Shown piece after piece: positions 1-64,000 of a stretch of 64,000 bases of DNA. The stretch covers positions 868,001 through 932,000 of the forward strand of contig CANLLF010000001.1 in assembly GCA_947491935.1 (NCBI GenBank). The letters are read 5' to 3'. A model generated the notes under the pieces. That model had not been told where the DNA came from, searched no databases, and saw nothing but the letters and a program-made list of their open reading frames with translations. A program made the position numbers and the translations under genes. Source of the DNA: an uncultured Roseicyclus sp. (GTDB lineage Bacteria > Pseudomonadota > Alphaproteobacteria > Rhodobacterales > Rhodobacteraceae). Numbering within the stretch: the first letter of the stretch is position 1; each line of letters starts with the position of its first letter.

Positions 1-1
1 G

Positions 2-346
2 GCAGACCATCACAGCTTTGACCTGATCTTTGTGGCCAACCTGCTGCATCTGGTGACGGAACCGGAGGCGCGAACCTGCCTGACCGAGATGGCGCTGGCG
101 CTGGCCACCGGAGGCCGCGCCGCCGTCTACGGCCCGTTCCTGCGCGACGGTCAGACCACAAGCGCCGGGGATGCCGCCTTCGATACCCGCCTGCGCGCCG
201 AAATCCCGGGCGCCGGATACAAGGATCTGACCTGGGTCACGGGGGTTTGGCAAGGCGTCGGGCTTACGCCCGCCGTGCCGCACCAGATGCCTGCGAATAA
301 CCTGCTTTTGCTGGTCCGAAAGCCCGCCGATACTGCCGTAACGTAA
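2..346 (+). CDS. DUF938 family SAM-dependent methyltransferase, C-terminal part
   Basis: The open frame enters from the left edge, so the N-terminus and the SAM-binding motif lie outside the window. What remains shows the DUF938 pattern: a hydrophobic strand ending in ANLLHLV, then YGPFLRDG, a conserved AAFDTRLR segment and the terminal MPANNLLLL strand. DUF938 proteins are small class I methyltransferase-fold proteins whose substrate is generally unknown. The frame is open from base 2 without a break. The family call is fairly firm; the function is not. Confidence 0.75.
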   Translation, partial: ADHHSFDLIFVANLLHLVTEPEARTCLTEMALALATGGRAAVYGPFLRDGQTTSAGDAAFDTRLRAEIPGAGYKDLTWVTGVWQGVGLTPAVPHQMPANNLLLLVRKPADTAVT

Positions 347-444
347 GGAAACACTTCGCTTTTCCCGATGCCACGGTTTATGGTCTCGCAATGCATACGC
401 GGCCCGGTCCGGGGCCCGTTTTACGACAAGGATCCCGACGGCCC

Positions 445-2271
445 ATGACTGCCGAATTCGCGCCAGAAGGTTTGTTCGCGCTTCTTGAAGGGCCCGCTTT
501 GGCGCGCCTGACGCAAACCTCGGTTGAACGTGGCAGCACGCTGATCGCCGCGGGAACCGGCGCTGACGCGATGTATCTGGTGGAAACCGGGCGCTTCCGG
601 GTGGAGCGGGACGGGGTCGAACTGGCAGAAATCGGCGCAGGCGCTGTTATCGGCGAAATGGCGTTCCTGACGGGGTCGTCGCGCACGGCGGATGTCGTGG
701 CCGCACGCGACAGTTGCGTCTACCGCATCGACCGTGCCGCCTATGACCTGCTCTGCACCGAGGTCGATGGCCTGCCTCAGGCGATTGCCGCGGAACTGGC
801 CGACAGGCTGGCGAAAACCTCGGCCCGCGTGGCACCTGATCCGGGCCGCCCGCCCGCGCGCACCTTCTGCATCCTGCCCGCCGCCGGTGCCCCCCTGCCG
901 GAGCGGTTCGTGCCCGATCTGGCCGCCGCGATCCGCGCCCACCATCCCGTGGCGTTGGTGACCGAGGCGACTTTCCGCGAGGCGTTGGGCGACCGCGCCG
1001 ATCCCACCTCATCGGAGGCGATCGCCTGGCTGAATACGCAGGAACGCACCGCGCGCATCGTCCTGTTCGTGGCCAGTCCCGGGGCAAGCGATTGGTCTCG
1101 CGCCGCCCTGAAACAGGCCGATCAGGCGATCTTCGTGGCGCAAGCCGTGAACTATCAGGAGCCCTCGGAGCTTGAGGAGTTTGCCCTTTCGATCCTGCCC
1201 GAAAGCCAGCGTCGGCTTGTCATCCTGCATCCACACCGCACGCAGCGGGCCAGCGGCACCGGGCGGTGGCTCGACACCCGCCCGGTCTTCATGCACCACC
1301 ACGTCGCCCTGACCGGCGGGGATGGGGATATCTCGCGGCTTGGCCGGTTTCTCTCAGGCCGGGCCATTGGCATGGTCCTGTCCGGCGGCGGCGCCTTTGG
1401 CGTGGCCCATGTGGGCGTCTACCGCGCCATGTCGGAACAGGGCTGGCCGCTCGATATCGTTGGCGGCACCTCCGTGGGATCCGCCATGGGTGGGGCAATT
1501 GCGCTTGGCGTCCCCGCCGAGGAGATCGGCCCGCGGGTGGAGCAGATCTTCGTGCGGTCCGGTGCAATGCGCCGGGTGACCGTCCCGAAATTCGCATTTC
1601 TCGATCACAAGGTCCTCGACGCCGCCCTGATGGAGCATTTCGGAACCGATCCGATCGAAGATCTGTGGATGCCGTTCTATGCGGTCGCTGCGGACCTCTC
1701 GAACATGGAAAAGACTGTGATCCGCCGGGGTCCGCTTTGGGAGGCGGTGCGCGCGTCGTCGGCCATTCCGGGCGTCCTGCCGCCATTCTTCACCGCCGAA
1801 GGCCGCATGCTGGTGGATGGCGGATGCATCGACAACATGCCCTTCCGCACCATGCACGGGCTAAAAACCGGGCCGAATGTCGTGGTGAATGTGCAAAAGG
1901 CCACCAACCAGGTCGTCCACGTGGATTACGCCAGCCTGCCGGGCCGCGCCGAACTGGTGCGCCAGACGGTGAACCCGTTTGGCAAGAAGGCCCCACGCGT
2001 TCCGGGCGTGATATCCACGGTGATGCGCTCGCTGCTGGTGGGGCAATCCGACATCCTGGCCGATCTTGATCCGGGCGATCTGATGATCCGCCCGCCGGGG
2101 CTGAAAGGCGCCGGGTTCCTCGCGTGGAACCAGCACAAGCTGTTCTACGAGATGGCCTACAAGCATGCGGTGGACACGTTTACCAGCCCGGACGGCTCCA
2201 ACATGGCCAAGATCGACGCGCTGCGCCGCGCGGCCACGGGCGATCCCGCGCTGGTTGAAGGCGCCGCGTAG
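445..2271 (+). CDS. Cyclic nucleotide-binding domain plus patatin-like phospholipase
   Basis: This is a 608-residue protein with two modules. The first 120 or so residues form a cNMP-binding-like barrel (VIGEMAFLTGSSRTADV is the phosphate-binding cassette). A linker follows, then a patatin domain with all catalytic elements: the oxyanion glycine loop SGGGAFG near residue 310, the nucleophile motif GTSVG near 340 and the partner Asp in VDGGCIDN near 457. Patatins hydrolyse acyl esters of phospholipids or lysophospholipids, and this architecture resembles bacterial NTE/RssA-type proteins. I chose the ATG at 445 because an AAGGA-like sequence precedes it and the barrel begins soon after; an in-frame ATG at 391 is possible. 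There is no obvious operon partner. Confidence 0.88.
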   Translation: MTAEFAPEGLFALLEGPALARLTQTSVERGSTLIAAGTGADAMYLVETGRFRVERDGVELAEIGAGAVIGEMAFLTGSSRTADVVAARDSCVYRIDRAAYDLLCTEVDGLPQAIAAELADRLAKTSARVAPDPGRPPARTFCILPAAGAPLPERFVPDLAAAIRAHHPVALVTEATFREALGDRADPTSSEAIAWLNTQERTARIVLFVASPGASDWSRAALKQADQAIFVAQAVNYQEPSELEEFALSILPESQRRLVILHPHRTQRASGTGRWLDTRPVFMHHHVALTGGDGDISRLGRFLSGRAIGMVLSGGGAFGVAHVGVYRAMSEQGWPLDIVGGTSVGSAMGGAIALGVPAEEIGPRVEQIFVRSGAMRRVTVPKFAFLDHKVLDAALMEHFGTDPIEDLWMPFYAVAADLSNMEKTVIRRGPLWEAVRASSAIPGVLPPFFTAEGRMLVDGGCIDNMPFRTMHGLKTGPNVVVNVQKATNQVVHVDYASLPGRAELVRQTVNPFGKKAPRVPGVISTVMRSLLVGQSDILADLDPGDLMIRPPGLKGAGFLAWNQHKLFYEMAYKHAVDTFTSPDGSNMAKIDALRRAATGDPALVEGAA

Positions 2272-2412
2272 CGCGGGGACTCGACGTCGCGGTTTCTCTC
2301 GCATAGAACTGCGCCATTCCGCCGGAGGACCCTGCCGATGATCAAGATAGCCTGACGTCACCTGCACGCCCAACCGCGTGCCGATTGCTATCTTCCTTTT
2401 CGGAGCATCCCC

Positions 2413-2937
2413 ATGCATCCCATTATTTATGACGTGGCGGTTTCCGCCGACGGCTTCATTGCCGGACCCAATGCGGACGTGTCCGCCTTTCCCCATACCG
2501 GCGCCATCGTGGACGATTACATGGCTCGCCTTGCCACCTATGCCGTGGCACTCATGGGGCGGGCAACCTATGAATTCGGCTACGAATTTGGGCTGAAACC
2601 GGGGGCCAACCCCTATCCGCATATGCGGGCCATTGTGGTGTCGTCCACGCTCAGCCTTCCAAACGATGCTCAGGTCGAAATCTGGCGCGATCTGTCGGGC
2701 CTGCAGGCGCTTTGCGAAACTGCGGACGGGCCGATCTATCTGTGCGGTGGGGGGAAACTGGCCAGTGCCGTGGCCGCCACTGGCCACCTCACGTCTCTTC
2801 GCCTGAAGCGGGCGCCAATGGTGCTTGGCGGGGGCACGCCGCTCTTTGCCGGGTTGCCATCCTCGCGTATCCTGTCTCTCCTGGAGCAACGGGATTACGG
2901 CGAAGGTCTGCTGTTTCAGGACTTCCGGTTCTCCTGA
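2413..2937 (+). CDS. Dihydrofolate reductase / RibD C-terminal-like family protein
   Basis: This 174-residue protein starts with the family strand IIYDVAVSADGFIAGP, carries the MGRATYE helix and the CGGGKLASAV nucleotide-binding loop near residue 115, and ends with MVLGGGTPLF and LLFQDFRF. These features place it in the RibD C-terminal/DHFR-like superfamily, whose members bind NADPH and reduce pterin- or pyrimidine-like substrates. Most such stand-alone copies have no defined substrate. The 141 bases before it hold no convincing gene. Its neighbours do not suggest a pathway. Confidence 0.8.
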   Translation: MHPIIYDVAVSADGFIAGPNADVSAFPHTGAIVDDYMARLATYAVALMGRATYEFGYEFGLKPGANPYPHMRAIVVSSTLSLPNDAQVEIWRDLSGLQALCETADGPIYLCGGGKLASAVAATGHLTSLRLKRAPMVLGGGTPLFAGLPSSRILSLLEQRDYGEGLLFQDFRFS

Positions 2938-3002
2938 CCTTTTCAGCCCCGCGCGCCGCCGTCATGGTGGCGCGCAGACACGCCAATCTCAGGACATTTC
3001 CC

Positions 3003-3470
3003 ATGTACAAAGCAACATGTCTCGCCGCCGCGATCTCCCTTGCTGCAGCCCTTCCCTCGCTTGCTCAATCCGAACTGGAGCGGCTCGAGGCTGCGACGGA
3101 GGCGGCCTCACTGAGTATGGAGGCGTTCCTCGTCGCCCGTGCGCCTGAATTGGCCGATGTGATGGTTAATTGGGATTGGGACGAGGAAATGCGCAATGCC
3201 GCCAGGTGCACGCTCGATGCCGTCCGTGAAGAGGGTGGCGATGAAGCCGTCGCGTCTTATCTGGATGCAATGGACGAATTTGCCGTGCTGGAACTGACCT
3301 CCCTTGACCAGATCGGCCGGGATACGCCGGTTCCGATCAATCCCGATTTTGCCATGGCGACCAGCCAGGCCTGCGGCACGGCCGAGATCTCGATGCGCCG
3401 GATGCAGGAAAGCGGATTGATTGAGGCCATGATGAACCCAGAGGTGATGGGCCGCCTGATGGCCGAATAG
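3003..3470 (+). CDS. Hypothetical secreted protein
   Basis: This 155-residue protein starts at the ATG at 3003, where a Sec-type signal peptide begins (MYKATCLAAAISLAAALPSLAQS, with likely cleavage after LAQ). The mature part is acidic and helical, rich in Met, Glu and Ala, with two cysteines (in AARCTLD and SQACGTA) that could pair in the periplasm. I do not recognise a family. It runs the same way as the reductase gene upstream but 65 bases separate them. Confidence 0.65.
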   Translation: MYKATCLAAAISLAAALPSLAQSELERLEAATEAASLSMEAFLVARAPELADVMVNWDWDEEMRNAARCTLDAVREEGGDEAVASYLDAMDEFAVLELTSLDQIGRDTPVPINPDFAMATSQACGTAEISMRRMQESGLIEAMMNPEVMGRLMAE

Positions 3471-3474
3471 GCGC

Positions 3475-3855
3475 TCAGGGAAACACAACACTACCGGTGT
3501 TGGCCGCTAAGATCGCGGCCAGCGGCACGCCGTGAAGACGCTCGATCCGGCTGGCGCTCATGGCATTGGCCAGCACACTGAGCGTGAAGAGCGCGAACAA
3601 GACCCACAGACTGAGGCGAAGAAACTCGTCGGGGACAATCTCCTCCACGTAGCCAGCTGTTTGCGCCAAGGCGACGAAGCCCAGAACCGCCACGCAGAAG
3701 GCCATTGCGCTACCGATGCGCTGGCGGGCCGGCAGAACCCGGTGCTGACCGCCCCACGCCATGCGGCCGAACGGCCGACCCATCGCAAGCATCGCCTGGA
3801 ACAACGCGAGCCATGCGAAACCCAATAGCCCCAGCACGCCCAGAAGCGATACCAC
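3475..3855 (-). CDS. Small integral membrane protein coupled to the upstream dehydrogenase gene
   Basis: The GTG start at 3855 shares one base with the TAG stop of the large dehydrogenase (TAGTG), a layout that implies translational coupling. The 126-residue product is hydrophobic, with about three membrane segments: VVSLLGVLGLLGFAWLAL at the N-terminus, SAMAFCVAVLGFVALAQ in the middle and LWVLFALFTLSVLANAM near the C-terminus. I recognise no family motif. The coupling suggests co-expression with the demethylase, perhaps as a membrane partner, but that is inference. The longer open frame to 4083 runs through the dehydrogenase gene and is not the start I favour. Confidence 0.6.
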   Translation of the reverse strand: MVSLLGVLGLLGFAWLALFQAMLAMGRPFGRMAWGGQHRVLPARQRIGSAMAFCVAVLGFVALAQTAGYVEEIVPDEFLRLSLWVLFALFTLSVLANAMSASRIERLHGVPLAAILAANTGSVVFP

Positions 3856-6359
3856 TATCCGTCCACCCGGATCGTCGCGTTCGTGGGATCGTAAGGGCTG
3901 TCTTCCACAACCTCGGCATCCCAGAGATCCCGGAACATCCGCACCTTCAGCCTGGTGCCGACCTCCGCCAGATCCGGGCGGACATATCCCATCCCGATCT
4001 GTTTGCCGAAGGCCACCGAATAGCCACCAGATGTCAGCCGACCCACCTTCTCTCCATCCACCAAAAGCGCCTCGCGCCCCCAAGGGTCCGCATCGACCGG
4101 TCCGTCAATCAGAACTGTCACACATTTCGAGCGAAGGCCGGTGGCCACCATGGCGTCCTTGCCGTGGAAATCCTTCCCCAGATCCACGAAACGATCGAGG
4201 CCCGCCTCCAGCGGCGTCGCGTCCCGGCCCAGTTCTGTTCCGAAGGCGCGATAGGACTTCTCCTGCCGGAGCCAGTTTTGCGCGCGTCCCCCGGCAAGCG
4301 TCATGGCGTGTTTCTCACCCGCAGCAACCAACTGATCCCAAAGGTAGTTCTGCATCTCGATGGGATGATGCAACTCCCACCCCAACTCGCCCGTATAGGC
4401 CACCCGGATCGCACGGACCGGACACATGCCCAGCTCGATGTTCCGCATGCTCAGCCACGGGAACCGCTTGTTCGAGAGCGCCGTTTCCGGATCCGCATCA
4501 CGGATCAGTTCCTTCAGCACATCGCGCGACTTTGGTCCTGCAATGGCGAAGACGCCCCATTTGGTCGTGACGTCTTCCTCGTTAATCCGCCCGAACCGGT
4601 CCTCGTTCGTCATGATCGCCTTGTAGAGGTAATCCTGATCGTAGGCGTGCCACGCCCCCGCGCTGACAAGGTAGTAATCCTCCTCCGCCACCCGCACGAT
4701 GGTGTATTCCGTCCGCGTCGTGCCCGCGCCGGTCAGCGCGTAGGTCAGGTTGATCCGCCCCACCTTGGGCAACTTGTTGGTGGTGAACCAATCCAGGAAC
4801 GCGGTCGCGCCCGGCCCGCTGATCCGGTGCTTGGCGAACGCCGTTGCGTCGAACAACGCCACGCCGTTGCGCGTCGCCTCCGCCTCCGCCTTGGCATAGT
4901 CCCACCAGCCACCCCGGCGGAACGATCGTGCATCATGGTCGAAGGACGACGGCGCATCCAGCGGCCCATAATAATTCGGCCGTTCGAACCCGTTCACACA
5001 GCCGAACTGCGCACCCGCCGCCTTTTGCCGGTCATAGGCCGGGCCCGTGCGCAGCGGGCGGCACGCTTCCCGCTCCTCGTCCGGGTGATGCAGGATGTAG
5101 ACGTGGTCGTAGCATTCCTCGTTCTTGCGCGCGGCATATTCCGTCGTCATCCAATCCTGCCCGTAGCGCTTGGGATCGAGCGAGGCCATGTCGATCTCGG
5201 CCTCGCCGTCGACCATCATCTGCGCAAGGTAGTAGCCGGTCCCGCCCGCAGCCGTGATGCCAAACGAGAACCCTTCGGCCAGCCACATATTGTCCAACCC
5301 CGGCGCAGGCCCGACCAGCGGATTGCCATCGGGCGTGTAGCAGATCGGGCCGTTGAAATCGTCTTTCAACCCGCTCTCCTCGCAGGTCGGAATGCGATGG
5401 ATCATCGCCATGTACTGCTCTTCGATCCGCTCCAAATCGAGCGGGAACAGATCGGCGCGGAAAGAGTCCGGCACGCCGTGTTCGAAACGGGCAGGGGCGT
5501 GTTTCTCATAGACGCCAAGGATCCACCCGCCCCGTTCTTCGCGCACGTAGCTTTGCGCGTCGGCGTCGCGGATCACCGGATGCTCCGCATTGCCCTCCTT
5601 GCGCCACTCCACCAGAGCAGGATCCTGATCCATGACAATGAACTGATGCTCCACCGGGATCGCGGGGATCTTGATGTCGAGCATCTTGGCCGTGCGCTGC
5701 GCGTGGTTGCCCGACGCCGTGACCACATGCTCGGCGGTGATCACCATTTGCTCGTCAGAGGGCACAAGGTTGCCGCCCTTCTCGATCATCTTGGTGACTG
5801 TCACTTCCCACGCCGACCCGTTCCACTCAAACCCATCCGCCTGCCACTTCCGCACGATTTCCACACCCCGCTGCCGCGCGCCCTTGGCCATCGCCATCGT
5901 GACGTCCGCAGGGTTAATGTAGCCGTCCGTATTGTGGTAAATCGCGCCCTTCAAATCGTCGGTACGGATCAGCGGCCAACGCTCCTTGATCTGCTCCGGC
6001 GTCAGCCATTCAAACGGCACGCCCACCGTCTCGGCGGTGGAGGCATAGAGCATATACTCATCCATCCGTTCGTCCGTCTGCGCCATACGCAGATTGCCCA
6101 CCACGGCAAAGCCCGCATTCAGCCCGGTCTCTTCCTCCAGCGTCTTGTAGAACTTGACGGAGTAGTCGTGGATGTGGGTCGTCGCGTAGGACATGTTGAA
6201 CAACGGCAAGAGCCCCGCCGCGTGCCACGTGGAGCCCGAGGTCAACTCGTCCCGTTCCAGCAGCATCACGTCAGCCCACCCCGCCTTGGCCAGGTGATAG
6301 GCGATCGATGTCCCGACGGCGCCGCCGCCAACGACAAGGGCTTTTACTTCGGTCTTCAT
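3855..6359 (-). CDS. FAD-dependent dehydrogenase with glycine-cleavage-T domain (dimethylglycine/sarcosine dehydrogenase type)
   Basis: The 834-residue product has an N-terminal DAO-type FAD fold (dinucleotide loop VGGGAVG at residues 10-16) followed by a FAO-type middle part and a C-terminal folate-binding GcvT-like half (GPKSRDVLKEL, YTGELGWELHHP, and a terminal GYSVAFGKQIGMGYV). His46 in GSTWHAAG matches the histidine that covalently carries FAD in dimethylglycine and sarcosine dehydrogenases. Such enzymes oxidatively demethylate methylated glycines and pass formaldehyde-level carbon to tetrahydrofolate. The ATG at 6359 has GGAG upstream at good spacing; a GTG at 6380 does not. The exact substrate cannot be told from sequence. 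Confidence 0.85.
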   Translation of the reverse strand: MKTEVKALVVGGGAVGTSIAYHLAKAGWADVMLLERDELTSGSTWHAAGLLPLFNMSYATTHIHDYSVKFYKTLEEETGLNAGFAVVGNLRMAQTDERMDEYMLYASTAETVGVPFEWLTPEQIKERWPLIRTDDLKGAIYHNTDGYINPADVTMAMAKGARQRGVEIVRKWQADGFEWNGSAWEVTVTKMIEKGGNLVPSDEQMVITAEHVVTASGNHAQRTAKMLDIKIPAIPVEHQFIVMDQDPALVEWRKEGNAEHPVIRDADAQSYVREERGGWILGVYEKHAPARFEHGVPDSFRADLFPLDLERIEEQYMAMIHRIPTCEESGLKDDFNGPICYTPDGNPLVGPAPGLDNMWLAEGFSFGITAAGGTGYYLAQMMVDGEAEIDMASLDPKRYGQDWMTTEYAARKNEECYDHVYILHHPDEEREACRPLRTGPAYDRQKAAGAQFGCVNGFERPNYYGPLDAPSSFDHDARSFRRGGWWDYAKAEAEATRNGVALFDATAFAKHRISGPGATAFLDWFTTNKLPKVGRINLTYALTGAGTTRTEYTIVRVAEEDYYLVSAGAWHAYDQDYLYKAIMTNEDRFGRINEEDVTTKWGVFAIAGPKSRDVLKELIRDADPETALSNKRFPWLSMRNIELGMCPVRAIRVAYTGELGWELHHPIEMQNYLWDQLVAAGEKHAMTLAGGRAQNWLRQEKSYRAFGTELGRDATPLEAGLDRFVDLGKDFHGKDAMVATGLRSKCVTVLIDGPVDADPWGREALLVDGEKVGRLTSGGYSVAFGKQIGMGYVRPDLAEVGTRLKVRMFRDLWDAEVVEDSPYDPTNATIRVDG

Positions 6360-6465
6360 GGGCGCACTCCGGGTAGCCACGCAACTCTGCTAGCCCTACC
6401 TGCCCTAAACGCGACGGTCCCGCCTTACCCACCCGACCCAAAGCCGCAGAAAAGCGACATAGCTC

Positions 6466-6493
6466 ATAACAGCACGCCGGAACCGGCTGTCGA
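6466..6493 (-). promoter_or_regulatory. Candidate promoter for the FAD/GcvT dehydrogenase gene
   Basis: Read on the minus strand there is a TCGACA hexamer (6493-6488), a 16-base spacer and TGTTAT (6471-6466), about 105 bases upstream of the ATG at 6359. The spacer holds a short GCCGG/CCGGC inverted repeat. The match to a housekeeping promoter is partial and position is the main support. Confidence 0.25.
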
Positions 6494-6601
6494 ATTACAA
6501 AAAATCGTCGGCCGGCATCCGCTCCTGGACCCTCGGGAAACCCGCCCCTTCAAAATGGCGGATAGGACGAAGGCCTCAGCTAAGCATCTCCCACACCGTG
6601 C

Positions 6602-7018
6602 TCAGCATTGATGCGCGTAAGTGAACACCAATTCATCCTCGACCAAAGCGCCAGTGGGCACGCAATTCTCTCGAACCGGGCGTAGACCGTGCAGGGTGAT
6701 CGTAAGTGGGTCCTGCGTCACATGACCCGCCACCGCATATCTGAGCGGTTCCGCTGGACAAGAGGCCGAGAACACCCGCGCCGTACCGGAGTAGTTGCCG
6801 TTCGCATGCACACCGTCGAACATCACCATGTTCTCACGTGCCCCGGTGGGAGCCAGATCATCACGCAGGATTTCATAACTGAAGTACCGGTTCTCTTCCA
6901 CAGCGCCAAGCCGCATCAAGGATCCGTTGTGCCACCAACAACTATCAGCGACGGCAAAGGTCGGGAGAGTGGCCACCGAGGTTGCGATGGAAAGAGAAAC
7001 AATAATTCGCAGCGACAT
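6602..7018 (-). CDS. Hypothetical secreted protein
   Basis: Starting at the ATG at 7018 gives a 138-residue protein with a good Sec signal peptide (MSLRIIVSLSIATSVA then FAVADS, cleavage probably after AVA). The mature part begins SCWWHNGS and has cysteines near its start, middle (SCPAEP), late (ENCVP) and end (HQC), suggesting two disulfides in the periplasm. A longer start at 7054 would place 12 residues before the signal peptide and is less likely. The gene is somewhat less GC-rich than its neighbours. I do not recognise the family. Confidence 0.65.
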   Translation of the reverse strand: MSLRIIVSLSIATSVATLPTFAVADSCWWHNGSLMRLGAVEENRYFSYEILRDDLAPTGARENMVMFDGVHANGNYSGTARVFSASCPAEPLRYAVAGHVTQDPLTITLHGLRPVRENCVPTGALVEDELVFTYAHQC

Positions 7019-7125
7019 TGGATGCGATCTCCCACTCGGATTGAACGACACCATAAAAATGCATAGAGCTTCTAATCTGGAAATGGTGGTTTTCCCGCCT
7101 TACACCACGCTCCGCCGCAAGACGC

Positions 7126-8067
7126 TTATTCAATGCTCCTGCGGAGCAATACCATCACTGACCACAAAAGCAGCACTGGCAACACCAGCACCCGCAGCAC
7201 GAATATCCCGATGATCGTCAGCGTGGCCGAGAACAGCGTATCCGCCTCCCGCGTGAAGACCGCCGCGGCCTCCACGTAGCCAGCCACCGAGTTCCTCGCC
7301 CCGCTGATCGCCGACAAAAAGCCCGAGATCATGCCCTCGGAGCCATCCGCAGACTCCAGCAGCTCCTCCTCGCCCGCGCCGATCAGGACCCGCGCCTCAC
7401 CGGCCACCGCGTCCAACGCCGCCATGGCCTCATCCCACTGCGCCTGCGTGGCGACCTCACCGAGCCAAACGCCGCCTGCAAAAACCAGCGGCAAGACCAA
7501 CCCCAAAGCCGCACCCAACCGAACTGCCCGCAAACTCGCGCGCGCCGCTGATCCCTTCGCAAAGCCATAACCGACAAGGCCCACGCCCAACACGATCAAC
7601 CCAATCGCCGCCACCGGCTGCAGACCCACGATCGCAATCGCCGCTCCCGCCGCCACGGCAAAGACCACATCGGCCACCCGCTCGACCGTGTCGTCGACCG
7701 GCTCCAACACCTTCAAAGGCTGCAAAGACGCCTGCGCCCCGATGGAGGCCCCGACCTCCACCTCCTGCGCCGCCGACAAAGCCGCGTTGATCGCGCGGAG
7801 CGACACGTAGACGCCCGCCGTCACCACCGCGATCTCCTCCGCCGCGTTCACCGCAGGCGGCAAGGCCGGATTCACCTCACCCCCGCGCAGCAGATCCCAC
7901 GCACCAACCAAAAGGCAAAGCAATCCAACAATCGCAAAGATCACGGGCCGCAAAGCGGATGTCCCCTTGGGGCCCCGTCCACCCCGCCGCTCACCCTGCA
8001 AGATCGGGCGCTCAGGCTCGGAGGGCCTCTCCGGTGCCCGCAATGGCGGCTCGGCGCGCCCGGTCAC
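7126..8067 (-). CDS. Hypothetical multi-span membrane protein
   Basis: The 313-residue product starts with a charged, proline-rich cytoplasmic tail (about 38 residues), followed by a hydrophobic segment (PVIFAIVGLLCLLVGAW), two central spans around VFAVAAGAAIAIVGL and VAAIGLIVLGVGLVGYGFA, a further span near LGLVLPLVFAGGVWLG, and a C-terminal span (ILRVLVLPVLLLW-like) ending in Arg-Arg-Ser-Ile-Glu. Its ATG overlaps the stop of the hydroxyacid dehydrogenase by four bases (ATGA), so the two are probably co-translated. I recognise no catalytic motif and assign no function. Confidence 0.7.
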   Translation of the reverse strand: MTGRAEPPLRAPERPSEPERPILQGERRGGRGPKGTSALRPVIFAIVGLLCLLVGAWDLLRGGEVNPALPPAVNAAEEIAVVTAGVYVSLRAINAALSAAQEVEVGASIGAQASLQPLKVLEPVDDTVERVADVVFAVAAGAAIAIVGLQPVAAIGLIVLGVGLVGYGFAKGSAARASLRAVRLGAALGLVLPLVFAGGVWLGEVATQAQWDEAMAALDAVAGEARVLIGAGEEELLESADGSEGMISGFLSAISGARNSVAGYVEAAAVFTREADTLFSATLTIIGIFVLRVLVLPVLLLWSVMVLLRRSIE

Positions 8068-9050
8068 AACATTGCGGGCACAACCAGATCCGGCGGCCTG
8101 TGCCCGTCTGCAAAGGTCTTGATATTGATCAACACCTTCTCTCCCATCTCGATCCGCCCTTCCCGCGTCGCCGATCCCATATGGGGCAGCAGCACTGCAT
8201 TCGGCAGCTCCCGCAGGCGCGGGTTCACCTCGCGCCCCTTCTCAAACACGTCCAACCCTGCCCCCGCAATCTCACCGGCGCGCAGCATCCGCGTCAGGGC
8301 GTTTTCGTCGATCACCTCGCCCCGCGACGTATTCACGATCACCGCCTCGGGCTTCATCAGTTTCAGGCGACGGGCATTCATCAGGTGGAATGTGCTTGGC
8401 GTATGGGGGCAGTTCACGCTGATCACATCCATCCGCGCGATCATCTGGTCGAGGCTCTCCCAATAGGTCGCCTCCAACTCGGCCTCGGTCTCTTCGTGGA
8501 GCCGTCGCCGATTGTGGTAATGGACCTGCATCCCGAAGGCCGCCGCCCGTTTGGCTACCGCCTGCCCGATCCGGCCCATACCAAGGATGCCAAGCCGCTT
8601 TCCGGCCACGCGCCCGCCCATGAAGGCCGTTGGCGCCCAACCATCCCAATTGCCCGCCTGCATCACGTTCATGCCTTCAGGTACGCGCCGCAACACGCCC
8701 AGCATGAGGGCCATGACCATATCGGCCGTGTCGTCCGTCATCACGCCGGGCGTGTTGCTGACCAGCACCCCTCGCTGCCGGGCGGTGGACACGTCGATAT
8801 GATCCACCCCGGCGCCATAATTCGCGATCAGCTTCAGGCGCTCCCCGGCCTGCCCCAACATGCCACCTTCGATCTTGTCGGCGATGCAGGGCACCAGCAC
8901 ATCCGCGCGCCGCATCGCATCCACAAGCTCATCGCGCGACATCGGGCGGTCGTTTTCGCGCAGTTCCACATCGAACAATTCGCTCATCCGCGTCTCAACC
9001 GCCTCGGGCAACCGTCGCGTAACGACAACACTTAACCGCTGACCTGCCAT
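8064..9050 (-). CDS. D-2-hydroxyacid dehydrogenase (glyoxylate reductase-like)
   Basis: The 328-residue protein has the full D-2-hydroxyacid dehydrogenase layout: a split substrate domain, NAD(P)-binding loop LGMGRIGQAV near residue 155, the HNRRRLHEE segment in which Arg residues after the second strand hint at NADPH use, the NTSRGEVIDENAL strand bearing the catalytic Arg, and LLPHMGSAT with the catalytic His. Glyoxylate, hydroxypyruvate or a related 2-oxoacid is the likely substrate. It is divergent from the SH3-like gene at 9224 and is followed by the membrane protein with a four-base overlap. Confidence 0.88.
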   Translation of the reverse strand: MAGQRLSVVVTRRLPEAVETRMSELFDVELRENDRPMSRDELVDAMRRADVLVPCIADKIEGGMLGQAGERLKLIANYGAGVDHIDVSTARQRGVLVSNTPGVMTDDTADMVMALMLGVLRRVPEGMNVMQAGNWDGWAPTAFMGGRVAGKRLGILGMGRIGQAVAKRAAAFGMQVHYHNRRRLHEETEAELEATYWESLDQMIARMDVISVNCPHTPSTFHLMNARRLKLMKPEAVIVNTSRGEVIDENALTRMLRAGEIAGAGLDVFEKGREVNPRLRELPNAVLLPHMGSATREGRIEMGEKVLINIKTFADGHRPPDLVVPAML

Positions 9051-9223
9051 TCATCGCCTCCAAATCGTGGCTTTTCGCGCCTCACCATGACACTCTCTGA
9101 TTGCACCCCCCGGCGCAAGAACGTCGCACCATCAAAGGGCGGGGCAAGAGCAGGACAGTTTCGGCACCGCCGCGCCAGCACAAGGCGCAGGTCCAAGGGC
9201 GGGCCCGTACATGAGGCAGATAC

Positions 9224-9778
9224 ATGCGCAGATTTGCGATCCGCATTCTCACGCTGTTCACCATGGTACTGATGCCGGTTGCGGGACACGCACAAGCCGA
9301 GGATGTTCTGGTGACCGCGTCGGCCCAGGCCGATACCGCGCCCGAGGAACGGCTTGGCCCGGTCACGGGCTTTCCAATCCCACGCTATGTGTCGATCCGC
9401 GCCTCCGAAGGCAACGCACGCCGCGGGCCGTCGCGGAGCCACCGGATCGATTGGGTGTTCACCCGCCGCCACATGCCCGTGATGATCGTCGCCGAACACG
9501 GCCACTGGCGCCGCGTGGTGGACCGCGACGGGGCGGGCGGCTGGATGCATTACTCGCTGCTGTCCGGCGAACGGTCCGCAATTGTCGAGGTCGATATGCT
9601 GCCCCTTTACGCGCGGCCCGATACCGCTTCGGCGGTTCGCGCGCACGCCGAATTGGGCGTCACCGGTCGGCTTCGCGAATGCGACGTGGATTGGTGCCTG
9701 ATGGAAGTGGGCGGGTTCCGCGGCTGGGTTGATGCCCGCTCGATCTGGGGCGTCGAACCCGGAGAGGTCTTCGACTGA
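9224..9778 (+). CDS. Secreted SH3-like (SH3b) domain protein
   Basis: The 184-residue protein has a signal peptide (MRRFAIRILTLFTMVLMPVAG, cleavage near GHAQA) and then two SH3b-like units: YVSIRASEGNARRGPS with GHWRRVVDRDGAGGWMH, and MLPLYARPDTAS with DVDWCLMEVGGFRGWVDA. Bacterial SH3b domains often bind peptidoglycan or cell-wall ligands. A GAGG sequence lies upstream of the ATG. It is divergent from the hydroxyacid dehydrogenase gene and its stop abuts the stop of the next, convergent gene. Confidence 0.8.
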   Translation: MRRFAIRILTLFTMVLMPVAGHAQAEDVLVTASAQADTAPEERLGPVTGFPIPRYVSIRASEGNARRGPSRSHRIDWVFTRRHMPVMIVAEHGHWRRVVDRDGAGGWMHYSLLSGERSAIVEVDMLPLYARPDTASAVRAHAELGVTGRLRECDVDWCLMEVGGFRGWVDARSIWGVEPGEVFD

Positions 9779-10225
9779 TCATTCGGGTGATAGGCCCTGC
9801 GCGTCGAGCGCGGCCAGGCATCCCCGGATCAATGCCGCCAGCGCATCGTTACTCTCGGCGACAACACCGCTCGGCACGATGTGAGTGGCTTGCGGATTGT
9901 CCCGTTGAGTGCAGTCGCGGAACGCCCAGATATATGCTGCGTTGCAGCCCGCCTCGATCAGCTGATCCACATCGCTGTTGGCGGTCATGATCTCGGCCAC
10001 GTTGGCAAAGGCGGGCATCTCGCGTGGTTCGGCCTGCCATTCTTCGATCCGTTGCCTGACAGTCTCTCCCCGGCACATCCCACCGTCCCCGGCGCGCACC
10101 TCGGCCAGAAGCGCATCAAGCGGATCCGTCGGGGCAGCGGTTGCGAGCGGGGCGACAAGGACAATCAGGAGAGCGGTGATGCCCACCACATCATGCAATT
10201 GATGTACCATTGATCTACCCGGCAT
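9779..10225 (-). CDS. Hypothetical secreted protein
   Basis: This 148-residue protein has an N-terminal hydrophobic stretch (VVGITALLIVLVAPLATA) that looks like a signal peptide, then a mature helical domain with cysteines in GGMCRGE, AGCNAAY, RDCTQ and RGCLAA, which could form two disulfides. The start is either the ATG at 10225 or the one at 10210. The stop directly abuts the stop of the convergent SH3b gene. No family recognised. Confidence 0.6.
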   Translation of the reverse strand: MPGRSMVHQLHDVVGITALLIVLVAPLATAAPTDPLDALLAEVRAGDGGMCRGETVRQRIEEWQAEPREMPAFANVAEIMTANSDVDQLIEAGCNAAYIWAFRDCTQRDNPQATHIVPSGVVAESNDALAALIRGCLAALDAQGLSPE

Positions 10226-10246
10226 CTGGTTTCAGAGCGCGTAAGC

Positions 10247-12265
10247 TCACGCCACCTTGTCCAACCCCCGCCCCTTCAACAGCGCCTCGACCCCCGGCAT
10301 GCGCCCCCGGAAGGCCGTGTAGAGCACATCGGCCTCCTGGCTGCCGCCCGCCGAAAGAATATGCGTTTCCAGCGCTTTGGCCATCTCTGGATCGAACGGC
10401 CCGCCAGCCTCCTCGAAGGCCGCGAACGCATCTGCGTCCATCACTTCGGACCACATGTAGCTGTAATATCCGCTGGAATATCCATCACCCGCGAAGACAT
10501 GGGAAAACTGCGGGGTGCGATGCCGCATCTCAATCGCGTGGGGCATACCGATCCGGTCCAACGTCTTTTTCTGCGATGCCATTGGATCATCCGGCGCGTC
10601 GCCATCGTGAAAATCCAGATCCACCAGCGCCGACGCCACGTATTCCACGGTCGAAAAGCCCATGTCATAGGTCTGTGCCGCCAAGAGGCGGTCCAGCAGG
10701 TCCTTCGGCATCGGCTCGCCCGTCTCGACATGGGTCGCGAAATTCTCAAGCACTTCAGGCACTTCCAGCCAGTGTTCATACAGCTGGCTCGGCAATTCCA
10801 CGAAATCTCGCGCCACGGACGTGCCGCTGATTGAACTGTACGTCACGTCGCTCAACATCTGATGCAGCGCATGGCCGAACTCGTGAAACAGCGTCCGCGC
10901 GTCGTCGTAAGACAGAAGCGCCGGATCACCCTTCGCAAAATTGCAGACGTTCACGACGATCGGGCGCGTATCCCCACCCAGCTTCTTCTGAGATCGCATG
11001 GCCGAACACCATGCCCCCGATCGCTTTGATCCACGTGCGAAATAGTCACCAATGAAAACAGCCACATGTTCGCCATCCCGCGTGACCTCCCAGGCCCGGG
11101 CGTCGACGTGGTAGAGCGGCACGTCCAGCGGCTTGAATTCCAAGCCGAACAAGCGACTGGCGCAGTCGAACGCGGCCTTGATCATGGCTTCGAGCGACAG
11201 GTAGGGCTTCAACCCGGCCTCATCCAGATCATGCTCGGCCTTGCGCCGTTTCTCCGAATAATACCGCCAATCCCATGGCTCCAGTGGGCCGTTGACCCCG
11301 TCATCCACCATCATCGCGGCCAGCTTTTCGGCATCGGCCTCGGCCTGCGCCTTGGCGGGCTTCCAAACCGCCATCAACAGATCACGGACCTTTTTGGCAG
11401 ACCCGGCCATTTCCGTTTCCAGTTTGAAGGCCGCGAAATCCTTGTAGCCCAGAAGCTTGGCGCGTTCCTGCCGCAGGGCGAGGGTCTCGGCCGCGACCTC
11501 GCGATTGTCCGTCTCGCCGCCATTCGCACCGCGCGCCCCCCAGGCCCGATACGCCTTTTCGCGGAGATCTCGGCGCGGTGAGAACTGCAAGAACGGCACG
11601 ATCAGCGACCGCGACAGTGTGACGAACGGCCGGTCGGCCCCCTTCTCCTCTCCCGCCGCGCGCGCGGCGTCGATGACGAAATCGGGCAATCCTTCCAGAT
11701 CAGCCTCATCCAACTCCATGAACCACGCCCGCTCATCGGCCAGAAGGTTCTGCACGAACTGCGTGCCCAGAACCGACAGCCGCGCCATCACATCGGTCAA
11801 CCGCTCACGCGCCGCGCCTTCGAGCGCAGCCCCAGAGCGCACGAAGCCCCGGTGGCTCAGCTCCAGCACCCGGCGCTGTTCGTCCGTCAGATCAAGGGCA
11901 TCACGGCGCTGCCAAAGGTCGTCAATGCGGGCGAAGAGCTTGGTGTTGTTGCTGACTTCGGAGGACAGGGCCGACAGCTTCGGGGCAAATTCACGCTGCA
12001 ACTCCTCACGCTTCGGTGTCGCGTCTGACCCGGCAAGATTGTAGAACACGTTGGCGACGCGATGCAGAAGCCGGTCCGACAACTCCAGTGCCTCGATGGT
12101 ATTTTCAAAGGTCGGCGCCTCGGGATTGTCGGCAATCGCGTGTACTCCAGCCCGAGTCTCTTCGATCGCCACCTCCATGGCGGGCGCAAAATCCTCGTCC
12201 CTGATCTTCTCGAACGGCGGAAGCTCAAACGGCGTGGTCCAGGATGCGAGCAACGGGTTGGTCAT
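10247..12265 (-). CDS. M3 family metallopeptidase (peptidyl-dipeptidase Dcp / oligopeptidase A type)
   Basis: The 672-residue product matches thimet-oligopeptidase-like M3 enzymes in length and pattern. The zinc motif HEFGHALHQ sits near residue 460, with the downstream Glu helix (LPSQLYEHWLEVPEVL) and the C-terminal DGYSSGYYSYMWSEV and GGSQEADVLYTAF segments that form the substrate cleft. It cleaves short peptides in the cytoplasm or periplasm; no signal peptide is visible, so the cytoplasm is more likely. The ATG at 12265 has GGAG upstream; the frame extends further to 12328 without a better site. It follows the ABC permease by 74 bases. Confidence 0.9.
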   Translation of the reverse strand: MTNPLLASWTTPFELPPFEKIRDEDFAPAMEVAIEETRAGVHAIADNPEAPTFENTIEALELSDRLLHRVANVFYNLAGSDATPKREELQREFAPKLSALSSEVSNNTKLFARIDDLWQRRDALDLTDEQRRVLELSHRGFVRSGAALEGAARERLTDVMARLSVLGTQFVQNLLADERAWFMELDEADLEGLPDFVIDAARAAGEEKGADRPFVTLSRSLIVPFLQFSPRRDLREKAYRAWGARGANGGETDNREVAAETLALRQERAKLLGYKDFAAFKLETEMAGSAKKVRDLLMAVWKPAKAQAEADAEKLAAMMVDDGVNGPLEPWDWRYYSEKRRKAEHDLDEAGLKPYLSLEAMIKAAFDCASRLFGLEFKPLDVPLYHVDARAWEVTRDGEHVAVFIGDYFARGSKRSGAWCSAMRSQKKLGGDTRPIVVNVCNFAKGDPALLSYDDARTLFHEFGHALHQMLSDVTYSSISGTSVARDFVELPSQLYEHWLEVPEVLENFATHVETGEPMPKDLLDRLLAAQTYDMGFSTVEYVASALVDLDFHDGDAPDDPMASQKKTLDRIGMPHAIEMRHRTPQFSHVFAGDGYSSGYYSYMWSEVMDADAFAAFEEAGGPFDPEMAKALETHILSAGGSQEADVLYTAFRGRMPGVEALLKGRGLDKVA

Positions 12266-12339
12266 GGGCGGATCTCCTTTGCAAAAGACATAAGGCTCTA
12301 TTCCCCCGGCCAACAGCCCCGCCATCAATCATTCGCGAC

Positions 12340-13137
12340 CTACCGCCGCTCCGATTGCCGCATCCGCACCTCCAGCCGTCGCAACGCCAATGACAAACTG
12401 ACCGTCATCGTCAGATAAATCAGCGCCACCACGTTGTAGGTCTCGAAATACCGGAAATTCGACGCCGCCGTGACTTTGCCCAATTGGGTCACATCCAGAA
12501 CACCCAATACCGAAACCAGCGAACTGTCCTTCACCATCGCCACGAAGTCATTCCCGAGCGGTGGCAGGATGGTGCGGATCGCCTGCGGAAAGATGATGTG
12601 TCGAAACCGGTGCCAGCGGTTCAGGCCCAGGGCATTGGCGGCTTCGACCTGCCCCGCATCCACCGATTGCAGACCGGCCCGGAACACCTCGGCGATGAAG
12701 GCGGAATACCCAACGGCCAATGCGATGACGGCGCGCCAGAGCAGCGGGAAATCCCGGGTTCGGATCGCCTCCACCCCGAGGATCTCGGCCAGCCAGTTGT
12801 ATCCCGCCACGAGCGCAGGCGCGAAGACGAAGGCCACGTAAAGCAACAACACGATGATCGGTACACCGCGTACAATCTCGATGTAAAATCGCGCGATCTG
12901 GCGCACGATCAGGTGTCTGGACAGGCTCATCAGGGCCAGGCCGAGCCCCATCGTCGCGGCCATCCCGAAGCCCACCAGGGTCACGAAAATCGTGATGACT
13001 ACACCGCGCCTGAGGGTCGACGCGACTTGTAGATACACCTCGTCATTCGCCATCCGCCAAATGGCGAAGAGGGCAAGGCCGATCAGGGCGACCAGCCACC
13101 AGGGAAAATCGCGGTCATGCGGGGTGGGGGACATCAT
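12340..13137 (-). CDS. Polar amino acid ABC transporter permease (HisM/GlnP type)
   Basis: The 265-residue membrane protein has about five spans and the permease EAA loop near EVFRAGLQSVDAGQVEAANALGL, where EAAxxxG couples to an ATPase. FRHIIFPQAIRTILPPLGND is the conserved stretch after it. It lies 42 bases after the substrate-binding protein gene. No ATPase gene is present nearby, so an ATPase encoded elsewhere must serve it. Confidence 0.88.
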   Translation of the reverse strand: MMSPTPHDRDFPWWLVALIGLALFAIWRMANDEVYLQVASTLRRGVVITIFVTLVGFGMAATMGLGLALMSLSRHLIVRQIARFYIEIVRGVPIIVLLLYVAFVFAPALVAGYNWLAEILGVEAIRTRDFPLLWRAVIALAVGYSAFIAEVFRAGLQSVDAGQVEAANALGLNRWHRFRHIIFPQAIRTILPPLGNDFVAMVKDSSLVSVLGVLDVTQLGKVTAASNFRYFETYNVVALIYLTMTVSLSLALRRLEVRMRQSERR

Positions 13138-13179
13138 CAGGTCATGGCGCGCCGAGGCAGCCCCGGCGCGCCGAAGGGG

Positions 13180-13968
13180 CTACTGGCCCAGTGCGTAATC
13201 TACGAACCATCGTTGGTCGAGTTCTTCCAGCGTGCCATCCGCCCGCATGCTTTCGATACCGGCATCGATAGCCGCGACAAGCTCACTGTCATTGGGGAAG
13301 ATGAAGCCGAATTCCTCCGTGCCAAGCGGGTCCCCGATCATCTGCAATCGCTCGGGATTGGCACTCACATAGCCTTGCCCACCCGCGCTGTCGGCCAGCA
13401 CCATATCCACATCCCCCACGATCAGGGCCTGGATCGCCGCCGGGATCGTTTCAAAAAGCACGAGGCGCGGGTTCGCTTCGTCGCCGTCCAGCACATCGTA
13501 GACGCCCACATAGAACGGCGTTGTGCCAGCCTGCGTGCCGATCAGCAGGTCTTCATCGGCGGCGAAGCTGGCAGCATCGGTGAAGCGGTCTTCATCGGCG
13601 GCGACAAGCATCCGCATCTGGCTGACCATGTAGGGCGCGCTGAAATCTACCAGTTCATCCCGGTCTTCTCGGATGGTAATCCCGGTCATGCCCATATCGT
13701 ATTGTGCTTCGGACACGGCAGGGATCATTGCGTCCCAGCTGATATTCTCGATCACCGGCGTAAAATTCAGGCGCTCCGCCAGAATCTCCAGCGCATCGTA
13801 TTCCCAGCCGATCGCCATGCCGGTGACGGGATCGACGAATTGCAGCGGCGGGTAGGCGTTTTCGGTGACGACCACCACTTCTTGACCGCCCAGATCGGGC
13901 AGGTGCCCATCTGCAGCGGCGGCAAAGGGCAATACGGCGGCAAGGGCCGCGGCAGCAAAACGGATCAT
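13180..13968 (-). CDS. Amino acid ABC transporter substrate-binding protein
   Basis: Starting at the ATG at 13968 (GGAGA upstream) gives a 262-residue protein with a clean signal peptide, MIRFAAAALAAVLPFAAA. The mature part is an SBP_bac_3 domain: VVVTENAYPPLQFVDP, GWEYDALEILAERLNF, the MGMTGITIREDRDELVDFS strand and the IGTQAGTT hinge. Its ligand is probably a polar or hydrophobic amino acid. It lies 67 bases after moeB and 42 bases before its permease. Confidence 0.88.
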   Translation of the reverse strand: MIRFAAAALAAVLPFAAAADGHLPDLGGQEVVVVTENAYPPLQFVDPVTGMAIGWEYDALEILAERLNFTPVIENISWDAMIPAVSEAQYDMGMTGITIREDRDELVDFSAPYMVSQMRMLVAADEDRFTDAASFAADEDLLIGTQAGTTPFYVGVYDVLDGDEANPRLVLFETIPAAIQALIVGDVDMVLADSAGGQGYVSANPERLQMIGDPLGTEEFGFIFPNDSELVAAIDAGIESMRADGTLEELDQRWFVDYALGQ

Positions 13969-14035
13969 CGGACATCTCCCTGATTGACTGGGCGCAGTAT
14001 GACGCAGCCCCCGGTGGCGGCAAGGGCCGTGGGCG

Positions 14036-15091
14036 TCAAACCTCGCTGCAAACGGCGCAATCGGCGCGGCGTTGCACATTGATCTGGCGGGTTTCGGCGT
14101 GGAGTGCATCATAGATCAGCATTCGACCCCGCAGGGATTGGCCCGCACCCGTGATCTCCTTGATCGCTTCCAGCGCCATCATGGAGCCGACAACGCCGGG
14201 CAGCGCGCCGATCACGCCGGTTTCGGCACAGGTGGCCGACAGGCCGGGAGCGGGTGCCTCCGGAAAGACGCAAGCCATGCATGGCGCGCCGCCCGCAGGA
14301 TCGTAGAGCGTCAACTGTCCTTCCCACGCCGAAATCGCGCCCGCAATCACCGGGCGGCCCAAGGCAATCGCTGCCCGGTTCACCCGATCGCGCACCGCAT
14401 AGCTGTCCGTGCCGTCGAGGATCAGGTCAAACTCCGCAAACAGGGTTTCGGCCACATCCTCCGTCAGTTCGCGATGATAGGGGTGCACCTCAATATGGGG
14501 ATTGATCGCCACAATGGCCGCCTGGGCCGAGAAGACCTTAGGCATGTCGATGCGCGCATCCACATGGGCAATCTGGCGCTGCAGGTTCGACAGGCTTACC
14601 GCGTCATGGTCGATCACCCCGATCCGCCCGACACCCGCAGCCGCCAGATACAGCAGCGCCGGAGACCCCAGGCCACCTGCGCCCACCACCAGAACCGACG
14701 CCTGCTTCAGCGCAACCTGCCCGGCACCCCCGATATCCGGGAGCATGATGTGGCGAGCATAACGTTCAGTCTCCGCGTCCGAAAAGGGGCCCTGCGGCTC
14801 GCTCGCTGTTTCCGCATGGCGGGCGGCTTCCAGCGTTTCCGCGCGTCCCCGCAGGCGTGTCAGAATCACGCGATAGGCCAGCACCATGGCCAGTACGACG
14901 CCCAGAAGCAGCCATTCCCCCAGCGATCCGCCTAAAGTCACTCGAACCGGATGCCCGTCGGGCAGCACAAGCTGCGCCGCCAGAACCGCAACATAGAGCA
15001 GCCCCAGCATATAAAGCCGCGCCTGAATGGGCGCTTTCATCAAATGCCCAATGCCCCACAGGGCCGCCGCCATCAACAGCACAAACAGCAT
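14036..15091 (-). CDS. HesA/MoeB/ThiF-family E1-like adenylyltransferase with N-terminal membrane segments
   Basis: This 351-residue protein activates the C-terminal glycine of a ubiquitin-like sulfur carrier (MoaD or ThiS type) by adenylation. Motifs are ERYARHIMLPDIGG, the ATP loop VVGAGGLGSP near residue 135, the Arg of NLQRQI, LDGTDSYAVRD, the catalytic-type Cys in SATCAETGV, and two CxxC pairs (CMAC and CAVC) for zinc. The first 80 or so residues are unusual: three hydrophobic segments (around 1-16, 27-43 and 58-75) that would tether the enzyme to the inner membrane. The start shares one base with the dut stop (TGATG). Confidence 0.85.
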   Translation of the reverse strand: MLFVLLMAAALWGIGHLMKAPIQARLYMLGLLYVAVLAAQLVLPDGHPVRVTLGGSLGEWLLLGVVLAMVLAYRVILTRLRGRAETLEAARHAETASEPQGPFSDAETERYARHIMLPDIGGAGQVALKQASVLVVGAGGLGSPALLYLAAAGVGRIGVIDHDAVSLSNLQRQIAHVDARIDMPKVFSAQAAIVAINPHIEVHPYHRELTEDVAETLFAEFDLILDGTDSYAVRDRVNRAAIALGRPVIAGAISAWEGQLTLYDPAGGAPCMACVFPEAPAPGLSATCAETGVIGALPGVVGSMMALEAIKEITGAGQSLRGRMLIYDALHAETRQINVQRRADCAVCSEV

Positions 15092-15549
15092 CAGCCGGTC
15101 CCCGTTGATCCGAACCCGCCGACACCGCGTGCCGTGTCGGGCAGTGCGTCCACGACCGTGAAATCGGTCTGCGCCACCGGCGCAATCACCGCCTGCGCAA
15201 TCCGCGCACCGTGTTCGACCATGAAGGGCGCATCACCCAGATTGATCAGGATCACCCCCAACGGCCCGCGATAATCGCTGTCGATCGTGCCCGGCGCGTT
15301 GGCCAGCGTCACGCCATGTTTCAGGGCCAGGCCAGACCGTGGGCGTACCTGCATCTCGAACCCACCCGGGATCGCCACGCGCAGGCCCGTCGGCACCAGC
15401 GCCCGCGCGCCGGGCTGCAACACCAGCCCACACCGGGCATCCTCGGCGAAATTCGCCCGCAAATCCGCACCCGCCGCGTCGGCGGTCGCGTAGTCCGGGA
15501 GCGCCACGTCCCTGTCGGCCCAGGCCTCGCGCATCACCTCAATTCTCAC
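15091..15549 (-). CDS. dut: dUTP diphosphatase
   Basis: The 152-residue product carries all five trimeric dUTPase motifs in order: [45 protein letters not shown] and the C-terminal [10 protein letters not shown] arm. It hydrolyses dUTP to dUMP and pyrophosphate. I chose the GTG at 15549 because GGGAGGG precedes it and the family N-terminus starts here; the frame is open to 15690 without support. The gene sits between coaBC and the MoeB-like gene and shares one base with the latter. Confidence 0.95.
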
Positions 15550-15598
15550 GCGCGACCCTCCCCTTCCAATGGTCCCAAATACCCAAATTCCCGGCCCG

Positions 15599-16801
15599 TC
15601 AGCCGGCGCCAAGGGCCGTGGCGATGCGCGATGCCAACCACCGGGCAACCTCATCTTTCGGCAATCTAGGCCACTCTTCTGCGCCGTCATCGGTGATCAG
15701 GACAATCCGGTTTTCGTGCCCGCCCATGATACCCGTCTCCGGCGACACATCATTGGCCACGATCCAATCACAGCTCTTGCGCGCCCGTTTGGCGGTTGCA
15801 TTAGCGACCACGTCGTCGGTTTCAGCTGCAAACCCCACGACCAGCTTGGGTCGGCCTTCTCCCATCTGCGCCACGCCCGCCAAAATGTCCGGGTTCTCGG
15901 CAAATTCCAGTGCCGGGGCGGTGCCGGAGCCGTCCTTCTTCATCTTCGATCCGCTGGCATTCTCCACCCGCCAATCGGCTACCGCCGCCGCAAAAATCGC
16001 CGCATCCGCCGGGTGGGCCGCGGCAACCGCCTCGGCCATCTGGGCCGCCGTTTCCACCCGGATCACGTCTACCCCTGCGGGTGGCGGCACGCTGGCCGGG
16101 CCCGTCACAAAACTCACCCGCGCGCCCAGATCTCGCAAGGCCGCCGCCAAAGCCGTGCCCTGCGCCCCGGAGGATCGGTTGGCGATGTAGCGCACCGGGT
16201 CGATCGGCTCATGGGTCGGGCCGGAAGTGACGATGACGTGACGCCCCTTCATGGGGCCATCGCCCAACGCCGCATCGATCGCCGCGATGATGTCCAGCAC
16301 CTCCGACATGCGGCCGGGCCCGTATTCACCGCACGCCATGTTCCCCTCATCTGGGCCTGCAATCAGCACCCCGTCACCGCGGAGCATCGCCAAATTCCGT
16401 TGAGTGGCGGGATGCTCCCACATCCGCACATTCATGGCGGGCGCAATCAGCACGCGTTTGTCAGTGGCCATCAAAAGAGTCGAGGCAAGATCGTTGGCGT
16501 GTCCATGGGCCATTTTGGCCATCAGATCGGCCGTTGCCGGGGCGACGACCACCAGATCAGCGGCGCGAGATAGCTCGATATGGCCCATCTCGGCTTCATC
16601 GGTGAGATCGAACAGGTCACGGTAGACCTTCTGCGCAGCCAGGGCAGAGGTGGACAGCGGAGTCACGAATTCCTCTGCCGCCTTGGTCATAACCGGGGTA
16701 ACCGAGGCGCCTTGATCGCGCAGGCGTCGGATCAGGTCGAGCGATTTGAAGGCGGCAATTCCACCGCCGATAATCAGAAGAATGCGCTTATTGGTCAGCA
16801 T
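15599..16801 (-). CDS. coaBC: Bifunctional phosphopantothenoylcysteine decarboxylase/synthetase
   Basis: The 400-residue enzyme makes 4'-phosphopantetheine for coenzyme A. The N-terminal flavoprotein decarboxylase half includes [16 protein letters not shown], the active-site His in [30 protein letters not shown] and a Cys in [11 protein letters not shown]; the C-terminal synthetase half has [20 protein letters not shown] and VGFAAETDD. The ATG at 16801 has GGAGG upstream. It heads the minus-strand group coaBC-dut-moeB. Confidence 0.95.
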
Positions 16802-16955
16802 TTTGGCCCTCCGCGGCACGCGGGGCCACGTTAGGCGGGCGGCGCAGGCCCTTCAATCGGAATCGGGTTGGCGCGGGCTCCGGCCCTCCCAAAGCCTGCA
16901 ACGCAACAAAGTCTCCCAGTCGCCGTTCGCGACGTTCAGGACGTGTCGCAAATCC

Positions 16956-17072
16956 CTAGCGCACGTCGGCGATCAGAGCTGTATGCCGCCAGGACGGTTC
17001 GGGCCGTTGGGACATCTGGAGGGTGAAGACAAAGAGCGCAAGAAGCACGGCCAGCGGCGCATCATAGATCAA
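16956..17072 (-). CDS. Possible 38-residue membrane microprotein after rpoH
   Basis: A TTG at 17072 overlaps the rpoH stop codon and opens a 38-codon frame. The product starts with a hydrophobic stretch (APLAVLLALFVFTLQM) and ends in a polar tail with SWRHTALIADVR. The stop-start overlap and the membrane-like segment are the only support; there is no clear ribosome-binding site and the start codon is rare. I recognise no family. Confidence 0.25.
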   Translation of the reverse strand: MIYDAPLAVLLALFVFTLQMSQRPEPSWRHTALIADVR

Positions 17073-17950
17073 ACGGCGAGGAACGACCGGACTTCCTTCG
17101 ACTGCGCTTCCAATGTCTTGCGCATCTTGCCGAAGGCCGCGGCCTCAAGCTGGCGCACCCGCTCCTTGCTGAGGCCAAGTTCATCTCCAAGGCTTTCGAG
17201 TGTGCGAGGATCTTCACGCAGCTTACGTTCGCGCACGATGAACCGCTCGCGGTCGTTCAGAGCCTTCATCGACGTGATCAGCCATTCGCGCAATTGGGCC
17301 GTATCGTGGGAATGTTCCACCAATTCGGCGGCCTGATCGCTGTCATCTTCCAGCGTGTCGATCCATTCACGCCCCTCATCCTCCACGGATTGGGTCGCGT
17401 TCAGCGAGTAGTCGGAGCCCGCCAGTCGGCCTTCCATCATCTCCACGTCATGGAGCGGGACGCCCACTTCCGTGGCGATCATCTGGCGCAGCTGGTGCTT
17501 GTCGAGCGTCTCGCCCGCGGCCATCGCTTCGCGCTCCAATCGCGCCTGAACCCGGCGCATGTTGAAGAACAGCGACTTCTGGGACGACGTGGACCCGGTG
17601 CGCACCATCGACCAGTTCCGCATCACATGGTCCTGGATCGAGGCCTTGATCCACCACACGGCATAGGTTGAGAACCGCACACCACGGTCGGGGTCGAACT
17701 TGTCGGCGGCTTTCATCAGGCCAAGGCCTGCTTCCTGGATCAGGTCATTCATCGGCGCGCCGTAACGCTTGAACTTCGCCGCCATCGAAATCGCCAGCCG
17801 CATATAGGCCGTGATCAATCGATGCAAGCTTTCCTCGCACCGGTCATCGCGCCATGCATAGGCCAATCGCAATTCCGTCTCTGCATCCAGTAATTCCGCC
17901 TTCATCGCGCGGCGGGAAAGGGACTGGTCTCCGCCAAAGTCAAATGCCAT
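17069..17950 (-). CDS. rpoH: RNA polymerase heat-shock sigma factor
   Basis: The 293-residue protein has sigma regions 1.2-2.4 (YMRLAISMAAKFKRYG, DLIQEAGLGLMKAADKFDPDRGVRFSTYAVWWIKASIQ), a variable RpoH-type box following QKSLFFNMRR, and region 4 (ERFIVRERKLREDPRTLESLGDELGLSKERVRQLE). The QKSLFFN-type element marks sigma-32 proteins. Alphaproteobacteria of this family often have two RpoH paralogues; I cannot decide with certainty which this is. GGGGGG precedes the ATG. It is divergent from cobU. Confidence 0.92.
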   Translation of the reverse strand: MAFDFGGDQSLSRRAMKAELLDAETELRLAYAWRDDRCEESLHRLITAYMRLAISMAAKFKRYGAPMNDLIQEAGLGLMKAADKFDPDRGVRFSTYAVWWIKASIQDHVMRNWSMVRTGSTSSQKSLFFNMRRVQARLEREAMAAGETLDKHQLRQMIATEVGVPLHDVEMMEGRLAGSDYSLNATQSVEDEGREWIDTLEDDSDQAAELVEHSHDTAQLREWLITSMKALNDRERFIVRERKLREDPRTLESLGDELGLSKERVRQLEAAAFGKMRKTLEAQSKEVRSFLAV

Positions 17951-18054
17951 AACGACCCCCCGGTTCTGTTGACCTATTCGGACACGCTTGTTTGTCGTGT
18001 TTCAGAAGAGTTACGCAGGGAAAGACCGATCGGATCAGTTTTTGGGACATAAAA

Positions 18055-18606
18055 TTGCGCCTGCCCCCCCTCACCCTTGTTCTTGGTGGCGCGTCCAGCG
18101 GTAAATCCGGTATTGCCGAGCGCATGGTGCAGCAATCGGGCTTGGCAAAGGTCTATATTGCGACAGCCGAGGCCTTGGACGGTGAGATGGCGGACAAGGT
18201 GTCGGCCCATCGCGCCCGCCGCGCCGGTCAAGGATGGCGCACGGTCGAGGCCCCACGGGAGACGGCAGCGGTATTGTCGCAGATCGAAACCGGCGAGGTC
18301 GCGCTCCTGGATTGCATCAGCTTGTGGCTCACCAACCTGATGATCGATGGCGGTGATTGGGAGGAAGAAACCGATCTGCTGCTGGAGGTTCTGATCCAGA
18401 TGCGGGCGCCGGTGGTTCTTGTCAGCAACGAGGTGTCCGGCGGGATCGTGCCTGAAAACCGGTTGGCTCGCGCCTTTCAGCGCGCCCAGGGCGTCATCAA
18501 TCAGCGCCTGGCGGCCGAAGCCGATCTGGTTGTGCTGGTCACGGCAGGCCTGCCCCAGGTGCTGAAGGGCCAGCCGCAGCTCGACCCGGTAGATGAGCCG
18601 TGGTGA
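18055..18606 (+). CDS. cobU: Bifunctional adenosylcobinamide kinase / adenosylcobinamide-phosphate guanylyltransferase
   Basis: The protein shows the CobU/CobP pattern: P-loop LVLGGASSGKSGIAE at the N-terminus, then VYIATAEALDGEM, the guanylylated-His region AHRARRAGQGW, LLDCISLWLTNLM and the signature VSNEVSGGIVPENRLAR. It phosphorylates adenosylcobinamide and then attaches GMP in cobalamin assembly. The start is uncertain: the TTG at 18055 places the P-loop where the family expects it, while another TTG at 17992 is also open; neither has a strong ribosome-binding site. The next gene overlaps its stop. Confidence 0.88.
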   Translation: MRLPPLTLVLGGASSGKSGIAERMVQQSGLAKVYIATAEALDGEMADKVSAHRARRAGQGWRTVEAPRETAAVLSQIETGEVALLDCISLWLTNLMIDGGDWEEETDLLLEVLIQMRAPVVLVSNEVSGGIVPENRLARAFQRAQGVINQRLAAEADLVVLVTAGLPQVLKGQPQLDPVDEPW

Positions 18607-19172
18607 GGCGCCTCTTTTGGGTTCGTCACGGGCCGACCCATCAAAAGGCTTTTACCGGGTGGCGCGACGTGCCCGCGGATCTGTCTGACACTGCCGCCGT
18701 CGCGCGAATGCGCGACTGGCTGCCGCCCGATGCCCCAATCCTGTCGTCGGATCTGAAACGGGCGGTCGCCACTGCGGATGCGATCGCGGGCGGACGGCGG
18801 CGATTGCCGCATGATCGCGACCTGCGCGAGTTTGATTTCGGCGCGTGGGATGGCCTCCGCTTTGATGCAGTGGCCGAACGCGATCCCGAGTTGAGCCGGG
18901 CCTTCTGGGAAGAGCCCGGCCATGTGGAGCCGCCGGGCGGTGAAAGCTGGTTTCAGGTGACATCCCGGGTTCAGGCCGCGATTGCGCGCATGGACGGCGA
19001 GACAGACCTGATCATCGTCGCTCATTTCGGCGTGATCCTGTGCCATATAGCAGCCGTCACTGGCCAGAGCCCGAGGGCCGTCCTTGCCCAAAATATCGAC
19101 CCACTTTCCGTGACGGAGCTTGTCGAGACCGGCACCGGCTGGCACCTCGGCGCCGTCAATCACCGCCCGTGA
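18600..19172 (+). CDS. Histidine phosphatase family protein (CobC-like)
   Basis: The 190-residue protein has the phosphohistidine loop FWVRHGPTH, the second Arg in SSDLKRAVATADAI, the Glu-containing LREFDFGAWDGL, and the second His in IVAHFGVIL. It overlaps the cobU stop (GTG at 18600 or 18603), and that context makes alpha-ribazole-phosphate phosphatase of cobalamin nucleotide-loop assembly a reasonable guess, though the superfamily is broad and other phosphomonoesterase roles remain possible. Confidence 0.75.
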   Translation: MVRRLFWVRHGPTHQKAFTGWRDVPADLSDTAAVARMRDWLPPDAPILSSDLKRAVATADAIAGGRRRLPHDRDLREFDFGAWDGLRFDAVAERDPELSRAFWEEPGHVEPPGGESWFQVTSRVQAAIARMDGETDLIIVAHFGVILCHIAAVTGQSPRAVLAQNIDPLSVTELVETGTGWHLGAVNHRP

Positions 19173-19230
19173 TGGCGCCGATCACGCGCTTTCGTTTGAC
19201 GATCCCCGCGCCAATGCGCTTGATGCACCC

Positions 19231-19914
19231 ATGACCTATGATCTTCTTATTGGGCAGCAATCCTATTCCAGCTGGTCGATGCGCGCGTGGCTTGCCTTCG
19301 CGCCCTTCGATATTCCCGTAACGCTCCACAAGGTGGAGATTTACGGCGACAAATTCTTCGACGATGTGGCTGCCTTCGGCGGGCATCGCACTGTGCCGGC
19401 GGTGCGTACGCCGGATGGCGGCCTGCTGACCGACAGCATCGCCATCGCCTGGCATTTGGCGGAGGCGTTCCCGGATCGCGGGTTGTTGCCGGAGGACCCG
19501 GTCGCGCGCGCCGAAGCGCAATCGATAATTGCCGAAATGCATTCCGGCTTTACCGCGCTCCGTGGGGATTGCCAGGTGAACCTGCGCACGGCTTGGGAGG
19601 GCTTTCTGCCCTCCGATGCCGTCCTCGCGGACGTCGCCCGGATCGAAGCGATATGGGCCCAGGCACTGGATCGCTCCGGCGGGCCGTTCCTCTACGGCAC
19701 GTTCACCCTGGCCGATGCGTTCTATGCGCCGGTCGTCACACGGTTCCTGACCTACGGTTTGCCCATGTCAGATAATGCGACGGCCTATGCCAAAGCCATC
19801 ACAACCCATCCGGCCTTCGTGGAGTGGCGCAATGACGGCATGAAGGAAACGCAGGAGATCGAAATATACGACAAGGCGCCTCTGGCGCGAATCCCTTTCC
19901 CAAGCTTCGAGTAG
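19231..19914 (+). CDS. Glutathione S-transferase family protein
   Basis: The 227-residue product begins YDLLIGQQSYSSWSMRAWLAF, a thioredoxin-fold N-terminus with the SSWS motif of zeta/beta-like GSTs, followed by the cis-Pro strand HRTVPAVRTPDG, LLTDSIAIAWHLAEAFP, and an all-helical C-terminal domain with GPFLYGTFTLADAFYAPV. GSTs conjugate glutathione to electrophiles or isomerise substrates; the substrate here is unknown. The first ATG fitting the fold is 19231. Confidence 0.87.
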   Translation: MTYDLLIGQQSYSSWSMRAWLAFAPFDIPVTLHKVEIYGDKFFDDVAAFGGHRTVPAVRTPDGGLLTDSIAIAWHLAEAFPDRGLLPEDPVARAEAQSIIAEMHSGFTALRGDCQVNLRTAWEGFLPSDAVLADVARIEAIWAQALDRSGGPFLYGTFTLADAFYAPVVTRFLTYGLPMSDNATAYAKAITTHPAFVEWRNDGMKETQEIEIYDKAPLARIPFPSFE

Positions 19915-19926
19915 GACCGAGGTAAG

Positions 19927-19970
19927 GTTAACGTTTTCGGCTTTTGGTTAACCATTCGCTAACCAAAGCC
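19927..19970 (+). promoter_or_regulatory. CtrA-like box and inverted repeat upstream of yifB/comM
   Basis: Two GTTAAC hexamers lie at 19927-19932 and 19947-19952, exactly 20 bases apart. The second starts a TTAA-N7-CTAA arrangement (19948-19962), one base short of the CtrA consensus TTAA-N7-TTAA. The same stretch forms an inverted repeat with arms TTTGGTTA and TAACCAAA around a nine-base centre. The yifB ATG is at 19987, so an activator bound here would sit close to the promoter. Confidence 0.4.
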
Positions 19971-19986
19971 GCGCTAGGGCTGGGAC

Positions 19987-21528
19987 ATGTTTGAAGCAGC
20001 CAGCCCAGAATCCCTATCGATCACCCATACCGTGGCCTTTGAGGGCCTAGAGGCCCGCCGGGTTGAGGTGCAATGTGCCGTCACCGCGGGCCTGCCGGGC
20101 TTTGCCATCGTCGGATTGCCCGACAAGGCGGTCAGCGAAGCGCGCGAACGGGTGCGCACCGCATTGCAGGCCATGGCCATCGCAATGCCGTCGCGGCGGA
20201 TCACCGTAAATCTGTCGCCTGCTGACCTGCCCAAAGAGGGCTCCCACTTCGATCTCCCCATCGCGCTGGCCCTTCTGGCGGCCCTTGGCATCATCTCGAA
20301 GGAGCGCGTTGAGGCAACACTGGCGCTTGGGGAACTGGCCCTCAATGGGCGGCTCGTCCCGGTATTGGGGGCTTTGCCCGCAGCCCTGGCCGCCGGAGAG
20401 GATGGTCGCACGCTGATGTGTCCGGCGGCCTGCGGGGCCGAGGCCGCCTGGGTTGGCGCCACCACCGTTTTTGCCGCCGCATCGCTGGCCGAACTTGTGG
20501 CCCATTTCACTGACCGGGCTCCGCTTGAACCCGCTGCACCTGGGGAAGTCACAACGGACACAGGCACCAAATGCCTTTCGGAAGTCCGCGGGCAGGAGCG
20601 GGCAAAACGTGCGCTTGAGATTGCCGCCGCCGGGCGACATCACCTTCTGATGGTTGGCTCGCCCGGATCTGGCAAATCCATGCTGGCCGCGCGGCTACCG
20701 GGGATATTGCCGCCATTGAGCGCGCCCGAGGCGCTGGAAACGTCTATGATCCACTCGCTCTCCGGACTTCTGGACGACGGCGGCATTTCCCGTACACGCC
20801 CCTACCGCGCGCCGCATCACACCGCGTCCATGGCCGCTATCGTTGGCGGCGGGCGTGGGGCGAAACCCGGCGAAATCAGCCTGGCCCATAACGGGGTCCT
20901 GTTTCTGGATGAATTCCCGGAATACCCCCGCGCCGTCCTGGAAACCCTGCGTCAGCCGATTGAAACCGGCGATGTGGTCGTGGCGCGCGCCAATGCACAC
21001 GTGACCTATCCGTGCCGCTTCCTCCTGATCGCCGCCGCCAACCCATGCCGGTGCGGGCAACTTTACGATGCCGGCGCTGCGTGTAATCGGGCACCGATTT
21101 GTGGGCAGGAATATATGGGCAAAATCTCCGGCCCGCTGATGGACCGGTTCGACCTGCGCCTGGAGGTGCCGCCGGTGGCTTATGCCGACCTCGATCTGCC
21201 GGCCAGCGGTGATACCAGTGCAGTCGTTGCTGCACGGGTGGCCGAGGCGCGGGCCATTCAGCAAGCCCGGTTCGAAGCTCTCGGATCGGACGCACGGGTC
21301 AATTCCGATACTGAAGGTACGCTGCTCGATCAGATCGCCACGCCCGATGCGCAGGGCAAGGAAATGCTGCTGAAGGCCGCCGATACGTTCCGGCTGACCG
21401 CACGCGGCTACCACCGGGTGCTGCGCCTGGCGCGGACCATTGCCGATCTGGACGGGGCCGAAACCGTCAGCACGCCCCATATCGCGGAAGCGGTCGGCTA
21501 TCGCCTAATCGGCGCGCGGGACACCTAG
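19987..21528 (+). CDS. comM: YifB/ComM family Mg-chelatase-like AAA+ ATPase
   Basis: The 513-residue protein has an N-terminal Lon-like/ChlI domain (LPGFAIVGLPDKAVSEARERVR), Walker A GSPGSGKSM near residue 223, the ChlI insert with THxRPYRAPHHTAS-type sequence, Walker B VLFLDEFPE, and the CxxC-type zinc-like cluster NPCRCG with CNRAP. ComM is a hexameric helicase that extends strand invasion during natural transformation. In Rhodobacter-type bacteria ComM homologues take part in uptake of gene-transfer-agent DNA and belong to the CtrA regulon, which fits the box upstream. Its 3' end overlaps the convergent hydrolase gene by 24 bases. Confidence 0.9.
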   Translation: MFEAASPESLSITHTVAFEGLEARRVEVQCAVTAGLPGFAIVGLPDKAVSEARERVRTALQAMAIAMPSRRITVNLSPADLPKEGSHFDLPIALALLAALGIISKERVEATLALGELALNGRLVPVLGALPAALAAGEDGRTLMCPAACGAEAAWVGATTVFAAASLAELVAHFTDRAPLEPAAPGEVTTDTGTKCLSEVRGQERAKRALEIAAAGRHHLLMVGSPGSGKSMLAARLPGILPPLSAPEALETSMIHSLSGLLDDGGISRTRPYRAPHHTASMAAIVGGGRGAKPGEISLAHNGVLFLDEFPEYPRAVLETLRQPIETGDVVVARANAHVTYPCRFLLIAAANPCRCGQLYDAGAACNRAPICGQEYMGKISGPLMDRFDLRLEVPPVAYADLDLPASGDTSAVVAARVAEARAIQQARFEALGSDARVNSDTEGTLLDQIATPDAQGKEMLLKAADTFRLTARGYHRVLRLARTIADLDGAETVSTPHIAEAVGYRLIGARDT

Positions 21529-22410
21529 GCACCGGCGCGCGAAGAGGGCGGCCTGCTCCAGAGCGTCACGGGCCTCCGGCAGGATATCCCCGAACACGTG
21601 CCAGGCGTGGGGCGTATTAGGCCAGGATGTCAGCTCAACTTCCCCGCCCGCGGCCCGAAGCACGTCGGCCATCCGCAGGGCATCATCGCGCACGATCTCC
21701 GTTTCGGAATAGTGGATCAACGTCGGGGCGGGGCGGCTAAAGTCCGCAAATAGCGGCGACAGGCGCGGGTCGGTCAGATCGGCGCCGAGTGCGGCGAACC
21801 CGATCAGGTCCGGTAATCGCTCGGCAGGCAGCAAGGGATCGCGGCGGGCGTTTTCCACCATCGACGCGCCCGAGCCTGTCAGATCCGTCCACGGACTGAA
21901 CGCGATACATCCTGCTGGCCGTTGCCCCTCCGCGCCCAATTCGGCCATCAGCGACAGGGCCATGCCGCCGCCTGCACTGTCGCCAGCCAAGACGATCTTA
22001 CCGGGCGGCACGCCATCGGCAATCAGCCCATTCCATGCCGCGCGGGCATCGATCTGGGCTGCGGGCAACGGCTCTTCGGGCCCCATCGCGTAGTCTGGCA
22101 CAACGATGCGGCATCGACTTCGGCGCGCCAAGGATCGGATCAATGCTATGTGCGACGCCGCAGAACCCGCGATGAATCCTCCGCCATGAAAATAGAGGAT
22201 CACTCCGGCCGCTCCGTCAGCGCGCTCCACAATCGTCAGGGGCGGCGCTCCGGCGACATTGCGATGAAGCAGCCCGGTTCCTCGCCCGCCGCACAGCCAT
22301 CCGACCCATTCGAAATCTTTGCGCTGGTTTCCGGGCCGTTCCACCATACGCAGGCGTGTCTTGCCGATCAGGCGGCAGCCGATGTTGAGAAGCTGCAGAC
22401 GAAGGCTCAC
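21505..22410 (-). CDS. Alpha/beta hydrolase, hormone-sensitive-lipase family
   Basis: The 301-residue protein has the HSL oxyanion motif YFHGGGF near residue 75, the nucleophile elbow [11 protein letters not shown] near 145, an Asp-containing loop (SETEIVRDD) and the catalytic His in TPHAWHVF. These enzymes hydrolyse short-chain acyl esters. The ATG overlaps the gshB stop by four bases (ATGA), so the two are co-transcribed. Confidence 0.88.
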
Positions 22411-23348
22411 CCTGCCGCGGCGCGGCGCTCCACCGCATCCCAGATCTTGGCCGCGATATTGACCCCGTCAAACCGCTCCAGCTCCTGAATGCCGGTTGGG
22501 GAGGTCACGTTGATTTCCGTCAACCAACCGCCAATCACGTCGATCCCCACAAAGACCTGCCCCATTTCCTTCAGACGCGGGCCGATGATGGCGCAAATCT
22601 CCCGCTCCCTATCCGTCAGGGCGGTGGGTTCGGGCCGCCCTCCCACATGCATGTTGGACCGGGTCTCACCGTTGGCGGGCACGCGGTTGATCCCACCCAC
22701 CGGCTCTCCATCCACAAGGATCACGCGCTTGTCGCCGGCCGCCACGTCGGGCAGGAATTTCTGCATGATCAGCGGCTCGCGGTTGATGCCTGTGAAGAGT
22801 TCATGCAGCGAATTTAGGTTGCGATCCTCGGGCGTGAGGCGAAATACGCCCGCCCCGCCATTGCCGTAGAGCGGCTTGAGAATGACATCGCCGTGGTCGG
22901 CCTTGAAGGCCTTCAACATCTCCAGATCGCGCGCGATCATCGTCGGCGGCGTCAACTCTGGATAGTCGAGCACCATCAGTTTTTCCGGCACGTTGCGCAC
23001 CCAGAACGGATCGTTCAGCACCAGGGCCTTGCCCTTGAGACGATCAAGCAAATGGGTTGTGGTGATGTAGCCCATGTCAAAAGGCGGATCCTGGCGCAGC
23101 CAGATCACGTCGATATCGGCCAGGTCGATGATTTCCGGCGCCTCTGCCGTGACGTGGTCACCCTGAACCCGCTGCACCCGAATGCGCCGGGCCCGCGCCA
23201 ATACACGGTCTTCGCGGTAGGCAAGATCATTGGGCGTGTAGACCAACAGCTCATGGCCCCGCGCCTGGGCCTCTTCGGCAAGGCGGAAGGTGGAATCCGC
23301 TTCGATATCCACAGCCTCTATCGGGTCCATTTGAAACGCCACACGCAT
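22407..23348 (-). CDS. gshB: Glutathione synthetase
   Basis: The 313-residue enzyme joins gamma-glutamylcysteine and glycine using ATP. It shows the GshB pattern: [37 protein letters not shown], the ATP-grasp strands [16 protein letters not shown] and [20 protein letters not shown], and the C-terminal [21 protein letters not shown] metal-binding strand. The ATG at 23348 sits seven bases after GAGGAG; the ATG two codons earlier is too close to that site. It provides glutathione for the GST, GFA and GGCT-like genes in this region. Confidence 0.95.
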
Positions 23349-23412
23349 CGCCATTCTCCTCAGGGTGCCACGCCCTTTACTTGGCGCGGCACTTTGAAAG
23401 GTGCAATGGGTG

Positions 23413-23766
23413 TCAGGCGCTGAGCGCGTTTGCGATCACGTCGATATGTCCCTGACCATCCACGAGGGCCACATCGAACCGCATCGGTGTCAGGGCGCCC
23501 CTGGGGAAGCTACCAAGGCAATGTTCGGCGCTGCGCAGGAGCCGTGTGATCTGTCGCTGCGACAGGCTTTCGGCAGCGCGCATCGTATTTCGTGCCGATT
23601 TGACCTCAACAAAAACGACCTCGCCGTTTTTCTCCATGACCAGATCGATCTCACCAGCCGGACCGCGCCAGCGGCGCGCAATCATACGATGGCCGTGCTC
23701 CATGTAGGCTTTCATCACAATCGTCTCGGCCGCCTTGCCAGACAGATACGCCTGTTCGCCCCTCAG
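23413..23766 (-). CDS. YraN/UPF0102 family endonuclease-like protein
   Basis: About 117 residues match the YraN fold: [26 protein letters not shown], the PD-(D/E)XK-like core [21 protein letters not shown], and a terminal [11 protein letters not shown]. Its role is unknown; the core is that of an RNase/endonuclease-like fold. It follows rsmI directly, as in many bacteria. No ATG, GTG or TTG lies at the expected N-terminus: the best candidate is a CTG at 23766 that overlaps the rsmI TGA (CTGA). The frame itself is open far upstream, to 24039, but that runs inside rsmI. Confidence 0.8.
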
Positions 23767-24620
23767 TCGCCGTTTTTCAGCCGAAGCCCCAGTTGATAGA
23801 CCTCCCGTTTCGGAAGGCCCAACCGTGTCGCGACCTGAGCGGCGGCGGCTTTCAACGGCATCTCCGCCAGCGCCGTCTGCAAAGCCATCTCCACATCCGC
23901 CTGTTCGGCCACCTGGGCCGGAGCGCGACCAATGACCAACACCACTTCGCCCTTCAGGGATCGCTCCGAGATCTCCGCCAGAACCTGTGTGCATGGTCCA
24001 CGCAGCACCTCCTCGAAGCGTTTGGTCAATTCCCGGCAAACTGCAATCTCCCGTTCGTCACCCATGGTTTCGCACACTTCACCTAACAGTCGGTGAATGC
24101 GTTTGGGGCTTTCGTAGAGAATGAGCGTGGCCCCTGCCCCGTCGAGTTCTCCCAGCCAGCGTTTGCGTCGCCCGGCCTGACTGGGGGGAAATCCGACGAA
24201 CATGAAGCGATCGGAGGCCAATCCAGATACTGTCAACGCGGCGAGCGCCGCGGAGGGCCCGGGGGCGGAGAAGACGGTAAAGCCGCCGTCAATTGCCGCG
24301 CGCCCAAGCTGATATCCGGGATCCGCGACAAGGGGTGTCCCCGCTTCGGAGACATAGGCGACCGACTTGCCCCGCTCCAACAGCGCCAGAATGCGTGGCC
24401 GGGCCTCGGCACCGTTGTGGTCGTGATACGGAATCATGGGGCGCCCCGCCACGGAAATACCGTGGATTTCCATAAGCTTGCGCGCGGTCCGCGTATCTTC
24501 GGCGGCAATCACGTCGGCCGCGGCCAGCACGTCGAGCGCACGCAACGTGATATCGCGGGCCGAGCCGATCGGCGTGGCCACGAAATGCAATCCCGGCGCG
24601 ATTGTGCCGCCATAGGTCAT
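23763..24620 (-). CDS. rsmI: 16S rRNA 2'-O-ribose C1402 methyltransferase
   Basis: The 285-residue protein is a class III (tetrapyrrole-methylase fold) methyltransferase: LHFVATPIGSARDITLRAL, VIAAEDTRTARKLM, YVSEAGTPLVADPGYQL, and the GPSAALAALTVSGL strand-helix near residue 115. It methylates C1402 in the ribosomal P site. It sits between the divergent lipoprotein gene and yraN, an order widely kept in proteobacteria. Confidence 0.93.
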   Translation of the reverse strand: MTYGGTIAPGLHFVATPIGSARDITLRALDVLAAADVIAAEDTRTARKLMEIHGISVAGRPMIPYHDHNGAEARPRILALLERGKSVAYVSEAGTPLVADPGYQLGRAAIDGGFTVFSAPGPSAALAALTVSGLASDRFMFVGFPPSQAGRRKRWLGELDGAGATLILYESPKRIHRLLGEVCETMGDEREIAVCRELTKRFEEVLRGPCTQVLAEISERSLKGEVVLVIGRAPAQVAEQADVEMALQTALAEMPLKAAAAQVATRLGLPKREVYQLGLRLKNGD

Positions 24621-24817
24621 GGGCGCTCCCCCGCCGTCGCCCCGGCAACCGGCAATTGGACACTTGCGTCAGTGGCCGATCCTGGTCCAAGAGCCCGTGG
24701 GGGAGACGTCCGAGCGCGGACGTAACGTTTACTTGATCGTCCGATCACCGTAGCCTGCATCTTGCGGGCCTCCCGTCAGTCTTTGCTTCTGCGCCTCAAT
24801 GGGAGGGCACACATACT

Positions 24818-25990
24818 ATGGTTTCCGGTTTCTCCAACCTTCGCAACCCGCTGCGCATTGGTGTTGCGCTTGTTCTGTCCATGGTTCTGACCGCGTGTCA
24901 GATCGGGGGCGGCCCTATCGGGCTTGGCGCCGGTCCGCGTGTGTCTGGCCAGAGCGTCCAGGTGGCCATGCTGATCCCGCTCAGTGGCGCAGGGGGCGAT
25001 GCCCTTCTGGCCCGCAGTTTGGAGAATTCCGCCCGGCTTGCCGCCGCGGACGTCGCAGGCACGACGAATGTGGAAATCGTCGTGTACGACACGGCAGGTG
25101 ATGCCGCCGTCGCGGCCTCCCGCGCGCAGGAGGCCGTCTCCGCCGGGGCGGACGTCATCGTTGGCCCGCTGCGCTCGGACGCGGCGGCGGCGGTGGGTGT
25201 GGCCGTGGCGAACTCGAACGTGGCCGTGCTGAGCTTTTCCAACAATACCGAGATCGCAGGCGGCAACGTGCTCGTTCTGGGTTATACCTTCGCTAATACC
25301 GCCAACCGGATCGTCAGCTATTCGGCACGCCAGGGCCGCGGCAATATCGTGCTGGTCCATGCGTCGAACCTGGCCGGGGAAGTGGCGCGGGATGCCGTGC
25401 GCCGCGCTGCGGCCCGCACCGGCGCAAACATCGTCTCGACCATCCCTTATGAGTTCAGCCAGGTGGGTGTCGTCAACGTAGTGCCGCAAGTCACCGATGC
25501 CGTACGCAACCAGGGCGGCAATTCCGTCCTTCTGACGTCAGACAGCGCGGGCGCCCTACCCCTCTTTGCGCAGCTGCTGCCGGAAAACGGCCTGAATACC
25601 GATAATGTTCAGCTCATGGGCCTGACGCGGTGGGATATTCCGCCCGCAACGCTTCAGTTCTCGGGGCTGCAGGGCGGTTGGTTCACCCTGCCCGACGGGG
25701 CCGCCGCGGCCGATTTCAACGCGCGCTACGCGGCCGCCAATGGCACGGCGCCCCATGCCTTGGGCAGCCTCGGTTACGACGCGATCCGCGCGATTGCCCA
25801 AACGGCCGGGCTTGGCCGGATGGGGGCTGGCGATCTTGTCGCGACAGGCCAGATCCAGGGCGCGGGCGGTGCGTTCCGCTTCTTGCCCGACGGCACCATC
25901 GAACGCGCGCTGGCGGTCGCACAGATCGTCGATCAACAGGTGACGGTGATTGACCCTGCCCCAAGAAGCCTTGGCGGTGCCGGTTTCTGA
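24818..25990 (+). CDS. LpoA-like penicillin-binding protein activator lipoprotein
   Basis: The 390-residue protein has a lipoprotein signal ending LSMVLTAC (Cys27), then a type I periplasmic-binding fold: QVAMLIPLSGAGGDALLARSLENSARLA, the VYDTAGDAAVAASRAQEA helix, GPLRSDAAAA and SLGYDAIRAI. Outer-membrane LpoA activates PBP1A; alphaproteobacterial homologues of this Leu/Ile/Val-binding form are usually named penicillin-binding protein activators. GGGAGG precedes the ATG. The divergent rsmI-yraN genes support the call, because lpoA-rsmI-yraN is a common neighbourhood. Confidence 0.8.
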   Translation: MVSGFSNLRNPLRIGVALVLSMVLTACQIGGGPIGLGAGPRVSGQSVQVAMLIPLSGAGGDALLARSLENSARLAAADVAGTTNVEIVVYDTAGDAAVAASRAQEAVSAGADVIVGPLRSDAAAAVGVAVANSNVAVLSFSNNTEIAGGNVLVLGYTFANTANRIVSYSARQGRGNIVLVHASNLAGEVARDAVRRAAARTGANIVSTIPYEFSQVGVVNVVPQVTDAVRNQGGNSVLLTSDSAGALPLFAQLLPENGLNTDNVQLMGLTRWDIPPATLQFSGLQGGWFTLPDGAAAADFNARYAAANGTAPHALGSLGYDAIRAIAQTAGLGRMGAGDLVATGQIQGAGGAFRFLPDGTIERALAVAQIVDQQVTVIDPAPRSLGGAGF

Positions 25991-28781
25991 CCGGGACCAG
26001 AACCCCAGCCTATCCGACGCCTCAAGGCCGGGCACGCTCCTGCTCCCGGCCGGAGACATCATTGATCCGGGGGCCCTGAGCGCGCGGGTCGATAGTGCAT
26101 GTGTAGATGCCAGCGATGCCGCCGCCATCCGCGCGGCGGCGGTGGGGGAGTTGAACGCCGCACAAAAGCACGCCAGACAGATCCTGAAAGACGCCATCAT
26201 CGCAAATCCGCTCGCCGCGCGCAGGGCGACGCGATCCTATGCGTACCTGACTGACGTACTGGTCCATGAGGTGCTGCGGGTTGCAGAAACCTACCTGCAT
26301 CCCACGAATGTCCGGACCGACAGCGAACGGCTCGCCGTGATGGCCGTAGGTGGGTATGGCCGGGGCGAAATGGCTCCGTTTTCCGATGTCGATCTGCTGT
26401 TTCTGACGCCATGGAAAGTGACCGGAAAGGTCGAAAGCGTTATCGAAAGCATGCTCTACATGTTATGGGACATGCGCCTGAAAGTGGGACATGCCAGCCG
26501 CACAGTCGCCGAATGCATACGCCTCGGTCGGCAAGACTACACGATCCGCACATCGCTTCTGGAGATGCGGCACCTTGCCGGTGACGCAGCCCTTGGCAAA
26601 GAGCTGTCCGACACGCTGCGCGCGCAGCTTTTCGAGGGTACGTTGGGCGAGTTCATTGAAGCCAAACTCGAAGAACGCAGCAGCCGTCACAAGAAGCAGG
26701 GTGGCCAGCGTTACATGCTGGAGCCCAACGTCAAGGAGGGCAAAGGCGGGCTGCGGGACCTGCAGACGCTGTACTGGATTGCCAAGTATGAGCATGGTGT
26801 GGCGCGCGCGGCCGAGCTTGTGGACCTTGGTGTGTTCCGCCCCGAGGAATTCGCCAGTTTCGACGCCGCCGAACGCTTCCTTTGGGCGGTTCGCGCCCAT
26901 CTGCACCTGATCGCGAACCGGGCGCAGGACATGCTCAGCTTCGACATGCAGGTCGAGGTGGCGGAGCGCCTTGGATACAACGACCATTCCGGGCGCCGCG
27001 CGGTGGAGCATTTCATGCAGGATTACTTCCGCCATGCGACCCGGGTGGGGGAGCTGACGCGGATCTTCCTGACGGGGCTTGAGGCCCGCCATGTCAAACA
27101 GGAACCGGCGATCCTTGGCTTCCTGCGTGGACGTTCCCGCCGCAAGAAGCTGAAAGACGGCTACGAAGTTATCCAGAATCGCCTGAATATCCGGGAGCCG
27201 GAAACGTTCTTTGAGGACCGCCTGAACATCCTGCGCCTGTTCGAGGAGGGCCTGCGCACCGGCTACTTGATCCACCCAAGCGCGATGCGCGAGGTCTCGG
27301 CCCGGCTGGACCTGATCGACGATGCCTTACGTGGCGACCGCGAGGCCAACCGAATCTTCCTCGATCTGATGCTGAAACACGGCAACCCGGAACGTGGCCT
27401 GCGCCGGATGAACGAACTTGGGGTTCTGGCCGCCTTCTTGCCGGAATTCGCCCCCATCGTCGCGATGATGCAATTCAACATGTATCACAGCTACACCGTG
27501 GACGAGCATACTATCCAGGTCGTCTCGACCCTTGCGCAGATCGAGCGGGAAGAGCTGGTGGAGGAGCTTCCGCTGGTCTCCGGTATCCTCAAGAAGGGGG
27601 TGAACCGGAAGGTCCTCTTCGTGGCCTGCCTGCTCCATGACATCGGCAAGGGCCGGAACGAGGATCACTCGATCCTCGGCGCGCGGATGGCGCGCGCGAT
27701 CTGCCCGCGATTGGGCCTGAAACCCGCGGAATGCGAGACCGTGGAGTGGCTGGTGCGCTACCACCTTCTGATGTCCGACATGGCCCAGAAACGCGATATC
27801 TCGGACCCGCGCACGGTGCGCGATTTCGCAAAGGCCGTGAAAACACGGGAACGGCTGGACCTGCTTACCGTACTCACCGTCTGCGATATTCGCGGAGTGG
27901 GTCCGAATACCTGGAACAACTGGAAGGCCACGCTGTTGCGTGGGTTGCACCGCGCCACGGCGCAGGCGCTTGAAACGGGACTGGAAGATCTCAACCGCGA
28001 ACAGCTGGAGGGGGAGGCCAAGAAGCGCCTGCGCGTGGCGCTGGAGGATTGGGCCAAGCCCGAGTTGAAGGCCGAGATCGATCGCCACTACGGGCCCTAT
28101 TGGCAAGGTCTCGATCTGGCGACACAGGTCACCTTTGCCAAGATGCTACGCGACCTCGGGGATGAGGAAATCCGTATCGATACCAAGCAAGACGAAGATC
28201 GGGACGCAACGCGCGTGTGCTTCGCGCTGGCTGACCATCCCGGCATCTTCTGTCGCTTGGCGGGCGCCCTGTCCCTGGTTGGCGCGAACGTCGTGGATGC
28301 GCGTACCTATACGTCCAAGGATGGCTTCGCGACGGCCGTTTTCTGGGTGCAGGACCACGACGGAAGCCCCTACGAAAGGGCGCGCCTGCCGCGCTTGACG
28401 GGGATGATCAAGAAGACGCTGAAGGGTGAGGTTCTGGCCTCCGAAGCGATGGAGCGGCGCGACAAGATCAAGAAGCGTGAGCGCCCGTTCAACGTGCCCA
28501 CGACCATCACGTTCGACAACGAAGGTTCGGAGATCTACACCATTATCGAGGTCGATACCCGCGATCGCCCCGGCCTGCTCTACGATCTGACCAAGACGCT
28601 GGCGGCAAGCAACGTCTACATCGCGTCCGCGGTGATAGCGACCTATGGGGTGCAGGTCGTCGATACGTTCTATGTCAAGGACATGTTCGGCCTGAAACTG
28701 CACTCCGACAACCGCCGCACAAGTCTGGAGAAAAAGCTGCGCGATGCCATCGCACGGGTCGCGGAACGGGCGGGGGCCTGA
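25977..28781 (+). CDS. glnD: Bifunctional uridylyltransferase/uridylyl-removing enzyme of PII
   Basis: The product, about 934 residues, has the nucleotidyltransferase motif GGYGRGEMAPFSDVDLL near 125, an HD phosphohydrolase domain with CLLHDIGKGRNEDHS near 553, and two C-terminal ACT domains starting near 746 and 851. It uridylylates PII proteins when nitrogen is short and removes UMP when glutamine is high. The start lies inside the end of the lipoprotein gene: GTG at 25977 is my choice, with TTG at 25971 or 25950 as options. murJ follows after four bases. Confidence 0.93.
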   Translation: MPVSDRDQNPSLSDASRPGTLLLPAGDIIDPGALSARVDSACVDASDAAAIRAAAVGELNAAQKHARQILKDAIIANPLAARRATRSYAYLTDVLVHEVLRVAETYLHPTNVRTDSERLAVMAVGGYGRGEMAPFSDVDLLFLTPWKVTGKVESVIESMLYMLWDMRLKVGHASRTVAECIRLGRQDYTIRTSLLEMRHLAGDAALGKELSDTLRAQLFEGTLGEFIEAKLEERSSRHKKQGGQRYMLEPNVKEGKGGLRDLQTLYWIAKYEHGVARAAELVDLGVFRPEEFASFDAAERFLWAVRAHLHLIANRAQDMLSFDMQVEVAERLGYNDHSGRRAVEHFMQDYFRHATRVGELTRIFLTGLEARHVKQEPAILGFLRGRSRRKKLKDGYEVIQNRLNIREPETFFEDRLNILRLFEEGLRTGYLIHPSAMREVSARLDLIDDALRGDREANRIFLDLMLKHGNPERGLRRMNELGVLAAFLPEFAPIVAMMQFNMYHSYTVDEHTIQVVSTLAQIEREELVEELPLVSGILKKGVNRKVLFVACLLHDIGKGRNEDHSILGARMARAICPRLGLKPAECETVEWLVRYHLLMSDMAQKRDISDPRTVRDFAKAVKTRERLDLLTVLTVCDIRGVGPNTWNNWKATLLRGLHRATAQALETGLEDLNREQLEGEAKKRLRVALEDWAKPELKAEIDRHYGPYWQGLDLATQVTFAKMLRDLGDEEIRIDTKQDEDRDATRVCFALADHPGIFCRLAGALSLVGANVVDARTYTSKDGFATAVFWVQDHDGSPYERARLPRLTGMIKKTLKGEVLASEAMERRDKIKKRERPFNVPTTITFDNEGSEIYTIIEVDTRDRPGLLYDLTKTLAASNVYIASAVIATYGVQVVDTFYVKDMFGLKLHSDNRRTSLEKKLRDAIARVAERAGA

Positions 28782-28785
28782 GCCG

Positions 28786-30369
28786 ATGGCCGCGCGCCCG
28801 ATCCGCCTTGTATCAGGCTTCTTCACCGTCGGTGCATGGACCCTGGGCAGCCGCATCCTCGGCTTCGTGCGTGATATCATGATCGCGGCCTTCATGGGGG
28901 CCGGCCCCGTTGCCGAGGCGTTCCTGATCGCCTTTTCCCTGCCCAACATGTTCCGCCGGTTCTTTGCCGAAGGCGCGTTCAACACGGCTTTCGTTCCGCT
29001 GTTCTCCAAGAAGCTGGAAAGCGGCGAAGATCCACGGGAATTCGCGCAGGAAGCCTTTGCCGGATTGGCGTCGATCCTTATCGTGCTGACGCTTGTGGCG
29101 CAGTTGATCATGCCTTGGCTGGTGCTGGCGATGGCGGGTGGTTTTGCAGGTGACGACCGGTTGGATCTGGCCGTAGAATTCGGGCGGATCGCTTTCGTCT
29201 ACATCCTTTTCATCTCGCTGGCCGCGCTCTTCTCGGGGATCCTGAACGCCACGGGTCGGTTCGCCACCGCGGCAGCGGCACCGATCCTTTTGAATGTCAT
29301 TCTGGTGGGCACGCTGATCCTCGTCAGCCAGCTTGGCGCCGACGGCAAGATGACAAGCCTTGTTGACCCTGCCGAGCGGTACGGTCGCGCCTTGGCATGG
29401 GCCGTCCCGATGGCCGGTATCGCCCAGGTTGGCCTGGTCTGGTTCGCAGCGTCGCGTGCCGGGTTTCCGGTGCGCCCGCGCCTGCCACAACTGACGCCAG
29501 ACATGCGAAAACTCGCCGTGATCGCCCTGCCCGCTATGCTGGCCGGGGGCGTTGTGCAGATCAACCTGCTGGTCGGGCGGCAAGTCGCCAGCTTCTTTGA
29601 CGGCGCCATCGCGTGGCTGAGTTTCGCGGATCGCCTGTACCAATTGCCGTTGGGCGTGGTCGGTATCGCCATCGGCATCGTGCTTTTGCCCGATCTGTCA
29701 CGCCGGTTACGGGCCGACGATGCCATCGGCGGGCGACATGCATTTTCGCGGGCCGGTGAAATTGCGCTGGCGCTCACGATCCCTGCCGCCGTTGCTCTGA
29801 TCGTGATCCCGCTGCCGTTGGTCTCGGTCCTGTTCCAGCGCGGCGCGTTCACGGCGGATGATGCCGCCAACACGGCTTTGGCGCTGGCCGTCTATGGCGC
29901 GGGCCTGCCCGCCTTCGTGCTGCAAAAGGTGTTGCAGCCGCTTTATTTTGCCCGCGAAGACACCCGAACGCCGTTTCGCTTTGCAGTGGTGGCGATGGTG
30001 GTCAACGCGGTGGTGGCCATCGGTCTTGGCCTTGTCATCGGCTTCCTCGGGGCGGCAATTGCCACCAGCGTCGCGGCATGGGTTATGGTTGGGCTGTTGT
30101 CCCGCGGGCGGCGGCCGATGGGCGATATTGCGCAGTTCGATGACCGGTTCCGGACGCGGATCTGGCGCATCATCGCCGCCGCGCTCGGCATGGGGCTGGT
30201 GCTGTGGTGGGCGGCATTGCTGCTCGGACCGTTTCTGGGGGACCCCACGTGGCGCTACCTGGCGCTGGCCATTCTGGTGGGCCTGGGAATCGCGGTCTAT
30301 TTCGGCCTCGGTCGGCTCTTCGGTGCCTTTTCGATGGCCGACCTGAAAGGTGCCGTGCGACGCAACTGA
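28786..30369 (+). CDS. murJ: Lipid II flippase
   Basis: The 527-residue membrane protein has the MurJ pattern with roughly 14 spans: VSGFFTVGAWTLGSRILGFVR, AFSLPNMFRRFFAEGAFNTAFVP, FADRLYQLPLGVVGIAIG and LPAFVLQKVLQPLYFARED. It moves lipid-linked peptidoglycan precursors across the inner membrane. The ATG lies four bases after the glnD stop, so the two share a transcript. An earlier open start at 28744 is inside glnD and not favoured. Confidence 0.93.
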   Translation: MAARPIRLVSGFFTVGAWTLGSRILGFVRDIMIAAFMGAGPVAEAFLIAFSLPNMFRRFFAEGAFNTAFVPLFSKKLESGEDPREFAQEAFAGLASILIVLTLVAQLIMPWLVLAMAGGFAGDDRLDLAVEFGRIAFVYILFISLAALFSGILNATGRFATAAAAPILLNVILVGTLILVSQLGADGKMTSLVDPAERYGRALAWAVPMAGIAQVGLVWFAASRAGFPVRPRLPQLTPDMRKLAVIALPAMLAGGVVQINLLVGRQVASFFDGAIAWLSFADRLYQLPLGVVGIAIGIVLLPDLSRRLRADDAIGGRHAFSRAGEIALALTIPAAVALIVIPLPLVSVLFQRGAFTADDAANTALALAVYGAGLPAFVLQKVLQPLYFAREDTRTPFRFAVVAMVVNAVVAIGLGLVIGFLGAAIATSVAAWVMVGLLSRGRRPMGDIAQFDDRFRTRIWRIIAAALGMGLVLWWAALLLGPFLGDPTWRYLALAILVGLGIAVYFGLGRLFGAFSMADLKGAVRRN

Positions 30370-30376
30370 GGGCCGC

Positions 30377-31060
30377 TCAGCGTTGCCGCAATCGGGCAAG
30401 TGCCCGCCGCCAACCGCCCGGGCTGACCACGAAAGACATCAACAGGCCCGCGGCAAAACCGGATATGTCGGCCACCAGATTGCCGAATTGGCCGTTGATC
30501 ACCCCGAAGATAAGCTGGAACGCCAAAAGTGCCCCGATCAGGGTAAAAGCCCGCAGGCGGCCCTGCCCTTCCGCTTCCGCGCGAAGGAGCATCAGGAAGG
30601 TGAACGCCCCAATCAGGCCGTAGACACCGGGATATCCGCCCACCAACGGGAATTCGGCATCCAGGATGATCACATAACCCAGCGCACCCGCTACCGCGGA
30701 GATCCAGAAGACGGCAATGAACGCGATGGGGGAATAGACCTCGGCCACCATCTTTCCCAGCGCCAGAATGAACACGACCACCAGCGCCGCGTGGACAAAG
30801 CTGCCATGGATCAGCGGATAGGTCACAAACCGCACCAGATGTTCGGCAGGATAAACCCCGTTGGCAACCATCCAGGACCAGACCTGATCCAGCACCGCAT
30901 AGTCCTGAAATGCCGCCAATCGCCAGCCAACACCGCCCTGCCCACCCAAGAGCCCGGCCGTCGCCGCCTGAAACATCAGTTCCAGTCCGAAGATCACCGC
31001 CGCCAGCGCCACGACGACAGGTGGCAAGGCATTGAAGGGGGAGGTGTTGTGGTTCTCCAT
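30377..31060 (-). CDS. Rhomboid-family membrane protein lacking catalytic residues
   Basis: The 227-residue protein has six hydrophobic segments and the rhomboid outline: FVTYPLIHGSFVHAALV after span 2, a GxxG region GGYPGVYGLIGAFTF in span 4, and DISGFAAGLLMSF in span 6. In active rhomboids span 4 carries GxSG and span 6 carries a His before GG-type packing; here the serine position reads Pro and the histidine position reads Asp. It is therefore most likely a pseudoprotease. It lies between murJ (convergent) and trpS (divergent). Confidence 0.8.
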   Translation of the reverse strand: MENHNTSPFNALPPVVVALAAVIFGLELMFQAATAGLLGGQGGVGWRLAAFQDYAVLDQVWSWMVANGVYPAEHLVRFVTYPLIHGSFVHAALVVVFILALGKMVAEVYSPIAFIAVFWISAVAGALGYVIILDAEFPLVGGYPGVYGLIGAFTFLMLLRAEAEGQGRLRAFTLIGALLAFQLIFGVINGQFGNLVADISGFAAGLLMSFVVSPGGWRRALARLRQR

Positions 31061-31168
31061 GGGCTGGCCTTTTGGTTGGTCGGCCTTGGTTGACGGGCCT
31101 GCGCCCCGTGGGTATGCGGTTGCGCGCCGCTTGGCCAGTGGGGCCGAGCGCGATGAAGGACGTTTTCG

Positions 31169-32194
31169 ATGGCCGAGACCCAGTTCAAACCCCGCGTCTT
31201 CTCAGGGATCCAGCCGTCGGGCGGGCTGACGCTCGGCAATTACCTGGGGGCCATAAAACGGTTCGTCGAGATGCAGGAGGATGGCCGCCACGAGACCGTC
31301 TATTGCATGGTCGATCTGCATGCGATCACCGCCAAACTGATCGATCCGAACGAGCTGCGCAACAACACGCGGGAGCTGTGCGCGGGGTTCATCGCATCGG
31401 GCATCGATCCGGAAAAATCCATCCTGATCAATCAGTCCCAGGTGCCCGAACATGCCCAACTGGCGTGGATCTTCAATTGCATCGCACGGATGGGTTGGAT
31501 GGGGCGCATGACCCAGTGGAAGGACAAATCGGGAAAGAATGCCGAGGCATCCTCGCTGGGGCTGTTCGCATATCCTGCCCTGATGGCGGCTGATATCCTG
31601 ATCTATCACGCCACCCACGTGCCGGTGGGCGATGACCAGAAGCAGCATCTGGAGTTGGCCCGCGACATCGCCGCGAAGTTCAACCACGATTACGGCGTCG
31701 ACTTTTTCCCGATAACCGAACCCGTGATCGAAGGCGCGGCCACGCGGGTGATGAACCTGCAGGACGGCACCAAGAAGATGTCAAAGTCGGACCCGTCCGA
31801 AAAGACGCGGATCAACATGACGGATGATGCCGACACCATCGCCAAGAAGATCCGCAAGGCCAAGACCGACCCCGATCCCCTGCCTGACGCAATTGAGGGG
31901 CTGGCGGAGCGGCCCGATGCGCGCAATCTGGTGAATATCTACGCGGCGCTGGCCGATATCTCGCCGCAAGCGGTTCTGGATCAGCACGCCGGGAGCCTGT
32001 TCGGCCACTTCAAGGTCGCCTTGGCGGATGTGGCCGTCGACAGGCTCTCGCCGATTTCGTCCGAGATGAGCCGCCTGATGGACGACCCGGCCGAGATCGA
32101 CCGCATCCTCGGCCGCGGGGCCGAACGCGCGCGCGAGATCACCGTGCCGATCCTCGAAAAGACCTATGACATCGTGGGGATGTTGCGCAGCTGA
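31169..32194 (+). CDS. trpS: Tryptophanyl-tRNA synthetase
   Basis: The 341-residue enzyme charges tRNA-Trp. It has the class I HIGH-like segment [24 protein letters not shown], the [28 protein letters not shown] binding region, and KKMSKSDPS near residue 203. The length is standard for the family. A stem (CCCCTGT/ACAGGGG) follows its stop codon. Confidence 0.96.
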
Positions 32195-32201
32195 TGCACA
32201 G

Positions 32202-32221
32202 CCCCTGTGCCCCGACAGGGG
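32202..32221 (+). terminator. Stem-loop after trpS
   Basis: Arms CCCCTGT and ACAGGGG enclose a six-base loop seven bases after the trpS stop. There is no run of T after it, so it may stabilise the 3' end rather than terminate by itself. Confidence 0.4.
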
Positions 32222-32273
32222 ATTGAGCCGACCGGTCCGATTGGTCATCTCCAAAGGCTAAGGAGCAGCCATC

Positions 32274-32756
32274 ATGACCTACCGCGCAGATCCCGGTACC
32301 CGCATCGGCCACGTGCATCTCAAGGTCGCGGACCTTGAACGTGCGATTGCGTTTTACGAGCATGTCATCGGCCTAACCGTCACCCAACGATATGGCGATC
32401 AGGCCGCGTTTCTAGCCGCCGGCGCCTATCACCACCATCTGGGCCTCAATACGTGGCACAGCCGAGGCGGTCCAAAGCCTGCATCGGACGCGACCGGGCT
32501 CTATCACAGCGCTTTTCTCTATCCCGACCGGGCGGCTCTGGCGCGGGCCGTCAAGCAGGTGGTCGAAGCCGGTGTTCCGATCGAAGGCGCCGCCGATCAC
32601 GGCGTGTCCGAAGCGGTCTATCTGAGCGATCCTGATGGAAACGGCATCGAGCTCTACCGGGATCGTCAGCCGGAGGATTGGCCGAAAAACGCCGACGGGA
32701 GGTTGAAGATGGTCAACTCACCGCTCGACGTGGAGGGGCTTTTGGCGTTGGCCTAG
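32274..32756 (+). CDS. VOC family protein (glyoxalase/extradiol dioxygenase fold)
   Basis: The 160-residue protein shows two paired beta-alpha-beta-beta-beta units: IGHVHLKVADLERAIAFYEHVIGL opens the first, and YHSAFLYPDRAAL starts the second, which ends in YLSDPDGNGIELYRDRQ. The His of HVHLKV, the His of YHSAFL and the Glu of GIELYRD are in metal-ligand positions, so the site looks intact. The substrate is unknown; CatE-like or glyoxalase-like chemistry is plausible. Confidence 0.82.
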   Translation: MTYRADPGTRIGHVHLKVADLERAIAFYEHVIGLTVTQRYGDQAAFLAAGAYHHHLGLNTWHSRGGPKPASDATGLYHSAFLYPDRAALARAVKQVVEAGVPIEGAADHGVSEAVYLSDPDGNGIELYRDRQPEDWPKNADGRLKMVNSPLDVEGLLALA

Positions 32757-32793
32757 CGCCTCTGTGCAGCCACGCACCAACCTGCGCGATGCA

Positions 32794-32826
32794 TTAACTT
32801 TACATTAACAATCTGCACCGTATATG
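32794..32826 (+). promoter_or_regulatory. CtrA-type box with downstream -10 element
   Basis: A perfect TTAA-N7-TTAA box occupies 32794-32808 (each half followed by C, as in the fuller TTAAC form). A TATATG element at 32821-32826 lies where a -10 hexamer would be if the box covers the -35 region. The small gene at 32867 follows, with GGGGGAGA ahead of its ATG. Confidence 0.5.
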
Positions 32827-32866
32827 GTCACTACGCACTCACATCGTTATTCAGGGGGAGATCTGT

Positions 32867-33085
32867 ATGACCAGCCGTCTCACCACCCGGTCGGATACGC
32901 CGACCGATAGATTGCCTGACCGCATTGGTGATCGCATCAGCGCCACCGACACCGCTTGCCGCTCCAAACCTGCCAAGTCGGCGCGGACCGACCGCAAGGC
33001 CGCTCCGCTTGCGGCGCGCCCTGCACCGGAAACTGGCGCAACCATGGCCTACCAGCTTGGGTTCGCCTCTGGACCCGGCGCCTGA
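32867..33085 (+). CDS. Small basic hypothetical protein behind a CtrA-type box
   Basis: The 72-residue product is rich in Thr, Arg, Asp, Ala and Pro and has no membrane segment, signal peptide or cysteine pair (one Cys). The N-terminal half is charged (TRSDTPTDRLPDRIGDRI) and the C-terminus is MAYQLGFASGPGA. No family recognised. The strong ribosome-binding site at the right distance and the promoter-like region upstream make it more likely to be real than most short frames here. Confidence 0.5.
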   Translation: MTSRLTTRSDTPTDRLPDRIGDRISATDTACRSKPAKSARTDRKAAPLAARPAPETGATMAYQLGFASGPGA

Positions 33086-33127
33086 TTAGGCCCTAACCTC
33101 TCCCCTGCACAAGCTGGGGAGGGGCCA

Positions 33128-33991
33128 ATGGCCGCGGGTACCAATATCAAAACCTATTTCAACGGCGTTTGGCATGATGCCGACGTGCCTGTCCTGCGCG
33201 CGGCCGACCATGGCACATGGCAGGCCACAACCGTTTTCGACGGCGCACGCTACGTGAACGGCCTGGCGCCGGACCTGCGCAAACATTGCGACCGGGTCGT
33301 GCGCTCGGCCCGCGCGCTGTCGCTGACACCCGGCAAAACCGGCAAAGAGATTTACGATATCGTCTGGGAGGGGCTCAAGCGCTATCCCAAGGACGCCGCG
33401 GTCTATGTGCGCCCGATGTTCTTCGGCATCGATAGCGGTGCCTACGGGCTGGTTCCCGCCGAGACGGAAGCCGGCTTCTGCGTCTGCCTTGAAGAGGTCC
33501 CGATCGCGGCCCCCGACGCGGCAAGCCGCCTGGCGACAACGCAGTTCCACCGCCCTTCGCTCGCCACCGCCGTGCTCGACGCGAAGGCAGGCTGCCTCTA
33601 CCCCAACAATGCACGGATGCTGATGGAAGCGATGTCGAAGGGCTACGATAACGCGCTGGTGTGTGACGCGATCGGCAATGTGGCCGAAACGGCCACTGCG
33701 AATATCTTCATGGTCCGCGATGGCGTGGTCTTCACACCTATTCCGAACGGCACATTCCTCAACGGCATCACCCGCCAACGCCACATGGCCAACCTGCGCG
33801 CCGACGGCCACGACGTGATCGAACGTGTCCTGACCTTCGATGATTTCCGCGCCGCCGATGAGGTCTTCATGTCCGGCAACCTCAACAAGGTCACGCCGGT
33901 TCTGGAATTCGAAGGCACGCATTACCAGCATGGGCCTGTGACCAAACGCGCGCGGGAATTGTATTGGGATTGGGCGGCCTCGGCGGCGTGA
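33128..33991 (+). CDS. ilvE: Branched-chain amino acid aminotransferase (class IV PLP enzyme)
   Basis: The 287-residue protein has the fold-type IV pattern: YFNGVWHDADVPVLRAADHG, VRPMFFGIDSGAYGL, the PLP-binding Lys in LDAKAGCLYPNNARM, the EMSK-type AMSKGYDNALVCD strand, NVAETATANIFMV and LNGITRQRHM. It transfers amino groups to and from branched-chain 2-oxoacids, or possibly another keto acid; D-amino acid aminotransferase relatives share the fold. The call as BCAT is preferred from these strands. Confidence 0.85.
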   Translation: MAAGTNIKTYFNGVWHDADVPVLRAADHGTWQATTVFDGARYVNGLAPDLRKHCDRVVRSARALSLTPGKTGKEIYDIVWEGLKRYPKDAAVYVRPMFFGIDSGAYGLVPAETEAGFCVCLEEVPIAAPDAASRLATTQFHRPSLATAVLDAKAGCLYPNNARMLMEAMSKGYDNALVCDAIGNVAETATANIFMVRDGVVFTPIPNGTFLNGITRQRHMANLRADGHDVIERVLTFDDFRAADEVFMSGNLNKVTPVLEFEGTHYQHGPVTKRARELYWDWAASAA

Positions 33992-34059
33992 CGCTCAATC
34001 ACCGGTAGACAGCCCCGCAACCCTCCGTCATCCTCCAACGCCGGAAGAGGGACAATCCG

Positions 34060-34515
34060 ATGCGCAAGTTTCTCGTCGTGCTCGACGATACACGTGAATG
34101 CCTGAACGCGATGCGGTTTGCCGCAATGCGGGCGCATAACACGGGCGGCGGGGTGGAGATTCTGTCGATCATTCCCCCCGACGAATTCAACCACTGGATC
34201 GGCGTGGGCGACATCATGCGCGCCGAGGCGCGGGAGCGGATCGAAGCGCATTTCAACGTCTTCGCCAAGTGGATGCGCGACAAGCAGGAGATCGATCCAA
34301 GCCTCGTGATCCGCGAAGGCGTGCCCGTCGAACAGATCCTTGCCCATATCGACGAAAGTGACGAGATCGGCGTGCTTGTTCTTGGCGCGAATTCCGGAAA
34401 GGGCGGCCCTGGGCCCCTTGTGACCGCGATGACGAAAAACGCCGGCAATCTGCCGGTGCCGCTGACGATTGTGCCGGTCGAACTCAGCAAGGAACAGCTG
34501 GAAGTCATCACCTGA
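34060..34515 (+). CDS. Universal stress protein (UspA family)
   Basis: The 151-residue single-domain protein begins KFLVVLDDTRECLNAMRFAA and ends with the nucleotide loop VLGANSGKGGPGPLVT followed by PVPLTIVPVEL. The G-x-x-G-type loop suggests ATP binding. It is followed by the NDH-2-like gene on the same strand after 80 bases. Confidence 0.86.
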   Translation: MRKFLVVLDDTRECLNAMRFAAMRAHNTGGGVEILSIIPPDEFNHWIGVGDIMRAEARERIEAHFNVFAKWMRDKQEIDPSLVIREGVPVEQILAHIDESDEIGVLVLGANSGKGGPGPLVTAMTKNAGNLPVPLTIVPVELSKEQLEVIT

Positions 34516-34595
34516 ACTGTTTTGCATAGCAGCCATTCGTGGCAAATCCCTCGTGCTCGGCCTATCTACGCCCTGAACCGGAAGGGATCCGCATC

Positions 34596-36236
34596 ATGGC
34601 CAGACCACGCGTTGTCATCCTCGGCGGTGGGTTCGGGGGGCTCTACACCGCCCGCGCGCTGCGCCGTGAGTTTGGCGGGAGCGCTGAGATCGAGCTTATC
34701 ACGGCGGAAAACTACTTCGTTTTTCAACCGCTGCTGCCCGAGGTGGGGGCAGGTTCCGTCACGCCGATCCATGCGACATCGCCTTACAGGTTCCTCCTCA
34801 AGGGTGTGACGATCCGCAAGGCGTGGATCGACAGCGTGGATTTTGCCGCCAAGATCGTGACCGTGTTTCAGGGTGTGCAGCGCCGCCCGACCGAAGTGAC
34901 CTATGACCATCTTGTGGTGGCCCTCGGGCAGGTTGTGGATCTGTCCCGCACACCGGGCCTCGCGGCCCATGCCCTCACGATGAAATCGCTGGAAGACGCC
35001 CGCCGCCTGCGCGCCCATGTGATCGAGCGGCTGGAACATGCCGACATCACCAACCTGCCCGAGGTCAAACGCGGCGCGTTGACCTTCACGGTGATCGGCG
35101 GCGGGTTTTCGGGGATCGAAACGGTGGGTGAAATGGCCGAACTGATCGACCGGTCTCTGAAATACTATCCCAATGTTGACCGGTCCGAGGTACGGATCGT
35201 CGTGCTGGAATTCGCCGACCGAATTCTGGCGGAAATGCCGGAGAAGCTCCGCGCCTATGCGCTGAAGCAGCTGGCAAAACGCGGGGTCGAGGTTCGGTTG
35301 AATACGGGCATCGCATCGGCCACGGGCACACAGCTGATCACCACAGGCGGTGACACGATTGATTGCCGCACCATCGTGGCGACCATCGGCAATGCGCCCG
35401 CGCCTGTTGTCGGGCGGATGGATGTGCCGCTGACCCATGGTCGTATCGCCGTAGAGCGCGACCTTTCGGTGCCTGGCCGTGATAGCGTCTGGTCCCTTGG
35501 GGATTGCGCTTTGATCCCGATGAAAGACAACGCCGAGGCGCGCGAGGATTTCGCGCCGCCCACGGCACAATTCGCGGTGCGCGAGGCCCGCCAGCTGGCC
35601 GCCAACATCGCCCGGGCCAGCCGGGGCGAGGCGACGCAGCCATTCGAGTACACATCCAAGGGGGCCATGGCATCACTTGGCGCACGGCGCGGGATTGCGG
35701 ATGTGATGGGCCTTCAGATCACGGGATTTCTCGCGTGGCTGTTGTGGCGCGCCTATTACGTGGCCTTCTTGCCCGGTTTTCCTGCGAAAGTCTGGGTGAC
35801 CAGCCACTGGATCCTGGATTGGGTCACGCCCCGTTCGCTCGTGAACCTGCGGTCTCACACGCCGCCCGCCGCAAGGTACGTGCATTATGCGCCTGGTGAC
35901 CGGATCTACGAGGTCGGCAATCGCGCGGACGGATTTTATACCGTCACCGAGGGGTTGGTAGAGATCACGACAGAGGATCCCCGCGCCGATCAGCCGCGCA
36001 TCCGTCAGATCGGGCCGGGCGGTCATTTTGGCGAGCGTCTGATCCTTGGCGCAACCCGGCGCGTGGCCTCCGCCCGTGCAATTGAGGCAACGACCGTCCT
36101 CGTGCTCGACCGCGACGAATTCATGAAGCTGACCGACGCGATCCCCCAGATGCGCAGCTACTTCGAAGATCATCTGGCACGAGAGGGGCTGGATTGGCCC
36201 CCGGCAGCGGGTGAACGTCCGGACGCGGCAGAATAG
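34596..36236 (+). CDS. NDH-2-type NADH dehydrogenase fused to a cyclic-nucleotide-binding domain
   Basis: The 546-residue product opens with the FAD loop VVILGGGFGGLY (residues 6-17), has YFVFQPLLPEVGAGSV, the NAD loop VIGGGFSGIETVG near 166, and SVWSLGDCALIP, the FAD-binding C-motif, so it resembles type II NADH:quinone oxidoreductase. A hydrophobic helix (ITGFLAWLLWRAYYVAFLP) could touch the membrane. After it, from about residue 430, is a cNMP-binding-like barrel (YAPGDRIYEVGNRADGFYTV, GPGGHFGERLILGATRRVASARA). The fusion suggests a cNMP-controlled or otherwise gated dehydrogenase. GGAAGGGA lies ahead of the ATG. Confidence 0.86.
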   Translation: MARPRVVILGGGFGGLYTARALRREFGGSAEIELITAENYFVFQPLLPEVGAGSVTPIHATSPYRFLLKGVTIRKAWIDSVDFAAKIVTVFQGVQRRPTEVTYDHLVVALGQVVDLSRTPGLAAHALTMKSLEDARRLRAHVIERLEHADITNLPEVKRGALTFTVIGGGFSGIETVGEMAELIDRSLKYYPNVDRSEVRIVVLEFADRILAEMPEKLRAYALKQLAKRGVEVRLNTGIASATGTQLITTGGDTIDCRTIVATIGNAPAPVVGRMDVPLTHGRIAVERDLSVPGRDSVWSLGDCALIPMKDNAEAREDFAPPTAQFAVREARQLAANIARASRGEATQPFEYTSKGAMASLGARRGIADVMGLQITGFLAWLLWRAYYVAFLPGFPAKVWVTSHWILDWVTPRSLVNLRSHTPPAARYVHYAPGDRIYEVGNRADGFYTVTEGLVEITTEDPRADQPRIRQIGPGGHFGERLILGATRRVASARAIEATTVLVLDRDEFMKLTDAIPQMRSYFEDHLAREGLDWPPAAGERPDAAE

Positions 36237-36260
36237 TAGTTTAGAACGATTCCAGTTCCC

Positions 36261-36289
36261 TTGACTCTGCCCGCCCATGCCCGCATATC
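36261..36289 (+). promoter_or_regulatory. Candidate promoter for nfu
   Basis: TTGACT at 36261-36266, a 17-base spacer and CATATC at 36284-36289 lie 30 bases upstream of the nfu ATG. This is one of the better housekeeping-like matches in the window. Confidence 0.4.
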
Positions 36290-36318
36290 TGAGTGAACCA
36301 GTAAGGAATGGAATCCCG

Positions 36319-36882
36319 ATGTTCATCCAAACCGAATCCACGCCGAACCCCGCCACGCTGAAATTCCTGCCGGGGCAGACCGTCCTTGAAGCCGGAACCG
36401 CCGATTTCCCATCGGCCGAAACATCGGACAAATCGCCGCTGGCCGCGCGCATCTTTGGCGTCGAGGGCGTGACGGGTGTGTTCTTCGGCACCGATTTCGT
36501 CACCGTGACCAAGGCCGACGCCGTTGAATGGGACCATGTGAAACCCGCCATTCTGGGCGCCATCATGGAGCATTTCCAATCCGGCGCGCCGGTGATGGAA
36601 GGCGAAGGTGGCGGCACCGGAGGCCATGCGGAGCACACCGGCGAAGATGGAGAAATCGTGGGCCAGATCAAGACGCTCCTCGATACCCGCGTGCGTCCTG
36701 CCGTGGCGCAAGATGGTGGTGATATCACGTTCCACGGCTTTGATCGCGGCGTCGTTTACCTGCACATGCAGGGCGCGTGCGCAGGGTGCCCGTCTTCCAC
36801 GCTGACGCTGAAAATGGGAATCGAGAATCTCTTGCGCCACTACATCCCCGAAGTGGTGGAAGTGCGCCCGGTGAATGTCTAA
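36319..36882 (+). CDS. NifU-like Fe-S scaffold protein
   Basis: The 187-residue protein has an N-terminal Nfu-N domain (FIQTESTPNPATLKFLPGQ) and a C-terminal NifU domain with DTRVRPAVAQDGGDI and the CxxC motif GACAGCPSST near residue 155, which binds a bridging Fe-S cluster. It delivers clusters to target enzymes. The ATG at 36319 is preceded by AAGGAATGG. The GFA gene overlaps its end by eight bases. Confidence 0.93.
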   Translation: MFIQTESTPNPATLKFLPGQTVLEAGTADFPSAETSDKSPLAARIFGVEGVTGVFFGTDFVTVTKADAVEWDHVKPAILGAIMEHFQSGAPVMEGEGGGTGGHAEHTGEDGEIVGQIKTLLDTRVRPAVAQDGGDITFHGFDRGVVYLHMQGACAGCPSSTLTLKMGIENLLRHYIPEVVEVRPVNV

Positions 36883-37300
36883 CACCCCGGCCCCAATCAC
36901 GGGCCGATGCTATTGCGGGCGGACGACACTCTCCGCCACGGCCCGCCCGAGGACTGTCACCTATTGCCATTGCAGCGATTGCCGCCGGATCACGGGTGCA
37001 CCCGTTGCCGCCTTTGCAGCCTTTGCGCCGCATCAGGTGCAGTTTGCGCCCTCGAAGGGCCCGCGCAAAAGCTTCACCAAGGGCGTGGATCGGTGGTTCT
37101 GTCTCGATTGCGGCACGCAGCTTTGTGCGCGCTACGACTATTTGCCCGTGTACCTTTACGTGCCGATCGGCATTCTTGATCAGGCGGCGGATCTGGTGCC
37201 GGAGGGGCATTCCCATGCCAATAGCACCCTGCCCTGGCTCCATATCCAGGATGATCTTCCCCGCGACCGTGCATCGGGCCGCGACAGGTTGAACGGCTGA
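36875..37300 (+). CDS. GFA-family (glutathione-dependent formaldehyde-activating-like) protein
   Basis: The 141-residue protein has the GFA zinc pattern: RCYCGRTT, YCHCSDCRRITGAP, and FCLDCGTQL. These cysteines bind two zinc ions. Members adduct or release formaldehyde from S-hydroxymethylglutathione, but many bacterial copies have other or unknown roles. It overlaps nfu by eight bases, so the two share a transcript. Confidence 0.85.
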   Translation: MSNTPAPITGRCYCGRTTLSATARPRTVTYCHCSDCRRITGAPVAAFAAFAPHQVQFAPSKGPRKSFTKGVDRWFCLDCGTQLCARYDYLPVYLYVPIGILDQAADLVPEGHSHANSTLPWLHIQDDLPRDRASGRDRLNG

Positions 37301-37358
37301 CCCGCGCCAGCGGGGATTGAACTTGCCCTGCCGGCCATGCAACGGCTACCGGTTTCCC

Positions 37359-37994
37359 ATGATCCTCGGCTTCGACACATCCGGCCCCTATTGCGGCACC
37401 GCTCTTTTTCACGACAGCGACGTGATCGCCGCGCATTATGAGAACATGGCCAAGGGGCAGGCGGAGCACCTGATGCCGCTGATCGAGCGGACGCTGGCCG
37501 ATGCGGACGCTGCTCTCGATGAGCTCACAGCCATTGGCGTCGGGATCGGCCCGGGCAACTTCACGGGAATTCGGATCTCGGTCTCTGCCGCCCGCGGCCT
37601 TGCCCTTGCGCTCGGTATCCCGGCCATTGGCGTTTCGCTTCTTGATGCGCTTGCCTATCAGGCCCCACGTCCGACCCTGACGGTTCTGACCGCGCCGCGC
37701 GATCACGTCTATCTGCAACGTTTCGGCGATGGCGCGGACCGGGCGCCGGAACTGGTGGCCAAAGCCGACATCGCCGAATGGCTGGTCACGGGCATCACGC
37801 TGGTTGGGCAGGATTCCCCGGATCTTTCACAGGCGCTTGATATCCCACATGTCCCGGCGGCCTTTGCGCCCGCTTCCGCGATTGCCCGGATCGCGGCTGA
37901 TCGTGCCCATACATCCCATCCCCGGCCCGCCCCGCTGTACATCAAACCCGCCGATGCCGCACCGTCGAGAGACAGTGGCCCGACGATCTTATGA
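37359..37994 (+). CDS. tsaB: tRNA threonylcarbamoyladenosine biosynthesis protein
   Basis: The 211-residue protein begins MILGFDTSGPYCGTALF, and has the ASKHA-type segments HLMPLIERTL and IGPGNFTGIRISVSAARGLALAL that mark TsaB. It partners TsaD and TsaE in making t6A37 on ANN-decoding tRNAs. Its stop overlaps the start of the acetyltransferase gene (ATGA), the common tsaB-rimI pair. Confidence 0.93.
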   Translation: MILGFDTSGPYCGTALFHDSDVIAAHYENMAKGQAEHLMPLIERTLADADAALDELTAIGVGIGPGNFTGIRISVSAARGLALALGIPAIGVSLLDALAYQAPRPTLTVLTAPRDHVYLQRFGDGADRAPELVAKADIAEWLVTGITLVGQDSPDLSQALDIPHVPAAFAPASAIARIAADRAHTSHPRPAPLYIKPADAAPSRDSGPTIL

Positions 37995-38407
37995 CCCCGT
38001 CACAGATGGCCCGCATTCACGCGGCTTGCTTTGCCCGCGGCTGGTCCTCCGCTGAGCTGGAGACGCTCCTCGCCAAACCCACGACCCGGGCCGTGGCGTC
38101 GGACCACGGCTTTGCCCTACTGCAGGTCATCGCGCCAGAGGCCGAGCTTCTGACCATCGCGATTCTGCCCGCTGACCGCCGCAAAGGCCACGGTCGTGCC
38201 TTGCTGAACCAGACACTTCAGGCGGCGGCCGCCGCCGGGGCAGAAACGCTGTTTCTTGAGGTCGATGCCGCCAATCAAGCGGCCTGCGCGCTCTATCTGG
38301 CCGCAGGCTTTATCCAGACCGGCACGCGGCGGAATTACTACCCACACGACGATGGAGGCCGGAGCGATGCGATCCTGATGTCCCGTGCCCTCGAACCGGG
38401 CACGTAG
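37991..38407 (+). CDS. rimI: GNAT N-acetyltransferase (RimI type)
   Basis: The 138-residue protein has a GNAT core: LTIAILPADRRKGHGRALLNQTL carries the acetyl-CoA pyrophosphate loop, and EVDAANQAACALYLAAGFIQTGTRRNYY gives the C-terminal strands. Because it overlaps tsaB, RimI-type acetylation of the N-terminus of ribosomal protein S18 is the usual assignment; other protein substrates are possible. Confidence 0.82.
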   Translation: MTPSQMARIHAACFARGWSSAELETLLAKPTTRAVASDHGFALLQVIAPEAELLTIAILPADRRKGHGRALLNQTLQAAAAAGAETLFLEVDAANQAACALYLAAGFIQTGTRRNYYPHDDGGRSDAILMSRALEPGT

Positions 38408-38492
38408 CGTCACCCCAGGCACCGCAACCCGGCAAAACCGCGGAATCGGGTTGACCCTTCGCGCGCCCTTTGCCCTTATTCCCCATGAGGAT

Positions 38493-38509
38493 TCCGCAAG
38501 CTATGCGGA
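38493..38509 (+). repeat. Short inverted repeat upstream of the BMP operon
   Basis: Arms TCCGCA (38493-38498) and TGCGGA (38504-38509) surround a five-base centre, 69 bases before the substrate-binding protein ATG. It could be an operator for a regulator of the transporter, but no regulator gene is adjacent. Confidence 0.3.
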
Positions 38510-38577
38510 GTTTGACGTCCGGGGACGCTGGCCACCCATAAGGCCCCTTCGCCCCGCAACCAACCGGGAGACCATTT

Positions 38578-39573
38578 ATGACAATGATGAAATCGCTTCT
38601 TGGCGCTGCCGCCGTGATCGCCATGTCCGCCGCTGGCGCGCTGGCCGACGGCCCTGCCGTGATCTTCGATCTGGGCGGCAAATTTGACCGGTCCTTCAAC
38701 GAAAGTGCCTTCAACGGCGCCGAGCGTTGGGCCGAGGAAACCGGCGGCACCTACCGCGAGATCGAGCTTCAGAACGACGCGCAGCGCGAACAAGCCATGC
38801 GCCGCCTCGCCGAAGCGGGCTCCAACCCCATCGTGATGGCTGGCTTCAGCCAAGCCTCGGCCCTCGAAGTCGTCGCCCCCGATTACCCTGACACGACGTT
38901 CGTGATCATCGACGGTGTCGTGGACGCCCCCAACGTGCAATCCATCATCTTCTCGGAGCATGAAGGCTCTTACCTGGTCGGCATGATGGCGGGCCTCGCA
39001 TCCGAGACCGGCACAGTTTCCTTCGTGGGTGGCATGGACATCCCGCTGATCTCGCGCTTCGCCTGCGGCTATGCCCAGGGCGCCGTCGCGGCCAACCCCG
39101 ACATCACCGTCATCGCCAACATGACGGGCACCACGCCCGCCGCGTGGAACGACCCCGTGCGCGGTGGTGAGCTGACGCGCGGCCAGATCGGCCAAGGCTC
39201 AGACGTTGTGTTTGCGGCAGCTGGCGGCACCGGCCTCGGCGTTCTGCAGACCGCGGCAGACGAAGGCATCCTCTCCATCGGTGTGGACGCCAACCAGAAC
39301 TACCTGCATCCGGGGTCCGTCCTGACATCGATGATGAAGCGTGTGGACGTGGCCGTGTACAATTCGTTCTCAGCCGACACGATCGAGCCCGGCATCGTTG
39401 TGCTTGGCCTTGCCGAAGACGGCGTTGGCTACGCGATGGACGAGTTCAACGCAGAACTGGTGACCGAAGACATGATCGCCGCCGTGGACGCCGCGCGCGA
39501 GCAGATCATCGCGGGTGAAATCGCCGTGCACAACTTCACCGAAGACGGCAGCTGCCCGGTGGACATGCAGTAA
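38578..39573 (+). CDS. BMP-family nucleoside ABC transporter substrate-binding protein
   Basis: The 331-residue protein starts with a signal peptide (SLLGAAAVIAMSAAGALA) and contains the basic-membrane-protein pattern: VIFDLGGKFDRSFNESAFNGAERW, MRRLAEAGSNPIVMAGFSQASAL, EHEGSYLVGMMAG and GGTGLGVLQTA. These bind purine nucleosides. No lipobox Cys is seen, so it is a soluble periplasmic form. The start is the ATG at 38578 or the ATG two codons later. It heads the operon that follows. Confidence 0.9.
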   Translation: MTMMKSLLGAAAVIAMSAAGALADGPAVIFDLGGKFDRSFNESAFNGAERWAEETGGTYREIELQNDAQREQAMRRLAEAGSNPIVMAGFSQASALEVVAPDYPDTTFVIIDGVVDAPNVQSIIFSEHEGSYLVGMMAGLASETGTVSFVGGMDIPLISRFACGYAQGAVAANPDITVIANMTGTTPAAWNDPVRGGELTRGQIGQGSDVVFAAAGGTGLGVLQTAADEGILSIGVDANQNYLHPGSVLTSMMKRVDVAVYNSFSADTIEPGIVVLGLAEDGVGYAMDEFNAELVTEDMIAAVDAAREQIIAGEIAVHNFTEDGSCPVDMQ

Positions 39574-39583
39574 GATCAGGAGC

Positions 39584-39649
39584 GTGCCGAGCCACCCGCT
39601 CGGCACCCCGATCCCGGTTTCGGGCCGCGCCCCTTGTGGTCGCGGCCCG
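39584..39649 (+). terminator. Two stem-loops between the binding protein and ATPase genes
   Basis: Hairpin 1 has arms GTGCCGAGC and GCTCGGCAC (39584-39606); hairpin 2 has arms CGGGCCGCG and CGCGGCCCG (39621-39649). Neither has a T run. In ABC operons such structures after the binding-protein gene usually allow higher levels of that protein than of the membrane parts. Confidence 0.45.
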
Positions 39650-39675
39650 TTCCGTATCCGGCAGAGGACGCGCAC

Positions 39676-41214
39676 ATGACGGCACCCGCGATTGAGCTCA
39701 AGGGCATCTCCAAGGCCTTCGGCCCTGTTCAGGCGAACAAGGACATTTCGCTTTCCGTCCAAAAAGGCGCGATCCACGGCATCGTCGGCGAAAACGGCGC
39801 GGGCAAGTCGACGCTGATGTCGATCCTGTATGGCTTCTACAAGGCCGATGCCGGTGAAATCTGGATCAACGGCCAGCAAACCCCCATCCCCGACAGCCAG
39901 GCCGCCATCCGCGCCGGGATCGGGATGGTGCACCAGCATTTCAAGCTGGTCGAGAACTTCACCGTCGTTGAAAACGTGATCCTTGGCGCAGAAGATGGTG
40001 CACTCATCCGCCCGTCCGTCGCGAAGGCCCGCAAGCTCCTGATCGAATTGGAAAAAGAATACGGGCTGGAAGTGAACCCCGATGCCGTGGTCGAAGACCT
40101 TTCCGTCGGCCATCAGCAGCGCGTTGAAATCCTCAAGCAGCTCTACCGACAGGCCGATATCCTGATCCTCGATGAGCCCACCGGCGTGCTCACCCCGTCC
40201 GAGGCCGATCAGTTGTTCCGTATCCTCGGGCGCCTCAAAGACGAGGGCAAGACGATCATCCTCATCACCCACAAGCTGCGCGAGATCATGGACGTGACCG
40301 ACACCGTATCGGTCATGCGCCGTGGCGAGATGACGGCAACCGTGAAAACCGCAGAAACGTCCCCTGCTGGCCTTGCCGAACTGATGGTTGGCCGCAAGGT
40401 TTTGCTTGAGGTCGAGAAGAAAGCCGCGACGCCCGGAGAGGTGGTCCTTGATGTGAAAGACCTCCGCGTGGTCGATAGCACGGGGGTTGAGCGGCTCAAA
40501 AGCATCTCGTTTCAGATCCGCGCCGGTGAGATCCTCGGGATCGCGGGCGTGGCGGGCAACGGCCAGTCCGAACTTCTTGAGGTTCTGGGCGGGATGATCC
40601 CGGCCACCAGCGGATCCGTCACACTTCACGGGCAACCCATCGACATCACAGGCCGGGAGAGTGACGGCCAATCGCGCCGCAGGCGTGGTATCGGCCATGT
40701 TCCCGAAGATCGGCAGGTCGAAGGCCTGATCATGCCCTATGAGGCCTGGGAGAACGTCGCCTTTGGCTATCACCACGACCCGAAATACCAAGCCGGCATC
40801 CTGATGAACAATTCCGCCATCAAGGCCGACTGCGCCGAGAAAATGGAGCGGTACGACGTCCGCCCACCCAACCCGCGCCTGCCCGCGCGCAATTTCTCGG
40901 GTGGCAACCAGCAAAAGATTGTCGTGGCCCGTGAGATGGATCGCCACCCGGACCTGCTCCTGGTTGGGCAACCGACCCGGGGGGTAGATATCGGTGCGAT
41001 CGAATTCATCCACAAACAGATCATCGCGCTGCGCGATGCCGGGAAGGCCGTGCTTCTGGTCTCGGTGGAGCTCGACGAAATCCTCGGCCTGTCCGACCGG
41101 ATCGCGGTCATGTTCGACGGTGTCATCAGCGGTGAGCGCTTGCCGGAAGACACCAACGAGGGTGACTTGGGCCTGCTGATGGCCGGTGTGACCGAAAGGC
41201 AGGGGGCCGCGTAA
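39676..41214 (+). CDS. Nucleoside ABC transporter ATP-binding protein (tandem nucleotide-binding domains)
   Basis: The 512-residue protein has two nucleotide-binding halves, as in ribose/purine-nucleoside importers. The first has Walker A GENGAGKST and signature LSVGHQQRVE with ILILDEPT; the second has the degenerate loop GVAGNGQSE and signature FSGGNQQKIVVARE. GAGGA precedes the ATG at 39676. The next permease gene starts one base after its stop. Confidence 0.9.
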   Translation: MTAPAIELKGISKAFGPVQANKDISLSVQKGAIHGIVGENGAGKSTLMSILYGFYKADAGEIWINGQQTPIPDSQAAIRAGIGMVHQHFKLVENFTVVENVILGAEDGALIRPSVAKARKLLIELEKEYGLEVNPDAVVEDLSVGHQQRVEILKQLYRQADILILDEPTGVLTPSEADQLFRILGRLKDEGKTIILITHKLREIMDVTDTVSVMRRGEMTATVKTAETSPAGLAELMVGRKVLLEVEKKAATPGEVVLDVKDLRVVDSTGVERLKSISFQIRAGEILGIAGVAGNGQSELLEVLGGMIPATSGSVTLHGQPIDITGRESDGQSRRRRGIGHVPEDRQVEGLIMPYEAWENVAFGYHHDPKYQAGILMNNSAIKADCAEKMERYDVRPPNPRLPARNFSGGNQQKIVVAREMDRHPDLLLVGQPTRGVDIGAIEFIHKQIIALRDAGKAVLLVSVELDEILGLSDRIAVMFDGVISGERLPEDTNEGDLGLLMAGVTERQGAA

Positions 41215-41215
41215 C

Positions 41216-42307
41216 ATGGATAAGATGCCGAAATGGGCCGATGTGATCCTGATCCCGCTGATCAGCGTTTTGCTTGCGCTTCTTGCCTCGGGCGCGGTCG
41301 TGGCTTTCATAGGGGAAAGCCCGGTCGAGGCCATGCGCATCATGATCGACGGTGCGTTCGGGTCGGCTTATGGCTGGGGCTACACCCTCTTTTACACCAC
41401 GAACTTCATCTTCACAGGCCTCGCCGTCGCTGTCGCCTTCCATGCGCGGATGTTCAATATCGGTGGGGAAGGGCAAGCGGCCCTGGGGGGCCTGGGTGTC
41501 GCCATCATGGCGCTTTATATACCGTGGCCGCACTGGTCTCTCGCCCTGATCGGCTGCACCATCGCCGCCGCCCTCTTTGGCGCGGCCTGGGCCGCGATCC
41601 CGGCCTATCTGCAGGCCAAGCGCGGCAGCCATATCGTGATCACCACGATCATGTTCAACTTCATCGCGTCGGCGCTACTGGTCTACCTGCTGGTCAACGT
41701 ATTCCGCGTCGAAGGCTCCATGGCGCCCGAAACAGCGCGCTTTGCCGAAGGTACGCACTTGCCCAGTGCCTCCACCTTCGCGGGCTTTCTGGGTTTCCGC
41801 CCCTCCACGCCCCTGAACGTGTCGTTCTTCGTGGCGCTGGCGGCTTGTGTGGCGGTCTGGCTGCTGATCTGGCGGACGCGGTTGGGATATGAAATCCGGG
41901 CCTTCGGCCATTCGGAAACGGCCGCCGTCTATGCAGGCATCAGCCCGGTGAAAATCACCATGATCGCCATGCTGATCTCCGGCGCGCTGGCGGGCATGAT
42001 GGCGATCAACTCTGTCCAGGGCGAGGCTGAACGCCTGGTCATCGACTATGTGCAAGGCGCGGGCTTTGTTGGCATCGCAGTGGCCCTGATGGGCCGCTCG
42101 CACCCCGTTGGCGTCCTGCTCGCCGCGCTGCTTTTCGGGGCACTCTACCAGGGCGGGGCAGAGCTGGAATTTGAAATGCCCGCAATCTCGCGCGAAATGA
42201 TCGTCGTGATCCAGGCCCTTGTGATCCTGTTCACCGGCGCGCTCGACAACATGGTGCGGATGCCGATGGAAAAGCTGTTCTTGTCCCTGCGCCCGAGGTC
42301 AGAGTGA
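41216..42307 (+). CDS. Nucleoside ABC transporter permease 1
   Basis: The 363-residue membrane protein has about nine spans and matches BPD_transp_2 permeases: FYTTNFIFTGLAVAVAFHARMFNIGGEGQ is the conserved opening, and ISGALAGMMAINSVQG lies in the core. It pairs with the permease at 42949. Its stop overlaps the LysE gene (GTGATG). Confidence 0.9.
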   Translation: MDKMPKWADVILIPLISVLLALLASGAVVAFIGESPVEAMRIMIDGAFGSAYGWGYTLFYTTNFIFTGLAVAVAFHARMFNIGGEGQAALGGLGVAIMALYIPWPHWSLALIGCTIAAALFGAAWAAIPAYLQAKRGSHIVITTIMFNFIASALLVYLLVNVFRVEGSMAPETARFAEGTHLPSASTFAGFLGFRPSTPLNVSFFVALAACVAVWLLIWRTRLGYEIRAFGHSETAAVYAGISPVKITMIAMLISGALAGMMAINSVQGEAERLVIDYVQGAGFVGIAVALMGRSHPVGVLLAALLFGALYQGGAELEFEMPAISREMIVVIQALVILFTGALDNMVRMPMEKLFLSLRPRSE

Positions 42308-42942
42308 TGGAAACGCTGCTTCCTTTCCTGCCCGCTTTCGCCATCGCTTATGGCATCCTGCTGGTCGGCGCCTCTTCGCCCGGGCCCGCCGTTGCGATGT
42401 TGATGGGGCTCAGCCTCAACCAGGGTCGCAACGCGTCGCTCCTCGCGTGCATCGGCATCGCAACCGGCTCCTCCACCCTCAACCTGTTGACGATCCTCGG
42501 TGTGGGCCTGATCCTCAGCCAGGCGGCCTGGGCCATGATGATCCTCAAATTCGTCGGCTCCGCCTACCTCGCCTATCTCGCCTATGGGGCGTTCAGAAGG
42601 GCCGCTCACCCGCCGGAGATCGCTGCTCAAACCATGCCGCGGCAAACCACTTCGGCCCTGTTTGCGAAAGGTTACCTGCTGCAGGTGACCAACCCCAAGG
42701 CGATTGCCTTCTGGCTGGCCATCGCCGCGGTCGGCGCCACGGAGAATGCACCGCTCTGGGTCATCGCGCTTTTTGTCGGCTCCATGTGGGTGATCTCGTT
42801 TGTGTGCCACGGCGCGTGGGCCATCGCGCTGTCGGCCACCCCGGTTCGCGCCGCCTACCATCGTGCACGGCGCTATATCGAAGGGGCGCTTGGCGCGTTC
42901 TTTGCCTTTGCCGCCTTCAAACTCGCCACGTCCCGGAGCTGA
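42304..42942 (+). CDS. LysE-family amino-acid/metabolite exporter
   Basis: The 212-residue protein has the LysE/RhtB opening LLVGASSPGPAVAMLMGLSLNQGR, then FVGSAYLAYLAYGAFRRA and AKGYLLQVTNPKAIAFWLAI, with about six spans. Members export amino acids or related metabolites. It overlaps the permease upstream and lies six bases before the second permease. Placing an exporter inside an importer operon is unusual. ATG at 42307 is an alternative start. Confidence 0.85.
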   Translation: MMETLLPFLPAFAIAYGILLVGASSPGPAVAMLMGLSLNQGRNASLLACIGIATGSSTLNLLTILGVGLILSQAAWAMMILKFVGSAYLAYLAYGAFRRAAHPPEIAAQTMPRQTTSALFAKGYLLQVTNPKAIAFWLAIAAVGATENAPLWVIALFVGSMWVISFVCHGAWAIALSATPVRAAYHRARRYIEGALGAFFAFAAFKLATSRS

Positions 42943-42948
42943 GCCATC

Positions 42949-44127
42949 ATGGATTTCATAACCATCCTGCAACTCCTCGACAGCTCCATTCGCCTCGCAA
43001 CACCGCTTCTGCTGGCCTGTCTTGCGGGGTTGTTTTCCGAGCGGGCGGGCATTTTTGATATCGGGCTTGAAGGCAAGATGCTGGCCGCCGCCTTCTTCTC
43101 GGCGGCCATCGCGTTCACCTCTGGCAGTGTGTGGGTGGGGCTGCTGACCGGTGTGGCGGCCTCCGTCGCGCTCTCTGGCCTGCATGGGCTCGCCTCGATC
43201 ACGTTCCGGGGCAATCAACTGATTTCCGGCGTGGCGATCAACTTCCTTGCAGCAGGCATGACCGTCGTGATTGCGCAAACCTGGTTCTCGCAAGGCGGTC
43301 GGACCCCGGCGCTGACCGGCAATGCGCGATTTGAGGAGATCGTCCTGCCCGGCGCCGCCTCTCGCATCCGCGATATCGCGCAACAAAGCCCGTTGGGACA
43401 GATCTATTCCGAGCTGATCTCGGGCCACTCGATCCTCGTCTATATCTCGCTGCTGATCGTTCCGCTGAGTTGGTGGGTGCTGTACCGCACCCGGTTTGGC
43501 CTGCGCCTGCGGGCGGTTGGGGAAAACCCGGCCGCGGTGGATACCGCCGGGATCAGCGTGGTGGGCTTGCGCTACGCGGCCGTCATCATCTGTGGCGTTC
43601 TGTGCGGACTGGCGGGTGCGTATCTGGCCACGGGCCTTTCGGCCGGGTTCGTCAAGGACATGAGCGCGGGGCGCGGCTTCATCGCCTTGGCCGCCCTGAT
43701 CTTCGCCAAGTGGCGGCCATGGCACGCCTTGGGCGCGTGTTTCCTCTTCGGCTTCCTCGACGCGGCCGGCAACCGCTTCCAGAATATCGAGCTGCTGACG
43801 TTCCTCTCGCTCACCTTCCTTCTGCTGGCGGCGGTCAGTGCCATCATGCTCGTGATCCGTGCGATCTTGCTGGCCCGCGGCAAGGATACGGCGCGCAGCC
43901 TCCTGACCCCCGGGATCGCCCTTGTGGTCAGCGTGGGGCTCGCTCTCGGCCTCGATGCGCTTGATCCGGATGCGGGCGGTATCGCGACCTATCTGAATAC
44001 CTTCGTGCTGCCAGTGCAGTTCATGCAGGCCCTGCCCTATATCCTTGTGGTGGTGATCCTTGCGGGCCTTGTCGGCAAGGCCATCCCGCCCCGCGCTGGC
44101 GGCGAGCCCTACGTAAAGGAACGGTAA
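42949..44127 (+). CDS. Nucleoside ABC transporter permease 2
   Basis: The 392-residue protein is the second BPD_transp_2 permease: PLLLACLAGLFSERAGIFDIGLEGKM, HGLASITFRGNQLISGVAINFLAAGM and GRGFIALAALIFAKWRPW are characteristic. It is longer than the family's usual 310-330 residues because of extra spans at its C-terminus (around 300-380). A hairpin follows its stop, closing the operon. Confidence 0.9.
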   Translation: MDFITILQLLDSSIRLATPLLLACLAGLFSERAGIFDIGLEGKMLAAAFFSAAIAFTSGSVWVGLLTGVAASVALSGLHGLASITFRGNQLISGVAINFLAAGMTVVIAQTWFSQGGRTPALTGNARFEEIVLPGAASRIRDIAQQSPLGQIYSELISGHSILVYISLLIVPLSWWVLYRTRFGLRLRAVGENPAAVDTAGISVVGLRYAAVIICGVLCGLAGAYLATGLSAGFVKDMSAGRGFIALAALIFAKWRPWHALGACFLFGFLDAAGNRFQNIELLTFLSLTFLLLAAVSAIMLVIRAILLARGKDTARSLLTPGIALVVSVGLALGLDALDPDAGGIATYLNTFVLPVQFMQALPYILVVVILAGLVGKAIPPRAGGEPYVKER

Positions 44128-44141
44128 GGCGAGCTCAGCAC

Positions 44142-44164
44142 CGGCGCACATGAGAAGTGCGCCG
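44142..44164 (+). terminator. Stem-loop after the nucleoside transporter operon
   Basis: Arms CGGCGCAC and GTGCGCCG enclose a seven-base loop, and CTACGCCTTTT follows. The perfect stem 15 bases after the stop makes this a plausible intrinsic terminator, with a modest T run. Confidence 0.5.
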
Positions 44165-44210
44165 CTACGCCTTTTCGCACAATCACAAAAGCGCCATCTC
44201 CTGTCTCAAC

Positions 44211-44231
44211 GGCGGGGCATCACGCCCCGCC
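44211..44231 (+). repeat. Inverted repeat just upstream of the VOC dioxygenase gene
   Basis: Arms GGCGGGGC and GCCCCGCC with a five-base centre end 22 bases before the ATG at 44253. It may be an operator or a leader hairpin near the ribosome-binding site AAAGGAG. Confidence 0.35.
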
Positions 44232-44252
44232 CCGGATCAAAGGAGTGACATT

Positions 44253-45173
44253 ATGTCCCTGACTATTCCCGGCCTGCATCACATCACCGCCATCTCCGGC
44301 CCGCCGCAGGAAAACGTGGATTTTTTCACCGGTATTCTGAAACAGCGGCTGGTGAAGAAGACCGTCAATTTCGACGCGCCTGATACGTATCACCTGTATT
44401 ACGGCAACGAGGCCGCCGAGCCCGGCACGATCCTCACGTTCTTTCCCTTCGTCGATGCAGGCCCCGGCCGCGCTGGCGCCGGTATGGCCGCGGCCTATGC
44501 CTATGCCGTGCCCAAGGGCAAATTCGACGGCTGGATGGAAGATCTGGCAGAAAACGCCATCGACTTCCTCGGGCCCAAGGAGCGGTTCGGCGAGCGGGTG
44601 ATCCTGCTCCGTGATCCAGATGGCGCCCCCGTCGAACTGGTGGAGACCGATCGCAAAAGCGATGCGTCGCTGGACGGGTTTCATTCCGTCACCCTGTGGG
44701 AAGACGATATCGCGCCGACCCAGCGCCTGCTGACCGATCATTTCGGCTATGAAGACGCTGGCCATGAAACTGCGGATGGGGTCGAACGTCTGCGCTTGAA
44801 GGCACCGGGCGATGCGCGCGGCGCTGTGATCGATCTGATGCGGTCGGATGCGCCGTCGATCGGGCGGCAGGGCAAGGGTACGATCCATCACGTCGCCTTC
44901 CGCGCCAAGGACGATGCCGAACACCTTGAGTGGCAAGAGGCGCTCAACACCGCCGGGTTCGGCGTTACGGAAGTACGTGACCGGCAGTATTTCAACGCGA
45001 TCTACTTCCGCGAGCCCGGTGGCGTTTTGTTCGAGATTGCCACCGATCCACCCGGCTTTGCGGTGGATGAGGATCACGCCCATCTGGGCGAGGCCCTGAA
45101 GCTGCCGCCGCAATATGAGGCCAGCCGCGACAAGATCGAGCGGATGCTGCCACCCCTCAAGGTCGCGCAATGA
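44253..45173 (+). CDS. Two-domain VOC ring-cleaving dioxygenase-like protein (MhqO/LinE type)
   Basis: The 306-residue protein has two VOC modules: IPGLHHITAISGPPQENVDFFTGIL opens the first, which ends VILLRDPDGAPVELVET; the second begins SLDGFHSVTLWEDDI and ends with GGVLFEIATDPPGFAVDED. HHITA, the His of TIHHVAF and the Glu of FEIATD are metal-ligand positions. MhqO-type proteins are linked to (hydro)quinone tolerance. Its stop overlaps the esterase gene start. Confidence 0.85.
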   Translation: MSLTIPGLHHITAISGPPQENVDFFTGILKQRLVKKTVNFDAPDTYHLYYGNEAAEPGTILTFFPFVDAGPGRAGAGMAAAYAYAVPKGKFDGWMEDLAENAIDFLGPKERFGERVILLRDPDGAPVELVETDRKSDASLDGFHSVTLWEDDIAPTQRLLTDHFGYEDAGHETADGVERLRLKAPGDARGAVIDLMRSDAPSIGRQGKGTIHHVAFRAKDDAEHLEWQEALNTAGFGVTEVRDRQYFNAIYFREPGGVLFEIATDPPGFAVDEDHAHLGEALKLPPQYEASRDKIERMLPPLKVAQ

Positions 45174-45835
45174 CATCCACGTCCCCGGCCCCGCTGAGCT
45201 TTGGCGGGGCCGCACCGGACCGGGCGCGTCTTGGCCTCGTCCTGGTGCATGGGCGCGGCGCGTCCGCACAAGATATCCTCGGGCTGGGGGAGGCTCTGGC
45301 CCTGCCCGATCTTGCCCTGGTTGCCCCGGCCGCATCGGGGCGGTCATGGTGGCCGACGTCATTCCTTGCGCCCACGGCGATGATGGCGCCCCATGTCGAG
45401 GCTGGTCTGGCCGCTATCGACGCCTCCATTTCCGCATTGGAAGGCGGTGGCCTGCCCCGCGACAAGATCGCGCTGGCGGGGTTCAGCCAAGGCGGATGCC
45501 TGGCGTTGGAATACGCGGCGCGACGCGGTGAACTGATGGCTGTGTTCGGATTGTCAGCGGGTTTGGTGGGCACGGGAGATGCCGCTGGCGATCCTTCCGA
45601 CGATCTCTACGGGTTTGGCCCCAAGGTTTTCGACTATGCGACCGACCTGAGCCGGGTGCCCGCCCTCATTTCGGTGCATGAGAAGGATCCGCACATCCCC
45701 CTCCCCCGCGCGCGGGAAAGCGCGGAGGTCTTCGAGAGCCTTGGCGCGACGGTCACATTTCAGGTCGCGAAGGGCTCCGGCCACGGCGTCACCGAGCGCA
45801 ACATCTCGGAACTACGCCGTGTTCTGAACACGTAA
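45170..45835 (+). CDS. Phospholipase/carboxylesterase-type alpha/beta hydrolase
   Basis: The 221-residue protein has LVLVHGRGASAQDILGL, the nucleophile elbow ALAGFSQGGCLALEYAAR, the Asp loop VHEKDPHIPLPRARE and the His in GSGHGVTERN, so the triad is intact. It pairs with the VOC gene by an ATGA overlap. Such dioxygenase-esterase pairs (MhqO with MhqD) occur in quinone-detoxification operons of Bacillus; the same role here is inference. Confidence 0.85.
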   Translation: MTSTSPAPLSFGGAAPDRARLGLVLVHGRGASAQDILGLGEALALPDLALVAPAASGRSWWPTSFLAPTAMMAPHVEAGLAAIDASISALEGGGLPRDKIALAGFSQGGCLALEYAARRGELMAVFGLSAGLVGTGDAAGDPSDDLYGFGPKVFDYATDLSRVPALISVHEKDPHIPLPRARESAEVFESLGATVTFQVAKGSGHGVTERNISELRRVLNT

Positions 45836-45848
45836 ATAGTGCGCGCGC

Positions 45849-46292
45849 CTAAGCTCCGAGCGCGGGCGCGCGCAGAACCTGCACGCCATTGATCCGCCAG
45901 CCGTTTTCCGTCTCAACCATCGCGTAACCGAGGTAGTGCAGAGTGCCGTTTTGATCGACAACCTCGACGCGCTGCACGATCAATCCACCAAGCACCTGCA
46001 GATCGATGAAATTCACATCTGCGGGATCCCACACCATCGGATATCCCTGTTGTACCATCTGGCCGAACCGCTCCGGGCTGCCAAACAGGCCCTGGATGTT
46101 GGGGCTGGCGAATTGCCAGGCTTGAACGACGTCCTCGGCGCGAAACGCATCGAACTGACTGCCGATCACGGCTTCAATGGCCGGGTTGGGCGTAAGAACC
46201 TCCTGCGCCATCGCGGGGCGCGGGGCCACAAAAGCGGCCACCACGGCAAGGCCGAGAGCGAGGAAAACGGAAAAGGCAACGGCGCGGGTCAT
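45849..46292 (-). CDS. DUF4864 family secreted protein
   Basis: The 147-residue protein has a signal peptide (AFSVFLALGLAVVAAFVA then PRPAMAQ) followed by the DUF4864 pattern: AIEAVIGSQFDAFRAEDVVQAW, FASPNIQGLFGSPERFGQMV and ENGWRINGVQVLR, an NTF2-like fold. Function unknown. It converges with the esterase gene. Confidence 0.8.
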   Translation of the reverse strand: MTRAVAFSVFLALGLAVVAAFVAPRPAMAQEVLTPNPAIEAVIGSQFDAFRAEDVVQAWQFASPNIQGLFGSPERFGQMVQQGYPMVWDPADVNFIDLQVLGGLIVQRVEVVDQNGTLHYLGYAMVETENGWRINGVQVLRAPALGA

Positions 46293-46356
46293 GGGGCATC
46301 TCCTGAGGGGTCGACCAGTTATCGCTGGTTGAGACCTAGCCCGCGCCGCGGGTTTT

Positions 46357-47937
46357 TCAGCCCATAAGTTTTCCGGCCAGGCCGTCTTCGATCAACTGCG
46401 CGGTTTCATCGACACCATAAAGCGCGATGAACCCGCCGAAACGCGGGCCCTGAGACGCGCCCAAAAGCACCTCGTACAAAGCCTTGAACCAATCGCGGAG
46501 CGGTTCGAATTCATGTTCTTTACCAACAGCGAAGACGATGGTTTGCAGCGCCTCGTCTTCGACGGGGCCGTCATAGGCTTTGAGCCGGGCCGCCAGATCC
46601 TCCATCGCCGCGCGTTCCTTGTCGTCAGCCGCACGGAACACCCGCGTAGGCTTCACGAAATCGTTGTAGTAGCGCACGGCGAAGCCCGCCGCCTGATCCA
46701 GATCAGGATGCGTTTCGGCCGAGGCATCAGGCGCATAGCGACGGATGAACCCCCACAACGCCTCCTTGTCCTCAGCCGACGCGACCGAGGCGAGGTTCAA
46801 CAGCATCGCAAAGCTCACGATCATCGTGGAGGCCGGCACGTTGTGGCCGTGGATGTGAAACACCGGGTTCGCCAAACGTTGCGCCGTGTCTTGCTCCGCA
46901 TAGGCGCGCAATTGCTGGTGGTATTCGTCCACGGCCTTGGGGATCACATCGAAATGCATCCGCTTGGCCGTCTTGGGCTTGGCATACATGAAATACGACA
47001 GGCTTTCGGTCGCTGCATAGCTCAGCCATTCGTCGATACTGATCCCGTTGCCGGATGATTTGGAGATCTTCTGGCCCTTCTCATCGAGAAACAGCTCATA
47101 CGTGAACACCTCGGGCGGTTTGCCGTCGAGCTTCGAACAGATCGCCGAATAGATCGCGGTGTTGGGCGCATGTTCCTTGCCATAGCTTTCCCAATCAACG
47201 CCAAGCGCCGCCCACCGGGCCCCGAAATCCGGCTTCCACTGCAGCTTCACATTCCCGCCTGTCACTGGCACCGTCCATTCGCGACCGTCTTCGTCATCAA
47301 ATGTCACGGTGCCATTGCCTGCATCCACCTGTTTGATCGGCACATAGAGGACGCGCCCGGTTTCGGGGTGCAGCGGCAGGAAGATCGAATAGGTCTGCTG
47401 GCGTTCCTCCCGCAGGCTTTTCAGCATCACGCCCATCAGGTCGTCATACCGCTCCGCTGCGCGCAGCAGGATCTCGTCGAACCGGCCCGAGCGGTAGAAT
47501 TCGCGGGCCGAGTAAAACTCGTATTCAAATCCGAACGTATCCAGAAACCGCTGCAACATCGCGTTGTTATGATGGCCAAAGCTCTCAAATTCGCCGAATG
47601 GATCGGGGACGGAGGTCAGCGGCATTTGCAGATATTCGCGCAGCATGTCGGGGTTGGGCACGTTGTCGGGCACCTTTCGCATGCCATCCAGATCGTCCGA
47701 AAAGCAGATCAGCTTGGTGGGAATGTCGGACAGGATTTCAAAGGCCCGCCGCACCATGGTGGTGCGCAGCACTTCGCCGAACGTCCCGATATGCGGCAGG
47801 CCGGACGGGCCGTACCCCGTCTCGAACAGGACATACCCCTTTTCCGGCGGCGCGTTTTCGTACCGTTTCAAGATGCGGCGCGCCTCTTCGAAGGGCCAGG
47901 CCTTGGAGGTCATTGCTGCGTCACGAAGATCGGTCAT
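46357..47937 (-). CDS. lysK: Class I lysyl-tRNA synthetase
   Basis: The 526-residue enzyme charges tRNA-Lys. It has [20 protein letters not shown] (HIGH-like) and [10 protein letters not shown] (KMSKS-like) with the [19 protein letters not shown] strand that is typical of class I LysRS. Class I LysRS is found in archaea and in some bacteria including many alphaproteobacteria, where it replaces the class II form. The divergent terB gene lies 107 bases away. Confidence 0.95.
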
Positions 47938-48044
47938 ATCGCGTGTCCTGAAAAAGCGGGCCCCATTGCCCGCGCCTGCACCTATTGTGTGGCGGGTCGG
48001 GCGTCAATAAATGACGGGGGTACGCAGGACGGAGAAAACCACAG

Positions 48045-48461
48045 ATGACCGACCATTCATTGACCCCGGAAGACGCACTTGTGGCCGTGATGGTTGGCGT
48101 TTCCGTCTCCGATGAGACGATCCGCACGGCGGAGCTTCTGTCGATCGAGCAGATGGTGAATTACCTGCCCGTCTTCGGAAGTTACGACGCCGACCGGATA
48201 CGCCGCATCGCCGATATCGTGTTCGACCTGTTCGAGGATGAAGACGGGCTGGATGCGCTATTTGGTCTGGTGAAGGACGATCTGCCCGAGCATCTCTATG
48301 AAACCGTCTACGCGCTTGCCTGTGACGTGGCCGCCGCCGACGGCAAGCTGGCCCAATCCGAGCTGCGGTTCCTGGAGGAGCTGCGCCATACGCTCGAGAT
48401 TGACCGCCTGCACGCCGCCGCCATCGAACGCGGGGCACGGGCCCGGCACATGACGTTGTAA
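48045..48461 (+). CDS. TerB family tellurite-resistance-like protein
   Basis: The 138-residue acidic, all-helical protein contains the TerB repeat FVLACDVAAADGKLAQSELRFL-like pattern at residues 90-110 (ALACDVAAADGKLAQSEL), which binds divalent metal in relatives. TerB domains occur in stress and tellurite operons and alone. Two bases separate its stop from the beta-lactamase-like gene, so they share a transcript. Confidence 0.8.
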   Translation: MTDHSLTPEDALVAVMVGVSVSDETIRTAELLSIEQMVNYLPVFGSYDADRIRRIADIVFDLFEDEDGLDALFGLVKDDLPEHLYETVYALACDVAAADGKLAQSELRFLEELRHTLEIDRLHAAAIERGARARHMTL

Positions 48462-48463
48462 TC

Positions 48464-49294
48464 ATGGAGCGTGTTTCGCGTCGAACCGCCCTCCTCGGGG
48501 CGTCTGCGTTTGGCCTTGGCGGCATCATGTCCGGGCCAGTAGCGTCCCAATCCCCCACCGGCCTTCCGCGCCAATCCGATATCCCGGACAGCACGGCGTT
48601 CCTGGCGCGCGACCTGTCGGACGGCACCACGTGGGTGTTGGACGGAAGTGAGCTTGATCAACGCCATTCGCCGTTTTCTACGTTCAAGATCCCGAACCTC
48701 CTGATCGCGTTGCAAACCGGGGTTGAAGCCTCGCTCGATGCGACACGGGAGTGGCAGCCCGACCGCCGTCCGCCCGTAGTCTGGTGGCCCGATTCATGGC
48801 GGCGCGAGCATACCTTGCGCAGCGCTTTCCAGAATTCGGTCGTCTGGTATTTCCGCGACATCGCCCTGGAGGTTGGAAGTGCGCACTACCAGCAGGTTTT
48901 GCGCGATTGGTCCTACGGCAACATGGTTGCGCCAGAAGGAAGTGACAATTTCTGGGTCACTGGTGAGCTGCAAATCTCGGTGGCCGAACAGGTCCGGTTT
49001 CTTTCGAACCTGTGGCAGGGCCGACTGTCCGTGTCGAACGCAGAGCTTGCCGCCCTGTCCGAGGCCGCACGCAGCGATGAGCGGGGTACAACCGTCCTTC
49101 ATGGTAAAACCGGTGGTGGCTACGGCACCCGTGGCGCGGAGGGATGGTACGTGGGTTACCTAACCCGACCCGATCGCGCCCCGGTTGTCTTTGCATTGCA
49201 CCTCAATGGGTCGAATTGGAACTCGATCCGCGATGTGCGCAAACCTTTGGCGGAACGCTTATTGACCGACGCCGGGGTTTGGCCTGTGGCCTAA
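48464..49294 (+). CDS. Class D beta-lactamase-like serine hydrolase
   Basis: The 276-residue protein has all class D signatures in order: STFK at 72-75, SVV at 125-127, YGN at 151-153, the Trp of NFWVTGELQ, KTG at 215-217 and WYVG at 228-231. This is the set that forms the acylation site and the carbamylated Lys of OXA enzymes. The N-terminus has twin arginines (SRRTALLG) before a hydrophobic stretch, suggesting Tat export. Whether it hydrolyses beta-lactams or acts on a cell-wall substrate is not shown. It is coupled to terB and overlaps the convergent GGCT gene by four bases. Confidence 0.85.
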   Translation: MERVSRRTALLGASAFGLGGIMSGPVASQSPTGLPRQSDIPDSTAFLARDLSDGTTWVLDGSELDQRHSPFSTFKIPNLLIALQTGVEASLDATREWQPDRRPPVVWWPDSWRREHTLRSAFQNSVVWYFRDIALEVGSAHYQQVLRDWSYGNMVAPEGSDNFWVTGELQISVAEQVRFLSNLWQGRLSVSNAELAALSEAARSDERGTTVLHGKTGGGYGTRGAEGWYVGYLTRPDRAPVVFALHLNGSNWNSIRDVRKPLAERLLTDAGVWPVA

Positions 49295-49830
49295 GGGAGC
49301 CGGGCCAGGTTTGCGTCCACAAAGGCCCGTTCCTCCGCTGTCAGGGTAGTTGCGCGCGGGTAGATCGGCGCGGCGCGATCATCGAGGAGTGGCAGGTGCC
49401 AGCCGTGGGTCGTATCGAAAAACGCCGTCGCGCCGGCCTCGCCAAACTCCGCCAGATAGCCCTGGATCACGGTATCCAGATAGCTCAGCAGGATCGGATG
49501 ATCGCCGTCCGCGGCGTGCTGCGGCTCAACGGCGTAGATCTGCACGTCGCGCGCGGTCGGGTGCGCGTGGGTCATGTCGGCCACGGCGTGGCGGACATAG
49601 GCGCGCTCGCGTTGATCCAGCGCGGCCCAGTCATGTCCGGGCACGGCGGCGATCAGCCCTTCGATCTCACCGGTCGAATCACTTTGCGCCGTGAGGTAGG
49701 CCACCTTGCGCAATCCGGTGCCCTGCCACGTGCGCGACCAACCCCGCACACGGGCCCGCGTGACCTCCGGGTAGCTATGGGTCTGGCGGTTCACAAGGCT
49801 GCCATAACCAAAGAAAAATGGATCATTCAT
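49291..49830 (-). CDS. Gamma-glutamylcyclotransferase-like (AIG2/GGCT fold) protein
   Basis: Starting at 49830 gives a 179-residue protein beginning MNDPFFFGYGSLVNRQTHS, the family's YGSL substrate-binding turn. ARVRGWSRTW and a Glu in GQREx-type position follow (DQRERAYVRH). Members cyclise gamma-glutamyl amines or glutathione to 5-oxoproline. The longer frame to 49932 is not favoured. It converges with the beta-lactamase-like gene. Confidence 0.75.
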   Translation of the reverse strand: MNDPFFFGYGSLVNRQTHSYPEVTRARVRGWSRTWQGTGLRKVAYLTAQSDSTGEIEGLIAAVPGHDWAALDQRERAYVRHAVADMTHAHPTARDVQIYAVEPQHAADGDHPILLSYLDTVIQGYLAEFGEAGATAFFDTTHGWHLPLLDDRAAPIYPRATTLTAEERAFVDANLARLP

Positions 49831-49871
49831 GCCCGTCGAATGGGGCAATCGAAGGCATCTATCAAGCCCTC

Positions 49872-49899
49872 TTGCGTCAATTCGCCTTGTCTGTATTCT
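49872..49899 (+). promoter_or_regulatory. Candidate promoter of the gcv riboswitch-operon transcript
   Basis: TTGCGT at 49872-49877, a 16-base spacer and TATTCT at 49894-49899 lie just before the first aptamer. A start near 49906 would put the whole riboswitch in the leader. Confidence 0.45.
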
Positions 49900-49910
49900 T
49901 TCGCATGCAA

Positions 49911-50082
49911 GCACAGGGAGACACTCGGGCATGCCGCTGGCATACCCTTGGGCCGAAGGAGCAACCGCCCCGGTAATCTCTCAGGCAAAAGGACCTGTGC
50001 CGCGCAAAACTTACTCTGGAGAGTGAGGGGGAACCCTCCGCCGAAGGGATAACGATCTCAGGCCAAAGGACAGAGGGGGCAT
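49911..50082 (+). ncRNA. Tandem glycine riboswitch
   Basis: Two consecutive aptamers lie ahead of gcvT. Aptamer 1 (about 49911-50000) shows the conserved GGGAGA, GGCCGAAGGAGCAA, TCTCAGGCAAAAGGAC elements; aptamer 2 (about 50010-50082) shows GGAGAG, CGCCGAAGGGATAA and CTCAGGCCAAAGGAC. Each is closed by a long GAGAG-type stem. The tandem arrangement and position upstream of gcvTHP fit a glycine-activated switch. The open frames across this stretch are therefore not genes. Confidence 0.93.
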
Positions 50083-50149
50083 CATTCGCCACCGCATCAC
50101 GCGGCGGCTGGACGGTGCCGGGCCACGCGACCCGGATGAAGGGGACGAT

Positions 50150-51256
50150 ATGGCCGGGGACGATCTCAAGACGCTGGTACTGGCAGACTTGCACGCAGAA
50201 CTTGGCGCGAAATTCGTGCCCTTCGCGGGCTATTCCATGCCGGTGCAATATGCGCGCGGCGTGATGGGGGAGCACCTCTGGACACGTGAGAATGCGGGCT
50301 TGTTCGACGTCAGCCATATGGGGCAGGTCATGTTGCCCGACGGCTCCGATGCGGCGCTGGAGGCCCTCGTGCCCGTCGACGTGATGGGCCTGGCCGAGGG
50401 CCGCCAGCGCTATGGGTTCTTCACCAACGAGCAAGGCGGCGTGTTGGACGACCTGATGATTGCCCGTGTTCCGCGTGGCCTGTTCCTTGTCGTGAACGCG
50501 GCCTGCAAGGACGCCGACATCGCCCACCTTCGTGCCCATATCAACGGCGTCGAGACCATCGAGGGCCGCGCCCTTCTGGCGCTGCAAGGTCCGAAAGCCG
50601 AGGCCGCGCTGGCGCAGGTGATCCCCGAAGCCGGGCAGATGCGGTTCATGGATAGCGCACGGCTCGATTGGAATGGCGTTGAGTTGTGGATCAGCCGGTC
50701 GGGATATACCGGCGAAGATGGATACGAAATCTCCGTGCCCGATGCCGAGGCCGACGCTTTTGCGCGCGCGCTTCTCGCCGATGATCGCGTTGAGCCGATC
50801 GGGCTTGGTGCACGGGATTCCCTGAGGCTGGAGGCCGGCCTGCCGCTCTACGGGCAGGATATGGATCCGAGCATTTCCCCGGTTGAAGCAGGCCAGGCCT
50901 GGGCCATCGGCAAGGTGCGCCGCGCCGGTGGCGACCGCGCGGGCGGCTTTCCGGGCGCGGATACGATCCTCGACCAGATTGCCAATAAACCGCCCCGGCG
51001 CCGGGTCGGCCTCCTGCCCGACGGCCGCGCCCCGATGCGCGCTGGCGTGGAGATTTTCGCCAGTGAGGACGCCGCAACACCCATCGGCGTGATCACATCG
51101 GGTGGTTTCGGCCCCACCCTCGGCGCACCCATGGCACTGGCCCTGATCGAGGCGGGCACACCCACCGACGCCGTTCTCTATGGCGACGTCCGCGGCAAGC
51201 GCCTGCCTGCTACCCAAACCAAACTGCCTTTCACACCCCCTGGCTACAAACGCTGA
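50150..51256 (+). CDS. gcvT: Glycine cleavage system T protein (aminomethyltransferase)
   Basis: The 368-residue protein transfers the methylene group from lipoyl-bound aminomethyl to tetrahydrofolate. It shows FVPFAGYSMPVQYARGVMGEHLWTRENAGLFDVSHM, GGVLDDLMIARV, SRSGYTGEDGYEIS and the terminal GYKR. AGGGG precedes the ATG. It is the first gene after the glycine riboswitch; gcvH starts 15 bases after its stop. Confidence 0.96.
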   Translation: MAGDDLKTLVLADLHAELGAKFVPFAGYSMPVQYARGVMGEHLWTRENAGLFDVSHMGQVMLPDGSDAALEALVPVDVMGLAEGRQRYGFFTNEQGGVLDDLMIARVPRGLFLVVNAACKDADIAHLRAHINGVETIEGRALLALQGPKAEAALAQVIPEAGQMRFMDSARLDWNGVELWISRSGYTGEDGYEISVPDAEADAFARALLADDRVEPIGLGARDSLRLEAGLPLYGQDMDPSISPVEAGQAWAIGKVRRAGGDRAGGFPGADTILDQIANKPPRRRVGLLPDGRAPMRAGVEIFASEDAATPIGVITSGGFGPTLGAPMALALIEAGTPTDAVLYGDVRGKRLPATQTKLPFTPPGYKR

Positions 51257-51271
51257 CTTACGGAGAGTCCC

Positions 51272-51634
51272 ATGAAATACACAGAAGACCACGAATGGCT
51301 GAGACTTGACGGTGATCTGATCGTCGTCGGCATCACCGATCATGCCGCCACGCAGCTTGGCGATGTCGTGTTCGTGGAACTGCCGGAGATCGAGACGCAG
51401 GTCGCCAAGGGCGACGAGATCGTGGTGATCGAATCCGTCAAGGCGGCCTCCGATATCCTCGCACCGCTCGACGGCGAAATCGTCGAGGTGAACGACGCGC
51501 TGGATGCCAACCCGGCCCTCGTGAACGAGGATCCAATGGGGGATGCGTGGTTCTTCAAGTTGAAGGTCGATGATGTCCGCGCGCTCGACGATTACATGAC
51601 CGAGGACGAATACAAGGACCATATCGGGGATTGA
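51272..51634 (+). CDS. gcvH: Glycine cleavage system H protein
   Basis: The 120-residue lipoyl carrier has [12 protein letters not shown] at the start, [19 protein letters not shown], and [12 protein letters not shown] with Lys57 in the lipoylation position. It shuttles the aminomethyl group between P, T and L proteins. It lies in the riboswitch-controlled transcript. Confidence 0.97.
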
Positions 51635-51651
51635 GTTGGGCTGATGTCGCA

Positions 51652-51690
51652 GGGGGCCAGCCCCCCGCCTTCGGCTCCCCCCGGAGTTTA
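51652..51690 (+). repeat. GC-rich inverted-repeat element between gcvH and gcvP
   Basis: A stem GGGGGC/GCCCCC at 51652-51665 is followed by a GCC-TTCG-GGC-type loop and a CCCCCCGGAG run. This resembles short dispersed intergenic elements I recall from roseobacter genomes (GC-rich arms followed by GGAG and a TTTTGCCAAGATGAA-like tail). Whether it moves, attenuates or stabilises the message cannot be told here. Confidence 0.4.
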
Positions 51691-51756
51691 TCTGCCAAGA
51701 TGAAATGGCACGCCATCCCGTCAAACGACCGGCTGGCTGTGCAGATGGAGCGCAAC

Positions 51757-54594
51757 ATGCCCTGGACGACCACCGACTACGATCCCGACGATTTCGCCAA
51801 CCGCCGCCACATTGGCCCGTCCCCCGCCGAGATGGCGGAAATGTTGGAGTATGTGGGAGCCGAAAGCCTGGATGCGTTGATCGATGACACGGTGCCAGCC
51901 TCGATCCGGCAGGCCGCTGCGCTGGATTGGCCCGCCCTGTCGGAGGCGGAATTGCTGGAACACATGCGCGGCATCGCGTCCAAGAACAAACCGATGGTCT
52001 CGATGATCGGGCAGGGTTATTCTGGAACGCACACGCCGCCCGCGATCCAGCGCAACGTGCTGGAAAACCCGGCCTGGTACACGGCCTACACGCCCTACCA
52101 GCCCGAGATTGCACAGGGGCGCCTTGAGGCGCTTTTGAACTTCCAGACGATGGTGGCGGACCTGACGGGGCTTGAGGTTGCCAACGCGTCGTTGCTGGAT
52201 GAGGCCACCGCGGCGGCCGAAGCGATGGTGATGGCGCAGCGTGCGTCGAAATCCAAGGCACGCACCTTCTTTGTGGACGAGAATTGCCACCCGCAGACCA
52301 TCGCCGTGATCGAAACCCGCGCCGCGCCGTTGGGAATCGACGTGGTCACCGGTGCGCCAGAGACCTTACAGGCCGAAACCGTCTTCGGTGCGATCTTCCA
52401 ATATCCCGGCACGTTTGGCGGCCTGAGCGATCCGAGTGATCACATTGCGGCTCTGCATGACGCCAAGGCCATCGCCATCGTCGCCACCGACCTCCTGGCT
52501 CTGACCCTCATCAAGGAGCCCGGCGCGATGGGGGCGGACATTGCCGTGGGGTCGGCCCAACGGTTCGGCGTGCCGCTTGGCTATGGCGGGCCCCATGCCG
52601 CGTTCATGTCGTGCCGCGACGCACTTAAACGCTCACTTCCGGGCCGGATCGTGGGGGTCAGCATCGATAGCCACGGCCAAAAGGCCTACCGGCTCTCCCT
52701 GCAGACCCGCGAACAGCACATTCGCCGCGAAAAGGCGACTTCCAATGTCTGCACCGCGCAGGCGCTGCTGGCCGTCATGGCCAGCTTCTACGCGGTATTC
52801 CACGGACCCACGGGCCTGCGCGCCATTGCCGAACGCGTCCACCTGCGCACCGTGCGTCTCGCCGCATCGCTCAGCGCCGGGGGCTATGCACCGGACAATG
52901 ACACGTTCTTCGACACGATCACCGTCCCTGTCGGCGACAAGCAGTCCCGCATCATGGCCGCCGCCGTAGCGCGCGGGATCAACCTGCGCGATGTGGGCGC
53001 GGACCGGATCGGCATCGCCGTGGATGAGGTGACGACCGACGCCCATCTCGAGGCGGTGTGCCGCGCCTTTGGGGTGCTCAAGGCGCCGAAACTCGACACG
53101 CCCGGCATTCCCGATGCGCTTCTGCGCCAGTCCGACTACCTGACCCATCCGATCTTCCACATGAACCGCGCCGAGAGCGAGATGATGCGCTACATGCGCC
53201 GCCTCAGCGACCGTGACCTCGCGCTCGACCGCGCCATGATCCCGCTTGGCTCCTGCACCATGAAGCTGAACGCCGCCGTGGAAATGATGCCGATCACCTG
53301 GCCGGAATTCGGCGCATTGCACCCGTTCGCGCCCGCCGATCAGGCCGAAGGCTATGCCGAGATGCTGGAGGATCTGTCCGCCAAGCTCTGCGAGATCACC
53401 GGCTATGACGCGATGTCGATGCAGCCCAATTCCGGCGCGCAGGGTGAATATGCCGGCCTGCTGACCATCGCCGCCTATCACCGCGCGCAGGGGGAGACGC
53501 ATCGCAACATCTGCCTCATCCCCGTCTCGGCCCATGGCACCAACCCGGCCTCCGCTCAGATGGCGGGGATGCAGGTGGTTGTCGTGAAGGCGGCGGAGAA
53601 CGGCGATATCGACCTTGCCGATTTCCGCGCCAAGGCGGAGGCCGCGGGCGACAAGCTGGCCGCCTGCATGATCACCTACCCCTCGACCCACGGCGTTTTC
53701 GAGGAAACCGTACGCGAAGTCTGTGACATCACGCATGAATTCGGCGGGCAGGTGTATCTGGACGGCGCCAACCTCAACGCGCTGGTCGGCCTTGCCAAGC
53801 CGGGGGAGCTTGGCGCCGATGTGAGCCACCTCAACCTGCACAAGACCTTCTGCATCCCCCATGGCGGTGGCGGCCCCGGTATGGGGCCCATCGGCGTGAA
53901 GGCCCATCTGGCCCCTCACTTGCCCGGCCATCCGGAAACCGGCGGCCTGGAAGGCCCCGTCTCTGCCGCACCCTACGGCTCCGCCTCAATCCTTCCGATC
54001 AGCTATGCCTATATCCACCTGATGGGCGGCGCCGGGATCACGCAAGCCACCAAGGTCGCAATCCTGAACGCCAACTATATCGAGAAGCGGCTGGAGGGGG
54101 ATTACACGATCCTCTTCAAGGGCAAGACCGGGCGCGTGGCCCATGAATGCATCCTCGACACCCGCCCCTTTGCGGAGGCCGGGATCACCGTGGACGACAT
54201 CGCCAAGCGCCTGATGGACCACGGCTTTCACGCCCCGACGATGAGCTGGCCTGTCGCGGGCACCCTGATGGTGGAACCCACCGAATCCGAGACCAAGGCC
54301 GAGTTGGACCGCTTCATCACCGCCATGCAGGCGATCCGTGCCGAGATTGCGGAGGTCGAGGCCGGGAAGATGCAGGCCGATCAAAGCCCGCTTCATCACG
54401 CGCCCCACACAATGGAAGACCTCATCCGCGACTGGGATCGTGCCTATAGCCGCGAACAGGGCTGCTTCCCGCCAGGTGCCTTCCGGGTCGACAAATACTG
54501 GCCGCCGGTCAACCGCGTCGACAACGTCGCAGGTGATCGCAACCTGATCTGCACGTGCCCCCCGATCGAGGATTACATGGACGCTGCGGAATAG
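51757..54594 (+). CDS. gcvP: Glycine dehydrogenase (decarboxylating), P protein
   Basis: The 945-residue single-chain P protein decarboxylates glycine and loads the lipoyl arm of GcvH. PLP Lys696 sits in [40 protein letters not shown] and [12 protein letters not shown] are N-terminal signatures. Bacterial genomes carry either one long chain or split subunits; this is the long form. The ATG at 51757 has GGAG six bases upstream and is preferred over an ATG at 51745 and over the longer open frame from 51631. Confidence 0.95.
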
Positions 54595-54638
54595 AAGCTG
54601 TCTTGCGAACCGCGCAGCAACGGCCCATCACAGGGACT

Positions 54639-55063
54639 ATGCGGTTCGTAAACCCCTTGCCCTTCGTCGCCGAAATGGACCGTGCCAGGCGGTTCTATTG
54701 CAATGTGATCGGATTGAAGGTCGTGGAGGATCACGGTGATTTCGTCCGGTTCGACGGCGGATTTGCCTGCATGACGGCGCGGCGCTCCACCGCAAGGTGT
54801 TTTCGCGCCGGCCGGAGAACACGGCCTTTGGGCGCGACAATCTCGTACTCTACTTCGAAAGCGATGATCTCGACGCCGCATTCGCTCTGGTCGCGTCCAA
54901 AGCGCCGATCATCCATCCGATCAAGATACAGGATTGGGGTGGGCGCGTGTTTCGCATCTACGATCCCGACGGCCATATCGTAGAAATCGGCGAAACCGAC
55001 GCCCCCAAAGAAAGGGGCCGCCCGCCGGGCAGCCCCAACACTCGATCCGGGACAGTGGGTTAA
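54639..55063 (+). pseudogene. VOC family protein gene with a frameshift
   Basis: The first part reads MRFVNPLPFVAEMDRARRFY, CNVIGLKVVEDHGDFVRF then FDGGFAC in one frame (ATG 54639); the continuing homology is in another frame, from LHDGAALHRKVFSRRPEN through LVLYFESDDLDAAFALV and FRIYDPDGHIVEIGE to the stop at 55063. Adding one C near 54766 restores a single VOC frame. Either the gene is broken or a base was missed in sequencing. The intact version would be a small VOC protein of about 140 residues. Confidence 0.75.
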
Positions 55064-55602
55064 CGCGACCGGCCGAAGCGCTGATACAACCCGTCCAGCG
55101 AATAGGATTCGGCCACAGGGCCATGCTCTTCGGGGAAGAAATTCGGGTCGACCGGCAAGCAATCCCGTCCACAGACCTGCGTCATGAACCCGGTCGTGCC
55201 ATCCACGAACCAGAGGCGGCCCCCGGGTGTTCCGACCCAGCCGTTGACGCCGTAGCGCATGTCACCTTCCACGTCCTGGATCGATGGCACCTCGCCATCA
55301 TATCCCAGACCCCACGCCGCATGGGTGTGCCACGACGACACCGCCCGCGCGCCCGGTTCCAGCGGCAGGGACGCGCAGCTGGCTTCTCCACCCCAAGACA
55401 CTTTCGTCGAGTAGTAGTTACCCTCCGCATCTTGCAAGATGAACCCGCACACCTCGCGGTTGAACCGCACGGAGAGCTGATTCATCGATTCCATCAGGCC
55501 CATCACGAACTCCGTCTCGCGCGCATCCTGCGCCTGCACGGGGGCAGACGCGACGGCGGCAACGGCGGCCAGAGCGGCCAGGGTGGAAGAAATCAGACGC
55601 AT
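55060..55602 (-). CDS. Secreted DUF4329/JAMM-like protein
   Basis: The 180-residue protein has a signal peptide (ending APVQAQ) and a single domain with a JAMM-type metal motif: Glu50 in REVCGFI, His92 and His94 in SWHTHAAW, and Ser107/Asp110 in PSIQDVEGD. The spacing from the second His to Ser is about 12, longer than the classic seven. DUF4329-type proteins are thought to be metallo-isopeptidases or deamidase-like. GGAG sits upstream of the ATG. It overlaps the end of the frameshifted VOC gene by four bases. Confidence 0.75.
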   Translation of the reverse strand: MRLISSTLAALAAVAAVASAPVQAQDARETEFVMGLMESMNQLSVRFNREVCGFILQDAEGNYYSTKVSWGGEASCASLPLEPGARAVSSWHTHAAWGLGYDGEVPSIQDVEGDMRYGVNGWVGTPGGRLWFVDGTTGFMTQVCGRDCLPVDPNFFPEEHGPVAESYSLDGLYQRFGRSR

Positions 55603-55742
55603 GATTGCGGGTCTCCTAATTGGTGAGGTCATCGGGGAGGTTAAAGACATTTTCATACCGAGCAAACATAGTTACGTCAGATCAGTGGCAAAGCCGTGGC
55701 GCAGCGCTAACCTTCATGAAACGGAACAGTCGGAGAGTGAGA

Positions 55743-55928
55743 ATGGAACGCCTGCAGGACATGATGAAGGCCCGCGTAAACGCTGTGGCAAAGGGCACGT
55801 CGATCGAACGGCTGACCGACGATGAGGACGTGCGCGAATGGCTGGTTTTCGGGCGGTTCGCCATGCTGTTCTGCCTCTGGGCCGCGATGATCCTTCCGGT
55901 TCTCATGATCATATCTGTCCGCTTCTGA
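55743..55928 (+). CDS. Small membrane protein of unknown function
   Basis: The ATG at 55743 has GGAGAG at good spacing and opens a 61-residue protein: a charged N-terminal half (MKARVNAVAKGTSIERLTDD) and a C-terminal membrane segment (FGRFAMLFCLWAAMILPVL) ending in SVRF. No family recognised. An earlier ATG at 55716 is possible. Confidence 0.55.
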   Translation: MERLQDMMKARVNAVAKGTSIERLTDDEDVREWLVFGRFAMLFCLWAAMILPVLMIISVRF

Positions 55929-56028
55929 CACTGCCGCTATGCCACGGCCTCGAACCCTATCTGGGGCCGCGGCCAATACACGGCACGGGGAAAGATCCGC
56001 AATCGGCACCGTGCATCACAGCACGTCT

Positions 56029-56112
56029 TCAGATTGAGGCCCAATCCGTGAAACGGAACGGTTTGGGGCGCGGTTTGCGCTGTTTCTTGGGTGGGGTCTG
56101 TCGCGAGGTCAT
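56029..56112 (-). CDS. Micro-ORF A, C-terminal PFRFTDWASI
   Basis: A 27-codon frame on the minus strand (ATG at 56112, TGA at 56029). The N-terminal half is Lys/Arg/Pro-rich and the C-terminus is PFRFTDWASI. A strong AAGGAG lies eight bases before the ATG. A second frame at 56215-56310 ends with almost the same residues, and the two 3' stretches differ largely at third codon positions, which points to selection on protein sequence. Too short for standard gene callers. No family recognised. Confidence 0.6.
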   Translation of the reverse strand: MTSRQTPPKKQRKPRPKPFRFTDWASI

Positions 56113-56214
56113 GTCGTCGGCTCCTTATCTACGGTCAGAATACGCGTAGAAAGCTAAGGAGTCTTTGGGTGTTCCACCGCCTTGACACGCATGCAAGGCG
56201 GGCTGGAACCGGCT

Positions 56215-56310
56215 TTAGATCGCGGCCCAATCGGTGAAACGAAACGGTACGGGCGCGGGTTTTCCGGGGATCGGGCTGGCGGGGCGGCGGGGCTTGGCGG
56301 GACGGGTCAT
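56215..56310 (-). CDS. Micro-ORF B, C-terminal PFRFTDWAAI
   Basis: A 31-codon frame on the minus strand (ATG at 56310, TAA at 56215), basic and proline-rich at its N-terminus, ending PFRFTDWAAI. The ribosome-binding site is weaker (GGAA) than that of micro-ORF A. It looks like an early duplicate of A, lying 102 bases upstream of it. Function unknown; the shared C-terminal tail is the candidate functional part. Confidence 0.55.
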   Translation of the reverse strand: MTRPAKPRRPASPIPGKPAPVPFRFTDWAAI

Positions 56311-56543
56311 CAGGGTTCCAATAGGGTTTGTGAAAATGTGACTTCAGCTTGGGGCAACCCGCCCCTGCCACACAATATCGGCGGGCTGATATCCGATAGC
56401 CGTTTCACATTCCTCCCCTATTTTCAGGCGCTTGGCGGAAACTGGCCGATCCCCCTGCTCCATAGGCGCCAAATGGCCCAGACGTGCTATGGTCGCCCAT
56501 GGCCCGATCCGACGGGCCCAGAAATGACCAAAGGGAGACCCAC

Positions 56544-56747
56544 ATGAGCGTTGCTCGCATCACCGAAATCATCGCCGCATCCGACAAGAGCTTTGAAGAC
56601 GCCGTCCAGAAGGGAATCAATCGCGCCTGCAAGACCCTCAACAAGGTACAGGGTGCCTGGGTGCAGGATCAGAAAGTGACCGTGAAGGACGACAAGATCG
56701 ACGAATACCGCGTCACCCTGAAGGTGACTTTCGTCCTCGACGACTGA
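56544..56747 (+). CDS. Dodecin family protein
   Basis: The 67-residue protein shows the dodecin pattern: ARITEIIAASDKSFEDAVQKGI, RACKTLNKVQGAWVQDQK and YRVTLKVTFVLDD. Dodecins form hollow dodecamers that bind flavins or CoA, buffering free flavin. The Trp in GAWVQ matches the flavin-stacking position. AAAGGGAG lies upstream of the ATG. Confidence 0.9.
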   Translation: MSVARITEIIAASDKSFEDAVQKGINRACKTLNKVQGAWVQDQKVTVKDDKIDEYRVTLKVTFVLDD

Positions 56748-56833
56748 CCCCGACGCGCGAGATCGCGGCTATCGGGATGGCTTACGGGCGGATCAACCGC
56801 ACGTAAATTTCTGCGGGGCGCGGGCTCCGGGCA

Positions 56834-56864
56834 CAAAAAAGGCGCGTCCGAAACCGGGCGCGCC
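56834..56864 (-). terminator. Intrinsic terminator of cspA
   Basis: On the minus strand a GGCGCG/CGCGCC stem with a short loop is followed by six T. It lies 29 bases after the cspA stop and has the classic form. Confidence 0.85.
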
Positions 56865-56892
56865 TGCGTCGTGTCAGCGATGTGCTGCGGGC

Positions 56893-57099
56893 TCAGACAA
56901 GCTGCAGGTTCACGGCGCTTTCGCGGCCGTCACGGCCGGCTTCGAGGTCATAGGTGACCTTCTGGTTGTCGGCGAGGCCAGTCAGACCGGAGCGCTCAAC
57001 AGCAGAGATGTGCACGAACACATCCTTGCCGCCCGTCTCGGGTGCGATGAAGCCGAAGCCTTTGGTAGAGTTGAACCATTTCACGGTGCCATTGGCCAT
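56893..57099 (-). CDS. Cold-shock protein
   Basis: The 68-residue protein has the CSD motifs GTVKWFNSTKGFGFI and KDVFVHISAVE, with an aromatic nucleic-acid-binding face. It acts as an RNA chaperone. AGGAGAC precedes the ATG, and the transcript probably carries a long leader through the palindrome-bearing region upstream. Confidence 0.92.
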   Translation of the reverse strand: MANGTVKWFNSTKGFGFIAPETGGKDVFVHISAVERSGLTGLADNQKVTYDLEAGRDGRESAVNLQLV

Positions 57100-57434
57100 C
57101 GTGTGTCTCCTAGATTTTAGATCCGCCCGCGTGCATGCGGCGGCGTGGCGTCAGTGGTAGCAGATCGAGACTGAGGCCTTGGTAGAGGAGACAGTAGATC
57201 GAGTGCGGTAACGGTCGCAGGGCGCATATGGGGGATTCCGGGGCGAAAAGCAAGGGGATTGCGTGGGGATCGGCGGAATGGGGCCGAGGTTGTGCAAGCT
57301 TGCACATGGTACTTAAGTGATTGTTTTTATTTGATGTAGGGGATTTTGCTAAGATTTCCTTAAGGATTTGCCAGCCGTTTGGCGGCCATATCGGGCCATG
57401 CGACGGGGCCTACGATCGGGTGCTGTCGACACGC
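57100..57434 (-). promoter_or_regulatory. Gene-free cspA upstream region with a 14-base perfect palindrome
   Basis: No gene of more than about 60 codons fits here. The palindrome GTGCAAGCTTGCAC lies at 57292-57305, next to an AT-rich stretch (57308-57340) that could hold a promoter. A CTAA-N7-TTAA arrangement sits at 57349-57363, one base from the CtrA consensus. The rest would form the leader of cspA and the 3' flank of the DUF1353 gene. Confidence 0.35.
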
Positions 57435-58136
57435 TCAGAACGAAAACGTGGCCACGGTCTGACCCGGAGTGACCCGCTCGACCCCACCATCGGGCATGCG
57501 CAAAATCGAGAACCCTGAGCGTGGCACGGCGGCCCCCGGCGTGCCGAGGCGCGCCCGCTCGGCGATATCGGGTGGCACCCGATGGCCGTCGCATTCCCCG
57601 ACGGCCTGCCAGCGCTCAAAACTGATCGGACCGGCGACGGCCCCGGAAATGGCCCGCGGCGCCACCTGGTTCGGCGCAACGCGCCCCTGCGCGACAAGGG
57701 CCTTGATGGCCTCGGCAATAATCTCGGCGCTTTCGTGAAATTCCATGGCGGCATAATCGGCATACGGTGCGCCGGTATCGCCATCGTTCAGGCAATGGCG
57801 CGCAACGAAGAGCCAGTCATGCACGATATAGGCGGGGGCATAGCCCCAGGGAGAAAAGCCCCGAAACAGCGTGACGGGCCGCGGGATCGACCCACCATCG
57901 GTGTAGATCATCTCGGGCACGATCTCGGTGATCGTGGCGTCGGGATTGCGACGCACGAAGCGGAGCGGATCGTGCGGATCGGGGACATAGACAAAGAGCC
58001 CGTCACCCACATTGGGCCGCCCTTCCCCCACCCAGATGACATGAAGCGTGCCGGTGAATTCGCCGGCGGGCAGATTGTCGAAATCGACGGTGCCGCAGGA
58101 GGCGAGGAGACAGACGAGTGCGAGGAGGCGGCGCAT
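57435..58136 (-). CDS. DUF1353 family lipoprotein
   Basis: Starting at 58136 gives a 233-residue protein with a lipobox (LLASC, Cys14) and a DUF1353 domain: LRFVRRNPDATITEIVPEMIYTDGGSIPRPVT, FRGFSPWGYAPAYIVHDWLFVARH with the HDW motif, and AAMEFHESAEIIAEAI. DUF1353 proteins are often phage- or secretion-associated and lack a defined role. An in-frame ATG at 58172 would add 12 residues before the signal peptide. Confidence 0.82.
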   Translation of the reverse strand: MRRLLALVCLLASCGTVDFDNLPAGEFTGTLHVIWVGEGRPNVGDGLFVYVPDPHDPLRFVRRNPDATITEIVPEMIYTDGGSIPRPVTLFRGFSPWGYAPAYIVHDWLFVARHCLNDGDTGAPYADYAAMEFHESAEIIAEAIKALVAQGRVAPNQVAPRAISGAVAGPISFERWQAVGECDGHRVPPDIAERARLGTPGAAVPRSGFSILRMPDGGVERVTPGQTVATFSF

Positions 58137-58254
58137 CGGGAGAGTGTAGCGCGGGGATGGGGGTTTGGGCAAATGGGCGTTCTGTGCGCCTGGGTTGTTC
58201 TCGCCGGTGGTTCGGGAGTGCCAAAGCGGGTGAACAGCGGCGAAGCCGCGTCGT

Positions 58255-58346
58255 CATTGGTTCCTCGAACCAATGGCGCAACTCAATGACGCCCATCGAC
58301 GGGCCTTGTCCGGGCCCCCTCTCGGCATCTTTTGCGGGGCAAAAGA
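58255..58346. repeat. Cluster of perfect short inverted repeats
   Basis: Two exact inverted repeats occur here: CATTGGTTC/GAACCAATG (58255-58275, three-base centre) and TCTTTTGC/GCAAAAGA (58328-58346, three-base centre). They lie in the 560-base gene-free stretch between the DUF1353 gene and the DUF3800 gene. Possible roles are operator, terminator or remnant mobile element end; nothing identifies which. Confidence 0.4.
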
Positions 58347-58591
58347 GCCTGTCGGGCGAAGGGCGATTTGGTGAGGCTTGGTGCGTCGTTCGAGCGGAGT
58401 GATCGGGTGGCCGAGAAAAAGTGTGCAGAGCGGAGGTTCGGATTGCCGCGCCCAGGCCCATCGGTGGCGATGTGACGAAGCGATACGTTCGGAGCCCCGC
58501 AGCAGAATTCGCTCATTTGCAGGTATGGATTTCCCTTAACGACATCGCAAGAAAAATTTGTAACAGTTGGCAGCATCTCATGACTGGCTGG

Positions 58592-58682
58592 TTGACATGT
58601 AGCGTTTTTCACTACACATGAGAGTGGGCGCTTGCTTACAAGCCCCATTTCCGAGGCCCACGCACTTGTGCGTGGGCTTTCG
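58592..58682 (+). ncRNA. Candidate small RNA or leader with two hairpins
   Basis: A TTGACA (58592) and a TACACA (58613, short spacing) precede a stem GCTTG/CAAGC inside GGGC...CCCC (about 58627-58646) and a ten-base perfect stem GCCCACGCAC/GTGCGTGGGC (58656-58677) followed by TTT. This has the form of a short RNA ending in a terminator, or of a leader that attenuates the gene at 58701. Confidence 0.4.
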
Positions 58683-58683
58683 T

Positions 58684-58704
58684 GCATCTAGGGTCGCTAG
58701 ATGC
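58684..58704 (+). promoter_or_regulatory. Inverted repeat covering the DUF3800 start codon
   Basis: Arms GCATCTAG (58684-58691) and CTAGATGC (58697-58704) surround a five-base centre; the ATG at 58701 lies inside the second arm. In RNA this would hide the start codon; in DNA it could be an operator for the protein itself or another regulator. Confidence 0.45.
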
Positions 58705-59492
58705 GGTACTTCATGGCATATCTTGATGAATTCGGCCACGATGGCCCCTTCATCTCGCGTGTTCATCCGAAATACTCAACCAGCCCCGTGTTCGGACTCG
58801 CTGGTTTCATAATCCCCGCTGATCAAGCTCGCTATTTCTCGACCGGATTTTACAAACTCAAGTGTAGACTGTTTGAACAAGAAATTAGCCACTCGAAGCA
58901 GCCAGCTGCACGCTGGGAAAAGAAGGGCAGCGACTTCTTCAAAGCCAGTAAAATAGCGGAAGTTCGCGAGATCAGAAATTCTTTCAACAGGTTGATGAAT
59001 GCTGTCTACTCGAAACACAACGGCTACATGTTCTATGTTGGCACGGAGAAAAAAGGCGCCCCCGAGAGTCACAATTCAGTTCGCTTGTACCAATCAACTC
59101 TAAGAGAAGCGATCAAGAGACTGGATCAGTTCTGCACCAGCCAGGACGCGCAATTCACTCTATGTCTTGATTATCACTCGAACCGAAAAGAGATGGTGAA
59201 GACGAGCGCAATAGAAATGTACGGGTCACAGCGCAAAACTCTCGTTGAACCTCTCTTTCACGCAGAAAGCGATCTGTACCAAACCCTCCAATTCGCGGAT
59301 TGGACTGCAAGTGTGGTCGGCAAGATGTATGCTTACAATACGAGACCAAACGAGTTTGTAGAGAATAAGGCATTCAAAATATACTTTGAGGACCGGCTCC
59401 GTCGCGCCTCTCTAAAAAGTGGTGTTCGCATGCAGAAAATAAAAAATACGGCTATGGCCGAAGCGATTGCAGCATCCCGGGCCAAAGACTAA
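58701..59492 (+). CDS. DUF3800 domain protein, lower GC than its surroundings
   Basis: The 263-residue protein begins RYFMAYLDEFGHDGPF, the acidic YLDEsG-type strand of DUF3800, and later has LCLDYHSNRKE, EPLFHAESDLYQTLQFADWTASVV, typical of the RNase-H-like fold with several Asp/Glu residues. The function of DUF3800 is not established. Codon usage and GC content are visibly different from the neighbours, which suggests recent acquisition. An ATG at 58713 is the other possible start. The leader upstream is strongly structured. Confidence 0.82.
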   Translation: MRYFMAYLDEFGHDGPFISRVHPKYSTSPVFGLAGFIIPADQARYFSTGFYKLKCRLFEQEISHSKQPAARWEKKGSDFFKASKIAEVREIRNSFNRLMNAVYSKHNGYMFYVGTEKKGAPESHNSVRLYQSTLREAIKRLDQFCTSQDAQFTLCLDYHSNRKEMVKTSAIEMYGSQRKTLVEPLFHAESDLYQTLQFADWTASVVGKMYAYNTRPNEFVENKAFKIYFEDRLRRASLKSGVRMQKIKNTAMAEAIAASRAKD

Positions 59493-59517
59493 TTCTACAA
59501 GAATACAACCAACTAAA

Positions 59518-61173
<1,656 letters not shown>

Positions 61174-61251
61174 CGCGCGTTTCCCCTTGCGAATACGTGG
61201 TTCCCGGCGTTCTAGCGGGCCGCGCGGGGATCGGCAATCGGGGCTTGGGGC

Positions 61252-63207
61252 TCAGGCGCTGCGGGGGATTTGGCTGCCTTCCGACGGGATCGTGATGGGG
61301 GCGCCGGTTTCGATCATCTTGATCACGTCGCCGCGGGCCATCGGGCGGGCGATGCCGAAGCCCTGCAGGCGGTAGCAGCCATGCCGGTAGAGGAATTCGG
61401 CCTGTTCGGCGGTCTCGATCCCTTCGGCCAGCGTGCCGACGCCCAGTTCATCGCAGAGCCGCAGAATGGAGGTTGTGATGATCCGCGCGGAGCGGTCATG
61501 CACAACATTGGCCACGAGGGAGCGGTCCAGCTTCACGCCGCTGACATCGAGTTGGCTGAGATGGGCGAGGCCCGCATAGCCGACGCCGAAATCGTCGAGA
61601 TAGACGGAAAAGCCCTGTTGGCGCAGCTCGTTGATCCGGGCGGCCGCAAGCGAATCGGTGGTGTCGGGGCCGAAGAACGTGGTCTCCAGGACCTCCGCCA
61701 CCAGCGCCTCGGAGGGCAGACCGGCGTCGCGGGCGACGCGCTCCAGGCGGGCCATGAAATCCGGATGGGCCAGGGCCTCGGACGAGGTGTTGAAGGCGCC
61801 GCGGACGCGATGGCCGCGCTTTTCCAGCTCCGCCACGAGAGACGACGTGGCCCGCATCGCGGCGAAATCGATATCGGCCATCCGGTTGAGCCGCGCGGCA
61901 AAGGGCAGGAACCGGTCGGGCGGGATCACCTCGCCATCAGCGCGGGTCCAGCGGGCCAGCGTCTCGAAGGACCGGATCTTGCCGGTGCGGGCATCGAGGA
62001 TCGGCTGATATACGAAATTCACCGCATCGCGATCCAGGCAATCGGCGAATTCCTCCAGCAACGCATTCTCCACCTCCTGCCGGCTGTGCAACTCGGCGTC
62101 GTAGCGCGCCACGGGAGGCGCTCCGGGGCGCTTGGCCTCGTACAGGGCAAAATCGGCGGATCGGATCAGGTCCTCGGCCTTCATGTCCTGCCCAAGGCTC
62201 AGGGCGATGCCGATGGACGCGCTGCAGGTCAGGGTCAGATCCCCCCATTCGATCGGGGTACGGATCCGTTCGGACAAAGTGTCGGCGATAAGCTGGAGCG
62301 TGTCGAAATCCGACACGCCGGGGCAGGCCATCACGAATTCATCGCCACCCATGCGGCAACACAGATCCCCGGCCCGCGCCGTTTCCCGCATCGCCTCGGC
62401 CACATGAATCAGCAACTGGTCCCCCGCGGCGTGGCCATTGCTGTCATTGATCGCCTTGAAATGATCGAGATCGAGGTAGATCATCCCCATCTGTCGCCCG
62501 TCCGGGTCCGGCCGTTCGAGGATCGTTTCCGCCGATTTCAGGAACGCGGCCCGATTTTGCAGCGCGGTGAGCGCGTCGTGATGGGCAGCATGCATCAGGT
62601 AGGATTGCGCCTCTTCCAGCTCCTGCTCGCGCAGAACCTGGGACGTGACATCGCGCGACACGAGAATAACGCGCTTTTCACCGGCATTGGGCCGCACCAC
62701 CGACAGGTTGAACTCATTCCAGAAGCGCTCACCGTTCTTGCGGACGTTCAGGCGGCGGATAAGCTGGTGAAATTCGTAACTGTCGGTATCGAAGACGTAA
62801 TTCTCAATCTCCTCCGCGCTGGGTTTGGCATCTTCCGGAAAGCAGAATTCCTGCGGCCGCCGGCCCACGATCTCCTCCAGCTCGTATCCCATGGTCTGAC
62901 AATAGGCCGGATTGGCCCACAGGATGCGGGCGTTCATATCCTGATAAACGAGGCCGTCCTTGGCGTGTTTGGCAACCTCGCGCAGGATAGCCTCCTGCTC
63001 GGTCACGTTTTCCAGCGTCCGTTCGACCCCTTCCAGTGTGCGTTTGGCGCGGCGCGTCACCCGTATCTTGAAGAACAGGACAAGCAGGTTGGTGACCAGC
63101 AGGAGCGCCAGGGCAAACTCCATCGTCAACACCAGCCGCGACTGCGCCATAAGCGCGTCGAGCAGATCCTGGGCCGCGATGGCCATGGGCAGAAAGGGTG
63201 GAGGCAT
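61252..63207 (-). CDS. Membrane PAS-GGDEF-EAL protein
   Basis: The product from the ATG at 63207 has about 651 residues: an N-terminal membrane segment (VLTMEFALALLLVTNLLVLFF), a PAS region, a GGDEF domain with intact RMGGDEFVM near 286 (preceded by DLDHFKAINDSNGH), and an EAL-like domain that reads FETLARW near 417 instead of FEALLRW. DDFGVGYAGL, VKLDRSLV, AEGIET and QGFGIARPM follow. It should make c-di-GMP; whether it also degrades it is open. The longer frame to 63615 has no support. Confidence 0.85.
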   Translation of the reverse strand: MPPPFLPMAIAAQDLLDALMAQSRLVLTMEFALALLLVTNLLVLFFKIRVTRRAKRTLEGVERTLENVTEQEAILREVAKHAKDGLVYQDMNARILWANPAYCQTMGYELEEIVGRRPQEFCFPEDAKPSAEEIENYVFDTDSYEFHQLIRRLNVRKNGERFWNEFNLSVVRPNAGEKRVILVSRDVTSQVLREQELEEAQSYLMHAAHHDALTALQNRAAFLKSAETILERPDPDGRQMGMIYLDLDHFKAINDSNGHAAGDQLLIHVAEAMRETARAGDLCCRMGGDEFVMACPGVSDFDTLQLIADTLSERIRTPIEWGDLTLTCSASIGIALSLGQDMKAEDLIRSADFALYEAKRPGAPPVARYDAELHSRQEVENALLEEFADCLDRDAVNFVYQPILDARTGKIRSFETLARWTRADGEVIPPDRFLPFAARLNRMADIDFAAMRATSSLVAELEKRGHRVRGAFNTSSEALAHPDFMARLERVARDAGLPSEALVAEVLETTFFGPDTTDSLAAARINELRQQGFSVYLDDFGVGYAGLAHLSQLDVSGVKLDRSLVANVVHDRSARIITTSILRLCDELGVGTLAEGIETAEQAEFLYRHGCYRLQGFGIARPMARGDVIKMIETGAPITIPSEGSQIPRSA

Positions 63208-63476
63208 GGGACCCGTGCATTCAGCAAAACCGTGCACAGCGTAGAGCCATGGACCCCAAGCGCGGGTTAACCGCACCGCAACGACACGGGATTCATTGGC
63301 TTCAATTTGGTTAGAATGCGATGCAATCCACCGGCTGCCACGGCCCTTGCCACGGCCATGTAACCATCGTGCAACGGTGGGTTCCCGCCGATGACACATC
63401 CGGCCAAAACAAATGTGGACAGAGTTTCCAATCGCGATTACCCCTGCCGCACCTGATCTGAAAAGGGATCTGACCG

Positions 63477-63533
63477 ATGAATTACTGGACTCCTCTTTGC
63501 ACGCGCCTTGCCGGCGCAGCATCCGCTCCCTAA
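63477..63533 (+). CDS. Short leader ORF, 18 codons
   Basis: ATG at 63477, TAA at 63531-63533, encoding MNYWTPLCTRLAGAASAP. An AAAAGGGA sequence lies nine bases before the ATG. The position, 35 bases before an intrinsic terminator and upstream of the small gene at 63689, is that of a leader peptide in an attenuation system, but it has only one Trp and one Cys and no codon cluster that would name the signal. Confidence 0.35.
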   Translation: MNYWTPLCTRLAGAASAP

Positions 63534-63568
63534 GGCGCGGCCCGAGGCGGGTATTCATCACCCACCCA

Positions 63569-63603
63569 AAAGGCCGCCCGTAAGTGCGGCCTTTCGTTTT
63601 TTT
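63569..63603 (+). terminator. Strong intrinsic terminator
   Basis: The stem AGGCCGC/GCGGCCT (extended by A-T pairs) with an eight-base loop is followed by CG and seven T. It ends a short transcript from upstream or attenuates the gene at 63689. Confidence 0.85.
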
Positions 63604-63688
63604 GCAGCAGCCCAACCCTATCGATCCGGGCTGAGCAAAGGGTCAGGCCACATCTGCGCGGCGGCTTTCCATTGAACTGGAGAGCATC

Positions 63689-63913
63689 ATGCAAGCCAAA
63701 CTGGCCCATACGAAGAATACCGGCAACCGCGCCACACTCCGTGGCGTACTGAGGAAGATTGCCGGGCTGTTCAAGCGAACGAACCGGCCGATAAAGCCCC
63801 GGGGCCACGAGGTTCCGGACTATCTGCGCCATGATATCGGCCTGCCGCCCGGCGGACCGATCCGGCACAGAACATCGGATCCGCCGATGCGCGATCCGTT
63901 CCGGTTGCTGTAA
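63689..63913 (+). CDS. Small basic protein with DUF1127-like C-terminus
   Basis: The 74-residue protein is basic in its first 40 residues (KLAHTKNTGNRATL, KIAGLFKRTNRPIKP) and contains VPDYLRHDIGLPP, which resembles the L-DIGL end of DUF1127 proteins. GGAGAG lies upstream of the ATG. In Rhodobacter a DUF1127 gene (ccaF1) precedes stress-induced small RNAs; here the downstream sequence is cut short. Confidence 0.6.
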   Translation: MQAKLAHTKNTGNRATLRGVLRKIAGLFKRTNRPIKPRGHEVPDYLRHDIGLPPGGPIRHRTSDPPMRDPFRLL

Positions 63914-63922
63914 GGCGACCCG

Positions 63923-63953
63923 GGGGCGGGGCAGATTGACATCGCCCCGCCCC
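63923..63953. terminator. GC-rich hairpin after the small basic gene
   Basis: Arms GGGGCGGGGC and GCCCCGCCCC (ten bases each, perfect) enclose an 11-base loop, nine bases after the stop. There is no T run. It could terminate, stabilise or separate the transcript. Confidence 0.45.
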
Positions 63954-63991
63954 ACCCCCCATCAAGGCCCGCAATTCCTGCGGAGGCCGCG

Positions 63992-64000
63992 ATGCTGCGC
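63992..64000 (+). CDS. First three codons of a gene cut by the window edge
   Basis: GGAGG at 63982-63986 is followed by ATG at 63992 reading Met-Leu-Arg before the sequence ends. The ribosome-binding site is the only evidence. Confidence 0.35.

What the first reader, a model, noticed from the sequence alone, without database searches (positions are those of the whole stretch)
56029..56310. Two tandem micro-ORFs sharing the C-terminal tail PFRFTDWA(S/A)I
Minus-strand frames of 27 and 31 codons, 102 bases apart, end in almost identical residues. The differences in the shared 3' parts are mostly at third codon positions (TTC/TTT, ACG/ACC), as expected of selected coding sequence. The first frame has a strong AAGGAG site. 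Both have basic, proline-rich N-termini and a constant aromatic tail, which could be a docking peptide for a larger partner. Both are too short for standard gene callers, so the family may be unannotated.
Basis: partly seen in the sequence, partly recalled or inferred. Interest (0 to 1): 0.75.

Follow-up and report, generated by a model that had tools for sequence, protein, structure and literature searches.

The report
Microproteins sharing one C-terminal docking tail
Two tiny unannotated bacterial genes in this stretch look real and belong to a family of short, probably floppy proteins that end in the same seven-residue tail and often sit beside genes for nucleic-acid-handling proteins, which suggests a shared docking code whose partner is not yet known.

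Summary
Two minus-strand micro-ORFs (31 and 27 codons) end in PFRFTDWA(A/S)I. Both are intact in 13 of 13 genomes of the genus, with strong purifying selection on the tail (uncorrected pN/pS 0.14 and 0.08). The tail plus stop was found in 63 of 394 Rhodobacteraceae genomes (reversed control 0); a looser form in 121 of 394 (5 control matches). Outside the family, 3 of 285 genomes matched, none microprotein-like. I collected 116 distinct carriers (uneven sample): 25-65 residues as extracted, no hydrophobic segment, P/Q/K/R-rich bodies, sharing only the C-terminus F-x-D-[W>Y]-A-[S/A]-I-COOH. Two neighbourhoods recur. Class I (57 of 116) precedes a TfoX_C-domain gene, in 20 of 57 with CUCCUCC-loop hairpins nearby. 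Class II (42 of 116, including the window's pair) has a CspA-type cold-shock gene nearby. Pfam and NCBIfam do not match the window's pair. Most likely the tail docks on a shared partner and the basic body contacts nucleic acid. The partner is unknown, genome-level co-occurrence with TfoX_C is not significant, and the one structure model shows no confident docking. Selection and the family are shown; the mechanism is inferred.

The parts
56215..56310 (-). Micro-ORF A, 31 aa, tail PFRFTDWAAI
   Evidence: intact in 13 of 13 genus genomes, pN/pS tail 0.14, body 0.42, uncorrected
56029..56112 (-). Micro-ORF B, 27 aa, tail PFRFTDWASI
   Evidence: intact in 13 of 13 genus genomes, pN/pS tail 0.08, body 0.35, uncorrected
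56215..56247 (-). Tail codons plus stop of ORF A
56029..56061 (-). Tail codons plus stop of ORF B
56121..56126 (-). AAGGAG ribosome-binding site of ORF B
56369..56398 (-). Conserved upstream element TATCGGATATCAGCCCGCCGATATTGTGTG, starting 88 nt before ORF A; promoter/operator role inferred
   Evidence: 0-3 mismatches to the consensus in the 12 tandem loci of the set (the thirteenth, L008, seen); weaker traces (8-10 mismatches; shuffled best 12) in L087, L072, L062; single copy in the own genome at up to 3 mismatches
56433..56447 (-). Second conserved upstream block GGCCAGTTTCCGCCA; role unknown
56161..56187 (-). Conserved inter-ORF block TGTCAAG...CCAAAGAC between A and B; role unknown
56893..57099 (-). 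CspA-type cold-shock gene upstream on the same strand, the class II neighbour
   Evidence: PF00313 match at this place
56544..56747 (+). Dodecin gene between cspA and ORF A, opposite strand; no homologue detected in the 3-kb loci L012, L013, L016, L018, L019
   Evidence: PF07311 match; cluster list; ATG start chosen by reading
55743..55928 (+). Convergent small gene after ORF B (reads like a membrane protein), so ORF B has no co-directional gene directly downstream
   Evidence: homologues in 7 other loci besides the window's own; start and membrane character by reading only

Best explanation
The two ORFs encode soluble, probably disordered microproteins. Their C-terminus, F-[TS]-D-W-A-[SA]-I-COOH, is a short linear docking motif for a cytosolic partner common to Rhodobacteraceae, while the basic, proline-rich body is a linker that probably contacts nucleic acid. 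Different genes attach the same tail to different bodies: class I lies in front of a TfoX_C gene, often beside CUCCUCC-loop hairpins; class II lies near cspA. The likely setting is RNA-level or stress regulation. Shown: coding, selection, the C-terminal motif, its spread and the neighbourhoods. Inferred: disorder (from composition), docking, nucleic-acid contact and the regulatory role.
For: Tail-focused purifying selection. Motif plus stop at 80 places in 63 of 394 family genomes, control 0 (two of 82 pattern matches end in TGG and are left out). In 198 of those genomes 40 matches end in a stop, while a pattern for the same core followed by a codon not starting with T (and, as I wrote it, a G seven bases after the Ile codon begins to be read on, so it samples only part of them) gave 6, none with A or S before the Ile. 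Looser form in 121 of 394 genomes, 5 control matches. Bodies of 116 carriers differ in length and sequence; none has a hydrophobic segment, 98 of 116 are net positive. TfoX_C downstream of 57 of 116 and of 18 of 29 pattern-picked loci; 16 of the 30 best TfoX_C loci have such an ORF upstream. A CSD gene near 42 of the other 59, same strand for 41. CUCCUCC on the ORF's strand in 20 of 57 class I regions, 0 of 57 on the other strand; 27 of 28 sites in predicted hairpin loops.
Against: No partner identified. AlphaFold of one natural read-through of tail plus TfoX_C gave a confident TfoX_C core, but the two ten-residue blocks that hold the tail average 66 and 51. TfoX_C is present in 50 of 63 tail-positive and 233 of 331 other genomes, Fisher p = 0.17, so there is no significant co-occurrence. 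14 of 30 TfoX_C loci lack a tail ORF, as do five other CSD places in the own genome. 17 of 116 carriers have neither neighbour in the flank held. CUCCUCC is found in only 1 of 42 class II regions, so that link does not extend to the window's class. No expression data.
Confidence: 0.55

Rival explanations
1. The tail is a nascent-chain arrest peptide: ribosomes pause at its stop codon and so regulate the neighbouring gene, like TnaC-type leaders (recalled).
For: Conservation abuts the stop codon. Class I ORFs precede TfoX_C by 3-202 nt; the spacer folds better than mononucleotide shuffles (z below -2) in 18 of 55, and only 14 of 57 TfoX_C starts, as picked by script, have an SD.
Against: In the window a convergent gene follows ORF B and cspA lies upstream of the pair; elsewhere CSD lies on either side; all three stops are used, TGA 75, TAA 24, TAG 17; bodies are also under selection.
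Confidence: 0.15
2. The tail binds TfoX_C (class I) and CspA (class II) directly, with small differences of the tail setting specificity.
For: Gene neighbourhoods. Class I tails mostly have S at -2 (48 of 57) and often V at -9 (28 of 57); those of the tandem loci mostly A at -2 (20 of 25) and F at -9 (23 of 25).
Against: TfoX_C and CSD are unrelated Pfam families; no confident docking; 13 of 63 tail-positive genomes have no PF04994 match at E 1e-5.
Confidence: 0.17
3. The tail is a C-terminal degradation signal that keeps the microproteins short-lived.
For: Free hydrophobic C-terminus; from general knowledge such ends can be protease signals.
Against: An unusually specific motif with D and W nearly fixed; I looked for no protease link, so this is untested.
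Confidence: 0.08
4. Not a protein gene; the conservation belongs to an RNA.
For: Conserved non-coding blocks around the ORFs.
Against: Synonymous sites are free (pS 0.53 and 0.64 in the tails) while replacements are rare, and the frames are open in 13 of 13 genomes; no strong consensus fold in the three flanks tested.
Confidence: 0.02

Closest known systems
CcaF1-CcsR (CIN1) locus of Rhodobacter sphaeroides
   Same: A small protein gene co-transcribed with CcsR RNAs (passages of PMC10253847). Class I loci have a small, mostly basic protein ORF beside CUCCUCC-loop hairpins. That CcsR RNAs carry this loop motif is recalled.
   Different: CcaF1 is a 71-aa DUF1127 protein; the microproteins are mostly shorter and the window's pair has no Pfam match. 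The window's class II locus lacks the loop motif beside the ORFs.
Pos19 (RSs0019) small coding RNA
   Same: Short translated ORF of unknown function in the same bacterial family (passages of PMC5036791).
   Different: Reported there only in R. sphaeroides strains; I did not see its peptide sequence.
SSB C-terminal tip and chemoreceptor C-terminal pentapeptide (both recalled)
   Same: Flexible linker ending in a conserved C-terminal peptide.
   Different: The motif F-x-D-W-A-x-I differs, and here the tail is on separate microproteins.

Membership tests
Pfam / NCBIfam described protein families | match to a curated model | tested here: not met
   0 families for both window ORFs at E up to 1; PHROGs and PADLOC not searched
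DUF1127 small proteins (CIN1) | DUF1127 domain | tested here: not met
   no Pfam match for either window ORF; the other carriers were not scanned
DUF1127 small proteins (CIN1) | co-located CcsR-type RNAs | tested here: inconclusive
   CUCCUCC in 20 of 57 class I regions and 1 of 42 class II regions; no such Rfam match in 20 loci
Termination-arrest leader peptides | conserved C-terminus at the stop codon | tested here: met
Termination-arrest leader peptides | regulated gene directly downstream | tested here: not met
   for the window pair: a convergent gene follows ORF B; class I carriers do have TfoX_C downstream
Termination-arrest leader peptides | ribosome stalling | not testable with these tools
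   needs toeprinting or ribosome profiling
Type I toxins (small hydrophobic) | membrane-spanning segment | tested here: not met
   0 of 116 exceed a 15-residue mean hydropathy of 1.6
Chemoreceptor pentapeptide | aromatic last residue | tested here: not met
   last residue I in 113 and L in 3 of 116; the rule itself is recalled

The most novel reading that the evidence does not exclude
F-x-D-W-A-x-I-COOH is a portable docking code. Rhodobacteraceae attach it to many unrelated disordered microproteins so that cold-shock, TfoX_C and CUCCUCC-RNA modules act through one shared hub, a previously unseen post-transcriptional control system.
Probability: 0.25. Interest if true: 0.85.

Novelty: new variant of a known kind. 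Interest (0 to 1): 0.63.

Why it matters
Microproteins of 25-40 residues often escape annotation. Here a family is defined by a seven-residue C-terminal tail rather than a domain, which makes it easy to find and easy to test: one immobilised peptide should fish out the partner. It also gives TfoX_C proteins of these bacteria a recurrent companion (none of the 7 papers listed for TfoX plus Rhodobacter, listing only, appeared to be about them), and it brings cold-shock genes and CUCCUCC-loop hairpins into view around one motif.

Tried and rejected
Leads that gave nothing: Rfam on the window at gathering cut-off (only a glycine riboswitch 6 kb away) and on 20 related loci (one tRNA); plasmid and phage collections with one microprotein (no match); viral contigs (3 stretches, none confirmed). 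Papers were searched; from the listings none appeared to describe this family, but the library lacks most subscription papers and two relevant ones. A profile search gave matches at E 0.01 in 25 of 248 family genomes, several doubtful; the DNA patterns replaced it. AlphaFold read-through: no confident docking. PDB fold search: only 3mab and 3bqt, Listeria proteins of unknown function, with good scores. Five other CSD places of the own genome: no tail ORF. Arrest peptide, degron and toxin readings: see rivals.

Rows dropped: L102 (its match ends in TGG, not a stop) from the 30 loci cut out; with it one genome (G212), and one further TGG match in G041, from the counts; one chance ORF ending LDELAAL from the 117; L149-L151 (outside the family); L096 gave no ORF by my rule.

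Caveats: the 116 carriers are not an even sample. They mix tail-picked and TfoX_C-picked loci, with several close relatives, and the extraction rule required A at -3, D/E/N at -5 and W/Y/F/L at -4, so those columns are partly fixed by the rule. Two tandem entries (ORF A of L009 and L012) were taken with too early a start, which makes 65 and 50 aa out of 31. The looser pattern also admits Cys at the W position. The 'length multiple of three' line follows from how the ORFs were chosen and is not used as evidence. The match to the GCCACATTTCCGCCA block (22 of 57 class I upstreams at up to 3 mismatches) had no shuffled control of its own.

Full report
On the minus strand ORF A (56310-56215, 31 aa) is followed after 102 nt by ORF B (56112-56029, 27 aa). 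Both end in PFRFTDWA(A/S)I. Neither matches Pfam or NCBIfam at E up to 1.

They are selected coding sequence. A protein search gave matches in 13 of 13 genomes of the genus, the window's own included. Reading the loci showed both ORFs in all 13, with a third copy in one. Uncorrected Nei-Gojobori counts over 13 sequences each gave tail pN/pS 0.14 for A and 0.08 for B, and bodies 0.42 and 0.35, with pS 0.53-0.67. The frames are open in all 13, with body length differences only in whole codons. Two of the 13 genomes are very close to each other, and no correction for multiple changes was made.

The tail is a family-wide motif. A DNA pattern for [FY]-x-D-W-A-x-I-stop (x before D limited to codons of the form [AT][CG]N) matched 82 places in 64 of 394 Rhodobacteraceae genomes, the reversed control none. 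Two of the 82 end in TGG rather than a stop, leaving 80 places in 63 genomes. A looser pattern, allowing Y or C at W and any residue before D but fewer residues before the Ile, matched 122 genomes (121 without the TGG case), with five control matches. In a class-level draw of 289 genomes, 285 of them outside the family, three outside genomes matched, and none of the three looks like a microprotein. Named carriers include Roseicyclus, Jannaschia, Litoreibacter, Roseovarius, Cognatishimia and Primorskyibacter. The uncultured Roseicyclus record CANLXA010000001 has an ORF B identical to the window's.

The motif is tied to the C-terminus. In 198 genomes that were also, 40 matches end in a stop. A pattern for the same core not followed by a stop gave 6 matches, with 2 in its reversed control. 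That pattern required the next codon not to begin with T and a G a few bases on, so it samples only part of the internal cases, perhaps a third by my estimate. None of the 6 has A or S before the Ile. Since stops are a tiny share of codons, the tie to the stop is strong.

From the loci in hand I extracted 116 distinct proteins. D at -5 and A at -3 are in 116 of 116, partly by my extraction rule. W at -4 is in 105 of 116, the rest Y, L or F. The last residue is I in 113 and L in 3. Bodies are rich in P, Q, K, R, A and T, no protein has a hydrophobic segment, and 98 of 116 are net positive. Disorder is inferred from this composition; no disorder predictor was run.

Neighbourhoods fall into two classes. 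In class I (57 of 116) a TfoX_C-domain gene follows on the same strand after 3-202 nt (starts picked by script). Nine of ten neighbours first scanned had PF04994, and the tenth carried a cold-shock domain. Of the 29 genuine loci among the 30 cut out, 18 are class I. Starting instead from the 30 best TfoX_C matches, 16 have such an ORF upstream and 14 do not. TfoX_C itself is common, in 283 of 394 genomes. It is present in 50 of 63 tail-positive and 233 of 331 other genomes, Fisher p = 0.17, so co-occurrence by genome is not significant.

In class II (42 of 116, the window's pair included) a CspA-type gene lies in the flank held, on the same strand in 41 of 42. Outside the genus this holds for 12 of 27 loci that are not class I. 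The own genome has CSD matches at six places in 4.65 Mb, so a chance neighbour within the 1.5-3 kb flanks would be expected at about 1% or less (my estimate from this one genome). No class I carrier had a CSD gene in its flank. In L062 and L072 three tail ORFs follow cspA in series; in the window a dodecin gene lies between, on the opposite strand. The five other CSD places of the own genome showed no tail ORF.

RNA features. In 20 of 57 class I regions (300 nt before and 160 nt after the ORF) a CUCCUCC motif lies on the same strand, against 0 of 57 on the opposite strand and 2.3 expected by a first-order model, and 27 of 28 sites fold into a hairpin loop. Several of the 57 are close relatives, so these are not 20 independent cases. 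In some loci the hairpins lie between the tail ORF and TfoX_C and are followed by a GC stem and a T-run. This resembles the CcsR RNAs that accompany the small protein CcaF1 (passages of PMC10253847; the loop motif of CcsR is recalled). Class II regions have the motif in 1 of 42. Upstream of ORF A two blocks are conserved in the genus. One shares TTTCCGCCA with a block found, at up to three mismatches to GCCACATTTCCGCCA, upstream of 22 of 57 class I ORFs (GCCACATT is in 11 of 86 upstream regions against 0.5 expected). This hints at common control and was not tested further.

Mechanism. Different bodies that share only the last seven residues, tied to the stop codon, is what a C-terminal docking motif would look like. 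I could not identify the partner. AlphaFold on a natural read-through of the Jannaschia rubra tail ORF and its TfoX_C gene, 15 sequences, gave a TfoX_C core above 90, while the two ten-residue blocks that hold the tail average 66 and 51 and form a short helix. This is inconclusive, since the fusion removes the free carboxylate. The TfoX_C core resembles 3mab/3bqt, Listeria proteins of unknown function. An arrest peptide is the main rival; for the window it is disfavoured because a convergent gene follows ORF B and cspA lies upstream.

Verdict: a real microprotein family, unmatched in Pfam and NCBIfam and seen only in Rhodobacteraceae among the genomes sampled, with a conserved C-terminal tail and two recurrent nucleic-acid-related contexts. 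The docking role is likely but unproven, and the RNA or stress role is a reasoned guess.

Noticed in passing
class I loci, e.g. L002 about 218 nt upstream of the ORF; L074, L076, L077, L091, L179: CUCCUCC-loop hairpins beside the microprotein ORF, on its strand only; possibly anti-Shine-Dalgarno RNAs, with no such Rfam match.
   Followed up: partly
window 56433-56447 and class I upstream regions (L048, L160, L002): Shared TTTCCGCCA upstream block; in L048 and L160 GCCACATTTC is repeated at an 11-nt period, like a regulator site.
   Followed up: partly
L072, four ORFs between 1971 and 3063 (+) and one on the - strand: Five tail microprotein ORFs in one 6-kb stretch around a cspA gene.
   Followed up: no
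L103, L110: A third microprotein type (MFCTAH... ending in FTDWASI) converging with a Crp-family regulator gene.
   Followed up: no
L082, L139: Tail microproteins about 110 nt upstream of an L,D-transpeptidase (YkuD) gene.
   Followed up: no
window 49905-50006 (+): Glycine riboswitch (Rfam RF00504), about 1.6 kb before a large ORF at 51631 that reads like glycine dehydrogenase.
   Followed up: no
window 55060-55602 (-): DUF4329 protein gene with homologues beside tail ORFs in the genus loci and in L062, L072, L087.
   Followed up: no
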